DNA from: Actinomadura rudentiformis
Lineage (GTDB): Bacteria; Actinomycetota; Actinomycetes; Streptosporangiales; Streptosporangiaceae
Length of the DNA: 64,000 nucleotides
Assembly: GCF_008923185.1 (NCBI RefSeq)
Contig: NZ_WBMT01000003.1
Coordinates: forward strand, 310,001 to 374,000
Direction of reading: 5' to 3'
This document shows, piece by piece, positions 1 to 64,000 of the stretch. Every line of letters starts with the position of its first letter. Positions within the stretch are counted from its first letter, which is position 1. The position numbers and the translations under genes are program-made. A model generated the notes under the pieces. It was given only the letters and a program-made list of their open reading frames with translations. It was not told the DNA's origin and made no database searches.

Positions 1-1
1 C

Positions 2-511
2 CTCGGCAATCCGCTCGTCGTGCCGTCGTTCCCGCAGTACATGAGCGGGTTCGTGCAGGCGCTCGAGCCCGCCCCGGCCCTGGCGCCGTTCATGGTCGAG
101 GTGTTGTCAAAGGCCTTCGCGCGCCTGCCGGACACCGTTCTCCTTCCGTGGCTGCCCAAGCTGATCACGACGCTGCGCGATCAGGCGCACGAGCTGGTGC
201 CCGTGCTCGTCCGGGAGGCGGGCCGCACCTTCCCGGCCACCCTCGCCGCCGTCGACTCCTGGGTGCCGCCGTGGACGTCCAAGCCCCGGCCGCCCTCGTC
301 ACCGGCGTCCATCCAGGTCGCCGGCCCGGCCACGGATCTCCTCGCGAGCCACCCGGCCGCCTGTGACGCCGTGGCCGGCCTCTTCGGGTACGAGGCGGAG
401 TGGCGGCCGGCCGTCGAGCCCACCGGCGGGCCCGGGATGCGCGAGGTGACCGCCCTCATGACCGATCACCCCGAGACCGCCCGGGCGCTCACGGCAGTCC
501 TGCGTCTGTGA
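2..511 (+). CDS. C-terminal part of an unidentified protein
   Basis: The reading frame is open from the first bases, so the gene begins outside the window; about 169 codons are visible before the TGA. The visible part has a hydrophobic, leucine-rich helical stretch (Met-Val-Glu-Val-Leu, later Leu-Leu-Pro-Trp-Leu), a Pro/Ser-rich linker near residues 90-105, and a short globular tail. No catalytic motif is visible and I do not recognise the family. The frame and codon bias (G/C third positions) support coding. An internal GTG at position 20 could serve as a start, but there is no ribosome site and the upstream codons look equally coding. Confidence 0.6.
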   Translation, partial: LGNPLVVPSFPQYMSGFVQALEPAPALAPFMVEVLSKAFARLPDTVLLPWLPKLITTLRDQAHELVPVLVREAGRTFPATLAAVDSWVPPWTSKPRPPSSPASIQVAGPATDLLASHPAACDAVAGLFGYEAEWRPAVEPTGGPGMREVTALMTDHPETARALTAVLRL

Positions 512-583
512 CCGAGGCCGGAGCACGGCGAGGGCCACCCCGCAGGCGACGGGCATGCCGCCGGCGGGGTGGCCGTCCGGCTG

Positions 584-1501
584 TCAGCCGGTGACATCCG
601 GCCACGGGGCGTCGCCCAGCGCGTTGAGCACGGGGACGAGCTGGGCCTCCTCATGGTCGAGGTGCGCCACAAGGCGTTCACCGAGCCGGTCCAAGTCCGC
701 CACGACCTGCCCGGCGTCCGCCTCGTCGAGCGAGCCGAGCCCGTCGAGGAGGGCGCGCAGTTCGGCGCGGATCTGCGCGACCACATGGTGTTCGTCGCGC
801 AGCTTTGCCAGCGCGGGGCCCAGCTCCGGGAAAAGCCCCTGGAGATGGGGGAACACCACGAGATCCTCGCCGGTGTGGTGCCGCTCCAGCCCGTCGCAGA
901 ACTCGATGCAGCGCGTGCGCAACGCCGACTCCAGCGTGGGTACGGGCATTGTGGCGGTGGCGGCACACCCGTCGAGGTGGTCGGCCACCTCGGCGCGGAT
1001 GGCGGCGAGCTCCTCACGGAACCACCCGTGCAGCTTCACCAGCTCGTCCCCGACCGCGCGCAGCCGGGCCTCCTCGGCCGCGTCGGTCGGATGCAGGACG
1101 ACCACGGGCAGCACCCGGGACGTACCGGCCTGGTAGTCGGCGAAACCCGGCGCGGCCTCGACCACCTGCGCGAAGAGCCGGTCACGCGCCTCGCCCCGGG
1201 CGGGCACGGCGATCATCGTGGCCGACTCGACGCGCGTGCCGTCCCCGATCTCCACGGTGACCCGGGGGTTGGCCACCAGGTTGTGGTACCAGGCCGGATG
1301 CGCCGGCGCCCCTGCGGCGGACGCGACGACCAGCAGCCGGTCACCGTCGCGGACGAAGCCGACCGGGCTGGTACGGGACCTGCCGGTACGGGCCCCGGTG
1401 GTGGTCAGCAACGCCAGCACCGCGCCCTCGAACGGGCCGCCGACGCGTCCGCCGTTGGCGCGGAACTCCTCGATGATCTGCCGGTTGAAGTCATTGGTCA
1501 T
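584..1501 (-). CDS. Ddn-type F420-dependent nitroreductase fused to a hemerythrin HHE domain
   Basis: This is a two-domain protein of 305 residues. Residues 1-138 match the deazaflavin-dependent nitroreductase (Ddn) family, with its Thr-Gly-Ala-Arg-Thr-Gly-Arg loop near 36-42 and the HPAWYHNLVANP motif; known members reduce quinones or nitro compounds with F420H2. Residues about 148-300 are a hemerythrin-like four-helix bundle, with the metal-ligand signatures HHTGE, DEHH and HLDHEE visible in order. An HHE domain can bind a di-iron centre and sense or carry oxygen, NO or iron. The fusion suggests a redox or stress enzyme, but the substrate cannot be read from sequence. No transmembrane segment is seen. 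The family call is firm; the function is inferred. Confidence 0.85.
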   Translation of the reverse strand: MTNDFNRQIIEEFRANGGRVGGPFEGAVLALLTTTGARTGRSRTSPVGFVRDGDRLLVVASAAGAPAHPAWYHNLVANPRVTVEIGDGTRVESATMIAVPARGEARDRLFAQVVEAAPGFADYQAGTSRVLPVVVLHPTDAAEEARLRAVGDELVKLHGWFREELAAIRAEVADHLDGCAATATMPVPTLESALRTRCIEFCDGLERHHTGEDLVVFPHLQGLFPELGPALAKLRDEHHVVAQIRAELRALLDGLGSLDEADAGQVVADLDRLGERLVAHLDHEEAQLVPVLNALGDAPWPDVTG

Positions 1502-1786
1502 GTTCTGGCGGTTCTCCTTTGTTCGGGGTCATCTGTGAACGGCCACGTGGCACGGCCGTTAGAAACCAGGGCTGAACGCCCCGCGAAGGGTCAGGGTGAA
1601 TCAGGAAGCCATCGCACGGAATCAGTGGTCGTCATGCGCAGGCTGTGAAGGTGTGCCGCCCGCCTGAGCGCCGCCTCCCGGTCAGCGTCATATCTCTCGC
1701 AGCACGGAGGTCATTAGAACCCGCCCGGACCCCCGGGTCAAGGTGCGAGTGATCACAGATCCGGCGGGCGGCCCCCTCTCGGCTGA
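1502..1786. other. 285-bp intergenic spacer with a long-loop inverted repeat
   Basis: No convincing gene is visible here. The left part is the promoter region of the leftward Ddn-hemerythrin gene. At the right edge GAGTGATCA (1747-1755) and TGATCACTC (1784-1792) form a 9-bp inverted repeat around a GC-rich 28-base loop and overlap the stop codon of the SRPBCC gene. This may be a transcription terminator for that leftward gene, but there is no T-tract. Confidence 0.35.
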
Positions 1787-2422
1787 TCACTCTTCGGGGG
1801 TCGCGGTGTAGGCCGCGGTGCACCGGTCGCCGGCGGCCTTCGCCTCGGCCGCGTCGGTCCCGGCCTCGATGCTCGCGTCCTTCCAGCTCTCGCTGCTGAG
1901 GGTCACGAAGGTCTTGCCCTCCTCCGACATGGCCCAGGCGGCGCCCTCCTCCGTCACGTCGGGCGCACCCGAGAGGTGGAGGGCGAGCCCCACGAGACCC
2001 ATGTCCCAGCCGATGCCGACCGCGCCCGGGCCGAACTCGGCCCAGCGCTCGTCGTCGACATGGGCGATGTGCTCGAGCTCGAACCGCGTACGGCCGTCGG
2101 ACTCGGGCGTCAGCCGCACCTCGATCCAGCTGATCTCACCGCCGTACTCCCAGGTCGCGGCGAAGCTCTTCGGCGGATCGCAGCGCTCGACCGTGCCCCC
2201 GGCGTTCCCCTCGAGCTGGAATCGGCCGCCCAGCCGCAGATCACCGGACACGGGCATGAACCAGCGCGGGATGCGCTCGGCGTTCGTGCAGGCGTCCCAG
2301 ACGTCGTCGAGCTCGGCATCGTAGCTCTGGCTGATGGTGATGGTGCGGGCCTCGCCCGCCTCCAGCACGCGGCTGCCGACCCGGCGCCGCACGGCGTTGA
2401 TCTGGTGGTTCACGTCGATCAT
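1787..2422 (-). CDS. SRPBCC (AHSA1-type) domain protein
   Basis: A 211-residue START/SRPBCC-fold protein of the AHSA1 group. The fold is shown by the early strand leading to an aromatic-rich region (WDACTNAERIPRWF, near 42-55), followed by the usual strand order with the Phe-Ala-Ala-Thr-Trp-Glu segment. Members bind hydrophobic ligands or act as Hsp90 co-factors; no catalytic residues are predictable. Its start ATG overlaps the stop of the upstream ArsR gene (ATGA), so the two are translationally coupled. ArsR-SRPBCC pairs are common in actinomycetes, where the ArsR protein is assumed to control the SRPBCC gene. Confidence 0.85.
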   Translation of the reverse strand: MIDVNHQINAVRRRVGSRVLEAGEARTITISQSYDAELDDVWDACTNAERIPRWFMPVSGDLRLGGRFQLEGNAGGTVERCDPPKSFAATWEYGGEISWIEVRLTPESDGRTRFELEHIAHVDDERWAEFGPGAVGIGWDMGLVGLALHLSGAPDVTEEGAAWAMSEEGKTFVTLSSESWKDASIEAGTDAAEAKAAGDRCTAAYTATPEE

Positions 2423-2769
2423 TGATCGCTCCTCTGCTCTTTGAGCCGGCGCTCACGCTTGCCCCGGGCGAGCTCGGTGCCGAGCGCGTCCAGATGCGGT
2501 GTCCAGAAACGGCGGAAGCGGTCCAGCCACTCGTCCACGTCCCGCAGGGGCGCGGGATTCACCGCGTACAGCCGTCTGGTGCCCTCCGGGCGGACCGTCG
2601 CGAAGCCGTTGTCTCGCAACACCTTGAGGTGTTGTGACACGGCGGGCTGGGAGATCCCGAACTCCTCCTGGACGACGGCGCAGACCGCCCCGGAGGTCAT
2701 CTCCCCGTTCGCGAGCAGTTCAAGGATCCGGCGGCGCACCGGATCACCGAGGACGTCAAAGGCATGCAC
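2419..2769 (-). CDS. ArsR/SmtB-family winged-helix repressor
   Basis: A 116-residue ArsR-family regulator. The core is typical: HAFDVLGDPVRRRILELL at the N-terminus, then the recognition-helix region GISQPAVSQHLKVLRDNG (residues about 33-50) and the wing ending in TRRLYAVNP. No metal-binding ELCVC motif is visible, so a non-metal signal is likely. I chose the GTG at 2769 because the homology begins there; a longer open frame would run into the opposite-strand ribbon-helix-helix gene. It is the first gene of a two-gene operon with the SRPBCC protein. A 12-bp perfect palindrome about 20 bases upstream is a likely autoregulatory operator. Confidence 0.87.
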   Translation of the reverse strand: MHAFDVLGDPVRRRILELLANGEMTSGAVCAVVQEEFGISQPAVSQHLKVLRDNGFATVRPEGTRRLYAVNPAPLRDVDEWLDRFRRFWTPHLDALGTELARGKRERRLKEQRSDQ

Positions 2770-2790
2770 GAGGAGAGAATATTTGCCGCC

Positions 2791-2802
2791 ACTTATATAA
2801 GT
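2791..2802. promoter_or_regulatory. Palindromic operator candidate ACTTATATAAGT
   Basis: A perfect 12-bp palindrome lies 22 bases upstream of the ArsR start and is strikingly AT-rich for this genome. AT-rich palindromes with ATA/TAT cores are typical of ArsR-family operators, so autoregulation is the simplest reading. It also sits in the shared upstream region of the rightward ribbon-helix-helix gene. Confidence 0.5.
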
Positions 2803-2848
2803 CAACGCCGATAGAGATTGGCCGTTGTGCCGGCGGCCATTGGGAGCT

Positions 2849-2864
2849 ATCGTGATATCACGAT
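2849..2864. promoter_or_regulatory. 16-bp perfect palindrome overlapping the antitoxin-like start codon
   Basis: ATCGTGATATCACGAT is a perfect palindrome whose last two bases are the first two of the ATG at 2863. Ribbon-helix-helix antitoxins commonly bind such sites in their own promoters and repress the operon. A site this close to the start would block initiation or ribosome access. The regulatory role is inferred. Confidence 0.6.
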
Positions 2865-3093
2865 GTCTAAAGGACAAGCTACCAAGAACATGGTGCTGCG
2901 GCTCGATCCCGAGCTCGCCGAACGGCTGCGGCTGGTCGCCGAGGTCGAGGGCCGGACGGTGTCGGACGTGGCACGCGAGGCGGTGGCCGCACTGGTCGAC
3001 CAGCGGCGTGCCGACAAACGTTTCCAGGCGCTGCTCGAAGAGAACCTCGCCCGCCACGAAGCGTCGCTGCGCATGTTGCGGGACTCGGAATGA
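2863..3093 (+). CDS. Ribbon-helix-helix (CopG/Arc-type) antitoxin-like protein
   Basis: A 76-residue protein. Residues about 8-45 form a ribbon-helix-helix: a short beta strand (MVLRLD), then helix A (ELAERLRLVAEVEG), a turn and helix B (TVSDVAREAVAALVD). The C-terminal half (about 46-76) is a charged helix, as in antitoxins that use it to wrap a toxin. I start at ATG 2863 because the fold begins directly after it and the palindrome lies immediately upstream; an in-frame ATG-like start at 2818 would place non-homologous residues in front. Its TGA overlaps the ATG of the Doc/Clp-N gene (ATGA), the usual antitoxin-toxin layout. Confidence 0.8.
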   Translation: MSKGQATKNMVLRLDPELAERLRLVAEVEGRTVSDVAREAVAALVDQRRADKRFQALLEENLARHEASLRMLRDSE

Positions 3094-4073
3094 CACCCGC
3101 CGACCTCGTCGCCATCGCGGCCCGGCTGCTGGGCCTCGACACCGCGCAGGCCCTCGCGCTCGTCGACCTTGAAGCCGCCGAGACCGCCCTGAGCGAGGCC
3201 GCCCTGAATGAGACCGCGGAGCTGGATCTCCCGGTCGGGGAGCAGGCCGCCGCGCTGCTGGTGGCCCTCGTCCGCCACCGCCCGTTCGCCCGGGCCAACC
3301 GGCAGGTGGCGCTGCTCGCCACGCTGCAGTTCCTCGGCGAACGCGGTGTGGATCTCGACCTGCGCCCGGCCGACGCCCGCGACCTCATCGACTCGATCGC
3401 GGCCGGGACCACCGGCCGAGCCGCCGTCGCCGCGTGGATCGCCGCGCGGCTCCGTTCCCACGAGAGGCCGGACATGTCGAAGAAGCCCGCCCACTTCACC
3501 GAACGTGCCCATAACGCCGTAGCGGCCGCGCGTTCCGCCGCCACGGCCATGAGCCACAACTACGTCGGCACCGAACACCTGCTCCTCGGCCTGCTGGACG
3601 CGGGCGGCATCGGCGGCGAGGCGCTCGACCGGCTGAGCCTCACGCCGGAGGAGATCCGTACCGCGATCGAGCGGATCGTGGGCTACGGCACCGCCAGCGG
3701 CACAGACCCGCACCTGACGCCGCGCTCGAAGAAGGTCCTTGACCTTGCCCGGCGCGAGGCCAGGCGCCTGCGCTCCGACCATGTCGACACCGAGCACATC
3801 CTGCTGGCGATCCTCCGCGAGGGAGAGGGGCTCGCGGCGCAAATCCTGCACGAACGCGTGGGCACCGACCGGGTCACGGTCATGCGGACGGTGATGGACC
3901 TCGTCCGCGCCGAGGATGCGCCCTCCCGCAGCCACCGCCGCAAATACATCCTGGCGGAGTTGGAGCAGGTCTTCGAGGAGAACGAACGCCTGCACGGTGA
4001 GGTGGACCGGCTGCGCGCCCTCCTGCGCCGGCACGGCATCGAACCCGACAACGGCACCTCCCGTAGCGCCTGA
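3090..4073 (+). CDS. Degenerate Doc-like domain fused to two Clp-N repeats and a coiled coil
   Basis: A 327-residue three-part protein. Residues 1-128 resemble the Fic/Doc death-on-curing toxins, including the downstream FLGERGVDL and DARDLIDSIAAG segments. The catalytic loop reads RHRPFARANRQ where active Doc proteins have H-x-F-x-D-G-N-K-R: aligned on the Asn, the catalytic His position is Arg (a His is one residue earlier), the acidic residue is Arg and the final Arg is Gln. Residues about 136-275 hold two Clp-N repeats (NYVGTEHLLLGLL and HVDTEHILLAIL) like the ClpC N-domain, but with no AAA+ module. Residues about 285-315 are a predicted leucine-heptad coiled coil. A second ATG at 3474 with a GAGAGG site could give a separate Clp-N protein. 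Doc assignment is moderate; Clp-N is strong. Confidence 0.8.
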   Translation: MTPADLVAIAARLLGLDTAQALALVDLEAAETALSEAALNETAELDLPVGEQAAALLVALVRHRPFARANRQVALLATLQFLGERGVDLDLRPADARDLIDSIAAGTTGRAAVAAWIAARLRSHERPDMSKKPAHFTERAHNAVAAARSAATAMSHNYVGTEHLLLGLLDAGGIGGEALDRLSLTPEEIRTAIERIVGYGTASGTDPHLTPRSKKVLDLARREARRLRSDHVDTEHILLAILREGEGLAAQILHERVGTDRVTVMRTVMDLVRAEDAPSRSHRRKYILAELEQVFEENERLHGEVDRLRALLRRHGIEPDNGTSRSA

Positions 4074-4085
4074 TCATCCGTCCGA

Positions 4086-5021
4086 TCACACCTGCCTGGC
4101 GGTGGTGCGGAAGCGGCTGCGGTAGGCGCTGGGTGGGACGCCCAGCTCGCGGAGGAACGCGCGGCGCATCGTTTCGGGGGTGCCGAAGCCGCTCAGGCGG
4201 GCCACCACTTCGACGCCATCGTCGCCGTTCTCCAGGAGGAGCCGCGCCGCTTCGACGCGGGCTCGTTCCACATAGCGGCCAGGACTGCACCCCACCTGCC
4301 TGGTGAACATGCGGCTGAAATGGCGCGGGCTCATGGAGAGCCAGTCCGCCATGGCGGCGATGGAGAGATCCGCGCCGGGATTGGCGGTGATGTGCTCCAG
4401 GAGCCGCCGGAGCGCGGTGTCCTGGACCGGCGGTGTCCGGTTGTGGACGCTGAACTGCGACTGCCCGCCGGGCCGCTGGAGGAAGACCACGAGCCACTTG
4501 GCGATCTCGCGGGCCATGCCGGCGCCCTCGTCCTCTTCCACCAGGGCGAGCGCGAGATCCACGCCGGCGGTGACACCGGCTGCCGTCACGATCGGATCGT
4601 CCCGTACGAAGATCGCGTCAGGGACCACCGTGACCGATGGATGGGTGGTGGCCAGTTCCGAGGTGAACGCCCAGTGGGTCGTGGCGCGGCGTCCGTCCAG
4701 GAGCCCCGCGGAGGCCAGGAGGAACGCGCCTGTGCAGACCGAGGTGACGCGGCGGGCCCCGGCGGCCAGCCGGCGGATGCCCTCGACCAGAGCGGGATCA
4801 GTCGAGTGGTAGGTCCAGCCGCCTGCGACGAGGAGGGTGTCGGGCGGCTCGACGTCCAGGTCGCAGTGCACGCCGAGGCGCACACCCGAGGCCGCTGTCA
4901 CGTCCTTCCCGCCCGGTGAGGCCAGGCGTACGTGGTAGCCCGCGCCGTGGAGCACCTCCAGCGGCCCGGCGGCGTCGAGGATCTGGATGCCGTCGTAAAC
5001 GACGATGAGCACGTCGCGCAT
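4086..5021 (-). CDS. GlxA-family AraC regulator with DJ-1/PfpI sensor domain
   Basis: A 311-residue regulator. Residues 1-175 are a DJ-1/PfpI (class I glutamine-amidotransferase-like) domain with the nucleophile-elbow motif TSVCTGAFLLASAGLL near 92-107, and residues about 210-305 carry two AraC helix-turn-helices (SIAAMADWLSMSPRHFSRMF and the FGTPETMRRAF segment). GlxA proteins sense small metabolites through the first domain and activate nearby genes. It is divergent from a stand-alone DJ-1 protein starting at 5099, a frequent arrangement that suggests control of that gene. The 77-bp spacer holds both promoters. Confidence 0.9.
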   Translation of the reverse strand: MRDVLIVVYDGIQILDAAGPLEVLHGAGYHVRLASPGGKDVTAASGVRLGVHCDLDVEPPDTLLVAGGWTYHSTDPALVEGIRRLAAGARRVTSVCTGAFLLASAGLLDGRRATTHWAFTSELATTHPSVTVVPDAIFVRDDPIVTAAGVTAGVDLALALVEEDEGAGMAREIAKWLVVFLQRPGGQSQFSVHNRTPPVQDTALRRLLEHITANPGADLSIAAMADWLSMSPRHFSRMFTRQVGCSPGRYVERARVEAARLLLENGDDGVEVVARLSGFGTPETMRRAFLRELGVPPSAYRSRFRTTARQV

Positions 5022-5098
5022 GAGGCCATGCTCTCCCGAAACGCGGACGTCCTGATACGAGGGATCCGTGTCATTGATGCCGGGTCGGCGGCGGGCAC

Positions 5099-5740
5099 AT
5101 GCTGGTGGCCATGGACGTTGCCTTTGTTCTGTACGAGAAGCTGACGGCCCTCGACCTCGTGGGGCCCTACGACATGCTGGCCCCTCACCCGGAGGTCAAT
5201 GCGCACTTCGTCGGTGCGCGGCGCGGGCCGGTGCGGGCCGACTCCGGGCTGGAGCTCAACGCGACCAGCACGTTCGACGACCTGCCCCGGCCGGATGTCA
5301 TCGTGGTGCCGGGCAGCAGCCAATGGACCGCGGTCCTCGAGGAGAACGACGCGCTCGTGGAGTGGCTCGCCTCCGCGCATCCGAACACGACCTGGACCAC
5401 GTCGGTGTGCACGGGATCGACCCTGCTGGCCAAGGCGGGCATCCTGGCCGGACGGCCCGCGACCACGCACTGGCTCGCACGGGAACTGCTCGAGGAGCTG
5501 GGCGCCGTGGTCAGCACCGAACGGGTGGTCGTCGACGGCAAGGTGATGACGGCGGCAGGGGTGTCGTCCGGGCTCGACATGGGCCTGACGCTGACCTCGC
5601 GCCTGTTCGACGACGCGCGGGCGATGCTCATCCAGCTCCTCGCCGAGTACGACCCGCAGCCGCCGTTCGACGCGGGATCGGTCGAGAAGGCGCCCGCGGA
5701 GATCGTCGAATTCGCCCGGCAGTACACGCTCCAACGCTAG
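5099..5740 (+). CDS. DJ-1/PfpI family protein (isonitrile-hydratase-like)
   Basis: A 213-residue single-domain DJ-1/PfpI protein. The conserved Cys sits in TTSVCTGSTLLAKAG near 100, followed by the RPATTHW segment also seen in isonitrile hydratase and GlxA sensor domains; an early DLVGPYDML region supplies the acidic residue of that group. It could be an isonitrile hydratase-like hydrolase or a ligand-binding protein; sequence alone does not settle this. A second in-frame ATG at 5111 is an equally good start. It is divergent from the GlxA-type regulator, which probably controls it. Confidence 0.85.
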   Translation: MLVAMDVAFVLYEKLTALDLVGPYDMLAPHPEVNAHFVGARRGPVRADSGLELNATSTFDDLPRPDVIVVPGSSQWTAVLEENDALVEWLASAHPNTTWTTSVCTGSTLLAKAGILAGRPATTHWLARELLEELGAVVSTERVVVDGKVMTAAGVSSGLDMGLTLTSRLFDDARAMLIQLLAEYDPQPPFDAGSVEKAPAEIVEFARQYTLQR

Positions 5741-5758
5741 GACGTGTCTCAACCCGAC

Positions 5759-6340
5759 CTAGGCGAGATCGTCGAGATGGCGTGACACGAGTGCCGCCAT
5801 GCGCTCGGGACCGTTGCGGTCCGGGCGCGTGGCGGCGTGAACGGCCAGGCCGTCGACGAGGGCGTGCAGGCGTTCGGCCTGCAGATCGACGTCGTCCGTG
5901 GACGCCCCGGCACCGAGCAGGTCCTGGACGAGCCGGCGGCAACCGGCGTGCAGGACGTCGTAACCGCGGTCGCGGAGCGCGCGGAGCTCGGGGTCGGCTT
6001 GGGCCCGTGCGGTGAAGGCCAGCCACACCTCGTTCTCCGCCTGGCGCTCGGCGTCCATCGGCAGCAGCTCCGCCAGCACCCTCTCGGCGCGCAGCCGAGG
6101 ATCGGCCTGCAGGTCCAGAGCCGAGATCCGCTGCTCGATGCGTTCGATGACCATGTTGAGCGCGAACGCGAGCAGGTTGCTCTGGCTGTCGAAGTAGTGC
6201 CGGAGCGATCCCATCGACAGGCCCGCCTCGCGCGCCACGTTCCGTACCGACGCCTGCTCCAGGCCATCGCGGCGGATGACCCGCCACACCGCCTCCGCCA
6301 GCTCGCGCCGTCGCTCCACGGGATCCACGACTCTCGGCAT
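5759..6340 (-). CDS. TetR-family regulator (BetI-like)
   Basis: A 193-residue TetR-type repressor. The N-terminal helix-turn-helix is clear (RRDGLEQASVRNVAREAGLSMGSLRHYFDSQSNLL, about 20-55 in two parts), and the C-terminal region matches the BetI-type ligand domain, including the LHALVDGLAVHAATRP segment. The start at 6340 begins a standard MPRVVDP N-terminus; the frame stays open far upstream, but that is an antisense shadow of the lipoprotein gene. It is divergent from the lipoprotein gene at 6447, with about 100 bp between them. The ligand is unknown. Confidence 0.87.
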   Translation of the reverse strand: MPRVVDPVERRRELAEAVWRVIRRDGLEQASVRNVAREAGLSMGSLRHYFDSQSNLLAFALNMVIERIEQRISALDLQADPRLRAERVLAELLPMDAERQAENEVWLAFTARAQADPELRALRDRGYDVLHAGCRRLVQDLLGAGASTDDVDLQAERLHALVDGLAVHAATRPDRNGPERMAALVSRHLDDLA

Positions 6341-6446
6341 GGACTTTTCATAGCACAGTCGTGCCAGCCAGCGCGCCGAACCAACAAAACGCCTGGTCAC
6401 GGCGATAGGTTGGGCTCGACTCGATGGCGCGACAACGGAGGGTTCG

Positions 6447-7265
6447 GTGCATCCGCGAACAACGGTGGCCGCGGTCGTGTGCGTGGCGCTGCTGGCCGCA
6501 GGATGTTCCGATCGCGCGAGGCAGAGCGACCCGTGGACGAGCGCGGGCGTCGCCGAACCACGACTCAGGACCGGTCCGGGCAACAGCCTGGCGGTCGAGG
6601 CGCAGACGGACCTGCCGCTGGACGACGAGGCGAACCAGGCGGGCTTCAACCGCCGGGCCGCCAAGATCGCGTGGCGTACGCACCCTGGCCGGGTGGACAG
6701 CATGAACGTGGCGATCAGCGACGAGAGCGGGCATTCCCACACCCGGGCGTGGCGGCGGGCGGACCTGGAGGCCGCGTTCGGCCCGCGGCTCGCCGGCCTC
6801 GACGAGGGCCGGGATCCCAAGCCGCGCGAGCGTCCGGCGCGGGGTGACGGCCCGTACCGCGACAACGACGCACGCGACCTGCGCCAGAGCCTCGCCATCA
6901 CCGGCGAGGTGCTGCGGAGGACCTCCCAGGAGATCTTCGGGCGGGGCCGTGCGCCGGTCGAGGGCGGACGCGAGGAATGCATGGGCGGGATGCTCGGCAT
7001 CGACCCCAACGGGAAGCACCGGGCCTCCAGCAGGCTGCTCGCCCCGCTCCCCGGCGGCACGCATGAGATCGTTCCGCTGACCAGGCTGGTGACGTACTGG
7101 TCCCGCCTCGGGCTCGACGTCGACACCAGCGGTCTGTATTCCGGAAACGACGACCTGGTCAGTGCCGCCCTCTCCGGCGCGGGACGCCTGTCAGCCGGCG
7201 TCAAGGCTCCGTACGGGCAGCGCGAGCGCTCGATCGAGCTCGTTGCCCACACCGACTGCTTCTGA
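6447..7265 (+). CDS. Putative secreted lipoprotein of unknown function
   Basis: The 272-residue product starts at a GTG preceded by ACGGAGG (6434-6440). Its N-terminus is a lipoprotein signal: positive MHPR, a hydrophobic run and the lipobox LAAGC near residue 20, so it should be anchored outside the membrane. The rest is polar, with an RRA-DLEAAFG segment and a C-terminal region with two short aromatic strands; I recognise no family. It is divergent from the TetR gene at 5759-6340, and its last 75 bp overlap antisense the end of the next TetR gene. Confidence 0.7.
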   Translation: MHPRTTVAAVVCVALLAAGCSDRARQSDPWTSAGVAEPRLRTGPGNSLAVEAQTDLPLDDEANQAGFNRRAAKIAWRTHPGRVDSMNVAISDESGHSHTRAWRRADLEAAFGPRLAGLDEGRDPKPRERPARGDGPYRDNDARDLRQSLAITGEVLRRTSQEIFGRGRAPVEGGREECMGGMLGIDPNGKHRASSRLLAPLPGGTHEIVPLTRLVTYWSRLGLDVDTSGLYSGNDDLVSAALSGAGRLSAGVKAPYGQRERSIELVAHTDCF

Positions 7266-7865
7266 GCTGCCGAGATCCGATGAGAGCAGGGTCCGCATGC
7301 CTTCGCGGAGTGTCTCGGCGTCCACGTCGCCGAGCAGCAGGCGCTGCACGATGAATCCGGTGATGATGCTGGTCAGCACGGCACCGACGGCGTGCGGGTC
7401 GGCGTCCGGCGCGAGCCGGCCGTCGTCCTGGAGGCGTTCGGCGACGCGTGTCCACCAGCTCCTGGTGTTGCTGAAGATCCTGGCCATGGCCTCGTGGACG
7501 GCGGGGTTGTACGTGGCCAGCGCCCATCCCTGCGGCGCGATCAGAATCCCGCCGCCCGAACCCATCCGTTCGATCACTCCGGCGGCGAACCGCGCCACGA
7601 TCTCGTCGAGCGGGGGCAGCTCGCCGGTGTCGAGGATCTCCTCGAGTATGGCGCTCACCTGCGGCTCGCTGCGGGCGGCGATGGCCCTGATGAGGTCGTC
7701 CTTGCTGCGGAAATACCCGTAGACCGCACCAGCCGAAAGGCCTGACTCCCGGAAGATCTCCTGCAGGGAGGTCTTGTGGAAGCCCTTGCGCACGAAGCAG
7801 CGCTGCGCCGCGTCGAGGATCTGCTGGCGGCGGCGTTCACGGTGCTCTTCACTGACTCGAGGCAT
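7191..7865 (-). CDS. TetR-family regulator
   Basis: A 224-residue TetR repressor, with helix-turn-helix residues in FHKTSLQEIFRESGLSAGAV and YFRSKDDLIRAIAAR (about 28-65) and a longer all-helical ligand domain. It starts at ATG 7865. It is divergent from a membrane protein gene at 7968, with two operator-like inverted repeats in the 102-bp spacer, so it probably represses both itself and that gene. Its 3' end overlaps the convergent lipoprotein gene by 75 bp, which is unusual but supported by both frames. Confidence 0.88.
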   Translation of the reverse strand: MPRVSEEHRERRRQQILDAAQRCFVRKGFHKTSLQEIFRESGLSAGAVYGYFRSKDDLIRAIAARSEPQVSAILEEILDTGELPPLDEIVARFAAGVIERMGSGGGILIAPQGWALATYNPAVHEAMARIFSNTRSWWTRVAERLQDDGRLAPDADPHAVGAVLTSIITGFIVQRLLLGDVDAETLREGMRTLLSSDLGSSEAVGVGNELDRALALPVRSLDAG

Positions 7866-7881
7866 GGCCCAATATAAAAAC

Positions 7882-7947
7882 GAACGTCCGTTCTTGACAA
7901 CCGACCGCCGCCGTGTGAGGCTTCCACCATAAGAGAACGGACATCCG
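7882..7947. promoter_or_regulatory. Two TetR operator candidates between divergent genes
   Basis: GAACGTCCGTTC (7882-7893) has 5-bp inverted arms, and CGGACATCCG (7938-7947) is a second short inverted repeat; both carry the pieces GAACG and CGGA. A rightward TTGACA (7894-7899) directly follows the first site. Two sites flanking a promoter fit repression of both divergent genes by the TetR protein. Confidence 0.45.
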
Positions 7948-7967
7948 ATTTTAGAGTAGGAGCCATC

Positions 7968-8951
7968 ATGACGTCCTCGCCCACGGCCCGCGCCCTGCTC
8001 CTCGGGGTCGCCGCCACACTGGTGCAACTGACCATGGTCATCGCGTTCGCCTGGCCGGCGACGCAGATCGAGCCCCGGGACGTGCCCCTCGTCGTGGCCG
8101 GCCCGCAGTCCGCCGCCGTCGCCCAGCAGCTTGAGCAGCGCCAGCCCGGCGCCTTCGACATCGAGGAGCGCGCCGACGAGGCCGCCGCCCGGCAGGCCCT
8201 CGCCGACCGTGAGGCCTACGGTGCGATCGTCACCACCCCGGCCGGGCCCCGCGTGATCGTGGCCTCTGCGGCGAGCCCGCTGGTGTCGCAGCAGCTCACC
8301 CAGGTCGCCCAGCAGATGGCGGGCGTCAAGACGGTGCCGGTGCAGGATGTGGTCGCCGCGGATGCCGACGACCCGCGCGGCTCCGGATTCGGCGCGATGG
8401 CGCTGCCGCTGGTCATGTCGGGAATCGCCGGTGCGGTGCTGCTGACCCTCTTGATCCCGTCGGTGCCGGGACGGCTGACCGGCACGATCACCTTCGCCGT
8501 CCTCGGCGGCCTCGCCACCGCCGGGCTCGCGCAGGGGTGGCTGTCGATCCTGCCCGGCTCCTACCTCGCGGTCTCCGGCGTCATGGCGCTCACCATCCTC
8601 GCCGTCACCGGCACGGTCGCCGGGATCGCCGCCGCGATCGGGCGGGCGGGCATCGGTCTCGGCGCGCTGACCTTCCTCCTGCTGGGCAACCCGCTGTCGG
8701 CCGCCACCTCGGCACCCGAACTGCTGCCCGAGCCGTGGGGCATGATCGGCCAGCTGCTGCCTCCGGGCGCCGCGGTCTCGCTGCTCCGCTCGGTGGCCTT
8801 CTTCGACGGAGCGAACGCGGGCGGCCCGCTGACCGTCCTGCTCGCCTGGGCCGCCGCCGCACTGGCCCTCTTCGGCATCGGCGCCCTCCGGTCCCGGCGC
8901 CCGCAGGAGGCAGAGCCGGCCGACCGCCGCGAACCCGCTCTCGCGTCCTGA
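7968..8951 (+). CDS. ABC-2/YhgE-type membrane protein
   Basis: A 327-residue membrane protein. It has an N-terminal membrane helix (about 8-30), an extracytoplasmic domain of about 110 residues rich in Gln and Ala, and five or six C-terminal helices (about 150-310). This layout is seen in the ABC-2 permease-like YhgE/Pip group. No ATPase partner is adjacent. Its start has an AGGAG site (7959-7963), and a strong hairpin follows the stop. Being divergent from a TetR gene with paired operators, it is probably an inducible exporter component; the substrate is unknown. Confidence 0.7.
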   Translation: MTSSPTARALLLGVAATLVQLTMVIAFAWPATQIEPRDVPLVVAGPQSAAVAQQLEQRQPGAFDIEERADEAAARQALADREAYGAIVTTPAGPRVIVASAASPLVSQQLTQVAQQMAGVKTVPVQDVVAADADDPRGSGFGAMALPLVMSGIAGAVLLTLLIPSVPGRLTGTITFAVLGGLATAGLAQGWLSILPGSYLAVSGVMALTILAVTGTVAGIAAAIGRAGIGLGALTFLLLGNPLSAATSAPELLPEPWGMIGQLLPPGAAVSLLRSVAFFDGANAGGPLTVLLAWAAAALALFGIGALRSRRPQEAEPADRREPALAS

Positions 8952-8962
8952 TCCCCGTCTCC

Positions 8963-8994
8963 AGAGGCCGGTGCCCACCCGGGTACCGGCCTCT
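8963..8994. terminator. Bidirectional terminator hairpin
   Basis: AGAGGCCGGT (8963-8972) pairs perfectly with ACCGGCCTCT (8985-8994) across a 12-base loop. It lies between the converging membrane-protein and XRE genes and could end both transcripts. There is no long T-run, as usual in high-GC genomes. Confidence 0.7.
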
Positions 8995-9022
8995 TCGGCG
9001 TCCTCGGACCGTTCGGGCGCCC

Positions 9023-9886
9023 TCAGGCCGTGACGACGCGCAACGCCCCGGGCTGGCGGCCGGTGAGGTGGTCGAGCGCGGCGGACGTGGCGTCGTCGGC
9101 GGGCAGGTGGACGATGAGCTGCTGGGCGTCGCTCTCGGTCAGTTCGAGGACCTCGCGGGAGAGCCGCAGCTCCCCCACCTCGGGATGGGCGATGCGTTCG
9201 ACCCCGAGGGGCTTCGGCGGCTGGGTCGGTATCGTCAGGCGATCGGTGAACGCGGGGCCACCGAGGATCATCAGCTCCTCGACGAAACCCGTGACGTGCG
9301 GATCGGTGCAGTCGGACCGGTACCGGAGGTCGAGGACGAGCTCGTCCGCGATCCGCTCCCAGTCCAGGTAGACGGCGCGCGCCCTGCTGTCGGTGAACGT
9401 GAACAGCAGGACGTTGGGCCGCTCGGCGTCGAGCAGGCCGATGGGCCCCGCGAGCCGTTCATAGCCGGTCGTGTAGGCGAGCACGTCACCCAGCCGGTTC
9501 AGCAACACGGCGGGCGCGGGCTCCAGCCGTTCGAGCAACATGCGCACGCTCGGCCGTACGGACCGGCTGGGCGCGGAGAGCGCCCCCGGGCAGAGCGCCC
9601 CGAGCCCGCCGCTGCTCGCCTTGGCCAGGTGGCGGAGATGGACCCGGTCGTCCGTGCCGAGCCGCAGCGCGTCGGCGAGCGCGGCGAGCACCTGCGCGGA
9701 CGGATGGCGGTCGCGGCCCTGCTCCAGGCGCGTGAGGTACTCGACGCTGATGCCGGCGAGCGTGCTCAGCTCCGACCTGCGCAGGCCCGGCGTGCGGCGC
9801 CGCGTGCCTTCGGGCAGCCCGACGTCGGCGGGCTTCACGGCCTCCCGGCGGAGGCGGAGGAAGGTCCCCAGCTCGTTCTCGCTCAC
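9023..9886 (-). CDS. XRE-type helix-turn-helix regulator with MmyB-like ligand domain
   Basis: A 287-residue regulator. Residues about 8-75 form an XRE helix-turn-helix (LRRSELSTLAGISVEYLTRLEQGRD is spread over this part), followed by the MmyB-like PAS-type ligand-binding domain (about 105-280) with the usual NVLLFTFTD, DWERIADELV and FVEEL segments. I chose GTG 9886, since homology starts at SENELGTFLRLRR; the longer frame to 10030 is not conserved. Such proteins often control a divergent oxidoreductase or membrane gene; here that is DoxX at 10023. GGCCT (9950-9954) and AGGCC (9959-9963) in the spacer form a possible operator. Confidence 0.87.
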   Translation of the reverse strand: MSENELGTFLRLRREAVKPADVGLPEGTRRRTPGLRRSELSTLAGISVEYLTRLEQGRDRHPSAQVLAALADALRLGTDDRVHLRHLAKASSGGLGALCPGALSAPSRSVRPSVRMLLERLEPAPAVLLNRLGDVLAYTTGYERLAGPIGLLDAERPNVLLFTFTDSRARAVYLDWERIADELVLDLRYRSDCTDPHVTGFVEELMILGGPAFTDRLTIPTQPPKPLGVERIAHPEVGELRLSREVLELTESDAQQLIVHLPADDATSAALDHLTGRQPGALRVVTA

Positions 9887-10022
9887 AAGCCGCAATGTAC
9901 CCGCTCGCCCGGTTCCGGATCGTGGCCCTGCTGGGGCCAGCCTGAGCTTGGCCTCCCTAGGCCGCCGCAGTCGCAGCAGGTTGGAAGCCAGACAACAAGA
10001 CCGGACGGTTTCAGGAGTCCTC

Positions 10023-10370
10023 ATGTTCATCGCTTACTCGATCACCGGTGTCCTGCTCGCGATCGTTCTCTCGATCTCGGCCATGCTGCTCTTCACCCGC
10101 CAGGAACAGGTGACCGGCGACCTCATCAGGATGGGCGTTCCAGAGTCGTGGTTCCTCTGGCTCGCCCTCCTGAAGCTCGCGGGCGCGGTGGGTCTGCTGG
10201 TCGGTCTGGCCGTGCCGCTGATCGGGATCGCCGCCGCGATCGGCGTGATCCTCTACTTCGCCGGTGCGGTCATCACCCACCTGCGGGCCCGCGACTTCGC
10301 GCTCGCCCCGGCCGTCGTCCTGGCCCTCGTCGGTGCCGTCGCGTTGGGCCTGCGCATGGCCGCCGCGTGA
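10023..10370 (+). CDS. DoxX-like small membrane protein
   Basis: A 115-residue protein with four predicted transmembrane helices (about 4-24, 45-65, 68-88 and 94-113), the layout of the DoxX/DoxX-like family. A GGAG site precedes the ATG. DoxX-like proteins are membrane components of unclear function, linked to redox in a few cases. It is divergent from the XRE-MmyB regulator. Its stop lies only 8 bp from the stop of the converging aminotransferase-type gene. Confidence 0.82.
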   Translation: MFIAYSITGVLLAIVLSISAMLLFTRQEQVTGDLIRMGVPESWFLWLALLKLAGAVGLLVGLAVPLIGIAAAIGVILYFAGAVITHLRARDFALAPAVVLALVGAVALGLRMAAA

Positions 10371-10378
10371 GAACGGCC

Positions 10379-11674
10379 TCAGGTCGTCGAGGCGGACTTG
10401 GTCAGGGCCTCGTCGAGGATCCCGGCGGCGGTGTCGATCTCGTCCTCGGTGACCGTGAGCGGCGGGGCGATGCGCAGGCAGGCGCTCATGCCCGCGCCCG
10501 CGGGGCTGCGGACGATGTTCATGCAGAGCCCGGCCTGCTCGCAGGCCCGCGTCACGGCCGTGCCGAGCTCGGTGGCCGGTTCCCTGGTCTCCCGGTCGGT
10601 CACCAGCTCCACGCCCCACAGCAGACCGTGGCCGCGGACCTCGCCGATCGTCTCGTGCCGCTCCGCCATCTCGCGCAGGTGACCGCTGAAACGTTCGCCG
10701 CGTTCGCGGGCCCGGGCGGGCAGGTCCTCCTCCTGAACGACCTGTAGCACAGCGAGCGCGGCCGCGGCGGGCAGCGGATCGGACTGGTGGGAGGTGTAGT
10801 AGAGCAGGTTCCGTTCCTGCGCCGTGCGGCTGATCTCGGCGGACGTGACGACCGCGCTGATCGGCAGTCCGCCGCCGAGGGTCTTGGAGAGCGTCACGAA
10901 GTCGGGAACGACCCCGAACAGCTCCATCCCGTACATCGCACCGAGCCGGCCGAAGCCGGTCTGCGCCTCATCGAGGATGAACAGCAGCTCGCGTTCGTGC
11001 GCCAGCTCCATGAGGCGGGTGAAGTAACCGGGCGGCGGCACGAGGATGCCCCCGGCCGAGAGCACGGGCTCGGCGATGAGGGCCGCCGGGGCACCCACCG
11101 ACTGCTCGTCGTACTGCTCGAAGCCGACCTCCAAACAGGTGGTGTCGCAGGTGTCGGAGCAGTGCTTGATGGGACAGCGGTAGGAGTAGGGTGCCGGCAG
11201 CGCGAAGATCCCCGGCTGGGTGGGCCCGTGACCGCGGCGCCCGGCGGAGAACGTCAGCGCCTGGCTCATGGCGGTCATCCCGTGCCAGCTGCGCCCGAGC
11301 GCCAGGACCTCGAAGCCGCCCGTCGCCAGCTTGGCCATGCGTACGGCCGCCTCGTTGGCCTCGCCACCGGTGCTCAGGAACATGGCCCGGTCAAGGCCGC
11401 CCGGCAGCGTGGCGATCAGGCCCTCGGCCAGGTCGAGGACCGGCGGCGACAACATCGTCGAGTTGAGGTGAACGACGTCGTCCAGGGACCGTTCGATCGC
11501 CGCCACGATGCGCGGATGGTTGTGCCCGATCGTGGCGCAGATCTGCCCCGAGGTGAAGTCGAGGATCCGGCGCCCGTCCGTGGTCCGCAGCCACGAGCCG
11601 GAGGCGCTCTCGATCAGGTCCGGCCAGAACTCGCCGCCGGTGTAACGGATCAGGAGCTCGGCTCGTGGATCCAT
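10379..11674 (-). CDS. dgdA: 2,2-Dialkylglycine decarboxylase-like class III aminotransferase
   Basis: A 431-residue PLP enzyme of the class III aminotransferase group. It resembles 2,2-dialkylglycine decarboxylase more than ornithine or GABA transaminases: DFTSGQICATIGHNHPRI, LPGGLDRAMFLSTGGEANEAA, GRSWHGMT, ILDEAQTGFGRLG and the PLP lysine in LSKTLGGGLP (near 268). That enzyme decarboxylates aminoisobutyrate or isovaline and then transaminates to pyruvate. A CxxxCxxTC cluster (CPIKHCSDTCDTTC, near 178-191) is unusual and could bind a metal or form disulfides. The start ATG 11674 has a GGAGGAG site. It is divergent from a LysR gene, which is probably its regulator. The exact substrate is inferred. 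Confidence 0.83.
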   Translation of the reverse strand: MDPRAELLIRYTGGEFWPDLIESASGSWLRTTDGRRILDFTSGQICATIGHNHPRIVAAIERSLDDVVHLNSTMLSPPVLDLAEGLIATLPGGLDRAMFLSTGGEANEAAVRMAKLATGGFEVLALGRSWHGMTAMSQALTFSAGRRGHGPTQPGIFALPAPYSYRCPIKHCSDTCDTTCLEVGFEQYDEQSVGAPAALIAEPVLSAGGILVPPPGYFTRLMELAHERELLFILDEAQTGFGRLGAMYGMELFGVVPDFVTLSKTLGGGLPISAVVTSAEISRTAQERNLLYYTSHQSDPLPAAAALAVLQVVQEEDLPARARERGERFSGHLREMAERHETIGEVRGHGLLWGVELVTDRETREPATELGTAVTRACEQAGLCMNIVRSPAGAGMSACLRIAPPLTVTEDEIDTAAGILDEALTKSASTT

Positions 11675-11736
11675 CTGCCCACTCCTCCCGCAGGGATGTC
11701 CTGAGCCGATCGTCACCCGGAGCAACCCATCGGGTC

Positions 11737-11758
11737 TATCGCATGTTTTCGAGCGATA
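11737..11758. promoter_or_regulatory. LysR-type operator candidate
   Basis: TATCG (11737-11741) and CGATA (11754-11758) form an inverted repeat with 12-base spacing in the gap between the decarboxylase and the LysR gene. The dyad has the size of a LysR binding site, and its place fits joint control of both genes. Confidence 0.45.
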
Positions 11759-11781
11759 TCCGTGGAAGATTTCGAAGCATG

Positions 11782-12690
11782 ATGGATCTGCAGCGGCTCC
11801 GGCTGCTCAACGAGCTTCGCAGCCGGCGCACGATCGCCGCCGTCGCCGACGCCCTCTCCTACAGCCCCTCAACGGTGTCCCACCAGCTCTCCGAGCTGCA
11901 GCGGGAGGTCGGCGTCACGCTCTTCGAACGGGACGGGCGGCGGCTGCGGCTCACCGAGGCCGCGCACGTCCTCGCCCGCCATGCCGATGTGCTGCTCGCC
12001 CGGGTCGAGCTGGCCGAGGCCGAGGTGGCGGCCACCGCCGGCGCGGTCACCGGCGTCGTGCGGATCGTGGCGTTCCAGACGGCCGCCTTCCTGCTCGCGC
12101 CCGCGCTGGCCGACCTGGCGGCACGCCATCCGGGGCTGCGGATCGAGACCGTGATGTCCGAGCCCGACGAGGCCCTGGAGGCGCTCGAACGGCGCGGTTG
12201 CGACCTGGCGATCTGTGACGAGTACGAGGCGGTACCGCGGCGCCGGCCCGCCGGATTCGCGTTCGAGGAGCTCCACGTCGAGCGCGTCAAGCTGGTCGTG
12301 CCACGCGACCATCGGGTGGCGGGCGGTACGCCGGTACGGATCCGCGATCTGGAGTCAGAGGTGTGGGCGGGCGGGGCGCCCACCGAGAGCCACGGCCGTC
12401 TGATCATCGAGGTGTGCCGGAAGCACGGCGGGTTCACGCCTGACCGCCGCCATCAGACCTGCGACGTGCTGGCCCTGCTCGCACTGGTCTCCGCCGGGCA
12501 GGCCGTCACGCTCCTGCCCGAGCTGGCCCGGCCAGAACGGGATCCCGCCGTGGCCGTGCTCCCCATCGCCGGGCAGCCGGTGGTCCGCCGGATCTTCACG
12601 GCCGTACGGGAGGAGAGCCTGGCCCGTCCGGCCCTGGCCGCCGTCCTGGCCGCGCTCCGAGAAGGGCGCCGAGCGAAGCTCGTCCGTTGA
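11782..12690 (+). CDS. LysR-family transcriptional regulator
   Basis: A 302-residue LysR protein. The N-terminal helix-turn-helix reads TIAAVADALSYSPSTVSHQLSELQREVGVTLFER (about 18-51, shown in two overlapping halves), followed by the usual linker helix and a periplasmic-type effector domain. The ATG at 11782 or the adjacent 11779 are both possible starts. It is divergent from the dialkylglycine decarboxylase gene, so a role as its activator is likely. No ligand can be predicted. Confidence 0.88.
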   Translation: MDLQRLRLLNELRSRRTIAAVADALSYSPSTVSHQLSELQREVGVTLFERDGRRLRLTEAAHVLARHADVLLARVELAEAEVAATAGAVTGVVRIVAFQTAAFLLAPALADLAARHPGLRIETVMSEPDEALEALERRGCDLAICDEYEAVPRRRPAGFAFEELHVERVKLVVPRDHRVAGGTPVRIRDLESEVWAGGAPTESHGRLIIEVCRKHGGFTPDRRHQTCDVLALLALVSAGQAVTLLPELARPERDPAVAVLPIAGQPVVRRIFTAVREESLARPALAAVLAALREGRRAKLVR

Positions 12691-12708
12691 CAGGGCGGTT
12701 GGGCGGGG

Positions 12709-13491
12709 TCAGGACGGTGGGCCTTCGGTGAGCCGTCCCTTGTCGAGGACGTAGACGGCGTCGGCCCGCCGGGCGAGGGCGTGGTCGTGGGTGACGAGGA
12801 CGAGGGCGCGGTCCTCCTCGCGGGCGCGCGTGAACAGCAGGTCCATCACCTGCCCGGCCGTCACCGGGTCCAGGGCGCCGGTGGGCTCGTCGGCCAGGAT
12901 CAGCCGCGGCTCGCGGATCAGCGCCCGGGCGATCGCCACCCGCTGTTGCTCGCCGCCCGACAGGCTCGACTGGGTGGCGTGCAGCCGTTCACCCAGGCCG
13001 ACGCGACGCAGTGCCTCGTCGGCCAGGTCGTACCGCCGCCGCAACCGCTCGCCGCCCGCATACATCAGAGGGGCCGCGACCTGCTGGCGGGCGCTGCGCC
13101 GCTGCAACAGGTTGAGCTGCTGGAACACAAAGCCGATGGCCTCGCCGCGCAGCTGCGCGCGGTCCCGTTCCCGCATCGTCGTGGTCTCCTTGCCGTACAT
13201 GCGCACGGTCCCGGCGTCGGGCCGTTCCAGCAGGCCGAGCACGTTCAGCAAGGTCGACTTCCCCGCGCCCGACAGGCCGACGATCGCGACCGACGCACCC
13301 GGTCGTACGGTCAGCGAGACCTCGTCCAGGACGGTGAGCGGCTCCTTTCGGCGGCGCACCTTGAACCGTTTGGTGACACCGGTGACCTCAAGGACCGGCT
13401 CCGCCTCCACGGCCGGCGGCGGGCCCGCGACCCGGACGTCGTCGGCCATCGGAGGCTGCCGCACGCCCAGCGGGCCGTGTTCGGGGTTCAC
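12709..13491 (-). CDS. ABC transporter ATPase (MacB/LolD type)
   Basis: A 260-residue ABC ATPase with Walker A GLSGAGKST, signature SLSGGEQQRVAIARAL, Walker B LILADEPT and the H-loop VTHDH. Its N-terminus carries about 25 Pro/Ala-rich residues before the core. The GTG start overlaps the stop of the adaptor gene (GTGA). Together with the adaptor and permease it forms a tripartite MacB-like export operon, transcribed leftward. The substrate is unknown; peptides, lipoproteins or antibiotics are the usual cargo of such systems. Confidence 0.92.
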   Translation of the reverse strand: MNPEHGPLGVRQPPMADDVRVAGPPPAVEAEPVLEVTGVTKRFKVRRRKEPLTVLDEVSLTVRPGASVAIVGLSGAGKSTLLNVLGLLERPDAGTVRMYGKETTTMRERDRAQLRGEAIGFVFQQLNLLQRRSARQQVAAPLMYAGGERLRRRYDLADEALRRVGLGERLHATQSSLSGGEQQRVAIARALIREPRLILADEPTGALDPVTAGQVMDLLFTRAREEDRALVLVTHDHALARRADAVYVLDKGRLTEGPPS

Positions 13492-14546
13492 TCGCCACCC
13501 GGCATCTCGTCGCCCGGCGGCGGCCCGCCATCCGCCGGTGGCCCGCCGTCCGCCGGCTGCGGCACGTCGAAGGCGTCATCGGCGGGCGCGCGGTCCAGGA
13601 TCTTCTCGCCCACGCGCAGGCCGTCCACGACCTCGACCTGCTTGCCGTCGTTGATCCCGAGCTTGACCTTGCGCACCTCGCGTTTGCCGCCGGACCCGAC
13701 CACGGTGACGCGGCCCTGGTCGTTCTCGCCGAGCACCGCGGACAGCGGGATCACCACCGCGTCGCGCACCGAGTCGGTGGTGATGGCCATCTTGCCGCGG
13801 ATCCCGGCGAAGACCCGCTGGCTGCTCGGAATGCGGCAGGTGACCTCGACGGCGTCGCCTCCACCGCCCTGGTTCGGGTCACCGCCGCCATCCGGCGGGC
13901 CACCGTCCCCGCCCTTGGGCGGCGCGCCCGATGCTCCCGCGCCGTACGCGATCAGGCGGCAGTTGAACGGCGCCGGACCGTGGTCGATCGCCAGCCGGAT
14001 CGACTCGGGCCGTCTGTAGAACCTGTAGACGTCCTTGGCGTCGATGGCCGCGACCGCCTGGAAACGCCCCCGGTCAAGCTGGGCGACCGCCTCGGCCGGA
14101 GTGATCTCCTGGCCGACGGTCGCGGTCATCCCGGTCACCTTCCCGGCGACCGGCGCGACGACCGCGAGGTATCTGGCCTTGGCCTTCTTCTTGGAGCCGG
14201 ATTCACCGTCCGGCTCGGCACCGGGCAGCTTGACGGTCAGGAGGCTCTGGCCCTTGGTGACGCGCTGCCCGTTCTTGCGGTGCACCGCGGTGACCGTGCC
14301 GGCCTTGGTGGACCGCACCGGGATCGACGGATCGGCCTTGATCGTCGCGGCGACGGTGAGGCGGCTGACGATCGATCCCTCCTTGACACTGATCTCCTTG
14401 GGCGACAGATCGGCGGCGGGCAAGGAGTCGGGCGGCGTCTCGGGCGTGGCGCCGCCGTTGCCGGCGAGCCAGCCCGTCCCGCCGACGGCCGCCAGAACGA
14501 CCGCGATGATGCCGCCCTTGGCCAGGCGGTTCGCCCATCGAGGCAT
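13488..14546 (-). CDS. Membrane fusion protein of MacB-type exporter
   Basis: A 352-residue periplasmic/extracytoplasmic adaptor. One transmembrane anchor (about 12-31) is followed by a barrel-sandwich hybrid/lipoyl-like region (about 60-130; KAGTVTAVHRKNGQRVTKGQ) and a beta-barrel region (about 235-300; VVIPLSAVLGENDQG). A Gly/Pro/Asp-rich low-complexity stretch lies near 205-225, and the C-terminal 30 residues are Pro/Gly/Asp-rich. It links the ATPase/permease to the outside. Its gene overlaps the ATPase gene by 4 bp and follows the permease after 31 bp. Confidence 0.83.
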   Translation of the reverse strand: MPRWANRLAKGGIIAVVLAAVGGTGWLAGNGGATPETPPDSLPAADLSPKEISVKEGSIVSRLTVAATIKADPSIPVRSTKAGTVTAVHRKNGQRVTKGQSLLTVKLPGAEPDGESGSKKKAKARYLAVVAPVAGKVTGMTATVGQEITPAEAVAQLDRGRFQAVAAIDAKDVYRFYRRPESIRLAIDHGPAPFNCRLIAYGAGASGAPPKGGDGGPPDGGGDPNQGGGGDAVEVTCRIPSSQRVFAGIRGKMAITTDSVRDAVVIPLSAVLGENDQGRVTVVGSGGKREVRKVKLGINDGKQVEVVDGLRVGEKILDRAPADDAFDVPQPADGGPPADGGPPPGDEMPGGE

Positions 14547-14577
14547 AAGTCGTCGTCTCCCCTGTCTGCGGATCGCC

Positions 14578-15804
14578 TTAACTGCGGATCGCCTGGATGA
14601 CCGAACGCCGCATCGCGCGCAGCGCCGGGATGAGCCCGGTGAAGAGGCCGACGCAGACCGCGACGCCCATGCCCAGCAGCGCAGCCCGCCATGGGAAGGT
14701 CGCGCTCAGCTCGGCTTCGGCGAACGGCCCGCGGTGGGACAGGACGTCGAAGAGCGGCCCGCTGATCGCGTACACCGAGCCGATGCCGAGCAGCCCGCCC
14801 GCGCACGACACGATCAGCGCTTCGAGAAGCACGGTCAGGAACAGGTCCGAGCCGGTGGCGCCGAAACACCGCTGCACGCCGAGCTCGCTGCGGCGCTGCC
14901 GGACCGCCATCAGGCCCAGGACCAGGACCGGGAGGGAGCCGAGGATCAGCAGGAACACCGCCGACCCGACCAGCACCTTGCCCATCGTGCCGCTGATGAA
15001 GCCGGTGTCGCCCTCATCCCGATGGATCATGACGCTGCCCAGGCCCCAGGACCTGGCCGCGTCGAGCTTGAGCTGGTCCTTGACCGCGTCCGCCTGCCCC
15101 TTCGGCACCCGGACGACGTACGACGTGCTCTCCACACCGAGCTGCCAGCGCACCATCGCCCGGTACGGCATGAAGATCTCGGTGGGTGACCAGGGCGTCC
15201 CGCCGGAGAGCACCCCGACGACCCGCGCCCGCACCCACTTCCGCGGCGCCGCGATCTCGATGACCGCGCCGAACGGATCGGGTCCGAGCTGGTCGGCGAA
15301 CTTCTTGCTGACCACGAGCTGCGGCTCGAACCGCTGGCTGTCGACCGGTGCGAGCCAGCGTCCGGAGGCGAGCTGGAACCGGCGGATCCGGTCGAGCTCG
15401 GGGTCGGCGCCGATCGTGTTGAGCTGACCGCCCTGGTCCTCGCTCCCCTTGATGGGGCGCGTACCGCCCGGCAGGACCTGACGGTAGGAGATCTGCTGGG
15501 TGGTCCCGAGCGGGCTGCCGACGACCCGGTAGCGGCGTAGATCGGACTCGATCCGGGTGATCACACCATCGGACATCATGGACATGCCCTGGGTGGACGG
15601 CGGGCCCTCCATGGTGAGCGTCACCGGCCGTCCGACCTGCTGTTCGAAGACCTGGACCAGCGACTGCTGGGCGAGGCCGCCGAGCGCGATCGCGAGCGTG
15701 ACCACGGCGACGAGCGCGGAGACGCACAGCAAGGAGAGGGTGACCCGCACCTTGCTGGTGCGGATCTCCGCCAGCGCGGACAGCACCATCCCCCAGATGG
15801 GCAT
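14578..15804 (-). CDS. ABC permease, FtsX/MacB type
   Basis: A 408-residue permease with the MacB/FtsX layout: one N-terminal helix (about 20-45), a large extracytoplasmic domain (about 55-260) and three C-terminal helices (about 275-300, 325-350, 365-390) ending in the FtsX-like ALRAMRRSVIQAIR. It is the first gene of the leftward export operon. The N-terminal start at ATG 15804 follows a GGGGGCC stretch. Function is firm at family level; cargo is unknown. Confidence 0.88.
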   Translation of the reverse strand: MPIWGMVLSALAEIRTSKVRVTLSLLCVSALVAVVTLAIALGGLAQQSLVQVFEQQVGRPVTLTMEGPPSTQGMSMMSDGVITRIESDLRRYRVVGSPLGTTQQISYRQVLPGGTRPIKGSEDQGGQLNTIGADPELDRIRRFQLASGRWLAPVDSQRFEPQLVVSKKFADQLGPDPFGAVIEIAAPRKWVRARVVGVLSGGTPWSPTEIFMPYRAMVRWQLGVESTSYVVRVPKGQADAVKDQLKLDAARSWGLGSVMIHRDEGDTGFISGTMGKVLVGSAVFLLILGSLPVLVLGLMAVRQRRSELGVQRCFGATGSDLFLTVLLEALIVSCAGGLLGIGSVYAISGPLFDVLSHRGPFAEAELSATFPWRAALLGMGVAVCVGLFTGLIPALRAMRRSVIQAIRS

Positions 15805-16088
15805 CGCTAGGGCCCCCGATACGGCGTCGGCGAATGTTCTCCCGGAATGTAGTGATCAAGGACCCTACAACAGACCATTCGGCGTATGCCATACCGAGTA
15901 TTCCCCTGACCGAAATTGGACCGTTCTTATCGCGAGAGGGCCATTTCGAAAAGCACTTCTCCGAGTGGGATGGGCCACGTTCGCATGCCTTGACTTCAAC
16001 ATAGCTTGATGTTTCAGACTTGCTGTCAAGGTCGAGGAGACCGAGCCGGAACGTAGCGAACTGAATGACGCAAAGGAGCGTGGTCGGT
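15805..16088. other. 284-bp divergent promoter region
   Basis: This spacer between the leftward export operon and the rightward oxidoreductase is less GC-rich than its surroundings. No gene or clear operator was found. It must hold both promoters. Confidence 0.4.
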
Positions 16089-17069
16089 GTGCTGGTGATC
16101 GAGGTCGAGGAGTTCGGCGGGCCGGAGGTCCTGGTCCCGCGCGAGGTACCGGACCTGGAGGCGGGCCCCGGCGAGGTCGTCGTGAAGGTGACGGCCGCGG
16201 ACACGTTGTTCGTGGACACCCAGATCCGCTTGGGCGCGGCCCGGGAGTTCTTCGACGTCAAGCCTCCGTACGTGCCCGGCGGCGCCGTGTCCGGCGAGGT
16301 GGTCTCGGTGGGCGCGGGCGTCGACCCGGCCTGGATCGGCCGCGGCGTCATCGCCTACACCGGCGGCCTCGAGGGGCACGGCGGCTATGCCGAACTGGCG
16401 GTGGTCTCCGCCTGCGGGCTCATCCCCGTGCCCGGCGACCTCGGATTGCGGGAGGCCGCCGCGCTGGTGCACGACGGCGTCAGCGCATACGGGCTGTTCG
16501 AACGCGCCGAGATCAAGGCGCGGGACCGGGTGCTCGTCGTCGGGGCCACCGGCGGCGCGGGCGTCCTGCTGATCCAGCTGGCGCGCGCCGCGGGCGCCAC
16601 GGTCATCGCCGCCGCGCGCGAGCAGCGCAAGCTCTGTCTCGCGCGCGGGCTCGGCGCCGACATCGTCGTGGACTACTCCGAGCCCGACTGGGCCGAACAC
16701 GTGCGGGACGCGACCGGGGGCGCGGGCGCCAGGGTCGTCCTCGACGGAGTCGGCGGCGAGATCGGCAGGGCGGCCTTCGACGCCGTCGCGAATGGCGGAT
16801 GGATGTCGGCGCACGGCTCTTCCACCGGCGGGTTCAGCGTGATCGACCCGGAGGAGGCGGTGCGGCGGCAGGTGACCGTGCAGGGCATCGGCGACATGCG
16901 GATGGGCCTCATCGACCGCAAGCGGGTCGCCGCGCCGGTGCTGGAGGAGGCCGCGGCGGGCCGCCTCAGGCCGCTGATCGGCCAGACCTTCCCGCTCGAA
17001 CGGGCCACCGAGGCGCACACCGCGATCGAGGCCCGCTCAGTCATCGGCAAGACCCTGCTGATTCCTTGA
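16089..17069 (+). CDS. Zinc-free NAD(P)H quinone oxidoreductase-like dehydrogenase
   Basis: A medium-chain dehydrogenase/reductase of 326 residues. The Rossmann motif VVGATGGAGVLLIQLARAAG (about 145-165) marks the cofactor site, and the first half is the GroES-like catalytic fold. The zinc-binding Cys/His set of alcohol dehydrogenases is absent, so it belongs with quinone or enoyl reductases. I choose GTG 16089 because AAAGGAG lies 10 bases upstream; the ATG at 16065 would give 334 residues but lacks such a site. The final 29 bp overlap the converging SARP gene. Confidence 0.85.
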   Translation: MLVIEVEEFGGPEVLVPREVPDLEAGPGEVVVKVTAADTLFVDTQIRLGAAREFFDVKPPYVPGGAVSGEVVSVGAGVDPAWIGRGVIAYTGGLEGHGGYAELAVVSACGLIPVPGDLGLREAAALVHDGVSAYGLFERAEIKARDRVLVVGATGGAGVLLIQLARAAGATVIAAAREQRKLCLARGLGADIVVDYSEPDWAEHVRDATGGAGARVVLDGVGGEIGRAAFDAVANGGWMSAHGSSTGGFSVIDPEEAVRRQVTVQGIGDMRMGLIDRKRVAAPVLEEAAAGRLRPLIGQTFPLERATEAHTAIEARSVIGKTLLIP

Positions 17070-20000
17070 TGCTGATTCCTTGATGCTCATCCCCTGACGG
17101 CTCATCACTCCTGACGGCTGCTCGCTGCTCCTCCGGGGTGCGGGCCCGGCCCTCGGCGAACGCGGTCGCGAAGGCCTCGTCGCCGAGGGCCTGCCGTGCG
17201 GACGCCGTGATGCGGTCGACGTCACCGCGTTCGGCGCCGGGAAGCGGCGCCCCGACGGATTCGCGGGTCGCGGCGGCCGTGCCCAGCAGGCTCGCGGCAC
17301 TCTCCGGACGACCGTCGAGCGCCCGCGCCCCGGCCAGCCCTTCGAGGGCGAGGGCGATCGCACGCGGATCGTTGGTGGCTGCGGCGTCGTCGAAGCTGTC
17401 CAAATGCAGCGCGAGGGCCCGCTCTGCATCGCCGCGCTGCTCGGCGACGAAGCCGAGCTCGGCGGTGATGAACGCGGTGCCCGCCCGGCCGCCAACCCGT
17501 TCAAGCCACACGAGCGGGCTGCGCAGATGGGCCTCGGCCTCGGCCAGCCTGCCCTGGCGGCGGGCCACCAGCCCGAGCCCGATCTCGGCGAACTCCCGCG
17601 AGGACCTGCTCGAATGCTCGACGGCGAGCCGCAACGCCCGTTCGTGCAGCTCCCGGGCCCGGTCGAGGTCCCCGGTCAGCAGCGCGATCCGGCCCAGACC
17701 GGCGACCTTGAACGACACCTCGGGCCACAGGCCGAGCTCCTCGGCGATGCGGACGCCCTCCTGGCGGAGCCGGCCGGCCCGTTCGTAGTCCCCGGCGATC
17801 TCGGCGGCCCGTTCGAGCGGGTCCATGGCGACCAGACGTCCCCAGGCGTCGCCCAGCTCCTCGAAAATCGAGAGGCTTTCTGCGCCGTCCGATTCCACCC
17901 TCGCGAGATCGCCGGGAACCACCGCGAGGGTGGCCCGTGAACTCAGGGCGGCCGCGACACCCCAGCGATCGCCGAGTGAACGGAAGGTCGCCAGCGCGCG
18001 TTCGATCCGCGCCGCCGTCGCCGCCATGTCCCCGTAGGCCCAGTGCACGAAGCTCAGGAACCACTCCGCCATCGCACGGCCACGCGGGTCGTCCACGCCC
18101 TCGTACGCACGGAGCGCCGTCTCGATCAGCCGAGTCGGGTCCGCGCCGTCGCCGGAGATCATCGTCATGGCGGCGCGCCAGCTCACCGCCGCGGCCCGTT
18201 CTGGCCTCGGAGGTACAGAGGGTGGCGCCTCGCCTTCGACGGAGAGCGCACGGTCCAGCGACCGCCGGGCCTCTCTGAACCGCCCGCGCAGATACCAGTG
18301 CCATGCCTGGGCGTTGACGAGCCGGAGCGCCAGGTGAGCGTCGCCGTCCCGCGCCGCATGGTCGAGCGCGGCGCGCAGGTTGGCGCTCTCGATGTCGAGC
18401 CGCTCCAGCCAGCGCCGCTGCTCCGGCCCGCGCAGCCGCTCGGCGGCTCGTTCTGCCAGGTCCGCGTGGTAGCGAGCGTGCTGTTGGCGGACGAGCCGCT
18501 CCTCACCGGCATCTTGGAGACGTTCGAGGGCGTATGCCGCCACCGATTCCAGGAGGCGATATCGAGGGCCGTGCAGTGGAAGGGGAGCGGCGGTCACGAC
18601 GAGCGACCGGTCCACAAGGCGGGCCAGCACGTCGAGGACATCGCCGGCCCGCACGTCCGAGGACTGCACACCGTCACCCGCGCAGATCGCTTCGGCGCTG
18701 TCGAGCGTCGCCCCTTCGGAGTGCACGGCGAGGCGGCGCAACACGGTGCGTTCGGGGTCGGACAGCAGCTCCCAGCTCCAGTCGATCATCGCGCGCAACG
18801 TCTGCTGGCGGGCGGGCGCGCCCCGGTGCCCGGCGGCGAGCACCCGGAACCGGTCGTCCAGGCGCGCGGCGAGCTCATGAACGCCGAGCAGGCGGACCCG
18901 GGTGGCCGCCAGCTCCAGAGCCAGCGGGATGCCGTCCAGCCTCCGGCAGATCGCCGCGACCGCGGGGGCGCTCTCCGCGTCGAAGGCGAAGCCCGGTGCG
19001 GCGGCCTCGGCCCGCGCGACGAACATCCGTACGGCGCTGGACTTCCGCAGCTCCTCCGGCGCCCCGGCGTCACTGTCCGGCAGGTCGAGCGGCGGTACGG
19101 CGACGACACGTTCAGCGGCAAGGCCGAGAGGCTCCTGGCTCGTCGCGAGGACCTGCAGCTCGGGAGCGGCCTTCAGCAGACGCTCCACCAGCTCGGCGAC
19201 CGGCTCGATCACGTGCTCGCAGTTGTCGAGCAGGAGGAGCGCCCGCCTGGCGGTGAGGGCGTCGGCCACACGGTCGGACGGCTCGTGCCGTTCATCTGGG
19301 TCCGTTCCCGCCGCGTTCTCCTCGCGCACGCCCAGGGTCGCCGCGACCAGCTCGGCCACGTCGCGACCGCCGGGTGCGAGAGCGGTCAGCTCGACCAGCC
19401 ACACGCCGTCCGGGAACGCGTCGCCGGCCTCCCTGGCGGTCTCGATCGCCAGCCGCGTCTTCCCGACGCCGCCCGGACCGGTCAACGTCACCAGCCGCGG
19501 ACCGCCGTAACGGCCCGTCTTCAGCAGCACGCCGACCTCGCTGACGGCCTCGGCGCGGCCGATCAGGCCGCTGAGGGCGGCGGGCAGCCGCGGCGCCCGG
19601 GCCGCCACCGAGGTGGCCGGAGTCAGCGCGGGGTCCTGCTCAAGGATCGCCTGGTGGAGCGCGGCCAGTTCGGGACCGGGGTCGAGCCCCAGCTCATCCC
19701 GCAACCGGTCGCGCAGCTCGCCGTAGGTCGCGAGCGCCTCGCTCGGGCGTCCGGCCCGGTAGAGGGCGCGCATGTACGCGGCGCGGAGCCGTTCGCGGAG
19801 CGGATGGCGCTCGACGAGGCCGGCGAGCTCCCCGGTCAGCAGACTGTGCTCGCCGAGCTCCAGACGTGCCTCGGCGTGCGCTTCGAGTGCGGCCAGCCGC
19901 AGCTCGTCGAGGCGTACGATCGCGGCCCGGGCGAACGCGTCGTCGGCGAAGTCCGCATAGGCGGGGCCGCGCCAGAGCGCGAGAGCATCCGCCAGCAGGG

Positions 20001-20370
20001 CCGCCCGCGATCGCGGGTCCCCGGCCTGGCGCGCCTGCGCGACCAGGGTCTCGAAGCGGCCGGCGTCGACGGCGTCCGGCGCGACCTCCAGAAGGTATCC
20101 GGGCGCCCGGGAGACCACGAGGTCACGGCCGCCCGGCTCGGCGTCCGCCAGGGCCTTGCGGAGCTGGGAGACCCGTGCCTGGAGTGTCCCGAGGGGGTTG
20201 CGCGGCGGCCGGTCGCCCCACAGATCGTCGATGAGCCGGTCCGTGGACGCCACACGTCCCGGTTGGGTCAGCAGGTCGGCGAGGAGCGCACGGACCTTGG
20301 CCTCGGGAATCGTGACCCGCGTCCCGTCATCCGTCCAGACGGCCAGCGGACCGAGCACCCCGAAGCGCAT
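17041..20370 (-). CDS. SARP/BTAD-NB-ARC-TPR transcriptional regulator
   Basis: A 1109-residue AfsR-type regulator. In order: an OmpR-like winged helix (about 1-95, MRFGVLGPLAVW), the BTAD domain (about 100-250), an NB-ARC-type ATPase (about 260-560) with Walker A LTGPGGVGKTRLA and ALLLLDNCEHVI, and a long C-terminal TPR region. Such proteins activate pathway genes in actinomycetes. The C-terminus ends in a 14-bp tandem repeat that overlaps the end of the convergent oxidoreductase gene. It is divergent from the imine-reductase-like gene at 20498, a possible target. Confidence 0.9.
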   Translation of the reverse strand: MRFGVLGPLAVWTDDGTRVTIPEAKVRALLADLLTQPGRVASTDRLIDDLWGDRPPRNPLGTLQARVSQLRKALADAEPGGRDLVVSRAPGYLLEVAPDAVDAGRFETLVAQARQAGDPRSRAALLADALALWRGPAYADFADDAFARAAIVRLDELRLAALEAHAEARLELGEHSLLTGELAGLVERHPLRERLRAAYMRALYRAGRPSEALATYGELRDRLRDELGLDPGPELAALHQAILEQDPALTPATSVAARAPRLPAALSGLIGRAEAVSEVGVLLKTGRYGGPRLVTLTGPGGVGKTRLAIETAREAGDAFPDGVWLVELTALAPGGRDVAELVAATLGVREENAAGTDPDERHEPSDRVADALTARRALLLLDNCEHVIEPVAELVERLLKAAPELQVLATSQEPLGLAAERVVAVPPLDLPDSDAGAPEELRKSSAVRMFVARAEAAAPGFAFDAESAPAVAAICRRLDGIPLALELAATRVRLLGVHELAARLDDRFRVLAAGHRGAPARQQTLRAMIDWSWELLSDPERTVLRRLAVHSEGATLDSAEAICAGDGVQSSDVRAGDVLDVLARLVDRSLVVTAAPLPLHGPRYRLLESVAAYALERLQDAGEERLVRQQHARYHADLAERAAERLRGPEQRRWLERLDIESANLRAALDHAARDGDAHLALRLVNAQAWHWYLRGRFREARRSLDRALSVEGEAPPSVPPRPERAAAVSWRAAMTMISGDGADPTRLIETALRAYEGVDDPRGRAMAEWFLSFVHWAYGDMAATAARIERALATFRSLGDRWGVAAALSSRATLAVVPGDLARVESDGAESLSIFEELGDAWGRLVAMDPLERAAEIAGDYERAGRLRQEGVRIAEELGLWPEVSFKVAGLGRIALLTGDLDRARELHERALRLAVEHSSRSSREFAEIGLGLVARRQGRLAEAEAHLRSPLVWLERVGGRAGTAFITAELGFVAEQRGDAERALALHLDSFDDAAATNDPRAIALALEGLAGARALDGRPESAASLLGTAAATRESVGAPLPGAERGDVDRITASARQALGDEAFATAFAEGRARTPEEQRAAVRSDEPSGDEHQGISIKESAGSCR
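17056..17097. repeat. 14-bp tandem repeat at a convergent gene junction
   Basis: TGCTGATTCCTTGA occurs twice perfectly (17056-17069, 17070-17083) and once degenerately (17084-17097, TGCTCATCCCCTGA). The first copy contains the stop of the oxidoreductase gene. On the other strand the copies are read as the C-terminal tail of the SARP protein. Confidence 0.8.
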
Positions 20371-20497
20371 TCCCCCAGGTTAATGGAGCACCCGGACACT
20401 CCATCCCAGGCGGCCCGTAGCGCATCGGAAGCGACCCCGAAGGGCTCGGCCGCACTCTGAAGCCACAACGTCAGAGACGACGACTTTGGAGAAGACA

Positions 20498-21394
20498 ATG
20501 GCGACGCACAAGACCCCGGTGACGGTCATCGGGCTGGGCCCGATGGGCGCGACGATGGCCCAGACGTTCCTGAAGGCAGGGCACCCGGTCACGGTCTGGA
20601 ACCGCACGGCGAGCAAGGCCGAGCCGCTGGTCGCCCAGGGCGCGACGCTCGCCGCCACCCCCGCCGACGCGCTCGCGGCGAACGAGCTGGTCGTCATCAG
20701 CCAGATCGACTACCAGGCGATGTACGACTCGATCGGCTCCGCGACGGACGCCCTCAAGGGCAAGGTGCTGGTCAACCTCAGCTCCGACACCCCGGAGAAG
20801 CTGCGCGCGGCGAACGACTGGGCGGCCGGGCACGGCGCCGACCTGATCACCGGCGGCATCATGACTCCGCCGCCGGGCATCGGTGAGCCGGGCGCCTACA
20901 CGTTCTACAGCGGCTCCGAGGCGGCTCTGGAGAAGCACCGCGAGACGTTGAAGGTCCTGACCGACGTCACGTACGTCGGCGAGGACCACGGCCTGGCGAT
21001 GTTGTACTACACGGCGCAGCTGTTCATCTTCTGGTCGTCGCTGGCCAGCTACATGCACGCGGTCGCGCTCGTCGGCTCGGCCGGTGTCGCGCCCGAGGCG
21101 TTCCGCCCGTACGGTGCGGCGACCATCGGGGACCTCGCCAGCGACGGGCCCATGGGCTTCGTGAAGATCCTCACCGAGGAGATCGAGAAGGGTGAGTACC
21201 CGGGCGAGCTCAACAGCCTGCTCATGCAGGCCGTGAGCGCGGACCACGTCGTCGAGGCCAGCAAGGCCGCCGGTCTGGACACCGGGTTCCCGACGGCGCT
21301 CCGAGACCTCTTCTGGCGCGCGGTAGACCGGGGCCACGGGGCCGACGGGCTCGGCAGCCTCTACGAGGCCATCAAGAACCCGCCCAAGGCATAA
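20498..21394 (+). CDS. Imine-reductase-like NAD(P)-dependent oxidoreductase
   Basis: A 298-residue protein. The dinucleotide site VIGLGPMGATMA (about 10-21) and VWNRTASKA (about 35-43, an NADP-type Arg) are typical of beta-hydroxyacid dehydrogenases and imine reductases. The C-terminal helices (FWSSLASYMHAVALVGSAG; FWRAVDRGHGADGLGSL) match the imine reductase/RedAm group better than 6-phosphogluconate-type enzymes. Members reduce cyclic imines or aminate ketones. ATG 20498 has a GGAG site at 20488-20491. It is divergent from the SARP gene. Whether imines are the natural substrate is unknown. Confidence 0.85.
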   Translation: MATHKTPVTVIGLGPMGATMAQTFLKAGHPVTVWNRTASKAEPLVAQGATLAATPADALAANELVVISQIDYQAMYDSIGSATDALKGKVLVNLSSDTPEKLRAANDWAAGHGADLITGGIMTPPPGIGEPGAYTFYSGSEAALEKHRETLKVLTDVTYVGEDHGLAMLYYTAQLFIFWSSLASYMHAVALVGSAGVAPEAFRPYGAATIGDLASDGPMGFVKILTEEIEKGEYPGELNSLLMQAVSADHVVEASKAAGLDTGFPTALRDLFWRAVDRGHGADGLGSLYEAIKNPPKA

Positions 21395-21407
21395 TTCACG
21401 CTGCGGC

Positions 21408-22325
21408 CTAGGCGACGTTGCGGCGGCGTAGGGCCTCCTGGACGGTCTGGACGAGGGCCATCACCTGCGTAGAGGCGTTCTCCCGATCCCAGACCAGGCC
21501 ATACGTCATCCGCAGGTCGCCCAGGTCACCGTCGCCGAGCGGCGGGAAGCCGATGTCGGGGCGGCGCACGGTCTCGGTGAGGAGGCGCGGCGCCGGCATC
21601 AGCCCCCGCCCGGCCGCGACGAGATCGAGGGCCCCCGCCAGGTCGTCGATGTCGTACGCGGCGACCTGGGACTGGAGGGCCGCGCGCAACCGTCCGGGAA
21701 GCTGCACCCACAGGGCGCGCGGCAGGAGGACCGGATGCCCGGTCAGCTGCTCCAGCCGTACGGACGAGGCGGTCGCCAGGGGGCCGCCCGCCGGGACGGC
21801 CAGGTGCGTCACGGGCAGGTGGAACCGCGCGGTGGTCGCGAGCCCCGGCGGGAACGGCGCACTCATGATCGCGACCGCGGCGGTGCCCTGGTTCAACTCC
21901 GCCGTGGCCTCCGTCCAGACCGCCGGGCGCAGCTCCACCTCGGCGTCCGGCGCGTTCCGGGCGAGGCGCCGGGCGACCTGCGCGGCGAGCGTCCCGACGA
22001 GCGGGTCATAAGCGAACCGAATGGACTTCCCGCGGGGGCCGGCGAGACGGCTCGCCTCCGCCGAGAACGCGGCAGCCTGCTGCAGCAGAGCCTCGGCATG
22101 CGGCAACAGCGTCCGCCCTGCCGGCGTCAGCTGGACCTCGCGGCTCGTTCGCTCGAAGAGGCGCACGTCAAGGACCCGTTCGAGACGGGCGATCGCCTGG
22201 CTCACCGCAGGCTGGGACATGTCGAGCTGGACCGCCGCCCGGGAGAAGCTCAGATTGCACGCGACGGCCACGAAGCATCCGATGTCGCGCAGCGGCGGGG
22301 CCGCTCTCCAGTCAGGCAGGTCCAT
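21408..22325 (-). CDS. LysR-family transcriptional regulator
   Basis: A 305-residue LysR protein with a clear helix-turn-helix (LSFSRAAVQLDMSQPAVSQA and IARLERVLDVRLFERT, about 25-60) and an effector domain. It is divergent from metE across about 140 bp. In many bacteria a LysR protein next to metE (MetR) activates it with homocysteine; whether this one does is inference, since its effector domain is not obviously MetR-like. It converges on the imine-reductase-like gene. Confidence 0.85.
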   Translation of the reverse strand: MDLPDWRAAPPLRDIGCFVAVACNLSFSRAAVQLDMSQPAVSQAIARLERVLDVRLFERTSREVQLTPAGRTLLPHAEALLQQAAAFSAEASRLAGPRGKSIRFAYDPLVGTLAAQVARRLARNAPDAEVELRPAVWTEATAELNQGTAAVAIMSAPFPPGLATTARFHLPVTHLAVPAGGPLATASSVRLEQLTGHPVLLPRALWVQLPGRLRAALQSQVAAYDIDDLAGALDLVAAGRGLMPAPRLLTETVRRPDIGFPPLGDGDLGDLRMTYGLVWDRENASTQVMALVQTVQEALRRRNVA

Positions 22326-22466
22326 CGCTCAGCACTGCCGGGCGGAGGCGATCTCTGAGGTCATGCGACCAGTCTGGGCGATAACCGGCGCTGATGGATC
22401 CGGCAGCCGTGGACCAGGCTGTGCACACTGCGTTCCCTTGCCATCGCAGGATTCGAAGGAGAGCGC

Positions 22467-24782
22467 ATGACCGCCCGGCCGAACGCCGTTTCCACCTTTC
22501 CCACCTTTCCCGCCTTTCCCTCCGCCACGATCCTCGGCTACCCGAGGATCGGACCGCGCCGCGAGCTCAAGCGGGCACTGGAGTCGTACTGGAACGGCCG
22601 ATCAAGCCGTGACGAGTTGAACTCGGCGGGTCGCCGGCTCCGGGAAGCCACCTGGCGGCGGCTGACGGATCTGGGGTTGGCGGAGCCGCCGTCCAACACG
22701 TTCTCGCTGTACGACCACGTGCTCGACACCGCATTCATGCTCGACGCGGTACCCGCCCGCTACCGGGCGGCCGACGATGTGTACTTCGCGATGGCGCGCG
22801 GCACCGACGACGTGGCACCGCTGCGGATGACCAAGTGGTTCGACACCAACTACCACTACATCGTTCCAGAGATCGGCCCGGAGACGGCCTTCCGGCTGGC
22901 AGACGACAAGCCGGTCCGTGAGGTCGCCGAGGCGCGGGAGCTCGGCGTCTCCACACGGCCGGTGCTGCTGGGCCCGGTCACCTTCCTGCTTCTCTCGCAG
23001 GCGTCCGCCGGGAGTCCGGCCGGTTTCACGCCGCTGCATCGGCTGAACGACGTGCTCGGCGTGTACTCCGAGTTGCTGAGGGCGCTCGCCGCAGAAGGCG
23101 TGGACTGGGTGCAGCTGGACGAGCCCGCGTTGGTCGCCGATCGTTCGGACGAGGAGCTGGTGGCCGTACGGGTGGCGTACGAACGGCTTGGCGGCCTCGA
23201 CCTCACTGAGCGGCCGCAGCTGTTCGTCTCCTCCTACTTCGGGGAGCTGGGTGCGGCTCTGCCCGTGCTCGCCGACTGCCCCGTCGAGGCGATCGGCTTG
23301 GATCTCGACCGGGGACGCGACGTACTGGCCCGGCGTGACCTGGCTTCCCTGGCGGGAAAGACCGTCGTGGCCGGTGTCGTGCCTGGCCGGAACATCTGGC
23401 GGACTCACCTGAACGACGCGTTGGACACGCTGCGGTATCTGCGTGGCAAGGCCGGCGACGTGACCGTGAGCACCTCGTGCTCGTTGCTGCACGTTCCCCA
23501 TGACCTCGAATCGGAGGACGATCTCGATCCCGCGCTGCGGAAGCGCCTGGCCTTCGCCGACCAGAAGGTGGGCGAGGTCATCGAGCTTGCCCGGCTGTTC
23601 GCGGCTGCGCCTGACGACGCCGTGACGGCCCCGCCCGTACGGCAGCGGCCTCAGGCGTCGTCGCCGGACAGCGCGCAGCCTGCCGAGCGCAGCCCCTATC
23701 CCGTCCGTGCCGTGGCACAAGCCGAACACCTGCGCCTCCCACCGCTGCCGGTGACCACGATCGGGTCGTTCCCGCAGACCGGCGACGTCCGGGCGGCCAG
23801 GGCGGCACTGGCCGCCGGGGAGATCAGCGAAGAACGTTATGAGGCGCTGGTCAAGGCGGAGATCGAGCGCGCCGTCCGGCTCCAGGAGCGGCTCGGCCTC
23901 GACGTCCTCGTGCACGGCGAGCCCGAGCGCAACGACATGGTGCAGTACTTCGCCGAGCATCTCGACGGCTTCGCCATCACCAGGCACGGCTGGGTGCAGT
24001 CGTACGGCTCCCGCTGCACGCGCCCGCCCATCCTGCACGGCGACGTCGACCGGCCCGCCCCGATCACGGTGGGCTGGGCGCGGTACGCGCAGTCGCTGAC
24101 CGGCAAGCCCGTCAAGGGCATGCTCACCGGGCCGGTGACCATCGTCGCCTGGTCGTTCGTCCGGGAGGACCGTCCGCTGCGAGCCGTCTTCGACCAGGTG
24201 GCGGACGCGATCCGCGCCGAGGTGGCCGACCTCCAGGACGCAGGCGTCTCGATCATCCAGGTGGACGAGCCCGCACTGCGTGAGCTGCTGCCGCTGCGCC
24301 GGGCCGACCAGGCCGCCTACCTCTCCTGGGCCGTCGGGGCGTACCGGCGGGCCACGTCGGTCGCGGCCGACCGCACCCAGATCCACACCCATCTCTGCTA
24401 TTCCGACGCCGCCGAGGTGCTCACCGCCATCGACGCTCTGGACGCCGACGTGACGACGATCGAGTCGGCCCGTTCCAACGCACGCGTCCTCGACGATCCT
24501 GCGATGAAAGGCTTCGCCCGCGGCCTCGGTCCCGGCGTCTACGACATCCACTCGCCCCGCGTCCCCGCGGTGCCGGAGATCACCGGCCTGGCCGAGAAGA
24601 TCCTGCGCGTGCTCCCCGCGGACCAGGTCTGGATCAATCCGGACTGCGGCCTCAAGACCCGCACCTACGACCAGGTAGAAGCCGCCCTCACCAACATCGT
24701 CACCGCCACAGCCGAACTCCGCGAAGTGTCTGAAGTACTTCTCAGTTCTTCTGATAACTGCCGGGACCGATCTGTGGGATGA
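22467..24782 (+). CDS. metE: Cobalamin-independent methionine synthase
   Basis: A 771-residue MetE, which transfers the methyl group of 5-methyltetrahydropteroyl-glutamate to homocysteine. The zinc ligands are visible: His and Cys in HTHLCYSD, Glu in TTIESARS, Cys in NPDCGLKTR. The N-terminal half (ILGYPRIGPRRELK) is the duplicated barrel. ATG 22467 follows GAAGGAGAG. Residues 9-18 are encoded by a 9-bp tandem repeat giving TFP-TFP-AFP. The last 20 or so residues, after ALTNIVTATAELRE, are unlike the short basic tails usual in MetE and have less GC-rich codons. No cobalamin riboswitch is seen upstream. Confidence 0.95.
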   Translation: MTARPNAVSTFPTFPAFPSATILGYPRIGPRRELKRALESYWNGRSSRDELNSAGRRLREATWRRLTDLGLAEPPSNTFSLYDHVLDTAFMLDAVPARYRAADDVYFAMARGTDDVAPLRMTKWFDTNYHYIVPEIGPETAFRLADDKPVREVAEARELGVSTRPVLLGPVTFLLLSQASAGSPAGFTPLHRLNDVLGVYSELLRALAAEGVDWVQLDEPALVADRSDEELVAVRVAYERLGGLDLTERPQLFVSSYFGELGAALPVLADCPVEAIGLDLDRGRDVLARRDLASLAGKTVVAGVVPGRNIWRTHLNDALDTLRYLRGKAGDVTVSTSCSLLHVPHDLESEDDLDPALRKRLAFADQKVGEVIELARLFAAAPDDAVTAPPVRQRPQASSPDSAQPAERSPYPVRAVAQAEHLRLPPLPVTTIGSFPQTGDVRAARAALAAGEISEERYEALVKAEIERAVRLQERLGLDVLVHGEPERNDMVQYFAEHLDGFAITRHGWVQSYGSRCTRPPILHGDVDRPAPITVGWARYAQSLTGKPVKGMLTGPVTIVAWSFVREDRPLRAVFDQVADAIRAEVADLQDAGVSIIQVDEPALRELLPLRRADQAAYLSWAVGAYRRATSVAADRTQIHTHLCYSDAAEVLTAIDALDADVTTIESARSNARVLDDPAMKGFARGLGPGVYDIHSPRVPAVPEITGLAEKILRVLPADQVWINPDCGLKTRTYDQVEAALTNIVTATAELREVSEVLLSSSDNCRDRSVG
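22494..22520 (+). repeat. 9-bp tandem repeat in the metE N-terminus
   Basis: ACCTTTCCC occurs at 22494-22502 and 22503-22511, with GCCTTTCCC at 22512-22520. It encodes Thr-Phe-Pro, Thr-Phe-Pro, Ala-Phe-Pro ahead of the conserved MetE core and is probably a recent expansion. Confidence 0.85.
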
Positions 24783-25050
24783 CTCCAAAGGCCGCGATGT
24801 GGTGCGACCCACACTTCAGGGGCTTCCTCCCACTATCCGTGGTATCCCGATCACCTGAGGCCCTAGTGCCACGAGCCCATGTCTCCCTGTCTTCAGTTAG
24901 TGCCCAGGTGCCTTGTGCGGCACTTGGACGATCAATGATCGTTTCAGGGGTAGTCAGCGCTCGCCGCCTCTGCAAGCAGACGCACTCCACATGTGCGAGC
25001 GTCTCTGACTGATCACGTCCGGACGGAAATAGTAGGGGGAGAATTCTCGC
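24783..25050. other. 268-bp less GC-rich spacer after metE
   Basis: No credible gene is seen; leftward open frames here lack coding bias. The base composition drops visibly from about 24727, inside the metE tail, and stays low to about 25490. The GTGCC and GGCAC arms near 24908-24924 form a minor hairpin. The segment must hold the promoter of the secreted-protein gene. Confidence 0.5.
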
Positions 25051-25485
25051 ATGCGTATGTACGCACGCTTCAGCATCGCGACCGCAATCGGAGTGGGCCT
25101 TCTCGCGACGAGTGTGCCCCAGGCCTCGGCCGCTGCGCCTCACACCGATTTCACCTGCAAGAGCCCCAAGGGCGACGTTGGCACTGTGCGCGTCTTCCAT
25201 TCAAAGGACACCTTCAAGGTGACCAGCATGCACTACAAGATCAAGCTGGCCGGCCCAAAGCGTCACCACAACAACGTCTACGTACACGACTACAAAGCCG
25301 CGCCCGGCAAAACCGATGTCGTGAGCAAGACCGGCGACAATGGCAAGGGCGACAACAAGTGGCACAAGTTCAGGGAGAAGGACTACAGTCGCAGCAATAA
25401 GGCAAAGCTCTACGTGAAGTTCGATTTCGACCACTCGGGCGCTGACCCGCACTGCGACGACTTCGGTCCTCTGAAGAAGCGCTGA
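25051..25485 (+). CDS. Small secreted basic protein
   Basis: A 144-residue product with a clear signal peptide: a positive start (MRMYAR), a hydrophobic core and cleavage after PQASA (about residue 27). The mature part is rich in Lys, His and Asp, with two Cys (TFTCKS near 35 and PHCDDF near 136) that could form one disulfide. Alternating beta-like segments suggest a small beta-sandwich; I recognise no family. Its codons are less GC-biased than its neighbours (AAT, AAG, TTC mixed). A GGGGGAGAA site precedes the ATG. A strong terminator follows. Function unknown. Confidence 0.78.
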   Translation: MRMYARFSIATAIGVGLLATSVPQASAAAPHTDFTCKSPKGDVGTVRVFHSKDTFKVTSMHYKIKLAGPKRHHNNVYVHDYKAAPGKTDVVSKTGDNGKGDNKWHKFREKDYSRSNKAKLYVKFDFDHSGADPHCDDFGPLKKR

Positions 25486-25505
25486 CGTACGGCCCGCACA
25501 CCGAC

Positions 25506-25537
25506 GAGCCCTCGACCTTTCCGTAGGTCGAGGGCTC
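25506..25537 (+). terminator. Strong intrinsic terminator-like hairpin
   Basis: GAGCCCTCGACCT (25506-25518) and AGGTCGAGGGCTC (25525-25537) pair perfectly over 13 bp around the loop TTCCGT. It lies 20 bp after the secreted-protein gene and separates it from the LuxR gene. Confidence 0.85.
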
Positions 25538-25599
25538 TCGCGCTTTCGGAGGCGCTCCCGGTCGTCCGATGACCGGCGCATCTGCGACACAATCGGCAC

Positions 25600-28350
25600 A
25601 TGTTGCACGGACGGGGGACGGAACGGGCGGCGATCGACGAGCTGGTGGCCGCCGTCCGCGCGGGAGCCAGCCGGGCGCTCGTGCTCCGCGGGGAGGCAGG
25701 CGTCGGCAAGTCGGCGCTGCTCGACCACGCCGCCGCTGGGGCGGGGATGCGGATGGTGCGGGCTACGGGGGCGGAGCCCGAGGCGAGCTTGGCCTTTGCC
25801 GCGCTGCACCAGCTGCTGTCGCCTGTCAGCGACCTGCTCGACGCGCTGCCCGAGCCCCAGCGCGACGCCGTGCGCGGTGCGCTCGGCCTTGCCGCCGCGC
25901 CGTCCGCCGACGCGCGGTTCCTTCTCTCGGCCGGGGTGTTGTCGCTGCTCACTGAGGCGGCTGTGGACGGCGGGCTGCTCTGCGTCATCGACGACTTCCA
26001 GTGGTTCGACCGTGCCTCGGCGGATGCGGTGCTGTTCGCGGCCCGGCGGCTGCGCGAGGAGGGCGTGGGCATGCTGCTCGCGGTCCGCGACCACACCGGC
26101 GTGCCCGTCCGCGACATCCCGGAGCTTCGTGTCGGTGGACTGGACGAGGCGAGCGCGGCGAAGCTGCTCGTTGAACGGGCGGCCGTCGCCCCGTCCGGGC
26201 CCGTGCTCGGCACGCTGGTCGCGTTGTGCGGAGGCAACCCGCTGGCGCTCGGCGAGGCGGCCGCATCGTTGACGACCGAGCAGCTCACAGGTCGTGCGCC
26301 GCTCCCCGATCCGCTGCCGGTCGGTTCCGGGATCAGCGAGGTCTTCGGCCGCCAGGCCGACGAACTGCCCGAGCTGACGCGGCGTGTTCTCCTGATCGCG
26401 GCGGCGGAGGGGTCGGGCGAGCTTGGACTGGTGTTGAACGCGGCGGAACGACTGGGCTGTGACGATCCGGCGGCGGCCCTGGCCCCGGCGGAGTCCGCCG
26501 GGCTGGTCATTGTCGCAGGAGCGTCGATCCGCTTCCGGCATCCGCTCGTGCGATCAGCGGTGTACGCGACGGCGGATTCCGTCCAGCGCCGGGCTGCGCA
26601 CAATGCACTCGCCGGTGCCTTGGGCGGTGACCTCGATCGGCGGGCCTGGCACCGGGCCGCTGCCTCGGTCGGGCCGGATGAGACCGTCGCGGCCGAACTG
26701 GCAGCCTCGGCAGAACGAGCACGGGAACGGGGTGGCTACGCGGATGCGGGCGTCGCTCTGGCGCGGGCGGCCGAGCTCACACCCGATCGGGCGGTACGAG
26801 CCCGGCGGCTGACGGACGCGGCCACCGCCTCCTGGCTGGGCGGCCGACCTGGACAGGCTGAGACATGTCTCGCTGAAGCGCGCGAGCTGGCAGACGATCC
26901 GCGGCTCCTCGCCGAGCTGACCCAGTTGCGCGGCCGATTCGAGCTCCACTCCGGCGACGCGGCCGAGGCTCAGCGTGTGTTCACCGAGGGCGCCGAACGC
27001 GCCAAGGACACCGATCCCGGTCGTGCCCTGGAGATGCTGGCCGACGCCGCCGAAGCGGCCGGCAATGTCGGCGACCACGGGGCTCTCGCCGATATCGGAC
27101 GCCGGGCGGCCTCGTTCGGCGGGGGCGATCCGTTCCTCCGGGCCATGCTGGTCGGCATCGGCGCGATGATCGAGGGCGATGCTGAGGGCGGTGTGCCGGT
27201 TCTGCGCGCGGCGCTGGCCACGGCCGACGGGCTCGACCAGGCCGCCCACCTGCTGTGGGCCTCCGCCGCGGCCGGTCAGCTGGGGGACATCGACGCCTCG
27301 GCCGGCTACATCATCCAGGCGGGTCGGGTCGCCCGCGTCTCGGGGATGACCGGTCAGTTCCCGGTCGTCCTGGAGTTCGTGGCGCGGGCCGAGCGCCTGA
27401 GCGGCCGTTTCACGCTGAGCGCGGCGATCAATGAGGAGGGGCTGGCGCTGGCCCGCGAGGCCGGATACACCAACTCCGCGGCTGCGCACCTGGCGAATCT
27501 CGCGGTGATCGCGGCCGTTCAGGGGCGCGCGGACGACTGCGAGCGGCAGGCGCGCGAGGCCCTCGCCATCGCCATTCCGCATCGGGTCGGGCTGCAGGCG
27601 AGCGTCGCCATGTACGCCCTCGGGCTCCTCGACCTGACCCTGGGGCGGTTCGCGGCGGCGCACGCCCGTTTCGAGTCGATGGTCAACGCCGGTCTGGGAG
27701 CCGCCCATCCGATCTCCACCTGGCGCTCCAGTCCGGACCGTATCGAGGCCGCGGTCGGCTGCGGTGAGCTCGACGCGGCCCGTTCGATCCTGACGTCGTA
27801 CGGACGCTGGGCCGCCAACGCGCTGACTCCGCAGGCGCAGGCGCTGGTCGCACGCTGCCGAGCTCTCCTGGCCGGGGACGCCGACAAGGCGCTCGCGCAG
27901 TACGAGGAGGCGCTGCGTCTGCACGCCACAGACGGAGGCGCAGACAGAGGTTCGCCGTTCGAGGAAGCCCGTTCATCGCTCCTCTACGGAGAGCGGCTCC
28001 GCCGGAGCCACCGGGGAGGAGACGCGCGCGGCCCGCTTCGTACCGCCATGGAGACGTTCCAGCGACTCGGCCTCGACCCATGGGCCGAACGCGCCCACAA
28101 CGAGCTGCGCGCCGCCGGCGAGTCGGTGGCCCGCCCAGAGCCGGTCGCCCTGAACGACCTCACCCCGCAGGAACTGCGCATCGCCCGCCTTGTGGCAGAG
28201 GGCGTGTCCAACCGCGAGGTGGCGGCCCGCCTGTTCCTGAGCCCGCGAACCGTCGAGTACCACCTCTACAAGATCTATCCGAAGCTCGGCATCTCCTCCC
28301 GCACCGAGCTCGCACGCCTGATCGACCACGGGGTCGGTGGAACCCAGTAG
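25600..28350 (+). CDS. LAL-type LuxR regulator (ATPase-TPR-LuxR HTH)
   Basis: A 916-residue regulator of the LAL (large ATP-binding LuxR) group. An AAA/STAND ATPase fills residues about 1-330, with Walker A LRGEAGVGKSALL (about 30-40) and the Walker B-like LLCVIDDFQWFD. A long helical TPR-like region follows, and residues about 850-910 are a LuxR helix-turn-helix (LTPQELRIARLVAEGVSNRE and LFLSPRTVEYHLYKIYPKLG). LAL proteins activate antibiotic or sugar pathways. It precedes the alpha/beta hydrolase gene by 88 bp and may control it. A second LAL protein faces it from the far side. Confidence 0.92.
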   Translation: MLHGRGTERAAIDELVAAVRAGASRALVLRGEAGVGKSALLDHAAAGAGMRMVRATGAEPEASLAFAALHQLLSPVSDLLDALPEPQRDAVRGALGLAAAPSADARFLLSAGVLSLLTEAAVDGGLLCVIDDFQWFDRASADAVLFAARRLREEGVGMLLAVRDHTGVPVRDIPELRVGGLDEASAAKLLVERAAVAPSGPVLGTLVALCGGNPLALGEAAASLTTEQLTGRAPLPDPLPVGSGISEVFGRQADELPELTRRVLLIAAAEGSGELGLVLNAAERLGCDDPAAALAPAESAGLVIVAGASIRFRHPLVRSAVYATADSVQRRAAHNALAGALGGDLDRRAWHRAAASVGPDETVAAELAASAERARERGGYADAGVALARAAELTPDRAVRARRLTDAATASWLGGRPGQAETCLAEARELADDPRLLAELTQLRGRFELHSGDAAEAQRVFTEGAERAKDTDPGRALEMLADAAEAAGNVGDHGALADIGRRAASFGGGDPFLRAMLVGIGAMIEGDAEGGVPVLRAALATADGLDQAAHLLWASAAAGQLGDIDASAGYIIQAGRVARVSGMTGQFPVVLEFVARAERLSGRFTLSAAINEEGLALAREAGYTNSAAAHLANLAVIAAVQGRADDCERQAREALAIAIPHRVGLQASVAMYALGLLDLTLGRFAAAHARFESMVNAGLGAAHPISTWRSSPDRIEAAVGCGELDAARSILTSYGRWAANALTPQAQALVARCRALLAGDADKALAQYEEALRLHATDGGADRGSPFEEARSSLLYGERLRRSHRGGDARGPLRTAMETFQRLGLDPWAERAHNELRAAGESVARPEPVALNDLTPQELRIARLVAEGVSNREVAARLFLSPRTVEYHLYKIYPKLGISSRTELARLIDHGVGGTQ

Positions 28351-28438
28351 TCCTACGGATGGCACCGGTGTCGGCACCGGCCATGCTCGTCCTTGTCAGC
28401 AGGAACGGCCTGGTGAGAACCGCGAGAAGGAGCTGGAC

Positions 28439-29344
28439 ATGGCTGCCGAGCGCATGATCGTTAACGGGGACGTCGAGCTGTGGACCGAGGAGTTCGGCGA
28501 CCCGGCCCACCCGCCGGTGCTGCTGGTGATGGGGTCGATGTCGCAGGGCGTGCTCTGGCCCGACGCGTTCGTCGGGCGGCTGGTCGCCGCCGGGCGCCGG
28601 GTCATCCGGTACGACCACCGGGACACCGGCAAGTCGAGCGCGATCGACTTCGAGACCACCCCGTACACCTGGGCCGACATCAGCGGCGACGCGCTCGCCG
28701 TACTGGACGGGTACGGCATCGACCAGGCCCACTTCGTGGGGCACTCCGCGGGCGGGCTGATCAGCCAGTGGATCGCCGTGGAGCACCCGGAGCGGGTCCT
28801 GTCCCTGACGGTCATCGGCTCCTCGCCGCTCGGCCGTGAGGAAGGGGCGAACCTCATGCGTGCCCTGATGGGCGAAGACCCGCTGCCGGACGCGCTCCCC
28901 TACCCGACTCCCGCGTTCATCGAGCACTTCTCCAAGGCGATGGCCAGCCCGCCGGGGCCCGACCGCCGGTCCCAGATCGACTTCGCCATCGAGACCGCCC
29001 GGGTGCTGCACGGCCCGGCGATCCCGTTCGACGAGGACGAGCAGCGACGGCTGGAGGAGAAGATCTTCGACCGGGATCGCGACCCCGCCACCGTCGGCAA
29101 CCACCGGCTCGCCGCCATGGCCGACCCCGCGTTCGAGCCGGTCGGCGTCCTCGACCGGATCACCGCCCCCACGCTCGTCATCGAGGGCACGGAGGAGCCC
29201 GCCAAGCCAGGTCACGGCGAGCTCATCGCCGCCGCGATCCCGGGCGCGGAGCTCCTGATGATCGAGGGCATGGGCCACACGCTGCCGCCGCAGATCCACG
29301 CGCAGGTCGCCGACGCCATCCTCGCCCACACCCGAACACGCTGA
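28439..29344 (+). CDS. Alpha/beta hydrolase
   Basis: A 301-residue alpha/beta hydrolase. The nucleophile elbow GHSAGG (near 100-105), the oxyanion strand LLVMGSM and the His in GMGHTLPP (near 280) make up the expected triad, with an Asp or Glu in the VIEGTEEP region. It resembles esterases such as the RdmC-like group, but the substrate is unknown. The start at ATG 28439 has an AAGGAG site (28427-28432). It lies between two LAL-type regulators; the convergent one ends 24 bp after it. Confidence 0.87.
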   Translation: MAAERMIVNGDVELWTEEFGDPAHPPVLLVMGSMSQGVLWPDAFVGRLVAAGRRVIRYDHRDTGKSSAIDFETTPYTWADISGDALAVLDGYGIDQAHFVGHSAGGLISQWIAVEHPERVLSLTVIGSSPLGREEGANLMRALMGEDPLPDALPYPTPAFIEHFSKAMASPPGPDRRSQIDFAIETARVLHGPAIPFDEDEQRRLEEKIFDRDRDPATVGNHRLAAMADPAFEPVGVLDRITAPTLVIEGTEEPAKPGHGELIAAAIPGAELLMIEGMGHTLPPQIHAQVADAILAHTRTR

Positions 29345-29367
29345 TCCGAAGCGGCGGCTGAGCGGGG

Positions 29368-32088
29368 TCAGGTCTTCGCTGGTTCCAGGCGGGACAGCTC
29401 GTTTCGGGATGCCACGCCCAGTTTGGGATAGGCCTTGTAGAGGTGGTAGCCGACGGTCCGGGGGCTGAGAAAGAGCTGGGCTCCGATCTCCCGGTTGCTC
29501 AGCCCCGCAGCGGCCAGCCGCACTACCTGCAGCTCCTGCGGTGTCAGCAGGGCGAGCACGTCCGAACGGTCGGGGATGGCGTCGCCCAGGCTTTCCCCGG
29601 CCGCACGCAGCTCGGTGCGCGTCCGCTCCGACCACTGGTCCGCACCCAGTCGTTCGAAGATCTCCAGGGCGGTGCGCAGGTGGCCGCGCGCCTCGTTGCG
29701 ATGGCGGGAACGGCGCAGCCACTCGCCGTAGAGCAGCTCGGTACGGGCATGCTCGAACGGTGGGCCGCCCTGAAGATGCAGGTGAACGGCCTCCTCGTAG
29801 AGGGCTTCGGCTTTGTCGTCGGGAGCGAGCAACGCGGCGCACCGCGCGGCTATCGCGCGGGCCCATGGTTGCCCGGCCTGCATGGCCCAATCCTGGTGCC
29901 ACCGTGCGGCTTCGTGGGCTCGTTCCGGCTGCCCCACCCGTACGGCCGCCTCCACGAGATCGGGGAGGGCGGCGATGACGCCCGCGCGGCTCGTCCCCGC
30001 CACGACACCGGCCAGGCGGTTCAGAGACGCCTCGTGACGGCCCAGCCCCAGGTCGAGCAGGCTGCGCGCGGTCGCGGCGTGCACGTTGCTGGGGGGCAGG
30101 CCGCGCGCGAGCGCCTCGGTCGTCAGCTCCTCGCAGCGCTGCTCGTCCCCCTGCATGGCCGCCAGCTGCGCCAAGGTCGTGGCCTGGTAGATCCGGATCC
30201 GGTGCTGCCCGGTGTCCGCCGCGATGCGCATGCCCTCCGTCGCGGTCGTGAGCGCGTCGCGGGTGTGGCCGAGCATGAGCTGCAACCGCGCCAGCGGCAT
30301 CAGCACCAGCGAGAGCAGGCCCAGGGCCCCCTCCCTGCGATAGCGGCGTTCCAGCTCGGCCGCCGCTTCGAGACCGCCGTCCAGATCACCGATCATCAGA
30401 TGCCACATCACGGTCCGGACGGCGTCGCGCGGGCCGAGGCAGTCGTTCCTGCTCCCCATCAGCTCGCGCAGGGCCGCCACCCCGTCGGCGGTGTCGCCGT
30501 GCCCGCCCGGATTGAGCCCGGCGAACGCCCTGGCCAGGGCGCGGACGAGCGAGGCGTTCGGCACCCCGAGCTCCTCCGCGCGCGCCGCGGTGCGGTCGAG
30601 GAGAGCGAAGTCGCCCGCGTTCGCGGCGGCCGAACCCGCCTGGAAGAAGAGGTAGCCCGCGGTCTGCGCGTTGAGGCCGACGACCGACTCGGCGGTGCCG
30701 CTCAGCAGCCGATGGGCCTCCTTCGTCCGGTCCTGCTCGTCCGCCAGCCCGGCCCGCAGCAGGACCAGATCCGCGCGTGCGAGCGGGTCGGTCACGTCGG
30801 CCGTGGCACGTTCGGCCAGTGAGATCGCCTGTTCGGACATCCCCGCGTCGGCAGCCGCCTTGGCCGCCACCGACAGCCGCCGGCCGCGCTCCCCGGGATC
30901 CGGCGAGAGCATGGCCGCACGTTCGTACATCGCGGCCACGGAGGCATGGCCGCCACCGTCACGTTCGAGCTCGGCGGTCTCCTCCAGCACGGCGGCGGTC
31001 TTCTCGTCCAGCCCGGTCGTGGCGCTCGCGAGGTGCCACGCGAAGTGGCACCGGTCGCCTCCCGCGCGGTAGACCTCGGCAAGAGCGCTGTGCGCGCTCA
31101 AGCGACGGCTCAGCGTCGCCTCCCCGTACACGGCGGTCCGGATCAACGGGTGGCGGAACTCCAGCCTGCCCTCGCCGGTGCGCACCAGCCGGTCGCGCTC
31201 GGCCGGTTCGAGATCGGCGACCGAGGCGCCGAACCGCTCCGCCGCCGGGAGGATCATCGACAGATCACCCTGGTCGTCGATGGCGGCCATCAAGACCAGG
31301 AGCTGAGTCTGCTCGGGGAGCGCCGCGACACGGTCAGCGAAGGTCCGCTGCAGTCTGGTGTACGTCGTGGACGGCTCAGCGGACGCGTGGGCCGTGGGCA
31401 GCTCCAGCAGTGCCAGAGGATTGCCCATCGCCGCGACGAGGATCTCGCTTTGAACGTGCCCGGGCAGCTCAGCGGCACGGGCATTGAGAAGGTCGGCGGC
31501 CGCGTCCTTGTCCAGCGCTCCCACCCGTAGCTCGGGCAGGCCCTCCGCGGTGAACTCCGGCGCGTCCGGATCACGCACCGCGAGCAGCAGGACGATCGCC
31601 TCCGCCTCCAGCCGGCGCGCCACGAACAGCAGGGCCTCGGCGGTGGCGGGGTCGAGCCAATGGGCGTCGTCGATCAGGCACAGCAGCGGCCGTTCCTCGG
31701 CGAGGTCCGACAACAGCGTCAGCACCGCCAGACCGACCAGAAACCGGTCGCCGCGCGTCTCGTCGCCGGTCCCGAGATTCAGGGCGCCCCTCAGCGCCCG
31801 CGCCTGCCCCTCCGGAAGGGCGTCGATCCGATCGAGATACTTGCGCAAGAGAAGATGCAGTCCCGCGTAGGGCATCCCGCTCTCACGCTCGATGCCCGTG
31901 CCGCGCAACACCCGCATGTCGGTGGCCGCACCCTCCGCGACCTCCAGCAGAGCCGATTTGCCGATCCCGGCCTCGCCCCGCAGGACCAGGACACCGCTCC
32001 GGCCTGAACGGGCGCGCTGGAGCAGGCGCTCGATCGTCGACTGCTCCGCATCACGCCCGTAAAGCCGCATGTCCGCAACCCTACTCAT
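29368..32088 (-). CDS. LAL-type LuxR regulator (ATPase-TPR-LuxR HTH)
   Basis: A 906-residue LAL regulator with the same plan as the one at 25600-28350. The ATPase carries Walker A LRGEAGIGKSALL and LLCLIDDAHWLDP; TPR-like helices follow, and the LuxR helix-turn-helix is at the C-terminus (LTPQELQVVRLAAAGLSNRE; LFLSPRTVGYHLYKAYPKLG). Start ATG 32088 overlaps the stop of the DsbA-like gene (ATGA), but ATG 32070 begins the conserved MRLYGRD. It is the third gene of a coupled operon with SnoaL- and DsbA-like genes. Confidence 0.9.
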   Translation of the reverse strand: MSRVADMRLYGRDAEQSTIERLLQRARSGRSGVLVLRGEAGIGKSALLEVAEGAATDMRVLRGTGIERESGMPYAGLHLLLRKYLDRIDALPEGQARALRGALNLGTGDETRGDRFLVGLAVLTLLSDLAEERPLLCLIDDAHWLDPATAEALLFVARRLEAEAIVLLLAVRDPDAPEFTAEGLPELRVGALDKDAAADLLNARAAELPGHVQSEILVAAMGNPLALLELPTAHASAEPSTTYTRLQRTFADRVAALPEQTQLLVLMAAIDDQGDLSMILPAAERFGASVADLEPAERDRLVRTGEGRLEFRHPLIRTAVYGEATLSRRLSAHSALAEVYRAGGDRCHFAWHLASATTGLDEKTAAVLEETAELERDGGGHASVAAMYERAAMLSPDPGERGRRLSVAAKAAADAGMSEQAISLAERATADVTDPLARADLVLLRAGLADEQDRTKEAHRLLSGTAESVVGLNAQTAGYLFFQAGSAAANAGDFALLDRTAARAEELGVPNASLVRALARAFAGLNPGGHGDTADGVAALRELMGSRNDCLGPRDAVRTVMWHLMIGDLDGGLEAAAELERRYRREGALGLLSLVLMPLARLQLMLGHTRDALTTATEGMRIAADTGQHRIRIYQATTLAQLAAMQGDEQRCEELTTEALARGLPPSNVHAATARSLLDLGLGRHEASLNRLAGVVAGTSRAGVIAALPDLVEAAVRVGQPERAHEAARWHQDWAMQAGQPWARAIAARCAALLAPDDKAEALYEEAVHLHLQGGPPFEHARTELLYGEWLRRSRHRNEARGHLRTALEIFERLGADQWSERTRTELRAAGESLGDAIPDRSDVLALLTPQELQVVRLAAAGLSNREIGAQLFLSPRTVGYHLYKAYPKLGVASRNELSRLEPAKT

Positions 32089-32693
32089 CCCGCGCGAACG
32101 CGACCCTTCGTCCCTGCCAGCGCCGCGAAGAGGACCTCCTCCGACTGCGCACCGGCCAATTCCCTTCCGTCGACGAGAAAGACAGGAATTCCCCGCACCC
32201 CTAGCCCGCGGACCCTCCCAAGCTCGGCCCGCAGTTTCTCGGCGCCCTCATCGCTCCAGGTCACGCCGACCTCCTCGGCCAGGGAACGCAGCACATCGAC
32301 ATCCCCGACGTTCAGCTCGTCGGTGTGGTGCGCGCGGAACAGCCGTTCCACCATTTCCTCGCCCTTGCCCTGCGCACTCGCCACCGCGATCAGCCGATGC
32401 GCCTCGAAGGTGTTGGAGTAGATGGCCCGCTCGTGCCGGAACACCAGCCCCTCCTCCGCGGCCTTGGCGGTGATCCCCGTGATGGCGTCCGCGGTGCCGT
32501 CCCCGAACGACCGGCGCAGCACGTCCACCTTGAACTCGCCCTCCGGCGTCGCCTCCGGGGCGAGCTGGAAGGGCAGGAATCCCACCTCCAGCTCTCCACC
32601 GGCCTCCCGCACCCGCGCCGCGACCCGCTGGAACCGGTTGAACGCGAAGTACGACCAGACGCACGGCACATCCAGAATGATCTCAACCTTCAC
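32085..32693 (-). CDS. DsbA-like (FrnE/HCCA isomerase type) protein
   Basis: A 202-residue thioredoxin-fold protein of the DsbA/FrnE group, with the all-helical insert and the cis-Pro segment RGIPVFLV (about 168-175). The active-site region reads DVPCVWSYF: the usual CPWC has become CVWS, with a single Cys, so a dithiol oxidoreductase role is doubtful. Related families include 2-hydroxychromene-2-carboxylate isomerase and kappa glutathione transferase. GTG 32693 overlaps the upstream SnoaL stop by 4 bp (GTGA), and the stop overlaps the LuxR start. All three genes are translationally coupled. Confidence 0.82.
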   Translation of the reverse strand: MKVEIILDVPCVWSYFAFNRFQRVAARVREAGGELEVGFLPFQLAPEATPEGEFKVDVLRRSFGDGTADAITGITAKAAEEGLVFRHERAIYSNTFEAHRLIAVASAQGKGEEMVERLFRAHHTDELNVGDVDVLRSLAEEVGVTWSDEGAEKLRAELGRVRGLGVRGIPVFLVDGRELAGAQSEEVLFAALAGTKGRVRAG

Positions 32694-33034
32694 GACGCGC
32701 TCCCCTCGAAGATCGGAGGCCGCCCGGAGAACCAGACCGGCCGCACGTCGAGCCGCCGGAACCTCCACCCTTCCCCGGAACGCACGACCTCTCCCTGGAA
32801 GATCCCCCCGACATCGAAATGCCCGCCGAGCTCCTCCCGCGTGGCCTCCGCGAACCCCACCAACCCGGTGCTCTTGTCCAGAGGCGTCGAGACCGAGACG
32901 TCCTCGGTGTGAAAGGCGGCCGCCCACTCCTCATCGATCACGGCCTCATCCAGGCTGAGCATGTACCGATCGATCAGCTCAGTGATCCGAACCCGGTCCA
33001 CGAACGTTTCCAACTGTGTGGTGGCGAGGGCCAT
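32690..33034 (-). CDS. SnoaL-like / NTF2-fold protein
   Basis: A 114-residue protein with the cone-shaped SnoaL/NTF2 fold: helix (RITELIDRYMLSLD), a strand carrying HTEDVSV, and a C-terminal strand pair with WRFRRLDV and VWFSG. Members are isomerases, cyclases, hydratases or ligand-binding proteins; no catalytic Asp or His can be assigned with certainty. The start ATG 33034 is preceded by AAGGA; a longer frame to 33109 lacks homology. It is the first gene of the leftward operon with the DsbA-like and LuxR genes. Confidence 0.8.
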   Translation of the reverse strand: MALATTQLETFVDRVRITELIDRYMLSLDEAVIDEEWAAAFHTEDVSVSTPLDKSTGLVGFAEATREELGGHFDVGGIFQGEVVRSGEGWRFRRLDVRPVWFSGRPPIFEGSAS

Positions 33035-33109
33035 CGTTCCGTCCTTCCAGTGCCGACTGTTCAACATGGAAGACGTTACGAACGCTCCCCTGGCCTCGGC
33101 ATCTGTCAC

Positions 33110-33123
33110 CTGACTGGTCAGGA
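33110..33123. promoter_or_regulatory. Palindromic operator candidate CCTGACTGGTCAGG
   Basis: Two 6-bp arms flank a central TG. The site lies about 75 bp upstream of the leftward SnoaL operon and about 110 bp upstream of the MinD-like gene. Its sequence looks like a repressor site of unknown family. Confidence 0.4.
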
Positions 33124-33234
33124 GTCGAGAAGCGCTGCCTGGCTCCCGGGCGATTCCTGTTTAACAATCTTTGTGTGGCGGTACGGAGCGTGCACGGTTA
33201 GCTACTCTTCGTATCGGTTCTTCGGGAGGGTGTT

Positions 33235-34236
33235 GTGACGCTTCAAGATCGGCCGGCGGCTGGGCCGGGGGACGCCACGGTTCCGCTTGCGCTGTGCGTG
33301 CCGGGTGTCGACATCGAGGCACTCACGCCGGATCGGTTGCTCCTGGGGCGGCGCGACGCGCCCGAGCACGGGTGGCGGCGGACGGTCTACATGCTCTCGC
33401 GGGGGCGGGTGCATCCGCCCGAGTCGGCCGGCGTGTCACGGCGGCGGGAGCTGATCGCGCGGGTTCGCACGCCGGTCGCCGGCGGTCACCACCGGGTGGC
33501 GGTGCTCAGCCTCAAGGGGGGTGTGGGCAAGACGACCACGGCGGTCGGGCTGGGGACGGCGCTCGCGGCGGTACGGGGAGACCGGATCATCGCCATGGAC
33601 GCCAATCCCGACCACGGCACGCTGTCGGAAAAGGTGCGGGTGGAGACGTCCGCCTCCGTGCGGGACCTGCTCCAGATGGCGGCTCAGCAGACGCCGCGCT
33701 ATGCCGATGTCCGCGCGTTCACCTCCCAGTCGGTCAGCAGCAGGCTGGAGATCCTTGCGTCGTCGCGGGATCCCGAGCTGTCCGAGGCGTTCACCGATGA
33801 GGACTACCGGGCCGTCGCGAGCCTGCTGGAGAACTACTACTCGATCTGCGTCACCGACTGCGGCACCGGGCTCCTGCACTCGGCGATGGGGGCGGTGCTC
33901 GAACTGGCCGACCAGATCGTGCTGGTGACCATCCCGTCGGTCGCCGCGGCGCGGTCGGCGAGCGCGACGCTGGACTGGCTGGAGGCGCACGGTCGCGGCC
34001 ATCTCGCCCGGTCGGCGACGGTCGCCCTGTCCAGCATCCGGCCAGGGGGCGGCGCCGGGGTCGATGTGGACGCTCTCCGCGCGCACTTCGACAAGCGGTG
34101 CCGGGCCGTGGTGGACGTGCCGTTCGACCCCCATCTCGCGGAGGACGCGGAGGTCGATCTCGATCTGCTCGCTCCCGCGACGCGGGACGCGTTCCTCGTG
34201 CTCGCCGCCACCGTGGGGGACGGCTTCGGCGGGTAG
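33235..34236 (+). CDS. MinD/ParA-type ATPase
   Basis: A 333-residue P-loop ATPase with a deviant Walker A (LKGGVGKTTTA, near 95), the switch-I-like MDANPDHGTL and the DCGTG region near 205. A 90-residue N-terminal extension with no known fold precedes the ATPase, as seen in actinobacterial MinD-like proteins, some of them linked to type VII secretion. No ESX gene is present nearby, so a role in secretion, chromosome positioning or septum placement cannot be told apart. The GTG start follows GGGAGGG. It lies just upstream of a MarR gene (10 bp). Confidence 0.84.
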   Translation: MTLQDRPAAGPGDATVPLALCVPGVDIEALTPDRLLLGRRDAPEHGWRRTVYMLSRGRVHPPESAGVSRRRELIARVRTPVAGGHHRVAVLSLKGGVGKTTTAVGLGTALAAVRGDRIIAMDANPDHGTLSEKVRVETSASVRDLLQMAAQQTPRYADVRAFTSQSVSSRLEILASSRDPELSEAFTDEDYRAVASLLENYYSICVTDCGTGLLHSAMGAVLELADQIVLVTIPSVAAARSASATLDWLEAHGRGHLARSATVALSSIRPGGGAGVDVDALRAHFDKRCRAVVDVPFDPHLAEDAEVDLDLLAPATRDAFLVLAATVGDGFGG

Positions 34237-34246
34237 GCTCGCGGGC

Positions 34247-34693
34247 GTGGACGATGGACTGGACGTCGAGTCCGGCATCCGCGCGCTGCTGCTCCTCATG
34301 CCCCGGGTGGTCGGCCGCGCGAAGAAGCTCGGCGTGCCCAAGGAGCTCGCGTCGTTCTCCCTGGCGCCGCGGCATCTCTCGCTGCTCGCCTACCTGCTCT
34401 TCGACGGCGCCATGACGGTGAACGAGCTGGCGGCGCGGCTGGAGGTCACCCCGGCGACCGTCAGCCTGATGGTCGGCGAGCTGAGCCGCCAGGGCATCCT
34501 CGACCGCCGGACGGACGAGGACGACCGGCGCCGGGCGATCGTGAGCATCGCCCCGGCCCACGAGGCGGCGATCAAGGAATGGCTCGGGCAGGGCGCCGAG
34601 GCGTGGCGCCGTGCGCTCGACCCGCTGACGCCCGAGCAGCGGAGGCTGTTCGTCGACACCCTCCTCGCGTACGAGCGGGCGCTCGACGGTTGA
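34247..34693 (+). CDS. MarR-family regulator
   Basis: A 148-residue MarR protein with a winged helix: LAPRHLSLLAYLLFDGAMTV, then NELAARLEVTPATVSLMVGE and LDRRTDEDDRRRAIVSIAP (about 40-110). The GTG start lies 10 bp after the MinD-like gene, so they probably share a transcript. The long antisense frame over it is a shadow. The ligand is unknown. Confidence 0.86.
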   Translation: MDDGLDVESGIRALLLLMPRVVGRAKKLGVPKELASFSLAPRHLSLLAYLLFDGAMTVNELAARLEVTPATVSLMVGELSRQGILDRRTDEDDRRRAIVSIAPAHEAAIKEWLGQGAEAWRRALDPLTPEQRRLFVDTLLAYERALDG

Positions 34694-34725
34694 TTGTCCT
34701 GCGCCTCCGCGGGCAGGAGAGGGCC

Positions 34726-34920
34726 ATGGAGAAGAAGGATCAAGCCAAGCCCCTGGCCGACCGCCGCGCCGAGGCCGAAGCGCCTCAGGAGGACGCCGAG
34801 CCCGATTTCGGTGACGAGCACTCGCCGGGCCCGACGGACCCACCCAACGCCACGGCGGACGCGCCCGGTGGCGAGGACGAGGGCTACAGCCCGCAGACCG
34901 AGATCCCGAAGGGACCATGA
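34726..34920 (+). CDS. Small acidic, disordered protein
   Basis: A 64-residue product of strongly charged, Pro/Glu/Asp/Gly-rich sequence with no predicted hydrophobic core, so it is likely unstructured. It starts at an ATG with AGGAGAGG directly upstream (34715-34722), 32 bp after the MarR gene. I do not recognise it. The stop codon adjoins a 36-bp perfect palindrome, the probable terminator. Confidence 0.65.
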   Translation: MEKKDQAKPLADRRAEAEAPQEDAEPDFGDEHSPGPTDPPNATADAPGGEDEGYSPQTEIPKGP

Positions 34921-34956
34921 GACCTGGGAGAACGCGGATCCGCGTTCTCCCAGGTC
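34921..34956. terminator. 36-bp perfect palindrome, likely bidirectional terminator
   Basis: GACCTGGGAGAACGCGGA and its exact reverse complement meet without a loop, giving an 18-bp stem. It directly follows the small acidic gene's stop codon and faces the convergent DUF3140 gene. The right arm is partly duplicated downstream. Confidence 0.75.
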
Positions 34957-34981
34957 CGTCAGCGTTCTCCCAGGCCCGTCA
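34942..34981. repeat. 20-bp tandem duplication
   Basis: GCGTTCTCCCAGGTCCGTCA (34942-34961) is followed immediately by GCGTTCTCCCAGGCCCGTCA (34962-34981), differing at one base. The duplicated unit carries one arm of the 36-bp palindrome, so a second, competing hairpin is possible. Confidence 0.85.
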
Positions 34982-35005
34982 GGCAGATCCTCTCAGGCAG
35001 GTCCC

Positions 35006-35353
35006 TCAGGGTGTCGGCTTGAGCGGGTCGTGGCCTACGGTCATCAGCTCCCGCCGCCAGTGGTCGTCCTGTTCGGCACCGGCGGGGCTGCCGTCCAGCT
35101 TGTCCTCGACGAAGTCCACGACCTGCCGCATGGTCTCGGTGTCGGCGGCCGTGAGATCGACCTTGCGTTTGCGAAGCACCTCGATCACCCGGGTGCCGAG
35201 CTCCGGCAGCTTCAGGTCCGGATCGGCGGGGAGCGCGTCTTCGCCCGAGGCGTCCGTGAGGAGCCAGGTCCGCAGTTCGTCCGAAGTCATGTTCACGATC
35301 TGGTGGAACTCCTCCCAGAGGAGCTCCGTTTCGCCAGGGATCCGTTCCTTCAT
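35006..35353 (-). CDS. DUF3140 domain protein
   Basis: A 115-residue protein matching DUF3140, a small actinobacterial family of unknown function: LWEEFHQIVNMTSDELRTWL near 12-31 is the hallmark, followed by TDASGED and a C-terminal helix with LMTVGHDPLK. No catalytic or membrane feature is visible. It is convergent with the small acidic gene. A 25-bp tandem duplication lies directly upstream of its start. Confidence 0.85.
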   Translation of the reverse strand: MKERIPGETELLWEEFHQIVNMTSDELRTWLLTDASGEDALPADPDLKLPELGTRVIEVLRKRKVDLTAADTETMRQVVDFVEDKLDGSPAGAEQDDHWRRELMTVGHDPLKPTP

Positions 35354-35364
35354 TCCCGCCCCCT

Positions 35365-35414
35365 ACCCGAGGGTGGCCGGGCCATTCGCACCCGAGGGTG
35401 GCCGGGCCATTCGC
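35365..35414. repeat. 25-bp perfect tandem duplication
   Basis: The unit beginning ACCCGAGGGTGGCCGG occurs at 35365-35389 and again at 35390-35414. It lies just upstream of the DUF3140 start and the rightward decarboxylase gene, in their common promoter region. Perfect identity points to a recent event. Confidence 0.9.
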
Positions 35415-35468
35415 GCCGATGCTCCGGGGGCAAAGTTAACAAGCGGACTGGACGGGAACGTGCAGCCT

Positions 35469-36932
35469 ATGGACCATTCGGAGACTCCGGTACTGGACGC
35501 GCTCGCCGCCTACCACAGGCGGGGCGACACCCCGTTCACCCCGCCCGGGCACAAGCAGGGACGGGGGGCCGATCCCCGCGTCCGGGAGATTCTCGGTGAC
35601 GCGGTCTTCACCCATGACGCTCTGGCCGTCTCCGGGCTGGACGACCGGCGGTCCACGCACAGGGTGCTGGAACGGGCGCAGGAACTGATGGCCGACGCCG
35701 TGCACGCGGAGAGGACGTTCTTTTCGACCTGCGGCAGTTCACTGTCGGTCAAGTCGGCCATGTTGTCGGTCGCCGGCCCCGGCGAGAAGCTGCTCATCGG
35801 CCGCGACGCGCACAAGTCGGTGATCTCGGGGCTGATCATCAGCGGGGTGCGGCCGATCTGGGTCGAGCCCAGCTGGGACGCCGAGCGCAACGTGGCGCAT
35901 CCGCCGTCGCCTGAGGCGTTCGCACGGCGGTTCGAGCAGCACCCGGACGTCCGGGGCGCACTGGTGACCAGTCCCACACCGTACGGCACCTGCGCGAACC
36001 TGGCCGAGATCGCCGAGATCTGCCACCGGTACGGCAAACCGCTGATCGTGGACGAGGCGTGGGGCGCGCACCTGCCGTTCCATCCCGATCTGCCGTCGTG
36101 GGCCATGGACGCGGGCGCGGACGTCTGCGTGACCAGCGTCCACAAGATGGGAAGCGGCCTGGAGCAGGGCTCGGTCTTCCACCAGCAGGGAGACCTGGTC
36201 GATCCGACCGTCCTGAAGGCGCGCGAGGACCTGCTCGGCACCACGAGCCCGTCCGTGCTGCTGTACGCGGGCCTGGACGGCTGGCGGCGCCAGATGGTCG
36301 AGCAGGGTCACGAGCTGCTGCAGGCGGCGCTGGACCTGGCCGCCGACGTGCGTCAGGAGATCGAAGGCCTGCCCGGCATGCACGTTGACCGGGACGAGTT
36401 CGTCGCCCCCGGGAAGGCGTACGACCTGGATCCGCTGCAAGTGATCATCGATATCTCCGAGCTCGGCGTGCTCGGCTACCGGGCGGCGGACTGGATCCGC
36501 GAGCACCACCACGTCAACCTGCACCTGTCCGACCACCGGCGCATCAGCGCCCAGCTGACGTACGCCGACGACAAGGACACGGCCGCCACGCTGCTGACGG
36601 CGTTGCGGGACCTGACCGACCACGCGGACGAGCTGCGCGGCGGGCCCAAAGTGAAGGTCGCCGATCCCGACGAGCTGCAGCTCGAACTGGTCGTCCTGCC
36701 CCGCGACGCCTTCTTCGGGCCCGCCGAGCAGGTGCCCGCCGACAAGGCCGTCGGCCGGGTCAGCGCCGAGATGCTGACGCCCTACCCGCCGGGCATCCCG
36801 GCTGTCCTGCCCGGCGAACGCATCACCGAGCCCGTTCTGGACTACCTGCGGAGCGGCGTGGCCGCCGGAATGGTCGTGCCGGACGCCGCCGACCCGGAGC
36901 TGGGCGGCGTCCGCGCGTACATCGAGACCTGA
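35469..36932 (+). CDS. Orn/Lys/Arg-type PLP decarboxylase
   Basis: A 487-residue fold-type I PLP enzyme of the major Orn/Lys/Arg decarboxylase group. PLP Lys is in TSVHKMGSG (near 227), with DEAWGAHLPFH binding the ring; the N-terminal TPPGHKQGRG and FSTCGSS motifs and C-terminal LTPYPPGIP are characteristic. It could make a polyamine or cadaverine; which amino acid it uses is not clear. It lacks the wing domain of enterobacterial enzymes. GTG at 35460 is a possible earlier start. It is divergent from DUF3140. Confidence 0.87.
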   Translation: MDHSETPVLDALAAYHRRGDTPFTPPGHKQGRGADPRVREILGDAVFTHDALAVSGLDDRRSTHRVLERAQELMADAVHAERTFFSTCGSSLSVKSAMLSVAGPGEKLLIGRDAHKSVISGLIISGVRPIWVEPSWDAERNVAHPPSPEAFARRFEQHPDVRGALVTSPTPYGTCANLAEIAEICHRYGKPLIVDEAWGAHLPFHPDLPSWAMDAGADVCVTSVHKMGSGLEQGSVFHQQGDLVDPTVLKAREDLLGTTSPSVLLYAGLDGWRRQMVEQGHELLQAALDLAADVRQEIEGLPGMHVDRDEFVAPGKAYDLDPLQVIIDISELGVLGYRAADWIREHHHVNLHLSDHRRISAQLTYADDKDTAATLLTALRDLTDHADELRGGPKVKVADPDELQLELVVLPRDAFFGPAEQVPADKAVGRVSAEMLTPYPPGIPAVLPGERITEPVLDYLRSGVAAGMVVPDAADPELGGVRAYIET

Positions 36933-36995
36933 TCCCTCGGCATCCCCCCGGGTTAAGCGGGTAAGAGGCGGCAACGCGGCAAGGAGGTGGGTCCG

Positions 36996-38033
36996 ATGGC
37001 TGAGAAGGCGACAACCGGCAAGGAGAAGGCAGCCCGCGATGAGGCGGCCGAGAAGAGCACGCGGCGCTCTGAGGAGCCCAGCGAGGGGCCGGCGCAGATC
37101 GGCCTGCGCGGCTGGTGGGGCGTCAGCAAGCGGACCGTTGCGGAGTTCCAGAAGGACAATCTCGTCGACTGGGCCGCAGCGCTGACCTACTACGGGATCC
37201 TTTCGGTCTTCCCTGCCCTCATCGTTGTCGTCTCACTGGTCGGGATGTCCGGTGTCTCCGGTACCCAGACGCTTGTGGACAACGTGCGGCAGCTCGCCCC
37301 GAGCCAGGCCCGGGACACCGTGATCAGCATCATCCAGAGCCTGCAGGGCACCGCGCCGACGGCGAGCGTCTTCGCCGCGATCGGCCTGGTCGTGGCGCTG
37401 TGGTCGGCGTCGAAGTACGTCGCGGCGTTCATCCGGGCGGTCAACGCGATCTACGAGATGCCCGAGGGGCGGCCGCTGTGGAAGCTGGCGCCGCTGCGAC
37501 TCGCGCTGACGCTCACCATGGTCGTGCTCCTCGGCGCCAGCGCGCTCGCGGTCACGTTCACGGGCCGGTTCGCCGAGTGGGCGGGCGATCTGTTCGGGCT
37601 GGGCTCGGCCTTCGTCACGATCTGGGGCATCGTCAAGTGGCCGGTGATCCTGCTGGTGGTGATGGTGGCCATCGCGACGCTCTACTGGGCGGCGCCGAAC
37701 GTGCGGCAGCCAGGATGGCGCTGGATCACGCCGGGCAGCGCGTTCGCGATCCTGGCGTGGATCGCCGCCTCCGGGGTCTTCGCCCTGTACGTGGCGAACT
37801 TCGGCTCGTACAACAAGACCTACGGCGCGCTCGCGGCGGTCGTCATCTTCCTCGTCTGGATGTGGGTGTCGAACGTGGCGATCCTGCTGGGCGCCGAGCT
37901 CGACGCCGAGCTGGTGCGGGCGCGGCGTATCGAGGAGGGCGTGCCGGAGGACGCCGTCCCCTACGCGGAACCGCGCGACACCCGCAAGATCGATGACACG
38001 AACGGCCGTGAAGGTGGCCTGGGCAAGCTCTAG
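36996..38033 (+). CDS. YihY/BrkB family membrane protein
   Basis: A 345-residue protein of the YihY/virulence factor BrkB family. A charged N-terminal tail (about 1-45) is followed by six helices; the family signature DWAAALTYYGILSVFPALI (about 58-76) and TYGALAAVVIFLVWMWVSN (about 272-290) are clear. The function of BrkB proteins is unresolved; ribonuclease BN was an early misassignment. ATG 36996 has AAGGAGG at the right distance. It follows the decarboxylase in the same direction. Confidence 0.88.
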   Translation: MAEKATTGKEKAARDEAAEKSTRRSEEPSEGPAQIGLRGWWGVSKRTVAEFQKDNLVDWAAALTYYGILSVFPALIVVVSLVGMSGVSGTQTLVDNVRQLAPSQARDTVISIIQSLQGTAPTASVFAAIGLVVALWSASKYVAAFIRAVNAIYEMPEGRPLWKLAPLRLALTLTMVVLLGASALAVTFTGRFAEWAGDLFGLGSAFVTIWGIVKWPVILLVVMVAIATLYWAAPNVRQPGWRWITPGSAFAILAWIAASGVFALYVANFGSYNKTYGALAAVVIFLVWMWVSNVAILLGAELDAELVRARRIEEGVPEDAVPYAEPRDTRKIDDTNGREGGLGKL

Positions 38034-38051
38034 CGCACCTGTTCGGCCGCT

Positions 38052-39104
38052 CTACCGGCTCTGGATGGTGGCGGCCAGTTCGTCCAGCAGGCGGGCCGCG
38101 ACCTCGGCCGCGGGGGCTTCGGTGGCGAGGCGGAACGATTCGCCGGCCCAGAGGTTGACCACGTCGGCGTCTCCGCGCGCCGCCGCGGCCCTGCGCAGGG
38201 GGGCGGTCATGTAGTGGACGTCCGGGTACGCAGCCGGCGCGAACGGCGAATGTTCGACCAGGAACCGGTTGACCAGCCCGCGTGCGGAACGGCCACTGAA
38301 AGCCCTGGTCATCGCGGTCTCGGTGAACCTCTCATCGGCCAGCGCGGCCTTGTGCACGGCGCTCGCGCCGCTCTCCGGGCAACGCAGGAAGGCGGTGCCG
38401 AGCTGCGCCGCGTCCGCCCCGAGCGCAAGGACCTCGGCGATGTGCGCGCCCGTCGCCAGCCCGCCCGCGGCGAGCAGCGGCAGGCCGGTCGCCTGCCGTA
38501 CGGCCGGCAGCAACTCCCGGAGCGGCGTGCCCTCGGCACCGGTGAACGTGCCGCTGTGCCCTCCGGCCTCCTTCCCCTGAACGCACAGCGCACCGGCCCC
38601 CGCAGCCGCCGCCGTGCGCGCCTCGGCCACCGAGGTCACCGTGACGATGGTGACCGTGCCCTTCTCACCGAACGCCCTGAGCACCTCGGGCTCCGGGCAG
38701 CCGAAGGTGAAGCCGACGAGCGCCGGCGGATCGGCCAGCAGATCGGCGACCTTGGCGTCCCAGTCGTCGGAACGATCACCGGCCCCTCCGAGCTCGATCC
38801 CCAGGCGTTCGGCTTCGGGCGCGAGCCGCTCCCGGTAGGCCGCGACCGCCGCCTCGTCAGCACGATCGTGCGAGGGCATGAAGAGGTTCATCCCGAACGG
38901 ACGGGAGGTGGCCTTCCGCGTCTCCTCGATCTCCTCGCGCATCCGCGCCGCGGGCTTGTACCCGGCGGCCAGGAAGCCGGTGACACCGGCCTCGGACACG
39001 GCCGCCACCAGCGCCGGGGTCGATCCACCACCCGCCATCGGCGCCTGTACGAGGGGACTCGCCAGCACTTCGGACAGCTCGGGTACGCCGAACATCTCGT
39101 TCAC
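38052..39104 (-). CDS. Nitronate monooxygenase (NPD-like)
   Basis: A 350-residue FMN-dependent TIM barrel of the 2-nitropropane dioxygenase/nitronate monooxygenase family: APMAGGGSTPALVAAVSEAG at the N-terminus, QGKEAGGHSGTF (about 173-184, with the catalytic His) and LLAAGGLATGAHI (FMN phosphate region). It oxidises nitronates such as propionate-3-nitronate, detoxifying them. Its ATG overlaps the stop of the WYL regulator (ATGA), which probably controls it. Confidence 0.9.
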   Translation of the reverse strand: MNEMFGVPELSEVLASPLVQAPMAGGGSTPALVAAVSEAGVTGFLAAGYKPAARMREEIEETRKATSRPFGMNLFMPSHDRADEAAVAAYRERLAPEAERLGIELGGAGDRSDDWDAKVADLLADPPALVGFTFGCPEPEVLRAFGEKGTVTIVTVTSVAEARTAAAAGAGALCVQGKEAGGHSGTFTGAEGTPLRELLPAVRQATGLPLLAAGGLATGAHIAEVLALGADAAQLGTAFLRCPESGASAVHKAALADERFTETAMTRAFSGRSARGLVNRFLVEHSPFAPAAYPDVHYMTAPLRRAAAARGDADVVNLWAGESFRLATEAPAAEVAARLLDELAATIQSR

Positions 39105-40075
39105 GCGTCCAGTGTCTCCGATGGAGTGGCCGCCACCCGGAACCGGTCCGCCAGGACGCGCAGGTGGTCGGCGAGCGCTGCGGGCTCGATCACGCTGAAC
39201 CCGAAGCCGAGACTCCCCAGGAACGAGGCGAGGTCGTGGATGTCGTCCGCCCCGGTGATGAACAGGCAGGAGGTCTCATCGATGGCCTCCAGCATCCCCG
39301 CCTCGGGTGGAAGCCGTTCCGAAGCGACCGCAAGTGAGACGTGGAGCCTGATCCGCGCCTGGTGACTCCTGGCTCTCGAGCTCACGCCCCGCATGACGTA
39401 CGCGGCGGCATCGCCCTCGGGCGGCTCGCGCGGCGTGAACCGCGGGCCGTTCGGCGTCCGCAGCCGCATCCTGTCCACCCGGAACGTCCGCCAGTCCTTC
39501 CGGTCGGTGTCCCAGGCGGCCAGGTACCACCGGCGGCCGGTGTAGACGAGACGGTGCGGCTCGGCGGCGCGTACGGTCGGCGCTCCGTCCTGATTCAGAT
39601 AGTCGAAGCGCAGGGTCTCGTGATCGCGTACGGCCGCGGCGATACCCGTGAGGGCCGCCGCGTCCACGCCGGGACCGCGCCTCGCCACCGACACCGTGGC
39701 CGCCTGCAGCGAGCTCAGCCGGCGTCGCAGCCGCGACGGCAGCATGCTTTCAAGCTTGGCGAGCGCACGGACCGAGGTCTCCTCCAGCCCCTCGACCGTT
39801 CCGGACGCGCTCGTGCTCAGCGCGACGGCGACCGCGACGGCCTCCTCGTCGTCGAGCAGCAGCGGCGGGAGCTGCGCGCCCGCACCCAGCCGGTAGCCGC
39901 CGGCGGTGCCGGTCGTGGAATGCACCTGGTAGCCGAGGATGCGCAGCCGCTCCATGTCGTTGCGCACGGTGCGGGTCGTCACCTCCAGCCGTTCGGCGAG
40001 CTCGGCACCCGACCACTCACGCCGGGCCTGGAGCAGCGAGAGGAGCTTCAGCAGCCGCACGGACGTCTCCAGCAT
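39101..40075 (-). CDS. WYL-domain transcriptional regulator
   Basis: A 324-residue regulator with an N-terminal winged helix (SGAELAERLEVTTRTVRNDMERL, about 20-42), a WYL domain (about 140-215; HRLVYTGRRWYLAAWD) and a C-terminal WCX region. WYL proteins sense small ligands or nucleic acids. It is translationally coupled (4-bp ATGA overlap) to the nitronate monooxygenase. It is divergent from the D-2-hydroxyacid dehydrogenase gene, with about 60 bp between the starts. Confidence 0.9.
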   Translation of the reverse strand: MLETSVRLLKLLSLLQARREWSGAELAERLEVTTRTVRNDMERLRILGYQVHSTTGTAGGYRLGAGAQLPPLLLDDEEAVAVAVALSTSASGTVEGLEETSVRALAKLESMLPSRLRRRLSSLQAATVSVARRGPGVDAAALTGIAAAVRDHETLRFDYLNQDGAPTVRAAEPHRLVYTGRRWYLAAWDTDRKDWRTFRVDRMRLRTPNGPRFTPREPPEGDAAAYVMRGVSSRARSHQARIRLHVSLAVASERLPPEAGMLEAIDETSCLFITGADDIHDLASFLGSLGFGFSVIEPAALADHLRVLADRFRVAATPSETLDA

Positions 40076-40137
40076 GGAGCAATCCTCTCGCAGAGTGCGT
40101 GGCCTGGGCGTTCACCAAGATTGGCAAGATGGGGCGT

Positions 40138-41046
40138 ATGCGAATCCTGCTGCACTACGACATGGACTACAGCGAGCCTGGCCTGGACGTGGTGAGCTGT
40201 CCTGAGGAGGACGACGAGCGGCTGTACGAGCTGCTGTCCGAGGCTGAAGTCCTCTGGCACGTCCTGCGGCCGTTCACCGCCGCCGACATGGACCGGGCCC
40301 CGAAGCTGAAGCTGATCCAGAAGCTCGGCAGCGGAGTGAACACCATCGACTTGGATGCGGCAGAGGAACGCGGGATCGCCGTGGCGAACATGCCCGGCCA
40401 GAACGCGCAAGCCGTCGCGGAGACCTCGCTGCTGCTGATGCTGGCGACGCTGCGGCGGGTGGTCACGTTCGACCGCCTCACCCGGGAGGGCCGGGGCTGG
40501 CCCGCCAACCCCGGGCTGGTCGGGGGTGAGATCGCGGGCCGTACGGTCGGGCTGCTCGGCGGCGGGGAGATCGCCGGGCTGCTGCGCGGCATGCTGGAGG
40601 CGATGGGCGCGGAGGTCCTCTTCACCTCGCGGACGCCGCGGCCCGACGATCCCGCCTGGCGCGAGCTGGACGACCTGCTGCGGGCCAGCGACATCGTCTC
40701 GGTGCACATCCCGCTGACCGGCGAGACCCGCCATCTGCTGGACGAACGCCGGCTCGCACTGCTCCCGCCCGGGGCCGTCATCGTCAACACCGCGCGCGGC
40801 GCCGTGATCGACGAGGCCGCCCTGGTCGAGGCGCTGACCTCGGGCCACCTCGGCGGCGCCGGGCTCGACGTGTTCGAGGAGGAGCCGGTCAAGGCGACCA
40901 ATCCGCTGCTCTCCCTGGACAACGTGGTCGTCATGCCGCACGTGGCCTGGGTGACGACCGAGACATGGCAGCGTTACTTCACCGTGGCGACCGAGAACGT
41001 CCGCCGCCTGGCCGCCGGCGAGGAGCTCCTCCACCGCGTGCGCTGA
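40138..41046 (+). CDS. D-2-hydroxyacid dehydrogenase family protein
   Basis: A 302-residue NAD(P)-dependent D-2-hydroxyacid dehydrogenase. The cofactor motif GLLGGGEIAG lies near 138-147, and the substrate residues are in NTARGAVIDEAAL and the EEEP and MPHVAW segments (Glu and His of the catalytic triad; Arg in NTARG). ATG 40138 starts the homology. Substrate (phosphoglycerate, glyoxylate, phenylpyruvate or other) is not decidable from sequence. It is divergent from the WYL regulator. Confidence 0.88.
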   Translation: MRILLHYDMDYSEPGLDVVSCPEEDDERLYELLSEAEVLWHVLRPFTAADMDRAPKLKLIQKLGSGVNTIDLDAAEERGIAVANMPGQNAQAVAETSLLLMLATLRRVVTFDRLTREGRGWPANPGLVGGEIAGRTVGLLGGGEIAGLLRGMLEAMGAEVLFTSRTPRPDDPAWRELDDLLRASDIVSVHIPLTGETRHLLDERRLALLPPGAVIVNTARGAVIDEAALVEALTSGHLGGAGLDVFEEEPVKATNPLLSLDNVVVMPHVAWVTTETWQRYFTVATENVRRLAAGEELLHRVR

Positions 41047-41065
41047 CCAGTGGGCGCGGGCGAGT

Positions 41066-41515
41066 TCAGCGGGCGCGGGTGAGGTGGAAGTAGAGGGTCT
41101 CCGGCTGCCCCTTGGCGTCCATCGCGCCGAGCACGACCTCGTCGGAGACCCGGCGGAAGTGATCGATGATCGGCTGGGTGTCGTACACCATCGCGGCCGA
41201 GACCGTGCCGCGGAACACGACCTCGCGCAGGCGGGCGAGGCCCATGCCGTCGAACGAGTAGATCGTGCCGTCCTCGGCCCGGCAGAGCAGCGGGTCGACG
41301 TTCTCGGCGTCGTGGAACCGCTTGCCGTACCAGCCCAGCTTGACCAGCAGACCGGCCGCCTTATCATGCTGGTCGAAGACACCGCCCTCCCACGTGCCCA
41401 GCATGAAGCCGGGATCGACGGGAGCCAGCTCTCCGAACAGCCTCTCCAGCTCGGCGGTGTCGGAGGTCCCGTTCCGGACGAGCTCCAGCACCCGGGATTC
41501 GGCGTTCATGGTCAC
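41066..41515 (-). CDS. DUF4334 (GXWXG motif) protein
   Basis: A 149-residue protein with the GXWXG motif (MLGTWEGG, near 38-45) and the C-terminal DUF4334 segment (AMVYDTQPIIDHFRRV, near 108-123). The family has no established function. It is the last gene of the leftward operon with P450, alcohol dehydrogenase and TetR, whose genes overlap or nearly touch; its ATG overlaps the TetR stop by 4 bp (ATGA). Membership suggests a role with the same substrate. Confidence 0.85.
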   Translation of the reverse strand: MTMNAESRVLELVRNGTSDTAELERLFGELAPVDPGFMLGTWEGGVFDQHDKAAGLLVKLGWYGKRFHDAENVDPLLCRAEDGTIYSFDGMGLARLREVVFRGTVSAAMVYDTQPIIDHFRRVSDEVVLGAMDAKGQPETLYFHLTRAR

Positions 41516-42153
41516 TCCTTGCTCGAAGACGCATCGTTCAGGGCCGCAAGGACGAAGTCCACCGCGGCGGCGGCGTGCCGGGAGGGGTCGGCGGCGATGC
41601 GCGGTCGTTCGCGGCCGGGGGTGAGCACGATCGCGCTGAGCACCCGGCCCGTGATCGCGTCGATGACCAGCTCGGGCGGGGTTCCGGCGGGCAGCTCGCC
41701 GCGTTCGACGGCGGCGCGGACGAGCTCGCGCGCCGCGTCGAAGCGGGCCCGCGCGATGGTCAGCACCGTCTCGTCGAAGAGCGGCGGGTAGAGCGAGGCC
41801 TCGATCAGGACGCGCGGCAACACCAGCGCCTTGGGGCCGACGAACATGTCCACCACCTGCTCTGCCATCAGGGTCAGGCAGGCCCGCAGGTCGGCGGGGT
41901 CGGCCCAGTCGGGCGGCGGCTCGGCCAGGAGCTCCAGCGCGGCGGCGAGGAGGTGCTCCTTGTCGGGCCAGCGGCGATACAGCGCCGCCTTGCCGACGCG
42001 GGACCGGCGGGCGACGGCGTCGAAGCTGAAACCCGCCCAGCCAAGTTCCCCGTACACCTGCAGGGCCGCGCGCAGCGCCCGCTGGTCGATCTCAGGGTCC
42101 GGCGGGCGGCCCTTGCGGGTCGCCGGGGCAGGGCGGCTGGCCGGCTCAGCCAC
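41512..42153 (-). CDS. TetR-family regulator in the P450 operon
   Basis: A 213-residue TetR protein: AGFSFDAVARRSRVGKAALYR and RWPDKEHLLAAALE (about 40-75) are the helix-turn-helix, and the ligand domain is helical. Its start overlaps the end of the alcohol dehydrogenase gene by 8 bp, and it is followed by DUF4334. It is therefore in its own target operon, and it is the natural candidate to bind the inverted repeat inside the operon promoter near 44549-44564. Confidence 0.9.
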   Translation of the reverse strand: MAEPASRPAPATRKGRPPDPEIDQRALRAALQVYGELGWAGFSFDAVARRSRVGKAALYRRWPDKEHLLAAALELLAEPPPDWADPADLRACLTLMAEQVVDMFVGPKALVLPRVLIEASLYPPLFDETVLTIARARFDAARELVRAAVERGELPAGTPPELVIDAITGRVLSAIVLTPGRERPRIAADPSRHAAAAVDFVLAALNDASSSKE

Positions 42154-43246
42154 CGGGCAGCAGCACGGGCTTGACGACCTTCCCGGACAACCAGTCGGCC
42201 TCGGCCTGGTTGATCTGGCCGAGCGGGTAGGTCGTGACGAGCTTGTCGAACGGGAATCGGCCCTGGCGCCAGAGCTCCACGAGCCTGGGGATGAAGAGCT
42301 GCGGAACGGCGTCGCCCTCGATGATGCCCTTGACCGTGCGGCCCATCAGGAGCAACGACGGGTCGAGCCGGTACTCCTCGCTGCCGACGCCGACCAGGCC
42401 GCAGACGCCGGTCGTGCGCAGGCAGGCGACCGCGGCGGAGACGATCGCCGGCACGGCGGTCGTGTCGAAGGAGTACTGGACGCCCTCGCCACCCGCTATC
42501 GCCCGGATCTGCCCGGCGAGGTCGTCGTCCGCCCCGTTCAGCGTGTGCGTGGCGCCGAGTTCGCGCGCCAGGTCGAGCCGGGATTCATGCAGATCGACCG
42601 CGACGATGGTGGTGGCACCGGCGACCCGGGCCGCCATCACTCCCGCGAGGCCCACGGCGCCCACGCCGAAGACGGCGATGCTGTCACCGGCCCCCACGCC
42701 GAGCGAGATCAGCACGGACCCGGCACCGGTCTGCATGCCGCAGCCGAGCGGACCGAGCTTTTCCAGCGGCACGTCCGGATCGACGGTGACCGTGTTGCGG
42801 ACGGTGGTGAGCGCGTGGGAGGCGAACGACGACTGCCCGAACCAGCGGTTGCCGACCGCCGCCCCCTCCGCGTCATGTGCGCGCGGCACGCCGTCCAGCG
42901 ACATGGGCAACATGTTGAGCTCGGCCATCTTGACGCAGTTGCCCGGGCGGGCGGCACGGCAGTTGGTGCAGGCCCCGCAGGAGTCGATGGACAGCACGAC
43001 GTGCGAGCCCACCGCCACGTCGGTCACACCGGGCCCGACGGCCTCGACGACTCCGGCACCCTCGTGACCGAGGACGACCGGCTTGCCCACCAGGTCACCG
43101 GGGACGCGGCCGAGCAGGTCGGTGTGGCACATCCCGGTGCCGGCGATCCGGACCAGCGCCTCGCCCGGGCCCGGGTCGGCGAGCTCGACCGGCTCGACGG
43201 TGTACGGGGCCTCGGCGGCGCGCAGCACCGCGGCGTCGATGCGCAT
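42146..43246 (-). CDS. Zinc-dependent alcohol dehydrogenase (aryl/benzyl type)
   Basis: A 366-residue medium-chain alcohol dehydrogenase. The catalytic zinc is bound by Cys in GMCHTD, by GHEGAGVVE and by the later GPLGCGMQTG region; the structural zinc by the CxxCxxxxxxxC set of CGACTNCRAARPGNC. The Rossmann motif FGVGAVGLAG follows. It resembles aryl-alcohol and benzyl-alcohol dehydrogenases. It is located 5 bp after the P450 gene, so it probably oxidises the alcohol that the P450 forms. Confidence 0.9.
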   Translation of the reverse strand: MRIDAAVLRAAEAPYTVEPVELADPGPGEALVRIAGTGMCHTDLLGRVPGDLVGKPVVLGHEGAGVVEAVGPGVTDVAVGSHVVLSIDSCGACTNCRAARPGNCVKMAELNMLPMSLDGVPRAHDAEGAAVGNRWFGQSSFASHALTTVRNTVTVDPDVPLEKLGPLGCGMQTGAGSVLISLGVGAGDSIAVFGVGAVGLAGVMAARVAGATTIVAVDLHESRLDLARELGATHTLNGADDDLAGQIRAIAGGEGVQYSFDTTAVPAIVSAAVACLRTTGVCGLVGVGSEEYRLDPSLLLMGRTVKGIIEGDAVPQLFIPRLVELWRQGRFPFDKLVTTYPLGQINQAEADWLSGKVVKPVLLPGG

Positions 43247-43251
43247 ATCGG

Positions 43252-44505
43252 TCAGCCCTTCAGGGAGTAGCGGACGGGCAGGCGCTTGAGCCCGCCGACG
43301 AACGTGGTGGCCACGTTCTCGGGCTCCCCGGCGAGCTCGATCGACTCCAGCCTCGGCAGCAGTTCCTCGAAAAAGGCGCGGACCTCCATCCGGGCCAGAG
43401 CGGCACCCAGGCAGTAGTGCACGCCGAAGCCGAACGCGAGGTGCTTGTTCGGATCACGGCCGACGTCGAAGCGGAAGGGGTCGTCGAAGATCTCCTCGTC
43501 CCGGTTGGCCGACGGGTACGACAGCAGCACCGACTCGCCCTTGCGGATCGTCACGCCGCGCAGGTCGTAGTCCTCGGTCGCGGTGCGCATGAACTCCTTG
43601 ACCGGCGTCACCCAGCGGATCATCTCGTCCACCGCGTACGGCATCAGCGCGGGATCGGCGCGGAGCCGTCCGAGCTGGTCGGGGTGCTCGATGAGGGCGT
43701 GCAGGCCGCCGGAGATCGTGGAGCTCGTGGTGTCGTGCCCGGCCGTGGCGATGATGACGTAGTACGAGGCGGTGTCGAAGTCGTTCAGCGGCTCGCCGTC
43801 GACGCGTGCGTTCGCGATCGCCGAGGCCAGGTCGTCGGTGGGTTCGGCGCGGCGCGCCGCGGTGAGCTCCTGGAAGTAGGCGAAGAAGTCGAGCAGGACG
43901 GTCAGCTGTTCCTCGGGGGTCGTGCCGCGCCGCATGTCGGAGTCGTCGCCGCCGAACAGCTCCTGCGTGAGCTTGAGCATGCGGTCGAAGTCCGACTCCG
44001 GGAGCCCGAGCAGCGACAGGATCACGTACAGCGGGTAGTGCACGGCGATCTGCTGGACGAAGTCGCACTCGCCGCCGTGCTCGATCATGCGGTCGACGTA
44101 TCGCCTGGCCAGTTCCTTGACCCTGTCCTCCAGGGCGCGCATCGCCTTGGGCCGGAACCAGTCCGCGCCGATCGCCCGGATCACGCGGTGGTCCGGGTCG
44201 TCCATGTGGACGAGCGTGCGCAGCGCGATGCCCTGCTCGGCGCGCTCCCGGTTCATCGCGTCGTACTCGGCGGTGCCCAGGATCGGGCGCGGCGCGTTCA
44301 GGAAGAGCGCGTGGTTGCGCTCGATCTCCATGATGTCGGCGTGCCTGGTGATCGCCCAGAACGGGTTGTAGCCCGGCGGGTCGGCGACCCAGTGCACCGG
44401 CGCCTCCCGCCGCAGCAACGCCATGGCGTCGTGGAGGCGCTTGTCGTCGGCGTACGAGCGCGGGTCGGCGAGTGCGCGGCCCGCCTCGTCCACGGTCAGG
44501 CTCAT
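43252..44505 (-). CDS. Cytochrome P450
   Basis: A 417-residue bacterial class I P450. The heme Cys is in FGFGVHYCLGAALARME (about 350-366), the I-helix oxygen-activating motif is AGHDTTSS (about 245-252), and the ExxR pair lies in the K helix. It starts at ATG 44505 with AAGGGGA upstream; the frame stays open beyond but has no homology. No ferredoxin or reductase gene is adjacent, so electrons must come from elsewhere. It is the first gene of the operon; its substrate is unknown, but steroid- or terpene-type P450s are the closest by eye. Confidence 0.92.
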   Translation of the reverse strand: MSLTVDEAGRALADPRSYADDKRLHDAMALLRREAPVHWVADPPGYNPFWAITRHADIMEIERNHALFLNAPRPILGTAEYDAMNRERAEQGIALRTLVHMDDPDHRVIRAIGADWFRPKAMRALEDRVKELARRYVDRMIEHGGECDFVQQIAVHYPLYVILSLLGLPESDFDRMLKLTQELFGGDDSDMRRGTTPEEQLTVLLDFFAYFQELTAARRAEPTDDLASAIANARVDGEPLNDFDTASYYVIIATAGHDTTSSTISGGLHALIEHPDQLGRLRADPALMPYAVDEMIRWVTPVKEFMRTATEDYDLRGVTIRKGESVLLSYPSANRDEEIFDDPFRFDVGRDPNKHLAFGFGVHYCLGAALARMEVRAFFEELLPRLESIELAGEPENVATTFVGGLKRLPVRYSLKG

Positions 44506-44542
44506 GGGCGTCCCCTTTTCCGGACGGATTCCGTCTGAAAGG

Positions 44543-44571
44543 ACGCTAGTAAGCAAACTCTTACAGGTCAA
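44543..44571 (-). promoter_or_regulatory. P450 operon promoter with operator in the spacer
   Basis: On the minus strand TTGACC (44571-44566) and TAGCGT (44548-44543) are separated by exactly 17 bp, matching -35 and -10 boxes. The spacer contains the inverted repeat GTAAG-N6-CTTAC (44549-44564). A second dyad, GACGG-N3-CCGTC, lies at 44523-44535, near the likely transcription start. A repressor at the first site would block RNA polymerase directly. Confidence 0.65.
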
Positions 44572-44585
44572 GCTCCAATGATCAT

Positions 44586-45785
44586 CTAAGCCAGGGCGCT
44601 GCCGGACCGCCACTGCTTCCAGCTCAGCTGCCAGTAGCTCCAGCCGTTCGTCCACGGCAGGCGGCGCGCGGTACCCGTGACGTCGACCACATCACCCCGC
44701 TGCGCGATCCCGAAGAACCACTGCGCTCCGTCTGGCGTCGTCCGCACGCATCCATGGCTCTGGTTGGAGTTCCCGAGGTACTGGTACTGCCCGTTGCTCT
44801 GGTGCACGTACTCCCCGGAGGCGCTGATCCGCACCGCCCAGTTGACCATCGTGTCCCAGCCGTTGATCTTGTCCTTCGGGTCGATCCCGGATCCCGCCGA
44901 CGTCATGCGCTCGACCCGCTTCTTGTCCATGACAAGGTGCACGCCGCTGGCGGTGAGGAAGATGTCCTCCCCGTTCACGACCCTGCCGCCACTGCCCAGG
45001 CTGACCGGTAGCGTCCGGATCACCCGGCCGTCCCTTCTCACCGTCATGCGATGCGTCCGGGAGTTGACCGTGCTGATCTGCGCCGCCCCCACCGCGAACC
45101 GCCGCGACACATCCGCCACCCCGTACACGCCCTTCGCCGCAGCGACGCCGGTGAGCCGCGCGGTGAAGCGGACCTTCTGGTGCGCGGGCCAGTACTTCTT
45201 CGTCCGGTAAACGACCTGCGTGGAGCTCACCCACCGCCACGCGCCCTCGACCGGCTTCTGCGCCTTGACCTCCAGCGCCCGCTCGACGGCCGCGCGATCG
45301 GACACCGGCCGGTCGAACGTGACGATGATCGGAGCACCAACGCCGATCTTCTCCGAGCGATCGCTCATCGGGGTGATATCGGCGATGCCGAACGTCTTAC
45401 CGGGCTTGAGCGTACGGAAACGGCTGGTCACCGTCGTGGTCTTGCCTCCCCGGGTCGCCTTGGCTGTCACCTCGTACGCGGCGTCCGGCTTCAACCCGCG
45501 GCTCGCCCGCCACCCCGTGCGGTCCGCCGTGAACCCGCCCGCGACGACCAGCCCGCCGCCGGTCCGCACGGTCACCTCGGCGAGCGTGCCGCCGCCCGCC
45601 GTCACGCTGACCCGGCTGTCCGGACGCACCCGCGACGTACCGTCACCCGGAGTGACGGTGACCGAGGGCGCTCCATCCTCCCCGGACACGGTGGAACCGC
45701 GCCCGGACTTCGAATCTCCACCGGTGCAAGCCGACGCGGTGGTCAAGGTGAGCAGGACCGCGAGCGCGGCCGACCTGAACTTCAA
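44586..45785 (-). CDS. L,D-transpeptidase with Ig-like domains
   Basis: A 399-residue extracytoplasmic protein. The N-terminus is a probable lipoprotein signal ending in TTASAC (about residue 20). Two immunoglobulin-like domains (about 45-130 and 135-235) precede the YkuD/LDT catalytic domain (about 240-365) with the motif SHGCVRT; the Cys is the nucleophile and a His lies in GVHLV. Such enzymes make 3-3 peptidoglycan cross-links. The start is a TTG at 45785 preceded by CTGGAG. It lies 79 bp downstream of the ECF sigma gene. Confidence 0.9.
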   Translation of the reverse strand: MKFRSAALAVLLTLTTASACTGGDSKSGRGSTVSGEDGAPSVTVTPGDGTSRVRPDSRVSVTAGGGTLAEVTVRTGGGLVVAGGFTADRTGWRASRGLKPDAAYEVTAKATRGGKTTTVTSRFRTLKPGKTFGIADITPMSDRSEKIGVGAPIIVTFDRPVSDRAAVERALEVKAQKPVEGAWRWVSSTQVVYRTKKYWPAHQKVRFTARLTGVAAAKGVYGVADVSRRFAVGAAQISTVNSRTHRMTVRRDGRVIRTLPVSLGSGGRVVNGEDIFLTASGVHLVMDKKRVERMTSAGSGIDPKDKINGWDTMVNWAVRISASGEYVHQSNGQYQYLGNSNQSHGCVRTTPDGAQWFFGIAQRGDVVDVTGTARRLPWTNGWSYWQLSWKQWRSGSALA

Positions 45786-45864
45786 GGCGTCTCCAGGGGG
45801 TGATCAACAAGGGGGACACTAGGTATTGCCCGATCGACCGGATTTGTTTCGCTCCGGAGAGTGA

Positions 45865-46365
45865 TCAGCAGGGGGCCGCGGCCCGCGCGTGCTCGTCCAG
45901 TACGGCCCGCAACCTGGCGCGGGCACGGCTCAACCGCGTTCGCACCGTGGCGGGTTCGAGGCCGAGCACCACGGCGATCTCGCCGGGTGACATCTGCTCC
46001 CAAGCTGTAAGGGTGAGCAGTTCCCGGTCCGCTACGGACAGCCGCTCCAGAGCCGCGCGGACCGGTTGACCGCCTCCGTCGTCTCCGGGCTGCGCCCGCA
46101 ACTGCTCGCGCAGGCGATCCGCCAGCCGCCCCCGCCGCGTACTGCCGCGCCGGTGGTTGGCCAGCACCTTGCGCGCGATCCCGTACAACCAGAGCCGTCC
46201 CTCATCACCGGGTGGCGCGTCGTGGATGCGCCGCCACGCGATGGCGAAGACCTCCGCCATGAGATCGGCGGCGTCCTCGGCGGCATCGACCCGGCGGACG
46301 AGGTAGCCGAGGATGCTCGTGCTGTGCTGCTTGAAGAGCGCCTCGAAACGCTGCTCGTGGCTCAT
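45865..46365 (-). CDS. ECF-type sigma-70 factor
   Basis: A 166-residue sigma factor. Region 2 covers about 8-75 (AEDAADLMAEVFAIAWRRI and LWLYGIARKVLANHRR), region 4 about 100-155 (LTLTAWEQMSPGEIAVVLGL and VRTRLSRARARL). ATG 46365 overlaps the stop of the upstream membrane protein gene by 4 bp, so the two are coupled. An L,D-transpeptidase follows. A cell-wall-stress regulon is plausible, with the membrane protein as sensor or anti-sigma factor; this is inference. Confidence 0.9.
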   Translation of the reverse strand: MSHEQRFEALFKQHSTSILGYLVRRVDAAEDAADLMAEVFAIAWRRIHDAPPGDEGRLWLYGIARKVLANHRRGSTRRGRLADRLREQLRAQPGDDGGGQPVRAALERLSVADRELLTLTAWEQMSPGEIAVVLGLEPATVRTRLSRARARLRAVLDEHARAAAPC

Positions 46366-47135
46366 CGGAACGCTCCGACCAGCCGCCACGCCGGCCCGCA
46401 GCTCGACCGCATGAACCGCTCAAGCCGCCACGACTCACCGAGCTTCCTGTCGAGCGGCGGCCACCCGACCCTGATGGCCCTGCCCGTCTCAGGATCGACC
46501 GGAGCGAATCGTCGCGACACAAGCCGCTTGATCACGATGTCCGCCGCACGTGCGCCCTGTACGTCACCGCGAAGGCGGAGGTCCTGCCAGTAGCCGCCCC
46601 ACTGGCAGATCCCATATCGCGCCAGGTTGGCGATCACGAAGGTGGCCTGCAGACGCTTCCCGGGCAACGTCAGCGCCCGGGTGACTGCGGCCCAACTGCG
46701 GCCGGGGGGCAACGAGATGGAGGAGGTCGTCGACGCCATGAACACCTGGAGCGCGGGACTGCCGAGGTTCAGCCACTCGCTGGTGTCCGTCGCCTCGGAA
46801 GGACCAACGGTCATGGCCTGCCTGAAGTCCCCGGTCCTCAGCGGCGGGCCAGAGGACACCGGCACCGCTGGCCGTTCCGGGCGCGGCGCGGACTGGAGCT
46901 GCTTCAAGCCGACTCCGCCAAGGAGGAGCAGCGCCATCCCGAACGCCGCGGCGACCGCCACCGCGTTCCGTCCGATCGGCAACCGCAACCTGCGGCGCGG
47001 CCGTCCCGCGGCCATGATGTCGCCGCAGAGATCACCGAGCACCTCCTGAAGCGCGCCGTCGGAGGCCAGATCTCGATCATCAGCCCGCGCCGCCGTCCTC
47101 AGGACGCTCAACTCGTCCCCTGGTGCGGATTTCAT
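46362..47135 (-). CDS. Single-pass membrane protein coupled to an ECF sigma factor
   Basis: A 257-residue protein with an N-terminal charged cytoplasmic part of about 55 residues, one membrane helix (about 56-76; VAVAAAFGMALLLLGGVGL) and a 180-residue external domain with Trp-rich strands. This is the topology of anti-sigma factors, but no zinc-binding HxxxCxxC motif is visible. It precedes the sigma gene, with ATGA overlap, whereas anti-sigma genes usually follow. I do not recognise the outer domain. ATG 47135 follows GGGGGAA. Confidence 0.7.
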   Translation of the reverse strand: MKSAPGDELSVLRTAARADDRDLASDGALQEVLGDLCGDIMAAGRPRRRLRLPIGRNAVAVAAAFGMALLLLGGVGLKQLQSAPRPERPAVPVSSGPPLRTGDFRQAMTVGPSEATDTSEWLNLGSPALQVFMASTTSSISLPPGRSWAAVTRALTLPGKRLQATFVIANLARYGICQWGGYWQDLRLRGDVQGARAADIVIKRLVSRRFAPVDPETGRAIRVGWPPLDRKLGESWRLERFMRSSCGPAWRLVGAFR

Positions 47136-47389
47136 GCGTACATTCCCCCGTAGTGTCGGCACTCGCAACAGACATGTCCGGCACCAGAGGCAACGTGACA
47201 CCCCCAAATAACAATCAAGTAACGGCCCAGCACCCCAGGGCGGCGGGCGCGAGAGGGCTGACAGGTGCGCGCATACGACCGTCTGCGGCCGGTGGCGCAG
47301 GAGCTCATGGAGCTCCTGGTTCAGGCGGGCGCGTACCAGATCGAGACGAGCGCGTTCTCGCCGTACGAGAAGGACTGACCGCCGAGCCT
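47136..47389. other. Spacer with a possible micro-gene
   Basis: This 254-bp stretch holds the promoter of the membrane protein-sigma operon (leftward). On the plus strand it holds the short frame listed separately. No other repeat or RNA was seen. Confidence 0.4.
47265..47378 (+). CDS. Possible 37-residue micro-protein or gene remnant
   Basis: A short frame starts at GTG 47265, eight bases after GAGAGGG, and is closed upstream by an in-frame TGA. The product is amphipathic, with a helical centre (VAQELMELLVQAG) and an aromatic end (TSAFSPYEKD); codons look native. It may be a real small gene or the C-terminal remnant of a lost one. No family is recognised. Confidence 0.35.
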   Translation: MRAYDRLRPVAQELMELLVQAGAYQIETSAFSPYEKD

Positions 47390-48157
47390 TCAGATGTTGG
47401 TGAAGTCGCCGTGGCGGCCGGTGCCGGAGGCGAAACGGGCGGCGCCGGCGATGGCCTCGTGCGCGGCGTTGGACCCGTGGCTCAGCTCGTTCGCGAGCGC
47501 CTCCTCTTCGGGGAGTCCTGCCTGTTCGAGGGTTGAGAGGCGGTCTCCGCGCATGCAGGTCTGGGGGAAGCGGGCGATGCCGGCCGCCAGTTCCTCGGCG
47601 GCTTCGCGTGCTTTGGTGGGTGGCACCAGGCGGTTGGCCAGGCCGATGTCGAACGCCTCTTGGGCGGAGACCGGGCGACCGGTGAGGATCAGGTCCATGG
47701 CTCGGCTCTCGCCGATCAGGCGGGGCAGGCGTACGGTCCCGCCGTCGATCAGCGGGACGCCCCAGCGGCGGCAGAACACGCCGAACGTCGCGTCCTCTTC
47801 GACGACGCGGAGGTCGCACCAGAGTGCCAGTTCCAGGCCGCCGGCGACGGCGTGGCCGGACACCGCGGCGATGACGGGCTTGGACAGTTTCATCCGGGTC
47901 GGGCCCATCGGGCCGTCGGCGGGGAGGGGGTCCACGCGGTTGCCGCGTCCGGCGCCGAGGCCCTTGAGATCGGCTCCGGCGCAGAACGTGCCGCCCTCGC
48001 CCCAGAGGACGGCCACGGAGGCGTCATCGTCGGCGTCGAAGGCGCGGAAGGCGGCGGCCAGTTCGGCGGCCGTGGGGCCGTCGACCGCGTTGCGGACCTC
48101 GGGACGCGACAGGATGACGGTGGTGACAGGGCCTTGGCGTTCGGTGCGAACGGTCAC
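47390..48157 (-). CDS. Enoyl-CoA hydratase/isomerase
   Basis: A 255-residue crotonase-fold enzyme. The oxyanion-hole motifs are visible: GGTFCAGADLKGLG (about 55-68) and AAVSGHAVAGGLELAL (about 96-111). Catalytic Glu is expected near RRWGVPLIDGGTVRLP, where the second typical Glu is not clear, so hydratase or isomerase activity is uncertain. GTG 48157 overlaps the stop of the PaaI thioesterase (GTGA). It is the last gene of a leftward acyl-CoA operon with thioesterase and acyl-CoA dehydrogenase. Confidence 0.88.
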   Translation of the reverse strand: MTVRTERQGPVTTVILSRPEVRNAVDGPTAAELAAAFRAFDADDDASVAVLWGEGGTFCAGADLKGLGAGRGNRVDPLPADGPMGPTRMKLSKPVIAAVSGHAVAGGLELALWCDLRVVEEDATFGVFCRRWGVPLIDGGTVRLPRLIGESRAMDLILTGRPVSAQEAFDIGLANRLVPPTKAREAAEELAAGIARFPQTCMRGDRLSTLEQAGLPEEEALANELSHGSNAAHEAIAGAARFASGTGRHGDFTNI

Positions 48158-48636
48158 GGGCGTTCCTCGAAGTGCTCTTCGGGGACTTCGATGAAAAGGG
48201 CGGCGGCGCGGACGGCGAGCTTGCCGTCGACATGACCTTCGCCTTCCAGGTAGGCCTTGCGGCCGTCCACTCCGGTGCACCAGGCGCGGAGCTGGACCGT
48301 GGAACCCACGGGTACGGGAGTAAGGAAGTCGGTCTCCAGGCGTCCGGTGACGTAGCGCTTGCCGAGCATCCACGCGACCGAGCCGAGCGCCTCGTCGAGG
48401 GCAGCCGCCAGGATCCCGCCGTGGGCGAGGCCCGGCGCGCCCTGGTGCGCCTCCACCACGGTGAACGCCGTCTCCGCGACCTTGCCGTCAAGGCCCGTGT
48501 GCTTGAGCCGGATGCCGTCCGAGGCCTGGTCACCGCATCCGAAGCAGCCGTCGTACTCGGTCGGCGGGGGCTCCTTCAGGGCGGGCACGACCGCTCCGGT
48601 CGGTGGGGTGGTCTTGGCCGAGGCAGGCGTGGTCAC
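48154..48636 (-). CDS. PaaI-type hot-dog thioesterase
   Basis: A 160-residue hot-dog-fold protein. An N-terminal segment with CFGCG (near 31-35) precedes the core helix HGGILAAALDEALGS (about 73-87), whose Asp/Glu and the earlier Asn-type position are those of PaaI-like thioesterases. Such enzymes hydrolyse acyl-CoA, often aryl-acetyl-CoA intermediates. Its GTG start is 45 bp after the end of the acyl-CoA dehydrogenase; it overlaps the hydratase gene. Confidence 0.85.
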   Translation of the reverse strand: MTTPASAKTTPPTGAVVPALKEPPPTEYDGCFGCGDQASDGIRLKHTGLDGKVAETAFTVVEAHQGAPGLAHGGILAAALDEALGSVAWMLGKRYVTGRLETDFLTPVPVGSTVQLRAWCTGVDGRKAYLEGEGHVDGKLAVRAAALFIEVPEEHFEERP

Positions 48637-48680
48637 GGGGCTCCTTCGCAGGCGAATCCGATTCGGTCTCAAGGGTACGC

Positions 48681-50408
48681 TCAGTCCCGATCGTCGATGA
48701 GGGCGCCTGCCACGAGCTCGTCGAACCGGTCGAGATCCTCGGCGGGGGCGTCGATGCCACGCAGCGGTCCGCGGTCGGCGAGATGGTTCCGCGCGTACAG
48801 GCGGGCGACGAGGGCCTTGCCGTGCTCCAGCAGGAGGGCCGCCGCGTACACGTCCGCCATGTATTGGGCGAGAGGGAAGAGACGCGCCTCGGCGGTTTCG
48901 GCGTCGAGGGTCTGCCACAGTTTCACCGCCTGGCGGAGGTGTCCGATCCGTTCGCTCACCAGGGAGACGGTGGCGTCGTCGCCCTGTGCGTGGTCAACGG
49001 CCTGCTCCAACCGTTCGAAGAACGGTTCGTGGGCCTGCTCGCGGAGCATGGCTCGCCGGACGTCGAGGCAGAGGATGTTGTCCCCGCCCTCCCAGATCGG
49101 ATTCACCTGGGCGTCGCGCAGGATCCGCGCGACCGGCCACTGCTCGATGTAGCCGTTGCCGCCGTGGATCTCGATGGCGTCGCTCGCAGCGGTCACGCCC
49201 AGGCGTGCTGCCCGCAGCTTGATGAGAGGAGCTCCGATCCGCAGCCGTGGCTTTCCGAGGTATCCGTCGAAGACCATCGCCTGGGCGGCCTCGGTTTCCA
49301 CGATCAGCTCCGCCAGCTTGCGGCGCATCAGCGGCTGCTCGTACAGCGGCGCGCCGAACGCCTCGCGGGCACGGGCGTAGCACAGCGCTTCGACGAGCGA
49401 CCGCCGTGCGCATCCCAGGCCCATCATCGAGATGCCCAGCCGCGCGCCGTTCGTCAGCTCCATCATCCGGGCGAGCCCCTTGCCGTCGCCCTGGCCTCCC
49501 GACTCGGGCGCCAGCAGGAACGCCTCGGCGTCGGTGAACTCGATCTCACCTGAGGCCACCGAGCGGGTGCCCAGCTTGTCCTTGAGCCGCCGGATCCTGA
49601 TGCCGTTCCGCGAGCCGTCGCGCTGTTCGCGGAGGACCAGGAACGGCGCGATTCCCCGTACACCGTCTTCGGCGCCTTCCGGCTTGGCCAACACCACGAA
49701 CGCCGAGCCGTTGGCGTTCGACGCGAACCACTTGAGGCCGTTCAACCGCCAGGCGTCACCGTCGCGTGCGGCGGTCGACTCCAGCGCCCCCAGGTCGGAT
49801 CCGCCCGAACGTTCCGTCAGCATCTGCGCGGCCTCGCCGGAGAACATCCCCGCCGAGAACAACTCCCGCACCCGCGCCTTGACGTCCTCCGGCGCGAAGA
49901 GCTCGGTCAGCCCCACGACCATGTCCCCGCCCGTTCCGAGGGCGCACGCCATCCCGATGTCGGCCTGATCGAGCAGGTAGCTCCACGCCACCGCCATCGG
50001 CGCGGGATCCACCCCGGCCGCCCGCGCCTCCGCGAGGAACTCCGGTCGTGTGAAACTCGTCGCCACCAGCTCGCTTCGCGCGGCCTCGAACGACGGAGGC
50101 ATCACGACCTCGCTGATGTCCCGTCCCCACCGGTCGTACTTCTCCAGCCTCGGCGGGTTGCGGTCGGTCTCCTCCGCCCACACGGCGACCCGCCCGCCCA
50201 CCAGCTCACCGAGGGCTTCCAGCCGGGGCTCGGCCCAGGCCAGCCCCTTGTCCCCCAGGTGCCGCCGCATCAGGAACCGCAGCGACGGATCGCACGTGTA
50301 CCAGTTGAGGCCGACCGCGCCCTGATAGCGCTCCGTCGCGTACCGCCGGGCCTTCTCGGCTCCGCCGAACGGAAGCCGGTCCACCGGTTCGATCAGATAT
50401 GAGCCCAT
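48681..50408 (-). CDS. Acyl-CoA dehydrogenase (AidB-like length)
   Basis: A 575-residue flavin enzyme, longer than the usual 380-residue acyl-CoA dehydrogenases and in the range of AidB-like proteins. The FAD/substrate motifs are AAQMLTERSGGSDLGALE (about 185-202) and AIEIHGGNGYIEQWPVARILRDAQVNPIWEG. An Arg-Ala-Phe-type catalytic base is expected near the latter. It is the first gene of the leftward operon with PaaI and enoyl-CoA hydratase, which together could break down an acyl-CoA. Divergent from the PaaX-type regulator. Confidence 0.9.
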   Translation of the reverse strand: MGSYLIEPVDRLPFGGAEKARRYATERYQGAVGLNWYTCDPSLRFLMRRHLGDKGLAWAEPRLEALGELVGGRVAVWAEETDRNPPRLEKYDRWGRDISEVVMPPSFEAARSELVATSFTRPEFLAEARAAGVDPAPMAVAWSYLLDQADIGMACALGTGGDMVVGLTELFAPEDVKARVRELFSAGMFSGEAAQMLTERSGGSDLGALESTAARDGDAWRLNGLKWFASNANGSAFVVLAKPEGAEDGVRGIAPFLVLREQRDGSRNGIRIRRLKDKLGTRSVASGEIEFTDAEAFLLAPESGGQGDGKGLARMMELTNGARLGISMMGLGCARRSLVEALCYARAREAFGAPLYEQPLMRRKLAELIVETEAAQAMVFDGYLGKPRLRIGAPLIKLRAARLGVTAASDAIEIHGGNGYIEQWPVARILRDAQVNPIWEGGDNILCLDVRRAMLREQAHEPFFERLEQAVDHAQGDDATVSLVSERIGHLRQAVKLWQTLDAETAEARLFPLAQYMADVYAAALLLEHGKALVARLYARNHLADRGPLRGIDAPAEDLDRFDELVAGALIDDRD

Positions 50409-50474
50409 GCCCGGACATTACGCTTTTTCTGTATGCGACGGAAGTCTGTAATCCGGGTACAGTCCCGGTCAGTC

Positions 50475-51203
50475 ATGTCGAACACTCTCGGCCTCCGACC
50501 GCTGACCGCCCGGTCCGTGGTCCTGAGCACGCTGCTGGGCTCGCACCCGCCGCGCCTGCGCGCCCGCTATCTGGTCCGCGTGGGCGAGCTGTTCGGCATC
50601 GCCGAGGGCACGATCCGGGTGGCGCTCTCCCGGATGGTCGCGGCGGGCGACCTCGTCCAGAGCGACGGCGAGTACGCGCTGACCGAACGACTCCTGGCCC
50701 GGCAGGCCCGCCAGGACGAGAGCCGTTTCCCGCGCACCCCCTCCTGGGACGGCACCTGGGAGATCGCCGTCATCACCGCCGAGCGGCGCCCCGCCGCCGA
50801 CCGTGCCGCCCTCCGCCAGGCCATGGCGGCCCTCCGCCTGGCCGAACTACGCGAGGGCACCTGGCTGCGCCCCGCCAACCTGAGCCGTCCCCGGCCCGAC
50901 ATCGTCGCCCAGCAGTGCACGTTCCTCACCGGCCGCCCCGAGGACGACCTCACCGCCACCCTCTGGGACCTCGACGAGTGGACGGCCAAGGCGCACGCCC
51001 TGACCACCGCCCTCGACGAGGCCGACAGCCTCGCCGACCGTTTCACGGTGGCCGCCGCCGTCCTCCGCCACCTCCTGAACGACCCGCTCCTCCCCGCCGA
51101 GCTGCTCCCCGCCGACTGGCCCGGTCCCGGCCTGCGCGCCCACTACGAACGCTTCGAAGTCGACTTCAACCGCCTCCTCACCGACCACGTCCTCGCCCCC
51201 TGA
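50475..51203 (+). CDS. PaaX-family transcriptional regulator
   Basis: A 242-residue PaaX-like regulator. An N-terminal winged helix (about 5-70; GELFGIAEGTIRVALSRMV) is followed by the PaaX central and C-terminal domains (WEIAVITAERRP; LRELREGTWLRP-like). PaaX represses phenylacetate genes with phenylacetyl-CoA as the signal. It is divergent from the acyl-CoA operon; ATTAC (50417-50421) and GTAAT (50448-50452) in the 66-bp gap form a possible operator. A similar acyl-CoA effector is plausible. Confidence 0.85.
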   Translation: MSNTLGLRPLTARSVVLSTLLGSHPPRLRARYLVRVGELFGIAEGTIRVALSRMVAAGDLVQSDGEYALTERLLARQARQDESRFPRTPSWDGTWEIAVITAERRPAADRAALRQAMAALRLAELREGTWLRPANLSRPRPDIVAQQCTFLTGRPEDDLTATLWDLDEWTAKAHALTTALDEADSLADRFTVAAAVLRHLLNDPLLPAELLPADWPGPGLRAHYERFEVDFNRLLTDHVLAP

Positions 51204-51212
51204 CCAGCGCGG

Positions 51213-51632
51213 TCAGGCGATCAGCAGCTTCTGCATCTCGGCGCGGACCGGGTCGACGATCTCCGCGGGGCGGCGGTCCTCGCGTCCGACGAAGACGTGC
51301 ACGAAATAGCCCTCGGCGATCAACGCCTCGTCGGATCCGCGGTAGAGACCCACCTCCCAGCGGACGCTGGACCGGCCGAGCTTGCCGACCCTCAGGCCCA
51401 GCTCGACGGTGTCGGGGAAGGCCACCTCGGCCTTGTAGACACAATGCGACTCGACGCACAGCGCGATCGGATCGCTGCTCAGCGGATCGAACCCGGCGGT
51501 CCTGATCATCCACTCATTGATCGCGGTGTCCATCAGCGAATAGTGGACGGCGTTGTTGACGTGCCCGTACACGTCGTTGTCCTTCCACCGCGTGGGGACG
51601 CTCTGCCAGTGCAGGTACTCGCCGTTGTTCAC
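51213..51632 (-). CDS. YbgC-like acyl-CoA thioesterase
   Basis: A 139-residue hot-dog thioesterase of the 4HBT type. The motif WKDNDVYGHVNNAVHYSLMD (about 16-35) is the family signature, with the Asp/Asn catalytic position in DNDVYGHVNN. Members cleave acyl-CoA. It converges on the PaaX gene and is separate from the acyl-CoA operon, but may take part in the same pathway. Confidence 0.87.
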   Translation of the reverse strand: MNNGEYLHWQSVPTRWKDNDVYGHVNNAVHYSLMDTAINEWMIRTAGFDPLSSDPIALCVESHCVYKAEVAFPDTVELGLRVGKLGRSSVRWEVGLYRGSDEALIAEGYFVHVFVGREDRRPAEIVDPVRAEMQKLLIA

Positions 51633-51697
51633 GCCGGCAGTCTACGTACTGCCGGGTAACCCCAAGGGGCGACGGCCCTGTGCTTCGATGTCCGCTT

Positions 51698-52444
51698 ATG
51701 AAGGGAACTCCACCGCAAGACCGTTCGCCTTACCCGCTGCCGGGCCAATTCGACCAGCCGCCCCAGGCACGTTCCGGAGGTGAGACACCCGCCCCGCCGT
51801 ACCAGGGCCGCCGGCGATCAGCCCAAAAGAGGCTCATCCTGGGGCTCAAGGGGTTCTCGGTCATCTACGTCGGCGCGACGTTACTCCTCGGCATCGCCAT
51901 AGCCTCGATCATGTTCGTCCAACGGCCCGACAAGATCACGGAGAAACTGGAGCGGAAGCCTTCGCCCTTCACCTGGACCACGTTCTTCGAGGACGAACGG
52001 CATTTCACGATGCGGATCAACCAGACGACCGAGACCTATGACCGGACCGGCGAAAAAGTGCTGGAGGGCTCCGCGGGCTGCCTGGCCGGGGCCATCGACG
52101 CGGCGACACGGACATTGCTGTCGAACCTTGGGTGCGACGGCCGGATCGAGGCCTCGTTCACCACACCGAGCAAGGCTCAGGTCAGCGTGCACGTGCTGCG
52201 GCTCAAGGACAAGGCGGCCGCCGAGACGGCCGAGACGCAACTCAAGGCCGCAGGCATGCGGTTCGTGACGACGGCCTCGGTGCCCAAGCGGATCGGCGCG
52301 CGGTTCGGCAAGGTCGGATCCGGCACCCGGTACGCGGTCGTCACCGCCGCGGTGTCGCCCCGGCAGAAGGACGCGCAGCGCATCGCCAACCGAGGCGGCG
52401 GATTCATCCACGCCGAGACCACCGCCGTGGCGATCTGGAGCTAA
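51698..52444 (+). CDS. Single-pass membrane protein of unknown function
   Basis: A 248-residue protein. A Pro/Gln-rich cytoplasmic N-terminus (about 1-50) leads to one membrane helix (about 52-75; VIYVGATLLLGIAIASIMFV) and a soluble outer domain of about 165 residues with mixed alpha/beta character and two Cys (GCLAG, LGCDG) that could pair. I do not recognise it. ATG 51698 follows no strong ribosome site; an in-frame ATG-like codon at 51680 is the alternative. Confidence 0.65.
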   Translation: MKGTPPQDRSPYPLPGQFDQPPQARSGGETPAPPYQGRRRSAQKRLILGLKGFSVIYVGATLLLGIAIASIMFVQRPDKITEKLERKPSPFTWTTFFEDERHFTMRINQTTETYDRTGEKVLEGSAGCLAGAIDAATRTLLSNLGCDGRIEASFTTPSKAQVSVHVLRLKDKAAAETAETQLKAAGMRFVTTASVPKRIGARFGKVGSGTRYAVVTAAVSPRQKDAQRIANRGGGFIHAETTAVAIWS

Positions 52445-52526
52445 GCCCTCACTGGCGACTACGTCCGGTTGCCATCTGCGCCGGCGAAGAACAAAGAACC
52501 AAGGGGCCGTGCCTTCCACGCTCGAA

Positions 52527-52551
52527 CGGCCCGGGACAAGATCCCGGGCCG
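52527..52551. terminator. Terminator hairpin
   Basis: CGGCCCGGGA (52527-52536) pairs perfectly with TCCCGGGCCG (52542-52551) around the loop CAAGA. It lies between the membrane-protein gene (rightward) and the leftward 49-residue gene, and could end both. Confidence 0.8.
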
Positions 52552-52574
52552 ATGTCCTAGTCCAAACTGTTCGG

Positions 52575-52724
52575 TTAGTGGCGCTTTCCGCGGAACTTGG
52601 TCAGCAGACCGCGGGCCTTGGCCTTGGTGCGGGGGTCCCGGGCCATCCTTTCGGCCCTGGCGCGGGCCTGCTGGCCCTGCGGACTTCGCATCCAGGCCTT
52701 GATCTTCGCTATGAGTGAAGCCAC
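52575..52724 (-). CDS. Small basic protein, 49 residues
   Basis: A short, strongly basic, helical product rich in Arg, Lys and Ala, with the pattern MRSPQGQQARARAERMARDP. I think similar small proteins occur in actinomycetes, but no function is known. GTG 52724 has AGGAGG just upstream. It lies 35 bp downstream of nrdB and could be cotranscribed. The base composition and start signal support a real gene. Confidence 0.7.
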   Translation of the reverse strand: MASLIAKIKAWMRSPQGQQARARAERMARDPRTKAKARGLLTKFRGKRH

Positions 52725-52759
52725 GTGTCCTCCTAGCCGTCCTTCGTTCGCCCCTACCC

Positions 52760-53755
52760 TCAGAATGTCTCGTCGAACGCCACAGTTCCCTCCACGCCGA
52801 TCTGGTAGGCCGAAACCCGGCGTTCGAAGAAGTTCGACAGCTCCTGCACGTCCTGCAGTTCCATGAAGGCGAAAGGGTTGGCCGTGCCGTACCGCGCCGG
52901 CATGCCGAGCCGAGCCAGCCGCTGGTCCGCGACGTACTCCAGGTAGGCGCGCATGTCGGTCGCGCTCATGCCGGGCAGTCCGTCGCCGCACAGGTCGTAC
53001 GCGAACGCCATCTCCGCCTCGACGGCCTCCTCCAGCATCCGCGTGACCTCCTCGTTCAGCCGCGCGTCGAAGAGGCCGGGCTCCTCCGAGCGCACGGTGT
53101 CGACGACCGAGAACGCGAACTCCATGTGCATCGACTCGTCGCGGAACACCCAGTTGGTGCCGGAGGCCAGCCCGTTGAGGAGGCCGCGCGACCGGAGCCA
53201 GTAGACGTAGGCGAACGCGCCGTAGAAGAACAGCCCCTCGATGCACGCCGCGAAACAGATCAGGTTGAGCAGGAACGCACGCCGTTCGTCGGCCGTGCGC
53301 AACTCGTCCAGCTTGTCGATCGAGTCGATCCAGCGGAAGCAGAACTCCGCCTTGGCCCTGATCGAGGGGATGTGCTCGATGGCGGCGAACGCCTTCACGC
53401 GCTCGTCGTGATCAGGCAGGTAGGTGTCGAGCAACGTCAGATAGAACTGGACGTGCACGGCCTCCTCAAAGAGCTGCCGCGACAGGTAGAGCCGCGCCTC
53501 GGGCGCGTTCACGTGCTTGTAGAGGTTGAGCACGAGGTTGTTGGCCACGATCGAGTCGCCGGTCGCGAAGAAGGCGACCAGCCGGTTGACGAGATGCAGT
53601 TCGGCCGGTGTCAGGCGGGCCAGGTCGGCGAGGTCGGTGGCGAGGTCGACTTCTTCCACCGTCCAGGTGTTGCGGATCGCGGCGCGATAGCGCTCGTAGA
53701 AGTCGGGGTAACGCATGGGCCGCAGGGTCAGGTCCATACCGGGATCGAGCAGCAT
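52760..53755 (-). CDS. nrdB: Class Ia ribonucleotide reductase small subunit
   Basis: A 331-residue R2 protein that makes the tyrosyl radical for NrdA. The di-iron and radical site is shown by FEEAVHVQFY (E, H and, four residues later, the Tyr), the second carboxylate and His by AACIEGLFFYG and RDESMHMEF, and the C-terminal tail ends in DETF. ATG 53755 has GGAGGG six bases upstream; the GTG at 53782, which overlaps the nrdA stop by 4 bp, is an alternative giving 340 residues. It is cotranscribed with nrdA. Confidence 0.95.
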   Translation of the reverse strand: MLLDPGMDLTLRPMRYPDFYERYRAAIRNTWTVEEVDLATDLADLARLTPAELHLVNRLVAFFATGDSIVANNLVLNLYKHVNAPEARLYLSRQLFEEAVHVQFYLTLLDTYLPDHDERVKAFAAIEHIPSIRAKAEFCFRWIDSIDKLDELRTADERRAFLLNLICFAACIEGLFFYGAFAYVYWLRSRGLLNGLASGTNWVFRDESMHMEFAFSVVDTVRSEEPGLFDARLNEEVTRMLEEAVEAEMAFAYDLCGDGLPGMSATDMRAYLEYVADQRLARLGMPARYGTANPFAFMELQDVQELSNFFERRVSAYQIGVEGTVAFDETF

Positions 53756-53778
53756 GCTGTGCCCTCCGGTTCGCTCGC

Positions 53779-56058
53779 TCACTGGCAGGCCTCGCAGGCT
53801 TCGGGGTTTTCGAGGGAGCACACGACCGCCTCCGTCGCGGAGATGGTGGTCTGCGCGATCCGGGTGGCCGGACGTGAACGCAGGTAGTAGGTGGTCTTCA
53901 GGCCCGCACGCCACGCGTAGGCGTACATCGAGGAGAGCTTCCCGATGGTCGGCGTCTCCATGAAGAGGTTCAGCGACTGGCTCTGGTCGATGTAGGGGGT
54001 ACGGGCCGCAGCCAGGTCGATCAGCGCCTTCTGTGGCAGCTCCCACGCGGTGCGGTAGAGCCTCCGCATCTCCTCGGGCAGGTCGGTGATGCCCTGGACG
54101 GAGCCGTTCGCCTGCTTGATCGCGTCGCGCACCGCGGGCGTCCACAGGCCCAGTGCCTTGAGATCCGCGACCAGGTAGTTGTTGATCTGCAGGAACTCGC
54201 CGGACAGGGTCTCGCGCTTGAAGAGATTGGAGACCTGCGGTTCGACGCATTCGTAGCAGCCCGCGATGGACGCGATCGTGGCGGTCGGCGCGATCGCGAT
54301 CAGCAGCGAGTTGCGAAGCCCGGTCTCGTCGATCCGGGCACGCAGCGCCTCCCACTCGGCCGTCCGGCGCGGCGTCGCACCTGGGAAGTGGTCCACATGC
54401 AGCCGGCCACGGGCCGTGCGCGTCCGGTCGTACGCGGGCAGCGGCCCGAGTTCGGCGGCCAGGTCGGCGGACGCGCCGTACGCGGCGAGCGCGATCTCTT
54501 CGGCGATCGCCGTGGACAGCTCGCGCGCCTCGGCCGAGTCGAACGGCAGCCGCAGCTTGAAGAAGACGTCGGCGAGGCCCATCACGCCGAGGCCGACCGG
54601 GCGCCACGTGCGGTTGGCGGACGCCGCCTCGTCCGTCGGGTAGAAGCCGCGGTCGATCGTCCGGTCGAGGAAGCGCACGGCGGTGCGCACGGTCGCGCGG
54701 AGCCGCTCCCAGTCCATGCCATCGGACCCGGCGTGCTCGGCCAGGTTGATCGAGCCGAGGTTGCACACGGCGGTCTCGCCGTCGCTGGTCACCTCGATGA
54801 TCTCGGTGCAGAGGTTGGACAGGTGGACCACGTTGCCGGGCTCGGCGGTCTGGTTGCAGGCGCGGTTGGCGGCGTCCTTGAACGTCATCCAGCCGTTCCC
54901 CGTCTCGGCGAGCGTCCGCATCATCCGGCCGTACAGACGCCGTGCCGGGACCTGCCGTACGAACCGTCCCGCGGCCTCGGCCGCCCGGTAGGCGCCGTCG
55001 AACTCCGCGCCCCACAGGTCGGCGAGCTCGGGCACCTCCTTGGGGTCGAACAGCGACCAGTCCGCGTCCGCCTCGACCCGGCGCATGAACTCGTCGGGGA
55101 TCCAGTTGGCGAGGTTGAGGTTGTGGGTACGGCGCGCCTCCTCGCCGGTGTTGTCGCGCAGCTCCAGGAACTCCTCGATGTCGGCGTGCCACGGCTCCAG
55201 ATAGACGCAGGCCGCGCCCTTGCGCCGCCCTCCCTGGTTCACCGCGGCGACCGAGGAGTCGAGCGTGCGCAGCCACGGCACGATCCCGTTCGAGTGGCCG
55301 TTGGTGCCGCGGATCAGCGAGCCGCGCGACCGCACCTTCGTCCACGAGATGCCGATGCCGCCCGCGTACTTGCTGAGCCGCGCCACCTGCGCGTACCGCT
55401 CGTAGATCGACTCCAGCTCGTCGCGCGGCGAGTCGAGGAGGAAGCAGGACGACAGCTGGGAACGGCGCGCACCCGAGTTGAAGAGCGTCGGCGAGCTCGG
55501 CAGGTACGACAACGTGCTGAGCAGCCCATAGAGCTCGGCGGCCTCGTCGACGGTGTCGGACAGCCCGCAGGCCACGCGCAGCAAGAAATGTTGCGGCCGC
55601 TCCAGAACGCGCCGCGAACGCGGGTGCCGCAGCAGATACCGGTCGTACAGCGTGCGCAACCCGAAGTATTCGAAACGATCGTCGGCGGACTCGTCGATCA
55701 GGGCGTTCAGTGCCTCGGCGTGCGCGGCGACGAACCCGGCGGTCGCGCCGTTCAGCAGGCCCTCGGAGTGGGAGGCGGCCACGGAGCCCGCGAACGACCG
55801 CACGCCCTCGTCGGCGGCCTCGTCGGCGATCAGCGCGCTCAACAGCCGCGCCGCCACCTTGGAGTACGCGGGCTCGACGGCCACCAGCGCGGCTGCCTCG
55901 CCGATCGCCAGCTCCCGCAACCCCGCCGCACCGAGATCGTCACCGGCCCGGATGGCGATCAGAACGCGCTGCGGATCGGTGTCGGGCAGGCCCGCACACG
56001 CGCGGACCACCTCGGCGTCGATGCCAGGACGCGGTGGAGCGATCAGTTCCTGTGTCAC
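53779..56058 (-). CDS. nrdA: Class Ia ribonucleotide reductase large subunit
   Basis: A 759-residue ribonucleotide-diphosphate reductase. Catalytic residues are visible: SSCFLL, the NLCTEI and VCNLGS segments with the active-site Cys and Asn, and the C-terminal redox pair CEACQ. The N-terminal ATP-cone region (about 1-110) is shorter and less conserved. GTG 56058 opens the homology at TQELIAPP, preceded by GGGAAGAG. A cobalamin riboswitch in the leader and two NrdR-like boxes further up mean the operon should be off when B12 is present (a class II enzyme would take over) and when dNTPs are high. Confidence 0.95.
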   Translation of the reverse strand: MTQELIAPPRPGIDAEVVRACAGLPDTDPQRVLIAIRAGDDLGAAGLRELAIGEAAALVAVEPAYSKVAARLLSALIADEAADEGVRSFAGSVAASHSEGLLNGATAGFVAAHAEALNALIDESADDRFEYFGLRTLYDRYLLRHPRSRRVLERPQHFLLRVACGLSDTVDEAAELYGLLSTLSYLPSSPTLFNSGARRSQLSSCFLLDSPRDELESIYERYAQVARLSKYAGGIGISWTKVRSRGSLIRGTNGHSNGIVPWLRTLDSSVAAVNQGGRRKGAACVYLEPWHADIEEFLELRDNTGEEARRTHNLNLANWIPDEFMRRVEADADWSLFDPKEVPELADLWGAEFDGAYRAAEAAGRFVRQVPARRLYGRMMRTLAETGNGWMTFKDAANRACNQTAEPGNVVHLSNLCTEIIEVTSDGETAVCNLGSINLAEHAGSDGMDWERLRATVRTAVRFLDRTIDRGFYPTDEAASANRTWRPVGLGVMGLADVFFKLRLPFDSAEARELSTAIAEEIALAAYGASADLAAELGPLPAYDRTRTARGRLHVDHFPGATPRRTAEWEALRARIDETGLRNSLLIAIAPTATIASIAGCYECVEPQVSNLFKRETLSGEFLQINNYLVADLKALGLWTPAVRDAIKQANGSVQGITDLPEEMRRLYRTAWELPQKALIDLAAARTPYIDQSQSLNLFMETPTIGKLSSMYAYAWRAGLKTTYYLRSRPATRIAQTTISATEAVVCSLENPEACEACQ

Positions 56059-56265
56059 GTGCTCTCTTCCCTCGCGAGCTCGCCCCGTCGAGGGCGCACG
56101 CGAACAAGAGCACGGCTCACCGCCGCAAACCTGCCCAGCGACCCTCCCACGAGGCCTCTGTGGACTCTGCAGGACTGGGGGACGATCCCCAGACCCCCGA
56201 AGGGGCGACAGGCGATCCTCACGCCGCTGACGCGTCGCTCTGGTCGCCTGTCTCCATCCGATGCA
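56059..56265 (-). promoter_or_regulatory. nrdAB leader, expression platform of the riboswitch
   Basis: Between the riboswitch and the nrdA start lie two hairpins. GACAGGCGA (56207-56215) pairs with TCGCCTGTC (56244-56252), and CTGGGG (56175-56180) with CCCCAG (56187-56192). One may be the terminator or its alternative. No T-tract is seen, so translation or Rho-type control is also possible. Confidence 0.5.
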
Positions 56266-56449
56266 GGCAGGTCTTCGGACTCGCGGGCAACGCACCAGAT
56301 GAGGTGCGGCCTAATGGCCGTCGCTTCCCGGCTCGTCTCGACGGGCCAGTGCTTGATGACGGCGGTCGTTCCCGCTCACCGCTGCGGGGCAGTCCCGGAT
56401 TCTCACCGGGTTCCCTCTTACGACGCCCCCGCCGGCAGGGTGGCCTGCC
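56266..56449 (-). ncRNA. Cobalamin riboswitch upstream of nrdAB
   Basis: Read on the minus strand, the segment has the classic features of the adenosylcobalamin riboswitch: the core GGGAACCCGGTGAGAATCC, then GGGACTGCCCCGCAGCGGTG, and the 3' box AGTCCGAAGACCTGCC. P1 is formed by GGCAGG (56449-56444) and CCTGCC (56271-56266). It is placed 208 bp upstream of nrdA. B12-dependent repression of class Ia nrdAB is known in Streptomyces, so the same logic is expected here. Confidence 0.92.
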
Positions 56450-56480
56450 GCGAGATCACGGGGACTCGGCGTGATCTCGC
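56450..56480. other. 11-bp inverted repeat next to the riboswitch
   Basis: GCGAGATCACG (56450-56460) and CGTGATCTCGC (56470-56480) form a perfect stem with a 9-base loop. It lies immediately 5' of the riboswitch in the nrdAB transcript. It may be an RNA hairpin of the leader or a protein site. Confidence 0.6.
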
Positions 56481-56523
56481 CGCAGTCCACCCCCGACGGC
56501 GGGGGCGAACCAGCACGGGCAAG

Positions 56524-56570
56524 ACCCTACATGTTGGTCATCACCATCGCCGACACCCAACATGTTGGGC
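56524..56570. promoter_or_regulatory. Paired NrdR-box candidates
   Basis: ACCCTACATGTTGGTC (56524-56539) and ACCCAACATGTTGGGC (56555-56570) agree at 14 of 16 positions; the second contains the 14-bp perfect palindrome CCCAACATGTTGGG. Their centres lie 31 bp apart, three helical turns, as expected for NrdR boxes. They sit between nrdAB and the divergent membrane-protein gene. Confidence 0.8.
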
Positions 56571-56608
56571 GTGTCACAGGCCGCCGCCTCAGGAAGTCCG
56601 GAGGGGGC

Positions 56609-57247
56609 ATGGAGATCATCGGGGAGAGATGGCACGATGGGCCCGCAATGTCGCCACGTCCGTTCTTCCGCCTCGGCAGGGCGGTGGTCTTCACCACCGT
56701 CTGCGTGACGCTGGCCACGATCGGGCACTCCCTGATGTCTCCGGCCGCGGTTCCGGCCTGGGCGGTCATCGTGGGCTTCACCGGGGTGCTGGTGGTGGCG
56801 GGTGCCCTCGCCGGGCACGAACGTTCGCTGGCGACCATCACCGGTGGCCTGCTGGGCGGGCAGTTCGTGCTGCACAGCCTGTTCGCGAACGCGTCGGCGC
56901 CGGTCGAGCACCACGTCCAGCCGGGCATGGCCGCGCCCGCACCGGAACACGGCTCCGGGCTGGGCATGACGCTGGCGCATGTGGTCGCCGCCGTGATCTC
57001 GGCGTGGTGGCTGCGGCGTGGTGAACGGACCGTCTGGGCGCTGACCCGGCGGCTCGCGGCGCAGGTCGGACGGCCCGTCCGTGATCTGCTCGCTGTTCTC
57101 CTGGCCGCCGCCGAACCCGTGGCGCCGCCCGTGCGTACCCCTGTGCGGCGGGCACGGGTCGCCATCGGCCCCACCGGACGCGTGCTGCGGCACGAGGTGG
57201 TCCGCCGCGGACCTCCGCACCGTTCGAGGGCGCTCGCGCACAGCTGA
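56609..57247 (+). CDS. Membrane protein of a copper-type locus
   Basis: A 212-residue protein. Four hydrophobic stretches (about 25-45, 50-70, 75-95 and 115-135) suggest a polytopic membrane protein. A His/Met-rich loop (EHHVQPGMAAPAPEHGSGLGMTLAH, roughly, in two parts) lies between helices 3 and 4, and the C-terminal 60 residues are basic. It is followed by YcnI and CopC, so copper binding or transport is a fair guess. ATG 56609 has GGAGG upstream; the ATG at 56648 is the alternative. I do not recognise a family. Confidence 0.7.
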   Translation: MEIIGERWHDGPAMSPRPFFRLGRAVVFTTVCVTLATIGHSLMSPAAVPAWAVIVGFTGVLVVAGALAGHERSLATITGGLLGGQFVLHSLFANASAPVEHHVQPGMAAPAPEHGSGLGMTLAHVVAAVISAWWLRRGERTVWALTRRLAAQVGRPVRDLLAVLLAAAEPVAPPVRTPVRRARVAIGPTGRVLRHEVVRRGPPHRSRALAHS

Positions 57248-57321
57248 GCGCCGTACGTCACCGGACGCCGCCCCCGGCGCTCCGGCCTCTCCTCGTACTC
57301 CCTCGAACGGAGCCTTTCCGC

Positions 57322-58044
57322 ATGTCCATATCGCTGCACGCCCGCAGGGGCGCCGCCGTCACCGGCCTCGCTCTCGTCTCGGTCCTCGGGCTTGCCACCG
57401 CCGCGTCCGCCCATGTCACGGTCAACCCCCGCGAGGCCGAGCAGGACGGTTACGTCAAGGTCGCCTTCCGCGTACCCAACGAGCGGGACAACGCGGGCAC
57501 CACCAAGGTCCAGGTCGATCTGCCCATGGACCACCCGCTCGCGTCGGTGTCGGTCCGGCCGGTTCCCGGCTGGAAGATCAAGGTCGAGAAGTCCAAGCTC
57601 AAGACCCCGATCAAGGCCCACGGCGGCGAGCTCACCGAGGCCGTCTCCCGTATCACCTGGTCCGGCGGCAAGATCGAGCCCGGCCAGTTCCAGGAGTTCG
57701 ACGTCTCGATGGGCCGGATGCCCACCGACACCGATCGGCTGATCTTCAAGGCCGAGCAGACCTACTCCGGCGGCGAGGTCGTGAAGTGGGACCAGGTGCC
57801 CAAGGACGGCCAGGAGGAACCGGAGCACCCGGCCCCGATCCTCAAGCTGACGCCCAAGGGCGCCACGGCCACGGGCGCCGGGGCCTCCGGCGCGCCGACG
57901 GTCAAGACGGTCGCGGCGGGCACCACGTCCGAGAACGCCGACGACGGCACGGCGCGGCTGCTCGGCGGCCTGGGCCTGGCCACCGGGCTCATCGGCATCG
58001 CGATCGGCGGGTACGGCATCTCGCGTGCGCGGAGCCGGTCATGA
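57322..58044 (+). CDS. ycnI: YcnI-family (DUF1775) copper-binding protein
   Basis: A 240-residue exported protein. Signal peptide ends at ASA before HVTVNP (about residue 30); the new N-terminal His is the copper ligand known in YcnI, together with a Glu and a Trp in the domain (Trp in VPGWKIKV and ITWSGG). The YcnI domain covers about 31-175. A Gly/Ala linker and a C-terminal membrane helix (about 212-232) anchor it. Its stop overlaps the CopC start (ATGA). Confidence 0.92.
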   Translation: MSISLHARRGAAVTGLALVSVLGLATAASAHVTVNPREAEQDGYVKVAFRVPNERDNAGTTKVQVDLPMDHPLASVSVRPVPGWKIKVEKSKLKTPIKAHGGELTEAVSRITWSGGKIEPGQFQEFDVSMGRMPTDTDRLIFKAEQTYSGGEVVKWDQVPKDGQEEPEHPAPILKLTPKGATATGAGASGAPTVKTVAAGTTSENADDGTARLLGGLGLATGLIGIAIGGYGISRARSRS

Positions 58045-58643
58045 CGTTCCTGATCCGCACCGCCCTGATCCGCACCGCCCTGATCCGCACCGCCCTGATC
58101 CGCACCGCCGCGGCGACCGGTGCCGTCAGCGCCGTGCTGGCCCTGACCGCCGCGCCCGCCTCCGCCCACACCGCGCTGCGGGACTCCGACCCCAAGGCGA
58201 AGTCCACGGTCGAGTCGCCCACCCAGATCACGCTGACCTACAACCAGCCGGTCACGATCCCCCGGGTCATCCTCACCGACGACAAGGGCGAGCAGCACAC
58301 CTCGGGAACGCCCAAGGCGGTCGACAACAAGGTCACGCAGCCGGTCGCCGGCACGCTGCCCAACGGCGACTACACCGTGGGCTGGCGGGTCGTCTCGGCC
58401 GACGGCCATCCGGTCAGCGGCAGCTTCACGTTCACCGTGAAGGGCTCGTCCTCGCCGGCCGGGATCATTCGGAGCAAGGACGCCGCGCCGGTCCCGACGC
58501 TCACGGTGAAAATGACCACCGCGCCGGCCGCGGCGGAGGACTCCGGCGGCTCGTCCGGCTGGTTGTGGATCGGCCTGATAGCCCTGGCCGTCGCGGCCGC
58601 CGCCGGGGCCGGGAGCCTGCTCAAACGGCGCCGCACCGGCTGA
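58041..58643 (+). CDS. copC: CopC-domain copper-resistance protein
   Basis: A 200-residue exported protein. The mature N-terminus after APASA begins with His (HTALRDSDP), the copper ligand; the second His and Asp are in SADGHPVSGSF. The CopC domain spans about 43-145, then a low-complexity linker and a membrane helix (about 172-192). Its signal peptide contains LIRTA four times in a row, encoded by a perfect 15-bp repeat. It is translationally coupled to ycnI. No CopD-type partner is adjacent. Confidence 0.92.
   Translation: MTFLIRTALIRTALIRTALIRTAAATGAVSAVLALTAAPASAHTALRDSDPKAKSTVESPTQITLTYNQPVTIPRVILTDDKGEQHTSGTPKAVDNKVTQPVAGTLPNGDYTVGWRVVSADGHPVSGSFTFTVKGSSSPAGIIRSKDAAPVPTLTVKMTTAPAAAEDSGGSSGWLWIGLIALAVAAAAGAGSLLKRRRTG
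58050..58109 (+). repeat. Four perfect 15-bp tandem repeats in the CopC signal peptide
   Basis: CTGATCCGCACCGCC occurs at 58050-58064, 58065-58079, 58080-58094 and 58095-58109 without mismatch. Each unit encodes Leu-Ile-Arg-Thr-Ala, so copy number changes keep the frame. The repeat lengthens the positively charged part before the hydrophobic core. Confidence 0.95.
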
Positions 58644-58657
58644 GTGGAACGGACGGA

Positions 58658-58682
58658 GATCACTTCGATACACCAAGTGATC
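58658..58682. terminator. Inverted repeat after copC
   Basis: GATCACTT (58658-58665) and AAGTGATC (58675-58682) are separated by 9 bases. It may terminate the copper operon or serve as a LysR site for the following gene. The sequence alone does not decide. Confidence 0.45.
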
Positions 58683-58697
58683 TTCTCTGGAGGCATG

Positions 58698-58714
58698 TCA
58701 AAGCACTCCTTATG
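58698..58714. promoter_or_regulatory. LysR autoregulatory site candidate
   Basis: TCAAAGCACTCCTTATG lies just upstream of the LysR start codon at 58723. It matches, at 15 of 17 positions, the reverse complement of a site at 59650-59666 upstream of the dioxygenase gene. A shared site suggests that the same LysR protein binds both. Confidence 0.55.
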
Positions 58715-58722
58715 ATTCAGGA

Positions 58723-59628
58723 ATGCTCGAATCACGGCATATCCGTACGTTCCAGGAAGTGGTCCGGGAGGGGTCGTACTCGGGCGCCGCACGCGCGCTC
58801 GGGTACACCCAACCCGCGATCACCCAGCAGATGAAGGCGCTGGAACGGGCGGTGGGGATGCCGCTGTTCGTCCGGGCCGGCCGCGGGCTCCAACTGACCG
58901 AGGCGGGCACGGTCCTGGCGAGGCACGCCGAGGTCATCGTCGGCGACCTGACGGCGGCGCAGCAGCAGTTGCGGGCGCTGGCGAGGCTGGAATCCGGCTT
59001 GGTCCGGATCTGCGCGTTCCCCAGCGCGAACGCCACGCTCGTTCCGGACGCGATGGCCCGCCTGCTCGCCACTCATCCGGGCGTACGGGTCGAGTTGCAG
59101 GAGGCCGAGCCACCCGAGTCGGTGCATCGGCTGGTCCGTGGCGAGAGCGACATCGCCCTTGCGTTCACCTATCCGGGACCTCAGGCCGAGATGCCCGAAG
59201 AGCTGGTCGAGGTCCCGCTCATGGAGGACCTGCTCACCGTCCTGCTGCCGACCGGGCATCCGCTGGTCCGCCACCACGCCGTACGCCTGGAGGACCTGTC
59301 GAACGAACGGTGGATCGCGGGCTGTCCGCGCTGCCGGGCCAACCTCCTGCATCTGTGCGCGGAGGAGGGGTTCGTCCCGGACATCGTCTTCAGCACCGAC
59401 GACAACCTCGCTGTTCAGAGCCTCGTCGCAGCCGGGGTCGGCATCGCCCTCATGCCCGCGCTCGTCCTGTCCTTCCTCTGCCACTCCAAGGTGACGGGAC
59501 GGGTCGTGGCCCGGCAGCCGACCCGAAAGGTCTCGGCATATGTCCTGCGCGACCATCTGCGAATCCCCGCCGTCGAACTGGTGACAGAGGAGCTCAAGGC
59601 CGCGGCGGCCACCCGCGTGGGGTGCTGA
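58723..59628 (+). CDS. LysR-family regulator of the cysteine dioxygenase cluster
   Basis: A 301-residue LysR protein. The helix-turn-helix is SYSGAARALGYTQPAITQQM and KALERAVGMPLFVR (about 18-52); the effector domain follows, with an unusual CPRCRANLLHLCAEE stretch (about 203-217) holding three Cys. It lies upstream of cysteine dioxygenase and the YeiH-type exporter. LysR proteins beside YeiH (YeiE, CysL) respond to sulfite or sulfur status, so the same may hold here; the Cys-rich stretch could sense redox. Confidence 0.87.
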   Translation: MLESRHIRTFQEVVREGSYSGAARALGYTQPAITQQMKALERAVGMPLFVRAGRGLQLTEAGTVLARHAEVIVGDLTAAQQQLRALARLESGLVRICAFPSANATLVPDAMARLLATHPGVRVELQEAEPPESVHRLVRGESDIALAFTYPGPQAEMPEELVEVPLMEDLLTVLLPTGHPLVRHHAVRLEDLSNERWIAGCPRCRANLLHLCAEEGFVPDIVFSTDDNLAVQSLVAAGVGIALMPALVLSFLCHSKVTGRVVARQPTRKVSAYVLRDHLRIPAVELVTEELKAAAATRVGC

Positions 59629-59649
59629 CGAGCCGATCCAGGCACGATC

Positions 59650-59666
59650 CATAAGCACTGCTTTGA
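59650..59666. promoter_or_regulatory. LysR site candidate upstream of cysteine dioxygenase
   Basis: CATAAGCACTGCTTTGA contains the palindrome AAGCA-C-TGCTT and is an inverted near-copy of the site upstream of the LysR gene. It lies about 60 bp upstream of the dioxygenase start. Confidence 0.6.
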
Positions 59667-59670
59667 AGGA

Positions 59671-59690
59671 TCTAACAGATCGTCGTTAGA
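59671..59690. promoter_or_regulatory. Inverted repeat TCTAAC-N8-GTTAGA
   Basis: A 6-bp inverted repeat with 8-base spacing lies between the LysR-type site and the dioxygenase start. It could be a second activator site or an operator near the promoter. Confidence 0.45.
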
Positions 59691-59721
59691 CGTTATGGAC
59701 CGGCGCCCCGAACCTGGGGTC

Positions 59722-60279
59722 ATGGCCGCAATCACCGCCACCACACCGATCACACCCGTCCTCACCGACGTGATCGACGCCGTCCGCGAGATCGTCCAGC
59801 GTGGTCTGGCGCCGGAGCCGACTGCACATCTGGCAGGCCAGGCGCTGCGGCGATTCCTGGAGCGGCCCGGCCTGCTGACGCCCGAGCAGCGCACGGGCGA
59901 CCCCGAGCGGTACCGGCAGCACGTCCTGCACGCCGAGCCTGACGGCAGCTTCTCGGTCGTCGCGCTGGTCTGGCTGCCCGGCCAGCGGACACCGATCCAC
60001 GACCACGTGTCCTGGTGCGTGACCGGCGTGTACGAGGGCGAGGAGACCGAGCGGCGCTACCTGCTCGAATCCGACGGCCGGCGCTCCCGCCTGGTCGCCA
60101 TCGAGGAGGTCGTCAACCCGTCCGGCGCGGTCGCCGCGTTCGCCCCGCCGGGCGATATCCACAGGGTGTGGAACGGGGGCACCACGAAGGCGATCTCGAT
60201 CCACCTCTACGGCGCGGACATCGCCAAGCTCGGCACCAGCATCCGCCGGACCTACGCGGAACCGGCCGAGGAGTCGTGA
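59722..60279 (+). CDS. Cysteine dioxygenase-family protein
   Basis: A 185-residue cupin of the cysteine dioxygenase group, which oxidises cysteine or a related thiol to the sulfinate with iron. The His pair is in PIHDHVSWCVTGVYEGEE (about 91-108), with the Cys that can cross-link to Tyr, and the third His in PPGDIHRVWNGG (about 142-153). ATG 59722 is preceded by GGGG; ATG 59695 would add 9 residues. The stop overlaps the exporter start by 4 bp (GTGA), so sulfur released from the product may be exported. Confidence 0.9.
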   Translation: MAAITATTPITPVLTDVIDAVREIVQRGLAPEPTAHLAGQALRRFLERPGLLTPEQRTGDPERYRQHVLHAEPDGSFSVVALVWLPGQRTPIHDHVSWCVTGVYEGEETERRYLLESDGRRSRLVAIEEVVNPSGAVAAFAPPGDIHRVWNGGTTKAISIHLYGADIAKLGTSIRRTYAEPAEES

Positions 60280-61376
60280 GTCAGGCCCATCCCGCCCTAC
60301 GGGCACGGCCTCCACGACCTGTCACGCGTTCCGCCACGTCCCGGCTGCGCTGGCCTCCCGCCCTGCGGAGCAACGCTCCGGGGTTGTGCCTGGCCGCTGG
60401 CGGCGTGGCTGGTGCGCGGCTCGTCCACGACCTGCTGCCCATGGTCCCGACTCTCACCGCGGCCATGGTGCTCGGCATGATCGCGGCCCATCTGCCTGCC
60501 CTGCGCACGATCACACAGGGCGTCGCGCGGCCGGGGCTCGGCGTCGCCGCCAAGCGCCTCATGCGGGTGGCGATCGTGCTGCTGGGCCTGCAACTGAGCC
60601 TGGCCGACGTGGTCGGTCTCGGCTGGGTCACCGCTCTGATGGTGCTCGTCGTCGTGGCTGTGACGTTCACCGGCACGCTCTGGCTGGGGCGCCGCCTCGG
60701 CCTGCCGGGAGACCAGCCGCTGCTGGTGGCCACCGGATATTCGATCTGCGGCGCCTCCGCGATCGGTGCGGTGAGCCAGACGACCAGGAGTGATCAGAAG
60801 GATGTCGCCAACGCCGTTGCCGTGGTGACGCTCTGCGGCACCCTGGCCATCGCGGTGCTGCCGTTGCTTCACCACCCGCTCGGCCTGACCGACGCCGCTT
60901 TCGGCCGCTGGGTGGGCGCGAGCGTCCACGATGTCGGGCAGGTCGTGGCCGCCGCCCAGACGGCAGGTCCGGCTTCCCTGACGGAGGCCGTCCTGGTCAA
61001 GCTGATGCGGGTGGCGCTCCTCGCGCCGCTGGTCGCCCTGATCGCGATCAGTGCCCGGCGCAGAACGGCTGAACATGCGTCCGTCGAAAGCGCATCCGAC
61101 GAGAACGCGTCCGTGCGCCCGCCGCTCATCCCGCTCTTCGTGGCGGGCTTTCTCATGATGATCCTGCTGCGTACCGGCGGCCACATCCCTGAGGCGGCAC
61201 TCGCCCAGGCGGCGAGCGTCCAGCACCTGCTCCTCGCGGCGGCGCTCTTCGGTCTCGGCAGCTCCATCCATCTGCCGTCGATGACCAGGACCGGCGGCAG
61301 GATGGCCCTCCTCGGCCTGGCGTCCTGGATCGTCATCGCCGGGCTGTCCTACCTGGGCGTGATCGTCACGGCTTGA
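60276..61376 (+). CDS. YeiH-type putative sulfate/sulfite exporter
   Basis: A 366-residue membrane protein of the YeiH/UPF0324 family with ten or so helices. The motif GYSICGASAIGAVSQ (about 148-162) and the DVGQVVAAA segment (about 216-224) are characteristic. The family is annotated as putative sulfate exporter; sulfite is another candidate. The GTG start overlaps the cysteine dioxygenase gene, and the two probably dispose of sulfur from cysteine breakdown. The N-terminal 30 residues are Arg/Pro-rich and less conserved. Confidence 0.88.
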   Translation: MSQAHPALRARPPRPVTRSATSRLRWPPALRSNAPGLCLAAGGVAGARLVHDLLPMVPTLTAAMVLGMIAAHLPALRTITQGVARPGLGVAAKRLMRVAIVLLGLQLSLADVVGLGWVTALMVLVVVAVTFTGTLWLGRRLGLPGDQPLLVATGYSICGASAIGAVSQTTRSDQKDVANAVAVVTLCGTLAIAVLPLLHHPLGLTDAAFGRWVGASVHDVGQVVAAAQTAGPASLTEAVLVKLMRVALLAPLVALIAISARRRTAEHASVESASDENASVRPPLIPLFVAGFLMMILLRTGGHIPEAALAQAASVQHLLLAAALFGLGSSIHLPSMTRTGGRMALLGLASWIVIAGLSYLGVIVTA

Positions 61377-61449
61377 ATGATCATTCCTCTGGACCGGCGA
61401 AGATTACAAGATTACACTCGGCCCATCACGAGCCGCAGGGGGCCGTTTC

Positions 61450-62217
61450 ATGATCGTTGAATACATCCGCTACCGGGTGCCCGAAGCCCGGTCGGCCGAC
61501 TTCGAGGCCGCCTACGCACGCGCCGCCGTCCCACTGGCAGCGGCGCCGCAATGTGTCGACTACGAGCTCTCCCGGTGCGTGGACGAGCCCGAGTCGTACA
61601 TCCTGCGCATCACCTGGACCTCCGCGAAGGACCACCTGGAGGTCTTCCGCGGCGGCGAGCACTTCACGGCCTTCTTCGCCGAGATCCGCCCGTACGTGGA
61701 GCAGATCGAGGAGATGCGCCACTACGAGCAGACCCCCGTGCGGAGCACCGGTTCCTCGATTCCCACGCTCTACGACTGGGCGGGCGGCGAAGAAGCCTTC
61801 CAGCGTCTCACCGAGGCCTTCTACGCCAAGGTCCGCGAGGACGAGCTCGTCGGGCCGCTCTTCGCCCACATGGACCCTGGTCACCCCAAGTACGTCGCGA
61901 TGTGGCTCGCCGAGGTCTTCGGCGGCCCCACCCGCTACACCGACGAACGCGGCGGCTACCACCACATGGTCACCCAGCATCTCGGCAAGGCCATCAAGGA
62001 GCCCCAGCGCCGCCGCTGGGTCAACCTCCTCATGGAAGCCGCGGACGAGGTCGGCCTGCCCGGCGACCCCGAGTTCCGCGCCGCGTTCGCCGGCTACATC
62101 GAATGGGGCACCCGCATCGCCCTGGGCAACTCCCAGACGGACGCCCAGCCGCCCATGCATGCCCCCGTCCCCCACTGGGGTTGGGGCGTGGCCCCGCCCT
62201 ACATCCCCAACCCCTGA
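61450..62217 (+). CDS. ABM-domain fused to group II truncated hemoglobin
   Basis: A 255-residue fusion. Residues about 1-95 form an antibiotic-biosynthesis-monooxygenase (ABM, dimeric ferredoxin-like) domain; residues about 103-235 are a group II truncated hemoglobin: FYAKVREDELVGPLFAHM, the proximal His in MVTQHLGKAI, and the conserved Trp in RRRWVNLLM (G8). A Pro/His-rich tail follows. Such ABM-globin fusions are known from some actinobacteria; the monooxygenase partner and any NO- or O2-linked reaction are not established. Confidence 0.9.
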   Translation: MIVEYIRYRVPEARSADFEAAYARAAVPLAAAPQCVDYELSRCVDEPESYILRITWTSAKDHLEVFRGGEHFTAFFAEIRPYVEQIEEMRHYEQTPVRSTGSSIPTLYDWAGGEEAFQRLTEAFYAKVREDELVGPLFAHMDPGHPKYVAMWLAEVFGGPTRYTDERGGYHHMVTQHLGKAIKEPQRRRWVNLLMEAADEVGLPGDPEFRAAFAGYIEWGTRIALGNSQTDAQPPMHAPVPHWGWGVAPPYIPNP

Positions 62218-62228
62218 CCGGCAACGAG

Positions 62229-62263
62229 AGGGGCGGCGTCCGGAACACACCGGCGCCGCCCCT
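62229..62263. terminator. Bidirectional terminator hairpin
   Basis: AGGGGCGGCG and CGCCGCCCCT pair over 10 bp, with an inner CCGG/CCGG stem around AACACA. It lies between the converging globin and TetR genes, and a TTT follows on the plus strand. Confidence 0.85.
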
Positions 62264-62288
62264 TTCGCGTGTGCTCAGCTTCGTGTGC

Positions 62289-62855
62289 TCAGCCTGAGAA
62301 GCGTTTGAGGAAGAGGGCGAGGCGCCGCTCGTGGTCTTCGCGACGCATGCGGCCGTTGCGCATGAGTGTGAGCAGGCCGTGCAGGCCGCTCCAGAAGAGC
62401 TCGGTCAGGACCTCCACATCATCGTCCCCGGCAATCGGGCGGACCGTCTCTCGAAGCTCGCCGAACGCGTCCTTCAGCGGAGCGGGCGCCTCCGGGGTGG
62501 CGAACGGCAGGTCGACGGCGAGGGTGAACATCGCGTCGTAGAGAGCGGGACGGCGTTCGGCGAACGCGGCGTAAGCCGCCGCGACGTCGGCGAGGGCCAG
62601 GCCGGACGCGGCCGTGCGGGCGGCGCGGAGGTCGGCGGCGAGCTCGGCGCACCCCTCCACCGCGACCGCTGCCAGGATGGCGTCCTTGCCCTTGAAGTGG
62701 CTGTAGAGGACCGGCTGGCTGTACTCGATCTCCGCGGCGAGCCGGCGGGTGGTCACCGCGTCCCAGCCCTCGGTCTCGGCGAGGTCGCGCGCGGCCGTCA
62801 CGATCAGGCGTTCCCGCTCCGCTCGTTCGCGCTCCCGGCGCGACTGAATCGACAT
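62289..62855 (-). CDS. TetR-family regulator
   Basis: A 188-residue TetR repressor: helix-turn-helix WDAVTTRRLAAEIEYSQPVL and YSHFKGKDAILAAVAVEG (about 31-68) with an arginine-rich N-terminus. It is divergent from the DUF4267 gene, and two matching 13-bp operators lie in the gap, one 10 bp from its own start. It probably represses both genes. Ligand unknown. Confidence 0.9.
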   Translation of the reverse strand: MSIQSRRERERAERERLIVTAARDLAETEGWDAVTTRRLAAEIEYSQPVLYSHFKGKDAILAAVAVEGCAELAADLRAARTAASGLALADVAAAYAAFAERRPALYDAMFTLAVDLPFATPEAPAPLKDAFGELRETVRPIAGDDDVEVLTELFWSGLHGLLTLMRNGRMRREDHERRLALFLKRFSG

Positions 62856-62864
62856 GCCTGCATT

Positions 62865-62877
62865 CTAGCACTGCTAG
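62865..62877. promoter_or_regulatory. TetR operator 1: CTAGCACTGCTAG
   Basis: A 13-bp palindrome (6-bp arms CTAGCA/TGCTAG) immediately upstream of the TetR start codon. Its reverse complement occurs 50 bp away at operator 2, so one protein should bind both. Confidence 0.75.
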
Positions 62878-62914
62878 CTGAACTGTCATGGCTATGCTAA
62901 CGTCGATACCGTTC

Positions 62915-62927
62915 CTAGCAGTGCTAG
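62915..62927. promoter_or_regulatory. TetR operator 2: CTAGCAGTGCTAG
   Basis: The exact reverse complement of operator 1, with extra matching flank (TTCTAGCACTGCTAG in common). It lies 16 bp upstream of the DUF4267 start, over the ribosome-site region. Confidence 0.75.
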
Positions 62928-62942
62928 AAGTTGGAGATCCTC

Positions 62943-63317
62943 ATGCTCACCGTCATCGCCTACGGCTTGGCCGTCGTCCTCAACCTCTTCGTGGTCTTCA
63001 TCGGGCTGAACTTCCTCCGCACGCCCGAGGCCGCGGCCACCGGCTACGGCATTCCGGCCAAGAAGGACGGCGAGGCGGGCCCCTACCTGGCCATCAAGGG
63101 AATCCGTGACGGCAGCTACGGCATCATGGGCCTCGCCCTGCTGGCCTTCGCCGGTGCGGAAGCGGGCGCGTGGTTCATGCTGGTCGTGGCGCTCAACCCG
63201 CTCTTCGACACCGTCCACGTGCTGCGCAACGGCGGCAGCAAGGCGACGGCGTACGGCATCCACTTCGCCACCGCCGTGGTCATCCTCATCAGCGCCGCCC
63301 TCCTCTTCGCGGTCTGA
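62943..63317 (+). CDS. DUF4267-type small membrane protein
   Basis: A 124-residue membrane protein with four helices (about 2-22, 57-75, 80-96 and 104-123) and the family-like segments YLAIKGIRDGSYGIMGL (about 48-64) and HVLRNGGSKATAYGIH. DUF4267 members have no known function. ATG 62943 has TTGGAG upstream. It is divergent from, and likely repressed by, the TetR protein. The position of this pair suggests a compound-responsive membrane protein. Confidence 0.85.
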   Translation: MLTVIAYGLAVVLNLFVVFIGLNFLRTPEAAATGYGIPAKKDGEAGPYLAIKGIRDGSYGIMGLALLAFAGAEAGAWFMLVVALNPLFDTVHVLRNGGSKATAYGIHFATAVVILISAALLFAV

Positions 63318-63358
63318 TCGGGCGGCCACTCACGGGTGCAGGCGTGGGGAGCCGCGCT

Positions 63359-64000
63359 CTACTGCCAGGTCGCGGTGTCGGGGTCGATGTTGTGGGCGCG
63401 GGCGCTGGCGTCGATGATTTGACGCAACCAGGTGGCCAGGCCAGCGCGGATGCCGTCGTAGTGGGCGGCAAATGCCGGATCGGCCTCGAACATGCGGCCG
63501 AGACGGACCTGCATCTGCCTGGTGAGGGGATAGTACGAAGCAGAGACTTCGCGGTGCCGCTCGACGAGCTGGTTCGCTTCCGGGCTACCAGGTGCGACGC
63601 CGGCGTCCATCGCATCGGCGAGGGCGCGGTCGAGATCGGCAACAGCACCGGCGATGGCTTGCCATTCCTCCGGACCGCGAGTGGCTGAGCGTTCGGCGTA
63701 CTGCAGCCATTGCGTCGTGTCTCCGTAGCGCTGATGAGCTTGGGCGGGCCACTCCGGGTCCCACTGGGGGCCGAAGATCGCGGCCTGCTGCTCGACGGTC
63801 AGCAGCAGGCCGCGCTCGTGGGCGTCGATCATCCGATCCAGTCCGGCGCTGAGCCGCTGGAGGCGGTCGATCCGTTCAGCGACCTGGGTGCGCTGCGCGC
63901 GCAATGCGCCGGACACGTCCGCGGTCGAGTCGTCCAAGATGGCCCGGATCTGGTCCAGGCCGACACCGATCTCACGGTAGATGACGATGCGGTGGAGGCG
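63359..64000 (-). CDS. TipAL-like MerR regulator, N-terminus cut
   Basis: The last 213 codons of a MerR-family protein. The visible start is the MerR recognition region (RIVIYREIGVGLDQIRAIL), then a dimerisation coiled coil (about 40-70) and the TipAS-like domain (about 85-210; PEWPAQAHQRYGDTTQWLQY and ASYYPLTRQMQVRLGRMF). TipAL proteins bind thiopeptide antibiotics or, in others, multiple drugs, and activate genes. The first helix-turn-helix part lies outside the window. It converges on DUF4267. Confidence 0.9.
   Translation of the reverse strand, partial: RLHRIVIYREIGVGLDQIRAILDDSTADVSGALRAQRTQVAERIDRLQRLSAGLDRMIDAHERGLLLTVEQQAAIFGPQWDPEWPAQAHQRYGDTTQWLQYAERSATRGPEEWQAIAGAVADLDRALADAMDAGVAPGSPEANQLVERHREVSASYYPLTRQMQVRLGRMFEADPAFAAHYDGIRAGLATWLRQIIDASARAHNIDPDTATWQ

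Follow-up and report, generated by a model that had tools for sequence, protein, structure and literature searches.

A Probable Toxin-Antitoxin-Derived Switch for a Dead-Doc/ClpC-Receptor Fusion in Actinomadura rudentiformis and Other Soil Actinobacteria

Introduction

The closest described counterpart of the gene pair analyzed here is the mycobacterial ClpC2, a Clp_N protein that lacks AAA+ modules. According to Taylor et al. (2023, PMC10030653), ClpC2 is an autorepressor that is released by cyclomarin and acts as a sponge. Its operator is situated only 1-2 nucleotides before the open reading frame, and the placing of the promoter, as given there, suggests a leaderless transcript. Rare conflict systems in which vWA proteins carry fused Clp_N repeats have also been described (PMC7159879).

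The locus described in this report is found in a 64,000-nucleotide stretch of the Actinomadura rudentiformis genome (10.7 Mb in 50 contigs), hereafter referred to as the window. It encodes a small RHH protein followed by a fusion of a Doc domain with a ruined active site (a pseudo-Doc) to two Clp_N repeats. As in ClpC2, the Clp_N repeats of the fusion are not accompanied by AAA+ modules, and a putative palindromic operator abuts the start codon. The two systems differ in several respects. The autorepression of ClpC2 has been shown, whereas that of the window pair is only proposed; ClpC2 is a single chain with its own N-terminal dimerizing domain, whereas the N-terminus of the fusion is a predicted Doc fold and DNA binding is assigned to the RHH protein; and the operators themselves differ, namely CGTCAAC-n5-GTTGACG in ClpC2 versus GATATC boxes in the window. 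Additionally, the residues of the groove that ClpC1 and ClpC2 have in common are changed in the window copy. Judged by eye, the host has a ClpC2-like gene of its own (L003), as well as a further Clp_N protein (L004).

With the type II operons of the Phd-Doc and RHH-Doc kinds, the window family shares the gene order, the overlapping frames, the small DNA-binding partner, the Doc fold, and, as judged by sequence, a putative operator at the promoter. It departs from them in that the catalytic histidine is missing, a Clp_N or membrane payload is attached, and divergence is faster in the toxin-like than in the antitoxin-like gene. The N-domain of the host ClpC1 has the same fold as the Clp_N part of the fusions and is 47-78% identical to it, but ClpC1 contains AAA+ motors and its N-domain is nearly invariant, whereas the fusions have no motors and their Clp_N parts are variable. 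Three free-standing Clp_N proteins from the same bacterial family (L009, L017, and L032) likewise have Clp_N repeats and a C-terminal LRxHGI[DE]P motif, which is common to all Clp_N members of the window family except L109. Unlike the fusions, they carry no pseudo-Doc in frame and, by eye, no adjoining RHH-like frame. L009 and L032 also display a ClpC-like M-domain by eye and thus amount to ClpC without its AAA+ modules; we know of no description of free-standing Clp_N proteins such as these. The preliminary description of the locus had named no described system with its architecture, and, indeed, no paper on an RHH-Doc-Clp_N system was found in the open-licence literature, as judged by titles and abstract openings among the matches listed.

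Results

The first gene of the pair (positions 2863-3093, plus strand) encodes a 76-residue RHH protein of the CopG type, an antitoxin homologue with a conserved C-terminal tail, which is matched by the Pfam family RHH_1 at 22.4 bits (cut-off 20.5). The second gene (3090-4073, plus strand) shares an ATGA overlap with the first and encodes the fusion of 327 residues. Both frames are intact at the coordinates first given, and the window and its relatives exhibit the two-gene layout of type II toxin-antitoxin systems, with the small DNA-binding partner first and the frames overlapping. The fusion, encoded throughout on the plus strand, is composed of a Doc-fold domain delineated by residues 1-125 (3090-3464), two Clp_N repeats with the predicted fold of a ClpC N-domain from about residue 133 to residue 277 (3486-3920), and a C-terminal coiled coil ending in LRALLRRHGIEPDNG (3933-4070). 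Clp_N matches at 90.2 bits over two stretches and no AAA+ family appears in the fusion at E up to 1 (Pfam), in keeping with the earlier assignment of two Clp_N repeats and a coiled coil without a motor. Two AAA+ modules are likewise absent from the Pfam families matched by the 12 members in the A4 alignment (E≤0.1). PADLOC returned a single match for the fusion, with an E of 0.036, and none for the RHH protein. The pair is flanked upstream by an ArsR-family regulator and an AHSA1-domain gene and downstream by a DJ-1/PfpI-AraC regulator (Pfam). Elsewhere in the window, a single frame on the minus strand (584-1501) combines an F420H2-dependent quinone reductase domain (143.6 bits) with a hemerythrin domain (56.9 bits).

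At the level of sequence, the link between the N-terminal domain and Doc is weak. The Fic family of Pfam scores 19 bits (cut-off 24) and DOC_P1 of NCBIfam 22.2 bits (cut-off 38.65), and the Doc domain would therefore escape standard annotation. The A1 profile reaches the Doc-family chain 9vzc with an E of 0.00081 and P1 Doc with values of 0.051-0.13. Structure prediction settles the matter in favor of the Doc helical fold. When residues 1-125 were modeled alone with 12 sequences, the pLDDT was 92.5 and the pTM 0.87, and in a Foldseek search of the PDB all five rows with E≤0.001 corresponded to P1 Doc (3dd7, 3k33, and 3kh2), with TM-scores by query of 0.68-0.80 and a probability of 1.00, followed by other Fic proteins. 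The model of the complete fusion has a pLDDT of 88.3 and a pTM of 0.57. Its residues 1-122 superimpose on the Doc chain 3kh2_C with a Z of 15.6 and an rmsd of 2.8 for 118 aligned residues, and its residues 133-277 on the cyclomarin-bound ClpC1 N-domain (3wdc) with a Z of 23.7 and an rmsd of 1.4 for 144 aligned residues. Of the two checks suggested beforehand for the Doc-like domain, the profile search thus remained below threshold and the structure prediction returned a Fic/Doc fold.

The ruined Fic motif of the fusion, RPFARANRQ, occupies residues 64-72 (3279-3305, plus strand). Compared with HxFxDGNKR, it shows the three altered catalytic positions listed previously, namely His to Arg, Asp to Arg, and Arg to Gln, and it does not match the catalytic motif HxFx[D/N][A/G]N[K/R]R. 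As judged from the nine Fic-motif columns, the catalytic histidine is lost in all 13 full-length pseudo-Docs, being replaced by Arg in 11, by Lys in one, and by Pro in one. All eight members whose Clp_N repeats are clear retain the motif asparagine, which is missing from every one of the five other full-length members. Two of the 13 have Glu at the acidic position (L106 and L109), and four have the final Arg. A toxin variant had been among the options considered; one acting by Fic catalysis is unlikely, since the histidine is missing from every member.

At the start of the RHH gene lies the 16-bp perfect palindrome reported earlier, ATCGTGATATCACGAT (2849-2864), which reaches into the start codon. 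It proved to be part of a longer array, GCTATC-GT-GATATC-AC-GAT (2846-2864), in which the boxes recur with a spacing of 8 bp. RHH regulators such as MetJ bind tandem boxes of eight base pairs. GATATC boxes so spaced, with no more than one mismatch across two boxes, are present in the 70 nucleotides before the RHH start at all 14 loci of the family, and in the control 28 of 21,587 overlapping 70-base tiles of the same loci, outside the operators, score as well. On the plus strand of the window only the operator site, in two overlapping registers, reaches this score, and the extended operator pattern, allowing up to one mismatch, does not recur anywhere else in the 10.7-Mb genome (the palindrome being read on both strands). 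Among canonical RHH-Doc relatives, boxes of a related kind were seen in L081 and L084 (two mismatches over two boxes) but not in L078 (four mismatches); seven further RHH-Doc loci in the comparison, with five or six mismatches, lack them as well. Inside the operator, 15 nucleotides before the ATG, is the hexamer TATCGT (2848-2853, plus strand), which conforms to TANNNT, a −10-like consensus. By raw count, hexamers of this type begin at −15 to −12 in 13 of the 14 loci (none in L110); the box sequence itself generates them. Its location suggests that the promoter would be occluded by a bound operator and that the transcript may be leaderless or nearly so. Conserved at all 14 loci and unique in the genome, the array is a putative autoregulatory operator at the promoter, and the RHH protein is presumably an autorepressor.

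The RHH/pseudo-Doc system is rare and patchy. When 341 genomes of the family were searched by tblastn with the N-domain, 18 of them, including the host, had a match at E≤1e-6; seven were pseudo-Docs and the rest canonical or half-degenerate Docs, and no other genome of the same genus was among them. In a profile search of 345 genomes of the order, eight matches, one of them from the host, exceeded 140 bits and the rest scored 70 bits or less, and samples of 396 genomes from the phylum and 394 from the class contained nothing above 60 bits besides the host. Searching a collection of 84,980 species with the RHH alignment yielded 12 loci, a scan that rests on two strict peptide patterns and may miss more divergent relatives. 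Once duplicates were merged on the basis of sequence and lengths (L110=L038, L103=L060, L109=L040, L106=L043, L107=L039, and L111=L041), 14 loci were obtained: the window, L037, L110, L103, L100, L105, L102, L104, L109, L106, L107, L111, L108, and L101. Excluded from all counts were L061, whose frame is at a contig end, and L062, in which the RHH and pseudo-Doc genes are broken over frames; L101 was left out of the full-length counts (n=13). The named hosts belong to Kribbella (L100 and L105), Actinopolymorpha (L102 and L104), Trebonia kvetii (L111), Actinospica durhamensis (L108), and Pseudonocardia humida (L101), and their orders are the Propionibacteriales, Streptosporangiales, Catenulisporales, and Pseudonocardiales. 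The Clp_N members belong to the first two of these.

An RHH gene precedes all 13 full-length pseudo-Docs. Five of these, L100, L102, L104, L105, and L108, were found only through the RHH scan, as was L101, and for them the linkage holds by construction; the unbiased figure is eight of eight loci found by Doc-domain searches. The gene order that was to be looked for in related genomes thus recurs, and no full-length pseudo-Doc stands apart from an RHH gene. With respect to a mobile-element origin, no relative was confirmed in viral contigs, where nine stretches matched a pattern, or in phages, and in plasmids the RHH matches were limited to four remote ones (Methylocystis), with none for the N-domain. 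Common neighbors, as defined by blastp matches above 90 bits between frames of at least 100 residues, were limited to the Kribbella pair, plus one 46%-identical frame in L102 and L111. There is no neighbor common to the loci, and therefore none explains the function.

The overall architecture of the members varies C-terminal to the pseudo-Doc. Eight members have two clear Clp_N repeats (the window, L037, L100, L102, L103, L104, L105, and L110), and L109 contains a diverged pair. Pfam matched Clp_N in eight of the 12 A4 rows, as compared to seven clear cases in A4, the extra row being presumably L109. The remaining four full-length members (L106, L107, L108, and L111) have no Clp_N repeats and all end with a hydrophobic segment carrying a lipobox-like [LV]xxACS (for example, L107, 4228-4986). 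Thus, the pseudo-Doc/Clp_N architecture first noted in the window does define a family, but the Clp_N part is not obligatory. A gene for lipoprotein diacylglyceryl transferase, lgt (Pfam LGT), lies directly upstream in L039 (=L107) and L041 (=L111), and by eye a trace of the same kind is seen in a shifted frame upstream in L106. Following the Clp_N repeats, L037, L103, and L110 match the M-domain of the host ClpC1 with identities of 62, 55, and 44% over 78, 73, and 55 residues, respectively (E 3e-28 to 5e-15). By their sequences, these three appear to be ClpC regulatory domains without the motors. The M-domain hairpin is absent from the window fusion. In L101 (4225-4533), the partner is only 102 residues long; the RHH gene, the operator, the first helices, and the C-terminal motif are kept, and the center of the pseudo-Doc and the Clp_N repeats are gone. 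It is either a natural minimal version or a deletion.

In a tree that included 34 other Docs of at least 90 residues from the profile-match list, a set capped at that number, the 13 pseudo-Docs fall on one side of a branch with a support of 100/98. Nested within is a group of the four membrane-tail members and L109 (support 100/99); with the midpoint root, this nesting suggests that Clp_N preceded the membrane tail. The 13 pseudo-Docs score 138-160 bits against their own profile. The next Doc, L078, with 74.5 bits, is the closest other Doc by profile score and has a canonical HAFIDGNKR motif and a similar RHH gene. Several unfused Docs from the same family (L042, L045, L047, L049, and L070) keep the histidine and have lost other motif residues, their sequences reading HSPFARGGRR, HRPFTRGDKQ, HRPFATGGAK, HHPFARGDRQ, and HHPFERGARR, respectively; in the first four, an RHH gene lies upstream. 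Docs with ruined motifs also occur far below the scores of the pseudo-Docs, namely L099 (from 1183; LRPFARGNARV, 35.4 bits) and L072 (VEALSERNRPF, 43.5 bits).

Substitution rates were calculated according to Nei and Gojobori with the Jukes-Cantor correction. In the two Kribbella loci, L100 and L105, which are syntenic on both sides, the RHH proteins are 84% identical with a dN/dS of 0.12. The corresponding values for the partner are 52% and 0.61 in the pseudo-Doc, 53% and 0.36 in the Clp_N part, and 49% and 0.79 in the tail. The neighboring EF-Tu-like GTPase, PPK2, and AFG1 genes are 79-93% identical with dN/dS values of 0.10-0.25; these are three of five neighboring frames, the other two having no Pfam match and possibly not being genes. 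For the Actinopolymorpha loci, L102 and L104, where no synteny was seen, the identities and dN/dS values are 83% and 0.07 (RHH), 45% and 0.43 (pseudo-Doc), and 65% and 0.35 (Clp_N), at a dS of 0.84-1.69. The median pairwise identities among the eight Clp_N members are 71% for RHH, 54% for Clp_N, and 42% for the pseudo-Doc. The ClpC1 N-domains of the family are 99-100% identical in pairs, although these 26 were drawn from the best-scoring loci and were required to start with MFERF[TS]DRAR, a draw biased toward conservation. Judging by these comparisons, the RHH regulator is held and its partner is free, or driven, to change. The fast divergence of the partner could reflect a conflict-type decoy; relaxed constraint could produce the same pattern.

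The ligand surface of the Clp_N part was compared with that of ClpC1, in which Phe 2, Phe 80, and Glu 89 are critical for cyclomarin (PMC10030653). In the window fusion these cyclomarin-binding residues are replaced by Pro, Leu, and Asp, and Arg is found at the positions of Leu 92 and Leu 96. Cyclomarin-type binding by the window fusion accordingly looks doubtful from its sequence, and the altered groove counts against an antibiotic as its own ligand. Among the eight Clp_N members, Phe 2 is kept in six, Phe 80 in six, and Glu 89 in four, and in the alignment, judged by eye, an enrichment of changes in the antibiotic groove is not evident. Glu 32 and Glu 106 of ClpC are phosphoarginine-site residues that were mutated in PMC12583610. 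The TEH glutamates of both repeats, together with Lys 85, are retained in all eight Clp_N members. We take these glutamates to be the counterparts of Glu 32 and Glu 106. To our knowledge, there is no McsB arginine kinase in actinobacteria.

Discussion

The reading that we tentatively prefer, and hold to be possible, is that the dead Doc serves as a handle joining an RHH autorepressor to a ClpC mimic without a motor, and that this mimic detects or sequesters ligands of the ClpC N-domain. The pair would have descended from an RHH-Doc toxin-antitoxin operon, and its Doc domain would have lost catalysis and been kept as a handle that binds the tail of the RHH protein. This handle would connect the autorepressor to the ClpC N-domain and, in some relatives, to the M-domain as well. 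At rest, the RHH/pseudo-Doc complex would occupy the tandem GATATC boxes that cover its own promoter. Binding of a ligand to the Clp_N part, candidates being an adaptor, a tagged substrate, or a ClpC-targeting peptide antibiotic or phage protein, would ease repression such that more fusion is made, and the surplus Clp_N would soak up the ligand and spare ClpC. We infer the binding of the RHH protein to the pseudo-Doc, repression by their complex, relief by ligand, and protection of ClpC from the features given above. The pair would, in effect, be a split, two-gene analogue of mycobacterial ClpC2 with a toxin fold as the joint.

Several results count in favor of such a sensor or decoy. These include the predicted Doc fold, the loss of the histidine, the single clade, the linkage to RHH, the canonical kin L078, and the unique operator with its −10-like hexamer; the ClpC N-domain payload in eight members, the M-domain in three, and the retained TEH glutamates and Lys 85; and the conserved RHH protein with its fast-changing partner in the Kribbella and Actinopolymorpha pairs, along with the variable Clp_N part. 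The parallel with ClpC2, an autorepressor and sponge with an operator beside the reading frame and a promoter placing suggestive of a leaderless transcript, points in the same direction. Against it are the altered groove and the missing M-domain of the window fusion, the option of relaxed constraint, and the members without Clp_N. Indeed, Clp_N is not essential to the operon, since the four membrane-tail members and L101 do without it. The preliminary description had further suggested that the Clp_N part might serve as an adaptor or as a means of docking to ClpC. Clp_N is, however, the receptor domain of ClpC itself rather than a usual ClpC-docking module, and a decoy or sensor is for that reason at least as natural as an adaptor.

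The same toxin-antitoxin ancestry can be read in other ways. The pair may be a toxin-antitoxin system with a swapped payload, the pseudo-Doc being an antitoxin-binding handle and the C-terminal part, whether Clp_N or membrane tail, doing the harm, for example by starving or blocking ClpC, and the RHH protein neutralizing it and regulating its own synthesis. The operon layout agrees with this, as do the pairing of one handle with either of two payloads that are not related to each other (Clp_N and the membrane segment bearing [LV]xxACS), the fast divergence of the payload gene, and the patchy distribution. Yet toxins usually change less than antitoxins, the reverse of the pattern seen here, and no relative was found in viral contigs or phages, with only remote RHH matches in plasmids; we consider this explanation unlikely. 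A further reading, in which the RHH protein and the dead Doc handle form a modular chassis for exchangeable payloads (the ClpC N-domain with or without the M-domain, or a lipoprotein-like membrane tail), and in which the payload rather than the Doc enzyme would act, by interfering with ClpC proteolysis or with the membrane, the toxin fold having become a docking handle, strikes us as rather unlikely.

The fusion might instead regulate ClpC by docking on it through contacts between N-domain and M-domain, or between M-domains in L037, L103, and L110, thereby stabilizing resting ClpC or feeding it the RHH protein or other clients. The N-domain of Staphylococcus aureus ClpC does hold the resting state through contacts that include the phosphoarginine sites and the M-domains (PMC12583610), and the matching glutamates are kept in all eight Clp_N members and the M-domain in three. 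But the actinobacterial ClpC1 is not the S. aureus enzyme and the window fusion has no M-domain, and this role is likewise improbable. That the Doc domain is an active variant toxin with a rewired Fic site, Arg taking the place of His, would accord with the prevalence of Arg (11 of 13, with Lys in one more) and with the asparagine kept in all eight clear Clp_N members. However, residues at the acidic and at the final Arg position are free to vary, and of the three parts compared it is the Doc domain that diverges most, which leaves rewiring a very slight chance. Scarcely more probable is a toxin-antitoxin remnant drifting to loss after a chance fusion. The dN/dS of the partner is above that of the RHH gene and of the neighbors, and broken (L062) and shortened (L101) copies exist, but open frames and the operator persist in all 13 full-length members across three orders, dN/dS stays below 1, the members form one clade, and the Clp_N members other than L109 share the C-terminal motif.

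The reading of the locus as a sensor or decoy, if true, would mean that a toxin fold has been turned into a regulatory handle. It would also constitute a second, independently built route, besides ClpC2, to a self-regulated, motor-less ClpC receptor domain in actinobacteria. Several natural peptide antibiotics target ClpC1, and a diversified family of decoys in soil actinobacteria would probe what binds ClpC in nature. The pair also allows the idea that toxin-antitoxin systems, once retired, are recruited as sensors to be tested directly. On this reading, several soil actinobacteria would use a compact switch of toxin-antitoxin descent to control a dead-toxin/ClpC-receptor protein, which may be a self-regulated sensor or decoy.
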